Source: Candidatus Altimarinota bacterium
Lineage (GTDB): Bacteria; Patescibacteriota; Gracilibacteria; RBG-16-42-10
Direction of reading: 5' to 3'
Assembly (NCBI GenBank): GCA_017984655.1
Contig: JAGNZB010000031.1
Location: 1-12,724, forward strand
DNA: 12,724 bases
In this document: piece after piece, positions 1 to 12,724 of the stretch
How positions within the stretch are numbered: position 1 is the stretch's first letter
How the letters are laid out: each line of letters starts with the position of its first letter
The notes under the pieces: model-generated
Database searches by the model: none
Seen by the model: the letters and a program-made list of their open reading frames with translations, nothing else
What the model was told of the DNA's origin: nothing
Made by a program: the position numbers and the translations under genes

Positions 1-40
1 ATACTGAGAAGGAGGGAGTTCTGTAATGTCTGGTAGAAGA

Positions 41-766
41 CTACAGCACTGAGGAGGAATGCTTGTGACATAATGAAAGAATAGTGGCGACTTCAGTTGG
101 AGTAAGGATACGGTACTGCTGTTGCTGGAGTGAATCAATGGTCAATGGACCAATGGAAACTCTGACTAGGCTACTGACTCGGTAACCAAAAGCCGCAAGC
201 ATCCGGCGAATATGGCGTTTCTTGCCATGGTGCAATGTAATAATGATAGTGTGGTCGTCTATTAGCTCGATCTTGTCTAGAGTGAGCCATTCTTCATCAT
301 CAATTACTCCTTCGGCCAGGTTTTTGCATACTGCTTCAGTCATTGGTCTGTCGACGGTGACTTGATAAACCTTGCTGAGCTCAGAGCTTGGATGGCTGGT
401 TTTGAAGGCTAGATCGCCATCGTTGGTAAGGATGAACAGCCCTTCCGACTCCTTGTCCAATCTTCCTACAGGGTACAGTCGCTGCTTGTCAGGTACGAGG
501 CTTGTTACTACGTGTTCTGCATGATGATCCGCTGTCGTACTGGTATAACCTCGAGGCTTGTAGACTAAGTAGGCTACTTTGGTATGGGTGACTTTGATCG
601 GCTGATTATGCAAGAGGATTTCTTCGTCTCCAGAAACCTTCATTCCGAGCGTGGCAATAACGCCATTTACTTTTATTTTGCCAGCCATAATTAGCTCTTC
701 GCCTTTTCTTCTAGAGCATATTCCACAATCAGCGAGATACTTTTGCAATCTTAGCGGTTTGACCAT
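41..766 (-). CDS. RsuA/RluB-family rRNA pseudouridine synthase
   Basis: The 241-residue product should convert a specific uridine in ribosomal RNA to pseudouridine. An N-terminal S4 RNA-binding domain (about residues 4-50, LRLQKYLADCGICSRRKGEE and VNG) is followed by the catalytic domain. The signature GRLDKESEGLFILTNDG starts at residue 101 and puts the nucleophilic aspartate at D104. A second family motif, GKKRHIRRML, lies at 181-190. S4 plus this short catalytic domain is the layout of RsuA, RluB and RluF (known family). RluB (23S rRNA) is the commonest assignment in such genomes, but the target cannot be fixed from sequence. The Ser/His-rich end (about 233-241) is not conserved in the family as I know it. 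The ATG lacks a Shine-Dalgarno sequence; the only nearby signal is a TATTAT box 22 bases upstream. The gene is divergent from the small membrane-protein gene, with 44 bp between them, and ends in TAG. Confidence 0.93.
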   Translation of the reverse strand: MVKPLRLQKYLADCGICSRRKGEELIMAGKIKVNGVIATLGMKVSGDEEILLHNQPIKVTHTKVAYLVYKPRGYTSTTADHHAEHVVTSLVPDKQRLYPVGRLDKESEGLFILTNDGDLAFKTSHPSSELSKVYQVTVDRPMTEAVCKNLAEGVIDDEEWLTLDKIELIDDHTIIITLHHGKKRHIRRMLAAFGYRVSSLVRVSIGPLTIDSLQQQQYRILTPTEVATILSLCHKHSSSVL

Positions 767-810
767 AGGTGGTGACTCGTATAGGTTGATAATAGTTTTA
801 CCTATCCTTT
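767..810. promoter_or_regulatory. Divergent intergenic region with ATAGGT repeats
   Basis: This 44-bp gap must hold the start signals for both flanking genes. On the minus strand TATTAT (rev. complement of 789-794) is a plausible -10 box, 22 bases before the pseudouridine synthase ATG. On the plus strand GATAAT (788-793) or TATAGG (780-785) could serve the membrane-protein gene, but no well-spaced -35 box is visible. ATAGGT occurs at 765-770 and 781-786, and its inverse ACCTAT at 800-805. The 781/800 pair forms an inverted repeat around the candidate -10 boxes, which could be an operator or simply chance. Neither gene has a Shine-Dalgarno sequence here. Confidence 0.3.
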
Positions 811-1320
811 ATGTTGCAATCTGTAGTTTCTGTCAAACCAAGTTCTGTGGGGAAGCTCTATGCGGTGTATGTTGGAATTTTGGTGTTCTTGGCAGGAATT
901 GTACTAGATTTGGTAGCAATTTTCTTTGGTAATCAAGCTCTCGTGCTCACATTGGAAACCATGAATGGTGCTCAGGTAGTAAATCAACAAGTGTTGCTCA
1001 ATCCATGGCAAATTCTTTTGGTTGTCTGTCTTGTGACCGTGATTGCGATGATCTTGGCATTTTTCTATGGTTTGATCGCTGCATTGCTCTTTAATCTCTC
1101 GAGTAATGTTACTGGTGGTCTTGTTTTGGATATGCGTAGCAAAGAAATTAGTGTAGCCAAGCCCGAGTCAAAGGTGGTCGTGACTAAGCCAGTAGCGCAA
1201 CCAGTGCGCCCAATTGTAGTGCAGAAGGCGGCTGTGAAGAAGGCTGCACCTGTTGTAGTAGCGAAGCCTGTTGTTGCTAAGAAGACAAAAAAAGTGACTA
1301 AGAAAAGACGCAAAGCCTAA
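811..1320 (+). CDS. Two-helix membrane protein (DUF3566-like) with basic tail
   Basis: This is a 169-residue protein of unknown function. The N-terminus (SVKPSSVGKLYAVYVGIL, from residue 7) leads into a first membrane segment at about 16-39. A second long hydrophobic segment at about 66-93 follows a polar loop, and is succeeded by FNLSSNVTGGLVL (94-106). The order 'V.P.S..KLY' start, two helices, then 'FNL....GGL' resembles the DUF3566-like membrane proteins common in actinobacteria and CPR bacteria; that assignment is from memory of the family layout. Residues 109-169 form a Lys/Ala/Val/Pro-rich tail with about 19 Lys/Arg and only two acidic residues, ending KKTKKVTKKRRKA. It resembles histone H1-like tails and could bind nucleic acid or acidic lipid (inference). 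No Shine-Dalgarno sequence precedes the ATG. Its TAA overlaps the uvrC TAG, so the genes converge with a 4-bp overlap. Confidence 0.82.
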   Translation: MLQSVVSVKPSSVGKLYAVYVGILVFLAGIVLDLVAIFFGNQALVLTLETMNGAQVVNQQVLLNPWQILLVVCLVTVIAMILAFFYGLIAALLFNLSSNVTGGLVLDMRSKEISVAKPESKVVVTKPVAQPVRPIVVQKAAVKKAAPVVVAKPVVAKKTKKVTKKRRKA

Positions 1321-3233
1321 AGTTGGTCCCGTAGCTGGTCAGCGATTGTTTCATTGACCACGGTCAGTAAATCTTCATAAGAAGCTGCTTTGATTCCCTT
1401 CACACTACCGAAGTGAGCAAGTAGCTTCTTTTTTGTTTTGGGACCAATGCCATCAATGGTGTCGAGTTTGGATTGCACCATTTTCTTACTGCGGAGATTT
1501 CGATGTCCAGTAATGGCAAACCGGTGGGCTTCATCACGAATGCGCTGGATCAAAAATAATGCTGGGCTATCGCGCTCCAGCATGATGGCTTGATTTTGGT
1601 TGGGAACAAAGATCTCCTCCTCTCTTTTGGCGAGACTGACAATTTTGGGTAATTTAACCTTGAGTCCCCCTTTTACTTCAGCTTTGAGCGCTTTGATGAC
1701 ACTGCTGAGTTGACCTTTGCCACCGTCGATGATAATTAGGTCTGGTGTTTCCGGCAAAGATAGGGTGTCGATTTTTTCTCGGCGACGTTTCTTTTTCTCG
1801 CGATAGACATTGTCCAAGTATTGGATGCGTCGAGTAAGCACTTCTTGCAAGGAAGCGAAGTCATTATTGATCCCCTCTTCGAGCTCTTTGATCTTGAAAC
1901 GTCGATAATGGCTAGCTTCAGGTTTGCCATCGATGAAAACAATCATTGAGCCAATTTTGTTGGTGCCTTGGATATGAGAGATATCATAACATTCGATTCT
2001 TCTGATCGCTTGTTTCATACTCAAAGCTTCTTGTAGTACTTTTGTAGCTCCGGTGGTATTGGCTTGTTCTCGCTCCCAGGCCTGTTTGTTGTTGATCAGT
2101 TGGAGATTGGCATTGTCTTGGACCATGTTGATTAACTGTTTGCGGTCGCCTCGTTCAGGGAGGATGAGTTGTACTTTTTTGCCTTTGATGGTGGTCAGGA
2201 ACTCTTCTAAAAGTTCCGTTTGATTGACTGGAATGCCAGTGACGATTTCGTCGGGTATTGATGCTGCGTCGGTATAGTATTGCTGGATGAATGATTCTAG
2301 TAAGGTGGCGTGGTCACTAGTCGCTGTATGATCGCTAAGGTTGAAGTGGTCAGTGCGGATGATTTGTCCTGCACGAATCATAAAGATGGCGATCACGGCA
2401 TCACGATTGTCGCTAGCGACAGCGATCACATCTTGGTTGTTGCCTGAGGTTAGTGTGGCATATTGTTTTTCGACTAGCACAGTCAGAGCTTGGAGACGGT
2501 CTCGGTATTTAGCTGCTTGTTCAAATGCTTTTTTCTCTACCGCTTCACGCATGCTTTCTTGCCAGTACTTGCGTAATTCTTGGTAATTTCCATCCAGAAT
2601 AGAGCAAATGTTGTGAATATTGCTTTGGTATTCTTCCTTGGAAACCTTGCCAATACAGGGAGCCTGACAGCGCTTGATATAATAATCAAGACATGGGGCT
2701 TTGCGACTGAGGTTGTGAATCGTAGTTTGGCCAGGAGTCACCTCAATAATATCGCCATGGCAGCTGCGATATGGGAAGAGTCTTTGGAGTCCTTTGAGTG
2801 TTTTGAAAATACTTTCTGCTGAGGTGTAGGGCCCATAGTAGTAGGCATTGCTGTCTTTTTGGAAACGACGGACGATTTCTAGCTCGGGGAAGTCGGCTCG
2901 ACGATCGATTCGGACATAGACATAGTTTTTGTCATCTTTCATCAAGATGTTGTACTTCGGGCGCAGACTCTTGATCAGGTTTGTTTCCAGGATCAATGCT
3001 TCAAGCTCAGTTCTGGTAATGGTGAATTCGATGGTGACTACTTTCTCGCGCATCACTGCTACTTTGGGAGAGATATCTTTGGTGGTACGGAAGTATGAAC
3101 TGACGCGGTTTTTGAGATTTTTAGCTTTGCCAACGTAAATTACAGTCTGATTTTCATCGATCATTTTGTAGACTCCGGCGGAGCGGCTACAGTTTTTGAG
3201 CAGTGTCTTGATCTGTGGAGGAGTAACAAACAT
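1317..3233 (-). CDS. uvrC: UvrABC excinuclease subunit C (UvrC)
   Basis: UvrC makes the two incisions beside a DNA lesion after UvrB has loaded there. All domains are present in the 638 residues. The GIY-YIG nuclease for the 3' cut spans about 17-95, with GVY at 20-22, YVG at 33-35, R43 and the metal-binding glutamate E83. Four cysteines (C158, C181, C189, C193) match the cluster-binding set of UvrC in order, but with a longer first gap than in E. coli. The UvrB-binding UVR motif is at about 214-257. The RNase H-like nuclease for the 5' cut includes CYDISH (415-420), IDGGKGQLS (502-510) and RDEAHRFA (566-573). A C-terminal helix-hairpin-helix contains GIGPKTKKKLL (595-605). The length is slightly above the usual 600-620. 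No Shine-Dalgarno sequence precedes the ATG; a TATAAC box lies about 21 bases upstream. Its partner uvrB is about 7.7 kb away. Confidence 0.98.
   Translation of the reverse strand: MFVTPPQIKTLLKNCSRSAGVYKMIDENQTVIYVGKAKNLKNRVSSYFRTTKDISPKVAVMREKVVTIEFTITRTELEALILETNLIKSLRPKYNILMKDDKNYVYVRIDRRADFPELEIVRRFQKDSNAYYYGPYTSAESIFKTLKGLQRLFPYRSCHGDIIEVTPGQTTIHNLSRKAPCLDYYIKRCQAPCIGKVSKEEYQSNIHNICSILDGNYQELRKYWQESMREAVEKKAFEQAAKYRDRLQALTVLVEKQYATLTSGNNQDVIAVASDNRDAVIAIFMIRAGQIIRTDHFNLSDHTATSDHATLLESFIQQYYTDAASIPDEIVTGIPVNQTELLEEFLTTIKGKKVQLILPERGDRKQLINMVQDNANLQLINNKQAWEREQANTTGATKVLQEALSMKQAIRRIECYDISHIQGTNKIGSMIVFIDGKPEASHYRRFKIKELEEGINNDFASLQEVLTRRIQYLDNVYREKKKRRREKIDTLSLPETPDLIIIDGGKGQLSSVIKALKAEVKGGLKVKLPKIVSLAKREEEIFVPNQNQAIMLERDSPALFLIQRIRDEAHRFAITGHRNLRSKKMVQSKLDTIDGIGPKTKKKLLAHFGSVKGIKAASYEDLLTVVNETIADQLRDQL
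1379..1434 (+). terminator. Possible intrinsic terminator inside antisense uvrC
   Basis: Read on the plus strand, AAGAAGCTGCTT (1379-1390) pairs with AAGTAGCTTCTT (1419-1430) to give a 12-bp stem with one G-U pair and a 28-base loop. The loop can fold further through TCAC/GTGA. The right arm runs straight into a T tract (TTTTGTTTT to 1439). It lies about 60 bp beyond the stop of the plus-strand membrane-protein gene, where a terminator would be needed before transcription runs deep into uvrC. The same bases encode the Lys-rich stretch of the UvrC helix-hairpin-helix region, so the T tract may merely reflect Lys codons. Confidence 0.35.
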
Positions 3234-3289
3234 AGAAATAGCTGGTACATCTATGTTATACTATAAAGATTACTTTTTGATCAGTACTT
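3234..3289. promoter_or_regulatory. Divergent promoter region uvrC / mgtC-like gene
   Basis: This 56-bp AT-rich gap must drive both flanking genes. On the plus strand TATACT (3257-3262) and TATAAA (3262-3267) are candidate -10 boxes; the second lies 22 bases before the ATG at 3290. On the minus strand TATAAC (rev. complement of 3255-3260) lies 21 bases before the uvrC ATG, and TATAGT (rev. complement of 3260-3265) overlaps it. The opposing -10 boxes therefore overlap, so transcription in the two directions is probably mutually exclusive (inference). No convincing -35 box or Shine-Dalgarno sequence is visible for either gene. Confidence 0.4.
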
Positions 3290-4561
3290 ATGGAGATTTC
3301 TTTTTCAGTGCTTGCTGCCCTTGGTGTTGCTTTGGCAATTGGTGTGTTGATTGGTTTGGAACGTGAATCCTTGCGTCAGCATCAGAATGTGTCAATTCTA
3401 GCTGGCTTGAGAAGTTTTGTATTTATTAGTTTGTGGGGATTTTTGAGTAGCTATATTAGTACTATTTGGTTGTCTTGGTTCTTTCCAGTAGCATTTTTTT
3501 CATTCATTCTATTGATTGGTCTTGCCTACTTTGTGCGCTCGACCAAAGGAGAATTATCGGGTGGTATGACTACTGAGATTGCTTGTATTCTTACTTTTCT
3601 TTTGGCTGGATTGTCGCTTCATATGGATAACCGGATTGTTCTAGCACTGGGGGTACTAGTAGCTTTGGTATTGTCGGTGAAAGTTGCTTTTGCCAATATT
3701 TTGAAGCGCTATCCTCGAGAAGCTGTCATTGCTACCATTCAGTTTGCGGTGTTGACTGCTGTGATTTTGCCATTTTTGCCCAATGAATATATTGGTCCTT
3801 GGCAGTTTTTTAATCCTTATGTTGCTTGGTGGATTGTGGTTTTGGTGACAGGTATGAGCTATGTTGGCTACTTACTGCATTTGTTCCTCAGTAGTCGCAG
3901 TAGTATTTTTTTGACCTCAATATTAGGTGGTATTGTCTCTACTACAGCATTGACTACGACGTTCTCTCAGCTTTCTAAGGTTACGAAGTTACCGGCTTCA
4001 CTTTTGATTTGTGGTTGTATTATTGCTAGTTCTATTGGCTCTATTCGTGTATGGATCACTGGATCGATCGTCAATCGTGAATTGATAGCATTATTAGCGG
4101 TACCAATGCTACTGATTGTCTTGGTGGGATTAGTGTTTTTGTGGATGTGGCGTTCACGCTCAACTATTGTGGAAGAACAGTCATCTTTCGAGAATCCTTT
4201 TCAGCTCAAAAAGTCGATCACCTTTGCAGTGGTGTTTACGACTAGTGCTTTTTTGGCTCGCGCGAGTATGGAAGTTTTTGGTACCAATGGATTTTATATC
4301 ACTAGTTTTCTAGCTGGTTTTGCTGATGTGGATGCTATGGTTATCGCTGCCAGTCAATTTGTTGGCAATCAGACTATTACCCATTTACAAGGTCTCACGG
4401 CCATTGTGCTAGTGTTTTTTAGCAATATGGCCATGAAATGTGGCATTGTCTTTATGTTTGCTCAGGCTGCAATGCGTCGAATGATGTTGATCTATACAGC
4501 TACAGTTTGTCTAGTTCTTTTGGTTTTCTTGGTTGTTGTTCACACTTTGCACCTTTACTAG
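3290..4561 (+). CDS. MgtC/SapB-family DUF4010 membrane protein
   Basis: This is a 423-residue polytopic inner-membrane protein. The N-terminal third is an MgtC/SapB domain, with ALAIGVLIGLERE (14-26), GLRSF (39-43) and GGMTTEIACILTFLLAG (91-107). The remainder matches the DUF4010 half of the two-domain family, with PFLPN at 161-165, GGIVSTTALT (213-222), ENPFQLK (301-307) and LAGFADVDAM (341-350). I count roughly eleven hydrophobic segments. MgtC itself is linked to survival at low magnesium and to ATP-synthase control in Salmonella, but the long DUF4010 proteins have no established role, so none is assigned. The start has no Shine-Dalgarno sequence and sits 22 bases after a TATAAA box. The last 51 bases overlap the end of ileS on the other strand, so the C-terminal residues of both proteins share DNA. 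No terminator hairpin was seen after the TAG. Confidence 0.92.
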   Translation: MEISFSVLAALGVALAIGVLIGLERESLRQHQNVSILAGLRSFVFISLWGFLSSYISTIWLSWFFPVAFFSFILLIGLAYFVRSTKGELSGGMTTEIACILTFLLAGLSLHMDNRIVLALGVLVALVLSVKVAFANILKRYPREAVIATIQFAVLTAVILPFLPNEYIGPWQFFNPYVAWWIVVLVTGMSYVGYLLHLFLSSRSSIFLTSILGGIVSTTALTTTFSQLSKVTKLPASLLICGCIIASSIGSIRVWITGSIVNRELIALLAVPMLLIVLVGLVFLWMWRSRSTIVEEQSSFENPFQLKKSITFAVVFTTSAFLARASMEVFGTNGFYITSFLAGFADVDAMVIAASQFVGNQTITHLQGLTAIVLVFFSNMAMKCGIVFMFAQAAMRRMMLIYTATVCLVLLVFLVVVHTLHLY

Positions 4562-7500
4562 GAGTTCAAGTTCATCGACTTTGAGTTTCTCTTCAAGATC
4601 TGGAATCAGTGTGGTAGCTGCTAATGTGTCTGCTAGAGTTTCTTTGGCAATATAGCTGCCACAAGTATTGAGAATGCGATGAGCTAACTCTGGTTCACTG
4701 AGGACTTCGATCATTACTTGAATCCGACTGTCGACACGATAGTTGCATGTTTTTCGCATCTCTTGGATATGACGGACGATTTCGCGAGCATATCCTTCAT
4801 CGATCAGATCTTCAGTAAGATTGGTATCGAGAGCGACGACGATGTCGCCTTCACTCATCACGGTCATGCCTGGTTCCGTTTGATATACGGTATCAAATTC
4901 GTCAGCAAGTAGGGTGAATTTGTCAGCAACTGTAGCAGTACCATTGTCATTGAGCTCAAATTGATGGTCTCTAGCTGCCTGCATGATGATTTGTACATCT
5001 TGGCCATATTTTGGTCCTAGGATCTGTGCTTTTGGTTTGATCGCCTTTTGAATAGTTGCTTGTTCACTATTCGTCATATGGACGGTACGAACATTGAGTT
5101 CTTCCGCAATGACTTGTAGTTCTTCAGCCCCCAACTTGCCAGCGGCGATAATGGTAGCTGATGCTAGTGGTTGTCTTGTTTTCAGTTTGTGTGTGGCACG
5201 TAGGGCATGGCCGAGGTTGACGATATTTCTCATGAATGCCATCTCTTCATTGAGCGCTGGGCGAATGAAGCTTTCGATGGTGCGTGGATAACTGGCCATG
5301 TGGACTGAGGTGTTGCCAGTGAGATTGCGATAGATGTGTTCACTGACGAATGGTACAAATGGAGCAATGATCCTGACAAGGGTGGTCAAGACATGGTGGA
5401 GAGTCTGGTAAGCTGCGATCTTGTCTTGATCATTGTCTGTTTTCCAGAAGCGACGTCGTGAACGGCGGACATACCAGTTAGAGAGGTTGTCTACAAATAG
5501 CTCAATCTTATTGGTTGCCTCCCAAATTTGATAACTGTCTAAGAGGCCAGCTACTTCTTCTACCAGTGTATAGAGCTCAGAAAGAATCCAGCGATCCAGT
5601 TTGTGTTCACTCCACTGCATAATATAACGGTCTACACTGCCAAGGCTAAACTTCTTGTTGAGTACTTGATCTGATGGCGTGTGGTAGAAATACTTATCAA
5701 TCATTCTTTTTACTGGCCCTTGGGTAATGATCATGATGCTCTTTCCAGCATAGTTTTCCTTGATGTGGTCAAGGAAACTAAAGATGCGGATTTCAAGATC
5801 GAGATATGATTCACCTTGAGGAAACTTTTCGGCATAGGGGTTGGTAACACTTTGGAGGTATTTCTCGATATCTTCTGTAGATTTGCCATCAAAGCCTCCA
5901 ATATTGAGCTCCTTTAGTCGCTCATCAGTGGTGATTTGGATGGGGTGAAATTGGCCAATAATTTCAGCTGTTTCTTCAGAGCGCATCAGTGGGGCGATGA
6001 AAATGTGGTCGATCTGTGTTTGTTTGAATTCCTGGGCTAGTGCCTCAGCATCACGACGTCCTTTTTCGGTCAAGTGATAGGTGTGAGCACTGTCGCTTGC
6101 GATTATGCCCAAGCTATTATTTTCGGCTTCAGGATGATTGACTGCAATTACCTTTGTGAATTTCTGAGGGCTAAACTGATCGATGTTGGCATAGGTCGTG
6201 AAGAATGAGTAGACATTCCATAGTGTCAGTAAGAACTTTCGTAATGACTGCTCTACCAATCCGACAGAGAAGTTTCTGGGTTGGCCTGGAGGTGACGCAT
6301 TGAACATATACCACCGCAGTGCATCAGCTCCGTGCTTGTCGGTGACCATCATTGGTTCGACGATGTTGCCTAGCGATTTGCTCATCTTGAGGCCTTTTTC
6401 ATCGAGGATATGACCGAGACAGAGCACATTGCGATAAGGTTTCTCACCTCTGATTGCTGTGCTGATCGCCATCAATGTATAAAACCAACCACGAGTTTGG
6501 TCGATCGCTTCACAGATGTAGTCAGCTGGAAAATAACGCTCCTGGAATTCTTCATCAGCCACTGAAAATGGATAGTGAATCTGTGCCATTGGCATCGCAC
6601 CAGAGTCAAACCAACAATCTAGTACTTCCTCGACGCGATTGCTAATACCGCCACATTCACAAGTGATAGTGACTGCATCGATGTAGGGACGGTGGAGGTC
6701 AGTCTCACCGGTTTTGTTGACTGGTAGTGGTAAATTACTTTTTTTCTGTAGCTCGGTCATCGATCCCACACAGATAGTTTTGTGGCAAATTTGACACTCC
6801 CATACTGGCAAGGGCGTCCCCCAGTAACGGTTGCGAGAGATGGCCCAGTCTTTTACTTCAGATAGCCAATTACCAAAACGACCATCCTTGATGTGTTCTG
6901 GGTACCAATTGACTTCTTGGTTGTTGGCCATCAGTTGGTCACGCAATTGTGACATGCGGATGAACCATGATGAGATTGCAAAATAAATCAAAGGAGTTTT
7001 GCAACGCCAACAGTGAGGATAGTTGTGTTCGTACTTCTCTTTCTTGAGCATCAAGCCTCGAGCGCCGAGATCTTTGAGAATCTCAATGTCGAGCCCTTCT
7101 TCTTTGAAATATCGTCCACTATAAGGGCCACTGGTTTCGATGAATTTACCTTCTTTGTTGATGTGTTGTACTCGAGGTAGGTTGTATTTCTGAATCACTT
7201 GATAGTCATCTTCTCCATACAAGGCAATATGAACAATGCCTGTACCGTCGGTGGTTGTGACAAATGGTTCCGCAACAACATACCAGCCCTTTTTGTCAGA
7301 CTCCTGGTAATACGGCCATAGTGGTTCATAGCTGATATCGACCAAGTCGCTGCCGCGATAGGTAGTCTCTAGGGTGTAGGTGGGATTGCCTTCGCTGTCT
7401 TTGGGAAGAACGTCTTGGTAGGCTGTGAGTCTTTCTGTAGCAATGATGATTGATGTCTCATCATTGATTTTGATCTGACTATATTCAATATCGGCGCCAA

Positions 7501-8260
7501 CAGCTAGTGCGACATTTCCTGGTAGTGTCCAAGGGGTTGTTGTCCATGCTGCAAAGTATAATGTCGCTCCCTGATGATCTAGTTTGCTTTGATCACTGAG
7601 TTTGAATAGCGCTGTAATCGATATTTCTTTGACATTTTGGTACTCCTGCGCCACTTCGTGGCTGGAGAGCGGTGTACCACAACGGCAACAGTACGGTACG
7701 ATCTTGAGGTCTCTATACAATAATCCCTTTTCCCAGATTTGTTTCAAGCACCACCAGACTGTTTCAATGTATTTTGGTTCATAGGTCACATAAGGATTCT
7801 TCATGTCGACCCAGTAGCCAATCCGCTCGGTCATTTCTTCAAAGGCATGCGTAAACTTATGAACACTTTCTTTGCAGCGTTCATTGAATGCTTCGATGCC
7901 ATATTCTTCGATTTGTTTTTTGCCGGAAATTCCTAATTCCTTTTCTACCTGTAGTTCCACTGGAAGGCCGTGTGTGTCCCATCCTGCTTTGCGATCAATG
8001 TTGAATCCCTGCATGGTTTTATAGCGCAAGATCACATCTTTGAATACTCTGGCCAGGACATGATGGACACCTGGTTTGCCATTTGCCGTTGGCGGACCTT
8101 CATAAAAGATAAAAGGTTTGCCGTCCTTGCGTTTTTCTTGGGTCTTTTGGAAGATCTCTTGGTCATGCCAAAAGGCCAGGATTTCTTTTTCTAAGTCAGG
8201 AAAAGATTGTTTGCCATTGACGGGATCAAATGGTGTGGAACTAGGGTCGGGGGTAGACAT
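4511..8260 (-). CDS. ileS: Isoleucyl-tRNA synthetase with inserted histidine-phosphatase domain
   Basis: The enzyme charges tRNA-Ile with isoleucine in the cytoplasm. It is of the type found in Mycobacterium and Thermus (IleS2-like). The HIGH-equivalent is GVHH (64-67) within PTANGKPGVHHVLARVFKD, and KMSKS is at 625-629. The CP1 editing domain (about 190-410) contains AAWTTTPWTLPGNVAL (237-252) and GTGIVHIALYGEDDY (339-353). Two zinc sites are complete: C191/C194 with C417/C420, and C489/C492 with C534/C536. The anticodon-binding domain begins at LDRWILSEL (888-896) and includes NWYVRRSRRRFWK (928-940). The C-terminal region with EDLIDEGYAREIVRHIQEMR (1150-1169) is the DUF5915-type tail. Relatives are about 1040 residues long; this one has 1249, and the excess is an inserted domain at about 701-884. 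The Asn/Gln-rich last 13 residues lie in the overlap with the mgtC-like gene. No Shine-Dalgarno sequence is present. Confidence 0.98.
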   Translation of the reverse strand: MSTPDPSSTPFDPVNGKQSFPDLEKEILAFWHDQEIFQKTQEKRKDGKPFIFYEGPPTANGKPGVHHVLARVFKDVILRYKTMQGFNIDRKAGWDTHGLPVELQVEKELGISGKKQIEEYGIEAFNERCKESVHKFTHAFEEMTERIGYWVDMKNPYVTYEPKYIETVWWCLKQIWEKGLLYRDLKIVPYCCRCGTPLSSHEVAQEYQNVKEISITALFKLSDQSKLDHQGATLYFAAWTTTPWTLPGNVALAVGADIEYSQIKINDETSIIIATERLTAYQDVLPKDSEGNPTYTLETTYRGSDLVDISYEPLWPYYQESDKKGWYVVAEPFVTTTDGTGIVHIALYGEDDYQVIQKYNLPRVQHINKEGKFIETSGPYSGRYFKEEGLDIEILKDLGARGLMLKKEKYEHNYPHCWRCKTPLIYFAISSWFIRMSQLRDQLMANNQEVNWYPEHIKDGRFGNWLSEVKDWAISRNRYWGTPLPVWECQICHKTICVGSMTELQKKSNLPLPVNKTGETDLHRPYIDAVTITCECGGISNRVEEVLDCWFDSGAMPMAQIHYPFSVADEEFQERYFPADYICEAIDQTRGWFYTLMAISTAIRGEKPYRNVLCLGHILDEKGLKMSKSLGNIVEPMMVTDKHGADALRWYMFNASPPGQPRNFSVGLVEQSLRKFLLTLWNVYSFFTTYANIDQFSPQKFTKVIAVNHPEAENNSLGIIASDSAHTYHLTEKGRRDAEALAQEFKQTQIDHIFIAPLMRSEETAEIIGQFHPIQITTDERLKELNIGGFDGKSTEDIEKYLQSVTNPYAEKFPQGESYLDLEIRIFSFLDHIKENYAGKSIMIITQGPVKRMIDKYFYHTPSDQVLNKKFSLGSVDRYIMQWSEHKLDRWILSELYTLVEEVAGLLDSYQIWEATNKIELFVDNLSNWYVRRSRRRFWKTDNDQDKIAAYQTLHHVLTTLVRIIAPFVPFVSEHIYRNLTGNTSVHMASYPRTIESFIRPALNEEMAFMRNIVNLGHALRATHKLKTRQPLASATIIAAGKLGAEELQVIAEELNVRTVHMTNSEQATIQKAIKPKAQILGPKYGQDVQIIMQAARDHQFELNDNGTATVADKFTLLADEFDTVYQTEPGMTVMSEGDIVVALDTNLTEDLIDEGYAREIVRHIQEMRKTCNYRVDSRIQVMIEVLSEPELAHRILNTCGSYIAKETLADTLAATTLIPDLEEKLKVDELELLVKVQSVNNNQENQKN
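5609..6160 (-). other. Degenerate histidine-phosphatase domain inside IleRS
   Basis: IleRS residues about 701-884 form a phosphoglycerate-mutase-like (histidine phosphatase) fold inserted between ANIDQFSPQ (end of the catalytic core) and HKLDRWIL (start of the anticodon-binding domain). Family motifs appear in the right order: VNHPEAENNSLGIIAS (707-722), HLTEKGRRDAEALAQEF (729-745), IAPLMRSEETAEII (755-768), RLKELNIGGFDGKS (781-794), FPQGESYLDLEIRIFSFL (813-830) and IMIITQGPVKRMI (842-854). An active member has RHG in the first motif and a His in 'HG' of the last. Here they read NHP (708-710) and TQG (846-848). The first His, the internal Arg (R760) and the acidic E784 remain. Loss of the Arg and the second catalytic His predicts little or no phosphatase activity; a binding or structural role is inferred. 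Confidence 0.88.
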
Positions 8261-8315
8261 GGGGTGGGCGTAAAGTTAGCCATTGTTGAAGATTGGGATG
8301 GCTTAAATCAGCGCA

Positions 8316-8344
8316 ACTTTAGCGTATTTTTCGTGGTGCTGCAA
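8316..8344 (-). promoter_or_regulatory. ileS: Candidate ileS promoter
   Basis: On the minus strand TTGCAG (8344 to 8339) is separated by 17 bases from TAAAGT (8321 to 8316), a fair match to a housekeeping sigma-factor promoter. Transcription would start near 8309, giving a leader of about 49 bases before the ileS ATG. The leader shows no T-box or other riboswitch motif that I can recognise, and no Shine-Dalgarno sequence. Confidence 0.35.
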
Positions 8345-8347
8345 TTA

Positions 8348-8376
8348 TTGTTTACTTCTGCGCTTTTCTGTACTAT
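8348..8376 (+). promoter_or_regulatory. Candidate promoter for beta-helix gene
   Basis: TTGTTT (8348-8353) and TACTAT (8371-8376) are separated by 17 bases. The -35 box is only three bases from the opposing candidate -35 of ileS, a back-to-back arrangement. A second -10-like box, TATAAC (8429-8434), lies 13 bases before the ATG and would give an almost leaderless transcript, but it has no good -35 partner. No Shine-Dalgarno sequence precedes the start codon. Confidence 0.35.
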
Positions 8377-8447
8377 GCGCCCGAACATAAAAAGCAAAAC
8401 ACGAAAGTGCTTCTTTTATTTCCCCCAATATAACTTTTATTTTAGTT

Positions 8448-10517
8448 ATGGCATTACTCTTCGTCTTCATGTTTATTTTGCGTCTTCTGTTTCCAGCAGA
8501 CGTTGGTTTAGCTTCTGTCTCCAGTACAAATAATAGTCGGTTTGACTTTACTCTTTCTGCAAATCAATCCACGATTACTTTGGCTCCTAATAGCTCAAAA
8601 ACGATTGCAATTAGTGCTCGTCGTGTGGTGCCGACATCTTCAGTCAAGATTGCTTTCAAAGTGATCGATAAGCCCGCTTTTTTGCAGACTAGTTTCGATG
8701 CCAATCGGATTAGTGGTTCTAGTACTAATTTGATTATCAAAGCTAAGCGCACGGCTGTGCTTGGTACGTATAGTTTTGCAGTTCGTGGTGTAAATGCCCG
8801 TCATCAAGAGATTCTGCCGATTACTGTCGTGGTGGCGAATAATGTGATCACATCAACACCTTCTTCTACTCCAACCCCAAGTCCATCAAGTACTCCAACG
8901 TCAAGTAGCACGAGCACACCCAGCAGTACCAGTACTCCATCAAGTACTTCAACTCCAAGTAGCACAAGTACACCATCAAGTACCAGCACACCAACAGCTA
9001 CCAGTACTCCATCAAGTACCTCAACACCAAGTAGTACCAGTACACCAACCACACCACCAGTAACTTCAGCTGGCTTGGTCTATAATATTGGTACTCCCAA
9101 CGTTCAAGATGTCTGGGTCAGCACTACCGGGAATGACAGTAATCCTGGTACCAGTGCGCAACCATTCCGCACCGTTGAGCGTGCTTGGAATGCTATTCCG
9201 CAGAACACCAATCTCCAACAAGGCTATCGTATCCGTATGGTTGCTGGTACCTATACCCAAAGTGACTTCCCTAATTATTGGGAGAATCGCTATGGTACTG
9301 CCAATGCTCCGATCATCATCCAGGCTGAGGGCAATGTTCAGATCAATGGGAACCTCAATATCTTCAATGTAAAGTACATGTACCTGATCGGTCTCAAGCT
9401 CACGTCACCTCATGATGTGATCCACTTCGAAAAGGCTGATCATATCCTCTTGCGTGGCCTCACTCTCCGCAGCAACAACCGTTCTGCGCAAGAGACCATC
9501 AAGATCAATCAATCACAATACGTCTACCTTGAAGACAATGACATCTCCGGTGCTCATGACAATCCAGTCGACTTTGTTGCTGTCCAGTATGGTCACGTCG
9601 CTCGCAACAAGATCCATGATGGTGAAGACTGGTGTATGTATGCCAAGGGTGGTTCAGCCGCTCTGCGCATCGAAGACAATGAATTCTACAACTGTGGCAC
9701 TGGTGGATTTACTGCAGGACAAGGAACTGGTTTCCAATACATGACTCCTCCTTGGATTCACTATGAAGCCTATGACATCCGTGTCGTCAACAATGTAATC
9801 CATGACATCGATGGTGCTGGTCTTGGTGTCAATGGTGGATTCAATATCCTCATGGCTCACAACACCATGTACCGAGTAGGACAACGCGATCATGTCATCG
9901 AAGTCGTCTTTGGTCTTCGTACTTGTGATGGCGCTCCTCGCAGTGATGCAGAAGGACAAATGTGTCGCAGCAATGCTGATGCAGGCGGATGGGGAGGGTA
10001 CAGCAATAATGATGATGTCTTCATTGGCAACAAGAATGTCTCGATCCTCAATAACATTGTCCTCAATCCTACTGGCTACCGTAGTGAATGGACCCACTTT
10101 GCCATCTACGCACCACGCAGTCAGCCCAGTGTCGCTCGCAACCTCACTGGTAGTGCAATCACCGACACGAACCTTGTCATCAAAGGCAATGTGATCTGGA
10201 ATGGTCCAGCTGGTTTTGAGCTTGGCGTTGGTGAGGGACAAGGCTGTCTCACGACCAATCCCACTTGTAATGCCACCCAGCTCGTCAATGACAATCTGAT
10301 CAATACCGTCCAACCAGTCCTAGTCAATCCAGCAGCTGGCAACTACAAGCTCAGCAATGTTAGTGCAGTCAGTGGCAAAGTAGCAGCCCTACCCAGTATG
10401 AACTGGTCAGGATCACCAAGCACACCACAAGCACCAACAACGAGTATTACCAATGGTGCCTATACGCATTACCGTGATGGTAGTGCGGTCAGTAGTGTGC
10501 ATCCGGGAGCGTATTAA
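8448..10517 (+). CDS. Secreted beta-helix protein with Ser/Thr/Pro linker
   Basis: This is a 689-residue exported protein. Residues 1-24 are a hydrophobic signal peptide with an unusually uncharged start and likely cleavage near GLA-SV (20-24). Residues about 28-130 form an all-beta, Ig-like segment (TITLAPNSSKTIAISA; then GTYSFAVRGVN). Residues 136-204 are a Ser/Thr/Pro stalk. Residues about 221-640 are a right-handed parallel beta-helix of the DUF1565/pectate-lyase-like type, opening with DVWVSTTGNDSNPGTSAQPF (221-240). It carries repeated rungs such as LEDNDISGAHDNP and VVNNVIHDIDGAGLG, plus a conserved-looking core EDWCMYAKGGSA...GTGGFTAGQGTGF. Six cysteines fall in three close pairs (C396/C416, C493/C506, C600/C607), suggesting disulfides. 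No sortase motif was seen. A polysaccharide-binding or -degrading surface role is likely by fold only; no catalytic residues can be assigned. Helix-domain codons favour C endings, unlike the N-terminal part. The start is the only usual start codon after the upstream in-frame stop at 8388. Confidence 0.93.
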   Translation: MALLFVFMFILRLLFPADVGLASVSSTNNSRFDFTLSANQSTITLAPNSSKTIAISARRVVPTSSVKIAFKVIDKPAFLQTSFDANRISGSSTNLIIKAKRTAVLGTYSFAVRGVNARHQEILPITVVVANNVITSTPSSTPTPSPSSTPTSSSTSTPSSTSTPSSTSTPSSTSTPSSTSTPTATSTPSSTSTPSSTSTPTTPPVTSAGLVYNIGTPNVQDVWVSTTGNDSNPGTSAQPFRTVERAWNAIPQNTNLQQGYRIRMVAGTYTQSDFPNYWENRYGTANAPIIIQAEGNVQINGNLNIFNVKYMYLIGLKLTSPHDVIHFEKADHILLRGLTLRSNNRSAQETIKINQSQYVYLEDNDISGAHDNPVDFVAVQYGHVARNKIHDGEDWCMYAKGGSAALRIEDNEFYNCGTGGFTAGQGTGFQYMTPPWIHYEAYDIRVVNNVIHDIDGAGLGVNGGFNILMAHNTMYRVGQRDHVIEVVFGLRTCDGAPRSDAEGQMCRSNADAGGWGGYSNNDDVFIGNKNVSILNNIVLNPTGYRSEWTHFAIYAPRSQPSVARNLTGSAITDTNLVIKGNVIWNGPAGFELGVGEGQGCLTTNPTCNATQLVNDNLINTVQPVLVNPAAGNYKLSNVSAVSGKVAALPSMNWSGSPSTPQAPTTSITNGAYTHYRDGSAVSSVHPGAY
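8919..9044 (+). repeat. 18-bp coding minisatellite (PSSTST stalk)
   Basis: Seven consecutive 18-bp units encode PSSTST (residues 158-199); the fifth unit reads PTATST. The units differ mainly at synonymous third positions (AGT/AGC, ACA/ACT/ACC/ACG, TCA), so the peptide repeat is better conserved than the DNA. Less regular Ser/Thr/Pro sequence precedes it from 8853. The encoded stalk separates the Ig-like and beta-helix domains and is a likely O-glycosylation target (inference). Unit number may vary between strains. Confidence 0.9.
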
Positions 10518-10547
10518 ATAAGCAGATAGTTGTAAGGAAACAGATAG

Positions 10548-10585
10548 GGAGTCTTGGTCTGCTAGTCGCACCAAGACTCCTTTTT
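10548..10585 (+). terminator. Intrinsic terminator after beta-helix gene
   Basis: GGAGTCTTGGT (10548-10558) pairs perfectly with ACCAAGACTCC (10570-10580), giving an 11-bp stem with an 11-base loop and an immediate TTTTT tract. It lies 30 bp after the TAA of the beta-helix gene. It is the clearest terminator in the window. Confidence 0.93.
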
Positions 10586-10617
10586 GAATTACAAATTACA
10601 AATTATAAATTACAAAT
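10586..10617 (+). repeat. Left arm: AATTACA heptad repeat
   Basis: After an initial G, the heptad AATTACA is repeated four times (the third copy is AATTATA), ending in AAT. This arm is the reverse complement of 10886-10917 with two mismatches. It begins directly after the T tract of the upstream terminator. Confidence 0.92.
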
Positions 10618-10768
10618 GGAGGAAAATAGCAGTTAATTTGGAATGGGGAATTTAGAACCACTCACACGACACCACCCATCATCAGGCTTTCCATTTACGT
10701 TTACCTTTCCCTTCACTTTTATGGTCCCTTCCTGATTCCTTATCCTCATTCTCTTCTTCCGGCATCCA

Positions 10769-10830
10769 GAGCGAATGCGAAGGATTCTGCCCCCCTTCCC
10801 GCCTCCTGAGCGTAGCCGAAGGACCTTGCC
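10769..10830 (+). repeat. Pair of GAGCG....CGAAGGA direct repeats
   Basis: Two 23-base copies lie at 10769-10791 and 10808-10830. They share GAGCG, CGAAGGA and terminal TGCC and match at 17 of 23 positions, with 16 bases between them. The second overlaps a 6-bp hairpin (10825-10845). They lie inside the 332-bp element. Confidence 0.7.
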
Positions 10831-10885
10831 GAGTATCGTGGCAAGTACTGCAAATCCACAAAGTCACTCTCGAGCCCCGAGCCTC

Positions 10886-10917
10886 ATTTGTAATTTGTAA
10901 TCTGTAATTTGTAATTC
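10886..10917 (-). repeat. Right arm: inverted AATTACA heptad repeat
   Basis: On the minus strand this reads G plus four AATTACA-type heptads (the third copy is GATTACA) plus AAT, matching the left arm at 30 of 32 positions. It ends eight bases before the candidate -35 box of uvrB. Confidence 0.92.
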
Positions 10918-10925
10918 CCGCAGGG

Positions 10926-10954
10926 TTGTTCTCTTTTTCCCCTCTTGCTATGAT
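10926..10954 (+). promoter_or_regulatory. uvrB: Candidate uvrB promoter
   Basis: TTGTTC (10926-10931) and TATGAT (10949-10954) are separated by 17 bases. Initiation near 10961 would give a leader of about 22 bases and would exclude the two upstream in-frame ATGs (10950 and 10953), which lie within the -10 box itself. No LexA-type (SOS) operator is recognisable here. Confidence 0.5.
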
Positions 10955-10982
10955 GCACGCACTTAGCAACTGGTATATTACA

Positions 10983-12724
10983 ATGGAACAAAAAAAGTTT
11001 AGACTAGTCGCTCCTTATGAGCCGACTGGTGATCAGCCTAAAGCGTTGGCTGCTTTGGTGAAGGGAATGGAAGAAGGAAAAGTCCATCAGACTCTTTTGG
11101 GTGCTACAGGTACGGGAAAGACGTTTATTATGGCCAATATTATCAATCAGGTGCAAAAACCGACCTTGATTTTGGCTCATAATAAGACTTTGGCTGCACA
11201 GTTGTATGCAGAGTTTAAGGATTTCTTCCCTGATAATGCAGTCAATTATTTTGTCTCTTATTATGATTATTATCAGCCAGAGGCTTATATTGCGCGTTCG
11301 GATACCTATATTGAGAAGGATGCCTCGATCAATGAAGAAATCGATAAATATCGGCATGCGGCTACACGCAATCTGTTGACTCGTAAGGATGTGATCATCG
11401 TGGCATCAGTCTCCTGTATTTATGGACTGGGCTCAGTAGAAGAATATGGCAATATTGCAGAGAAGGTAGCTGTCGGTATGTCTTACAAACGAGAAAAATT
11501 GCTTCGTCACTTGGCTGATATGCAGTACAAGCGAAACGAGGTGGCCTTTGTGCGTGGTACATTCCGAGCTCGTGGTGATGTAGTTGAAGTGCATCCTACC
11601 TACAGTGATACTGCACTGAGAATCGCTTTTTTTGGTGATGAGATTGAGTCGATCGATGAGTTTGATACATTGACGGGTGAGATAGTGGCCCATTTCCAGT
11701 CGACCGAGATTTTTCCAGCTAAGCATGCCGTCACCTCTCGTGAGACTTTGTTGCGAGCAGTAGAAGGGGTCAAGATTGATTTGGAGGCAAGGCTGAAGGA
11801 GCTAAATGGTATTGGCAAGATCGTCGAAGCTCAGCGTCTCAAGCAACGTACGGAATATGATATCGAAATGATGATGGAGACAGGCTACTGTAGTGGTATT
11901 GAGAACTATACTCGCTATTTGGGTAACCGGTCACCAGGAGAACAGCCTGCTACTTTGATGGATTATTTTCCTGATGACTATTTATTGTTTATTGATGAGT
12001 CCCATATTACGATCCCCCAGATTGGTGGTATGTATAATGGTAATTTGGCTCGAAAGAAGAGTTTGATTGATTATGGTTTCCGTCTGCCATCAGCTTATGA
12101 CAATCGCCCACTGACATTTCAAGAGTTTGAAGGGCAGGTCAACAAAGCTGTCTATGTGTCAGCAACACCTCGTCAGTATGAACTGGATAAGTCAGGTGGG
12201 GTGGTGGTCGAACAGTTGATTCGTCCTACAGGTCTACTTGATCCGACTATTGATATCAGACCAACTCAAAACCAAGTTGATGATCTTTTGGTAGAGATTA
12301 AAAACCGGATCAAAGCTGACGAGCGAGTGTTGGTCACGACACTGACGAAGCGTATGTCTGAAGACCTGACTGAATACTTGCAAGAAGCGGGCATCCGAGT
12401 GAAATACCTCCATTCAGATATTGAAACACTAGTTCGTCTAGATATTCTTCGCGATCTTCGTCTCGGAGTGATCGAGGTGGTGGTTGGTATCAATCTCCTT
12501 CGTGAGGGTTTGGACCTTCCTGAGGTGAGTTTGGTTGTGATTCTTGATGCTGACAAAGAAGGTTTCTTGCGTTCAGATATGGCTTTGATTCAGACTGTTG
12601 GTCGTGCTGCTCGTAATGCGCATGGGCACGTTATTATGTATGCTGATCGGATGACAGATTCGATGAAGCGGGCGATCTCCGAGACTGATCGTCGTCGCGC
12701 TATTCAGGCTGCATACAATAAAGA
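10983..12724 (+). CDS. uvrB: UvrABC excinuclease subunit B (UvrB), 3'-truncated
   Basis: UvrB is the helicase-like damage-verification subunit that receives lesions from UvrA and recruits UvrC. The window holds 580 codons and two bases; the normal length is about 660-680, so only the C-terminal end, including the UvrC-binding UVR motif, is cut off. Visible motifs are Walker A GATGTGKT (40-47), the beta-hairpin [20 protein letters not shown] (93-112), which inserts between the DNA strands, DESH (338-341), YVSATP (391-396), [13 protein letters not shown] (502-514) and QTVGRAARN (537-545). The start at 10983 fits the candidate promoter and the usual UvrB N-terminus ([14 protein letters not shown]). 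In-frame ATGs at 10950 and 10953 would add eleven or ten residues and are less likely. No Shine-Dalgarno sequence precedes it. The gene is intact as far as seen. Confidence 0.98.

Follow-up and report, generated by a model that had tools for sequence, protein, structure and literature searches.

The window (the whole 12,724-nucleotide stretch of DNA analysed here) carries an ileS gene on its minus strand (4511-8260), whose frame is open throughout and encodes an isoleucyl-tRNA synthetase (IleRS) of 1249 residues. The protein scored 952.9 bits against TIGR00392, exceeding the equivalog cut-off of 621.4, and comprises a class I catalytic domain with its editing domain (PF00133; residues 27-659, 6284-8182), an anticodon-binding domain (PF08264; residues 889-1032, 5165-5596) and a C-terminal domain of the DUF5915 family (PF19302; residues 1049-1239, 4544-5116), all on the minus strand, as are the features described below within this gene. 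The KMSKS signature is present and the HXGH position reads GVHH (residues 64-67, 8060-8071), as it also does in the IleRS of L036 and P0001-P0007. Among 55 IleRS open reading frames from the same bacterial class, HXGH was found in 45 and HYGS in two, while six gave no match to the pattern. GXHH has been described as a mupirocin hyper-resistance motif of type 2 IleRS (PMC10485003).

Comparison of the window IleRS with a profile built from nine IleRS that belong to the same class and lack inserts revealed 180 extra residues (703-882; 5615-6154) at core position 684, between the catalytic and anticodon-binding domains. The original prediction had placed about 185 extra residues at 5609-6160, inserted in frame into an otherwise complete and cleanly read synthetase, and the profile gap, the open frame and the TIGR00392 score bear this out. 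The linker at this site in insert-free relatives is mostly 21-31 residues long, with a maximum of 43. The insert matches Pfam His_Phos_1 (PF00300; E 3.7e-28; 98.9 bits against a gathering score of 21.7), the family to which the original prediction had pointed, over residues 707-890 (5591-6142) and over positions 4-190 of the 194 in the profile. The linker of a complete IleRS thus houses, in frame, a whole histidine-phosphatase-superfamily domain. The same architecture recurs in P0001, which is 96% identical to the window protein, in P0002-P0007 and in L036 from a genome of the same family, which rules out an assembly accident, and the IleRS of Abawacabacteria bacterium RBG_16_42_10 matches at 71% across window residues 7-1240.

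The solved structures nearest to the insert are the phosphatases 1ebb and 1h2e (PhoE-type; E 3e-15), and when the insert was compared on its own with NCBIfam, the models that came closest were CobC and archaeal dPGM, both scoring below their cut-offs (for the CobC-like TIGR03162, E 8.4e-27 and a score of 93.7 against a cut-off of 162.9). These relatives are free-standing, whereas the window domain is embedded. Active PhoE- and CobC-like histidine phosphatases carry an RHG motif and a second catalytic histidine, where the window insert has NHP and a glutamine. Read from an alignment with other histidine phosphatases, the five catalytic positions R-H-R-E-H are N708-H709-R760-E784-Q847 in the window domain, so that two of the five are substituted. 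The ordered superfamily motifs claimed in the original prediction are thus present in part: the nucleophile His709, the pocket Arg760 and the acidic Glu784 are retained, but the RHG motif has decayed to N708-H709-P710 (6131-6139) with loss of its arginine, and Q847 (5720-5722) replaces the second catalytic histidine. Since the RHG arginine and the second histidine are both missing, we refer to the insert as a degenerate homologue and not as a histidine phosphatase. PMC3866925 reports that in two mycobacterial members the histidine of RHG is the phosphorylated residue, and that Rv2135c, with the variant motif RHA, has acid phosphatase activity. From the mechanism of the family, the two losses in the window domain would be expected to abolish activity.

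Among its closest homologues, P0001 has the same five residues as the window, and P0002-P0004 have Q-H-R-E-N. In contrast, the sister sequences P0005-P0007 and L036 keep R-H-R-E-H, with RHT instead of RHG. Two censuses place these substitutions among other copies. In the first, which covered 163 proteins fetched by homology (one contributing search being the best 120 of 1079 matches), all five residues were present in 140 of 140 copies of the A1 type (four of them in valyl-tRNA synthetases, ValRS), three of four at site A2, three of five at site C and 19 of 23 at site B, the site of the window insert; the four incomplete B copies are P0001-P0004, the nearest homologues of the window domain. 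In the second, made from the class open reading frames and 22 of the fetched proteins after six short histidine-phosphatase fragments had been dropped, IleRS copies were complete in 34/35 cases at A1, 4/4 labelled A1b (best read as site A2, with about 31 core residues between copies), 4/5 at A2, 4/6 at C and 16/19 at B, and complete copies elsewhere numbered 10/12 in ValRS, 0/1 in AlaRS, 1/1 in UvrB and 23/24 among free-standing proteins. With the window and P0002 excluded, 73 of 81 embedded rows had all five residues. Joint loss of the arginine and the second histidine was confined, among the copies compared, to the window's clade; single losses include the second histidine in L149 (the first of three copies in a ValRS) and the arginine in the free-standing L171. 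Given the complete sets in the sister rows and in 73 of the 81 other embedded rows, the catalytic loss is derived. The retention of every catalytic residue in A1-site copies suggests a selected function at that site.

Embedded histidine-phosphatase domains are widespread in the class. Our class sample comprised 60 genomes (59 relatives and the window's own), from which 55 IleRS open reading frames were read, 54 fetched and that of the window, five of them partial. His_Phos_1 was found in 36 of the 55 (18 of 28, 17 of 26, and L076), at four core sites, near positions 490 (A1), 520 (A2), 555 (C) and 683 (B), and two open reading frames, L064 and L070, contain three copies each. This survey qualifies the statement of the original prediction that known IleRS have only a short linker at this point: many relatives do have a short linker at site B, yet IleRS with an embedded domain of this kind are common in Patescibacteria. 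Outside the class, 38 IleRS loci were read from a phylum sample of 64 genomes, 26 of which were not read; these loci comprised 26 that were returned and 12 chosen because their match was broken near A1 or otherwise odd, and L185, L188 and L189 were omitted. His_Phos_1 was present in seven of the 38, in each case at A1 and in one of the 12 chosen loci, so that the rate is biased, and the IleRS of the Nomurabacteria locus L184 also has the domain. No His_Phos_1 was found in the 12 Bacteroidota IleRS loci read of 15 returned. When the A1 copy of a Yonathbacteria IleRS was used as a query, 1079 proteins matched at E values up to 0.001, and the best 120 of these all combined PF00300 with synthetase domains. 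Such A1-site IleRS of Patescibacteria (e.g. P0008 from Yonathbacteria) resemble the window protein in carrying an inserted His_Phos_1, but the insertion lies about 190 core residues earlier, in the catalytic half (core 490), and this combination of IleRS with PF00300 is already apparent from the precomputed Pfam lists of the database. Separately, the phosphatase domain is missing from the long IleRS frames of five loci outside the class (L199 and L205-L208), of which four have some 130 additional residues around core 490.

In a tree of 99 histidine-phosphatase domains (L082, L087, L088, P0147, P0148, P0156 and P0162 being omitted), the B-site copies fell into three groups, and the window clade, supported at 100/100, adjoined an IleRS A1 copy (97/69, not a starred node). 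Forcing all B copies into one clade cost 51.7 log-likelihood units, and a single origin of site B is accordingly disfavoured, the rejection being marginal (p-AU 0.039) and the tree roots unsure. Copies at site C formed one clade (100/99). The AlaRS copy was nested among ValRS copies (99/84) and the ValRS copy P0157 paired with an IleRS A1 copy (99/89), suggesting that domains have moved between hosts or came from a shared donor. A grouping that would point to a recent transfer of a copy between the UvrB and the IleRS of a single genome received an SH-aLRT of 97 in a quick tree; the careful tree did not recover this clade, and we do not claim such a transfer. In a tree of the IleRS core, obtained by a quick method with the five partial open reading frames omitted, the root was unsure and four outgroup rows did not fall on one side of a branch; here the window protein and L036 grouped with an insert-free IleRS from another class (SH-aLRT 100). 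The minimum numbers of changes on this tree were four for B, eight for A1, five for A2 and four for C, with weakly matching f11 open reading frames scored as A1 and B. Together with the GVHH motif of the window clade, these placements favour a separate gain in the window's lineage.

Embedding is not restricted to IleRS. PF00300 occurred in large frames of 40 of the 60 genomes scanned, with ValRS as host in 11, and AlaRS (L150) and UvrB (L147) in one genome each. A role specific to IleRS was dropped because of the ValRS hosts, and the role linked to tRNA or translation envisaged in the original prediction is weakened, though no more than weakened, because UvrB carries the same domain. Free-standing PF00300 was absent from 22 of 40 genomes with an embedded histidine phosphatase versus 4 of 20 without one (Fisher p 0.013, a value that ignores kinship and comes from incomplete genomes), a pattern that fits embedding as the relocation of an enzyme. 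The window's genome encodes four other, free-standing PF00300 genes with complete catalytic residues. However, spare copies alone would not suffice to explain decay, as the same-family genome G001 has more such genes (eight PF00300 matches) yet keeps its embedded copy intact.

Other small enzymes are nested in the same manner. Inserts in IleRS also include Nudix, GNAT, serine hydrolase and IS200-type Y1 transposase domains. For example, the IleRS of L060 contains a Nudix domain, two histidine-phosphatase copies and a serine hydrolase, and those of L060, L064, L070 and P0133 reach 1569-1792 residues with three or four nested enzyme domains; a further insert in L064 (723-903) has no Pfam match and resembles the serine hydrolase of L060. 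A serine hydrolase was found in five LeuRS open reading frames (one without its N-terminal part) and in one UvrC, and one LeuRS contains two Nudix domains. In genome G009, UvrB (L147) carries histidine-phosphatase and serine-hydrolase domains and UvrC (L195) a serine hydrolase. An IS200-type Y1 transposase (PF01797) was confirmed in frame inside the IleRS editing domain of L075, and from position and sequence we infer the same for L077 and L078. GNAT-like inserts in the IleRS of L072, L080 and L081 recall the NCBIfam family ileS_w_GNAT (NF040702), which likewise represents IleRS with a built-in small enzyme but a different domain; the window protein scored 341.9 against its cut-off of 1999. 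Mycobacterial MutT1 is an end-to-end fusion of a Nudix domain and a histidine phosphatase. It likewise joins a histidine phosphatase to another enzyme, but the partner is Nudix, the domain is not nested and no synthetase is involved, and the MutT1 model NF052459 matched the window protein at an E value of only 0.066. The window's genome (G000) had 18 Nudix matches, the highest number among the 25 genomes searched. Synthetases with extra domains are well known; here, the same small enzyme occupies four sites of one synthetase, with up to three copies per protein, as well as other synthetases and a repair protein. In our reading, large housekeeping proteins have repeatedly received small enzymes in loops that tolerate insertion.

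Divergence of the insert was compared with that of the surrounding protein. Between degenerate pairs, the insert diverged at 1.4-2.6 times the rate of the core and 0.7-2.1 times that of the C-terminal domain, versus 1.3-1.4 and 0.6-0.7 times, respectively, between active-type pairs. The highest ratios were those of the window against P0001 (2.6 times core, 2.1 times C-terminal domain), while cross-comparisons gave 1.0-1.2 times the divergence of the C-terminal domain. Constraint on the degenerate insert therefore seems somewhat relaxed, yet still present. Blocks that persist across degenerate and active-type rows include MIDKYFxHTPS (M853-S863; 5672-5704), identical at 10 of 11 positions in five degenerate and three active-type rows and a candidate packing surface, and KFPxGESYLDLE.

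The combination of relaxed but constrained divergence with conserved blocks leads us to regard the window insert as most likely a catalytically dead, still folded module. The window's lineage would have acquired the domain independently of the other site-B groups, and what it acquired was probably an active phosphatase akin to domains embedded elsewhere. Catalysis would then have been lost, possibly after free-standing homologues in the genome had made it dispensable, and the folded, inactive module would have been retained, since an essential gene is expected only rarely to lose such a stretch cleanly and in frame, and misfolding would be costly. At the level of the class, IleRS and other large housekeeping enzymes would carry small enzyme domains in permissive loops, and the activity carried need not concern translation. 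We assign a probability of roughly 0.6 to this account as a whole, that is, to a separately gained phosphatase that lost catalysis and was kept as a folded dead module, together with the use of large enzymes as domain carriers.

The main rival, which we consider unlikely though worth weighing seriously, is that the insert is a working part without catalysis, which tunes IleRS activity either by binding to tRNA, to a partner or to a phosphorylated ligand, or by bracing the linker. The conserved blocks that we attribute to a dead module would also fit such a retained binding or packing role. The superfamily match likewise persists despite the loss of catalytic residues, the insert has in cross-comparisons diverged about as much as the C-terminal domain, and its site is one that we take to lie beside the tRNA path, as in class Ia synthetases. 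However, many relatives have only a short linker here, occupation of the site by three histidine-phosphatase groups points to permissiveness and not to one interface, and the divergence between the window and P0001 hints at relaxed constraint. A phosphatase that serves the synthetase, with intact copies acting on an aminoacylation by-product or damaged substrate (for example a nucleotide or a tRNA 3'-end phosphate) and this function lost in the window, appears improbable. Among the hosts found, editing-type synthetases (IleRS, ValRS and AlaRS) predominate, A1-type copies are uniformly complete, and synthetase domains accompany PF00300 in each of the best 120 of the 1079 matches; but UvrB has the same domain, loops of such hosts also accommodate Nudix, GNAT, serine-hydrolase and Y1-transposase domains, and embedded copies tend to go with missing free-standing ones, as would be expected of a general cell need.

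That the window domain is still an active phosphatase with an altered active site could draw on the retained His709, Arg760 and Glu784, three of the five catalytic residues, and on the activity reported for the RHA variant Rv2135c (PMC3866925). This seems very improbable, as RHA keeps both arginine and histidine, whereas the arginine and the second histidine are both absent from all five subclade rows (the window and P0001-P0004). A spliced element (an intron or intein) or an assembly artefact is scarcely credible: introns are numerous in the rRNA genes of CPR bacteria (PMC11270868), but what is inserted here amounts to a full enzyme domain, and the architecture is repeated in other assemblies. 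An Rfam search of the window gave no match that would indicate an intron, and a Pfam scan of the window IleRS found no intein family.

Beyond this locus, we tentatively propose, as a generalisation somewhat more likely to fail than to hold, that in Patescibacteria, most of all in the class of the window, large and essential nucleic-acid enzymes (IleRS, ValRS, LeuRS, AlaRS, UvrB and UvrC) serve as a chassis for a limited, recurring set of small enzymes (histidine phosphatase, Nudix, GNAT, RBBP9-like hydrolase and IS200-type transposase). Such domains would move from site to site and from host to host, take the place of their free-standing genes and occasionally decay where they sit, as in the window. 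If true, this would represent genome compaction by nesting, of which we found no description in open-access PMC; nor did we find there any description of repeated insertion of the same enzyme across synthetase sites and hosts, which does not prove that it is unreported. The window's clade, where a degenerate domain and its active-type sister occupy one site, is a natural experiment that makes it testable whether a nested domain benefits its host enzyme or is just a passenger. The question bears on how enzymes are stored in small genomes and on the automatic annotation of such proteins.

Elsewhere in the window, ileS lies between uvrC and uvrB (1317-3233 and 10983-12722), with other genes intervening, and no insert was found in UvrC or in the visible part of UvrB. 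A 689-residue beta-helix protein (PF13229; 8448-10517) with a repetitive Ser/Thr/Pro linker may, at a guess, be secreted. At 10586-10917, an element of roughly 330 bases is bounded by 33-nucleotide terminal inverted repeats composed of 7-base units; similar DNA occurs at dozens of places in the genome (102 matches), and the element looks like a high-copy, non-autonomous, MITE-like mobile element.
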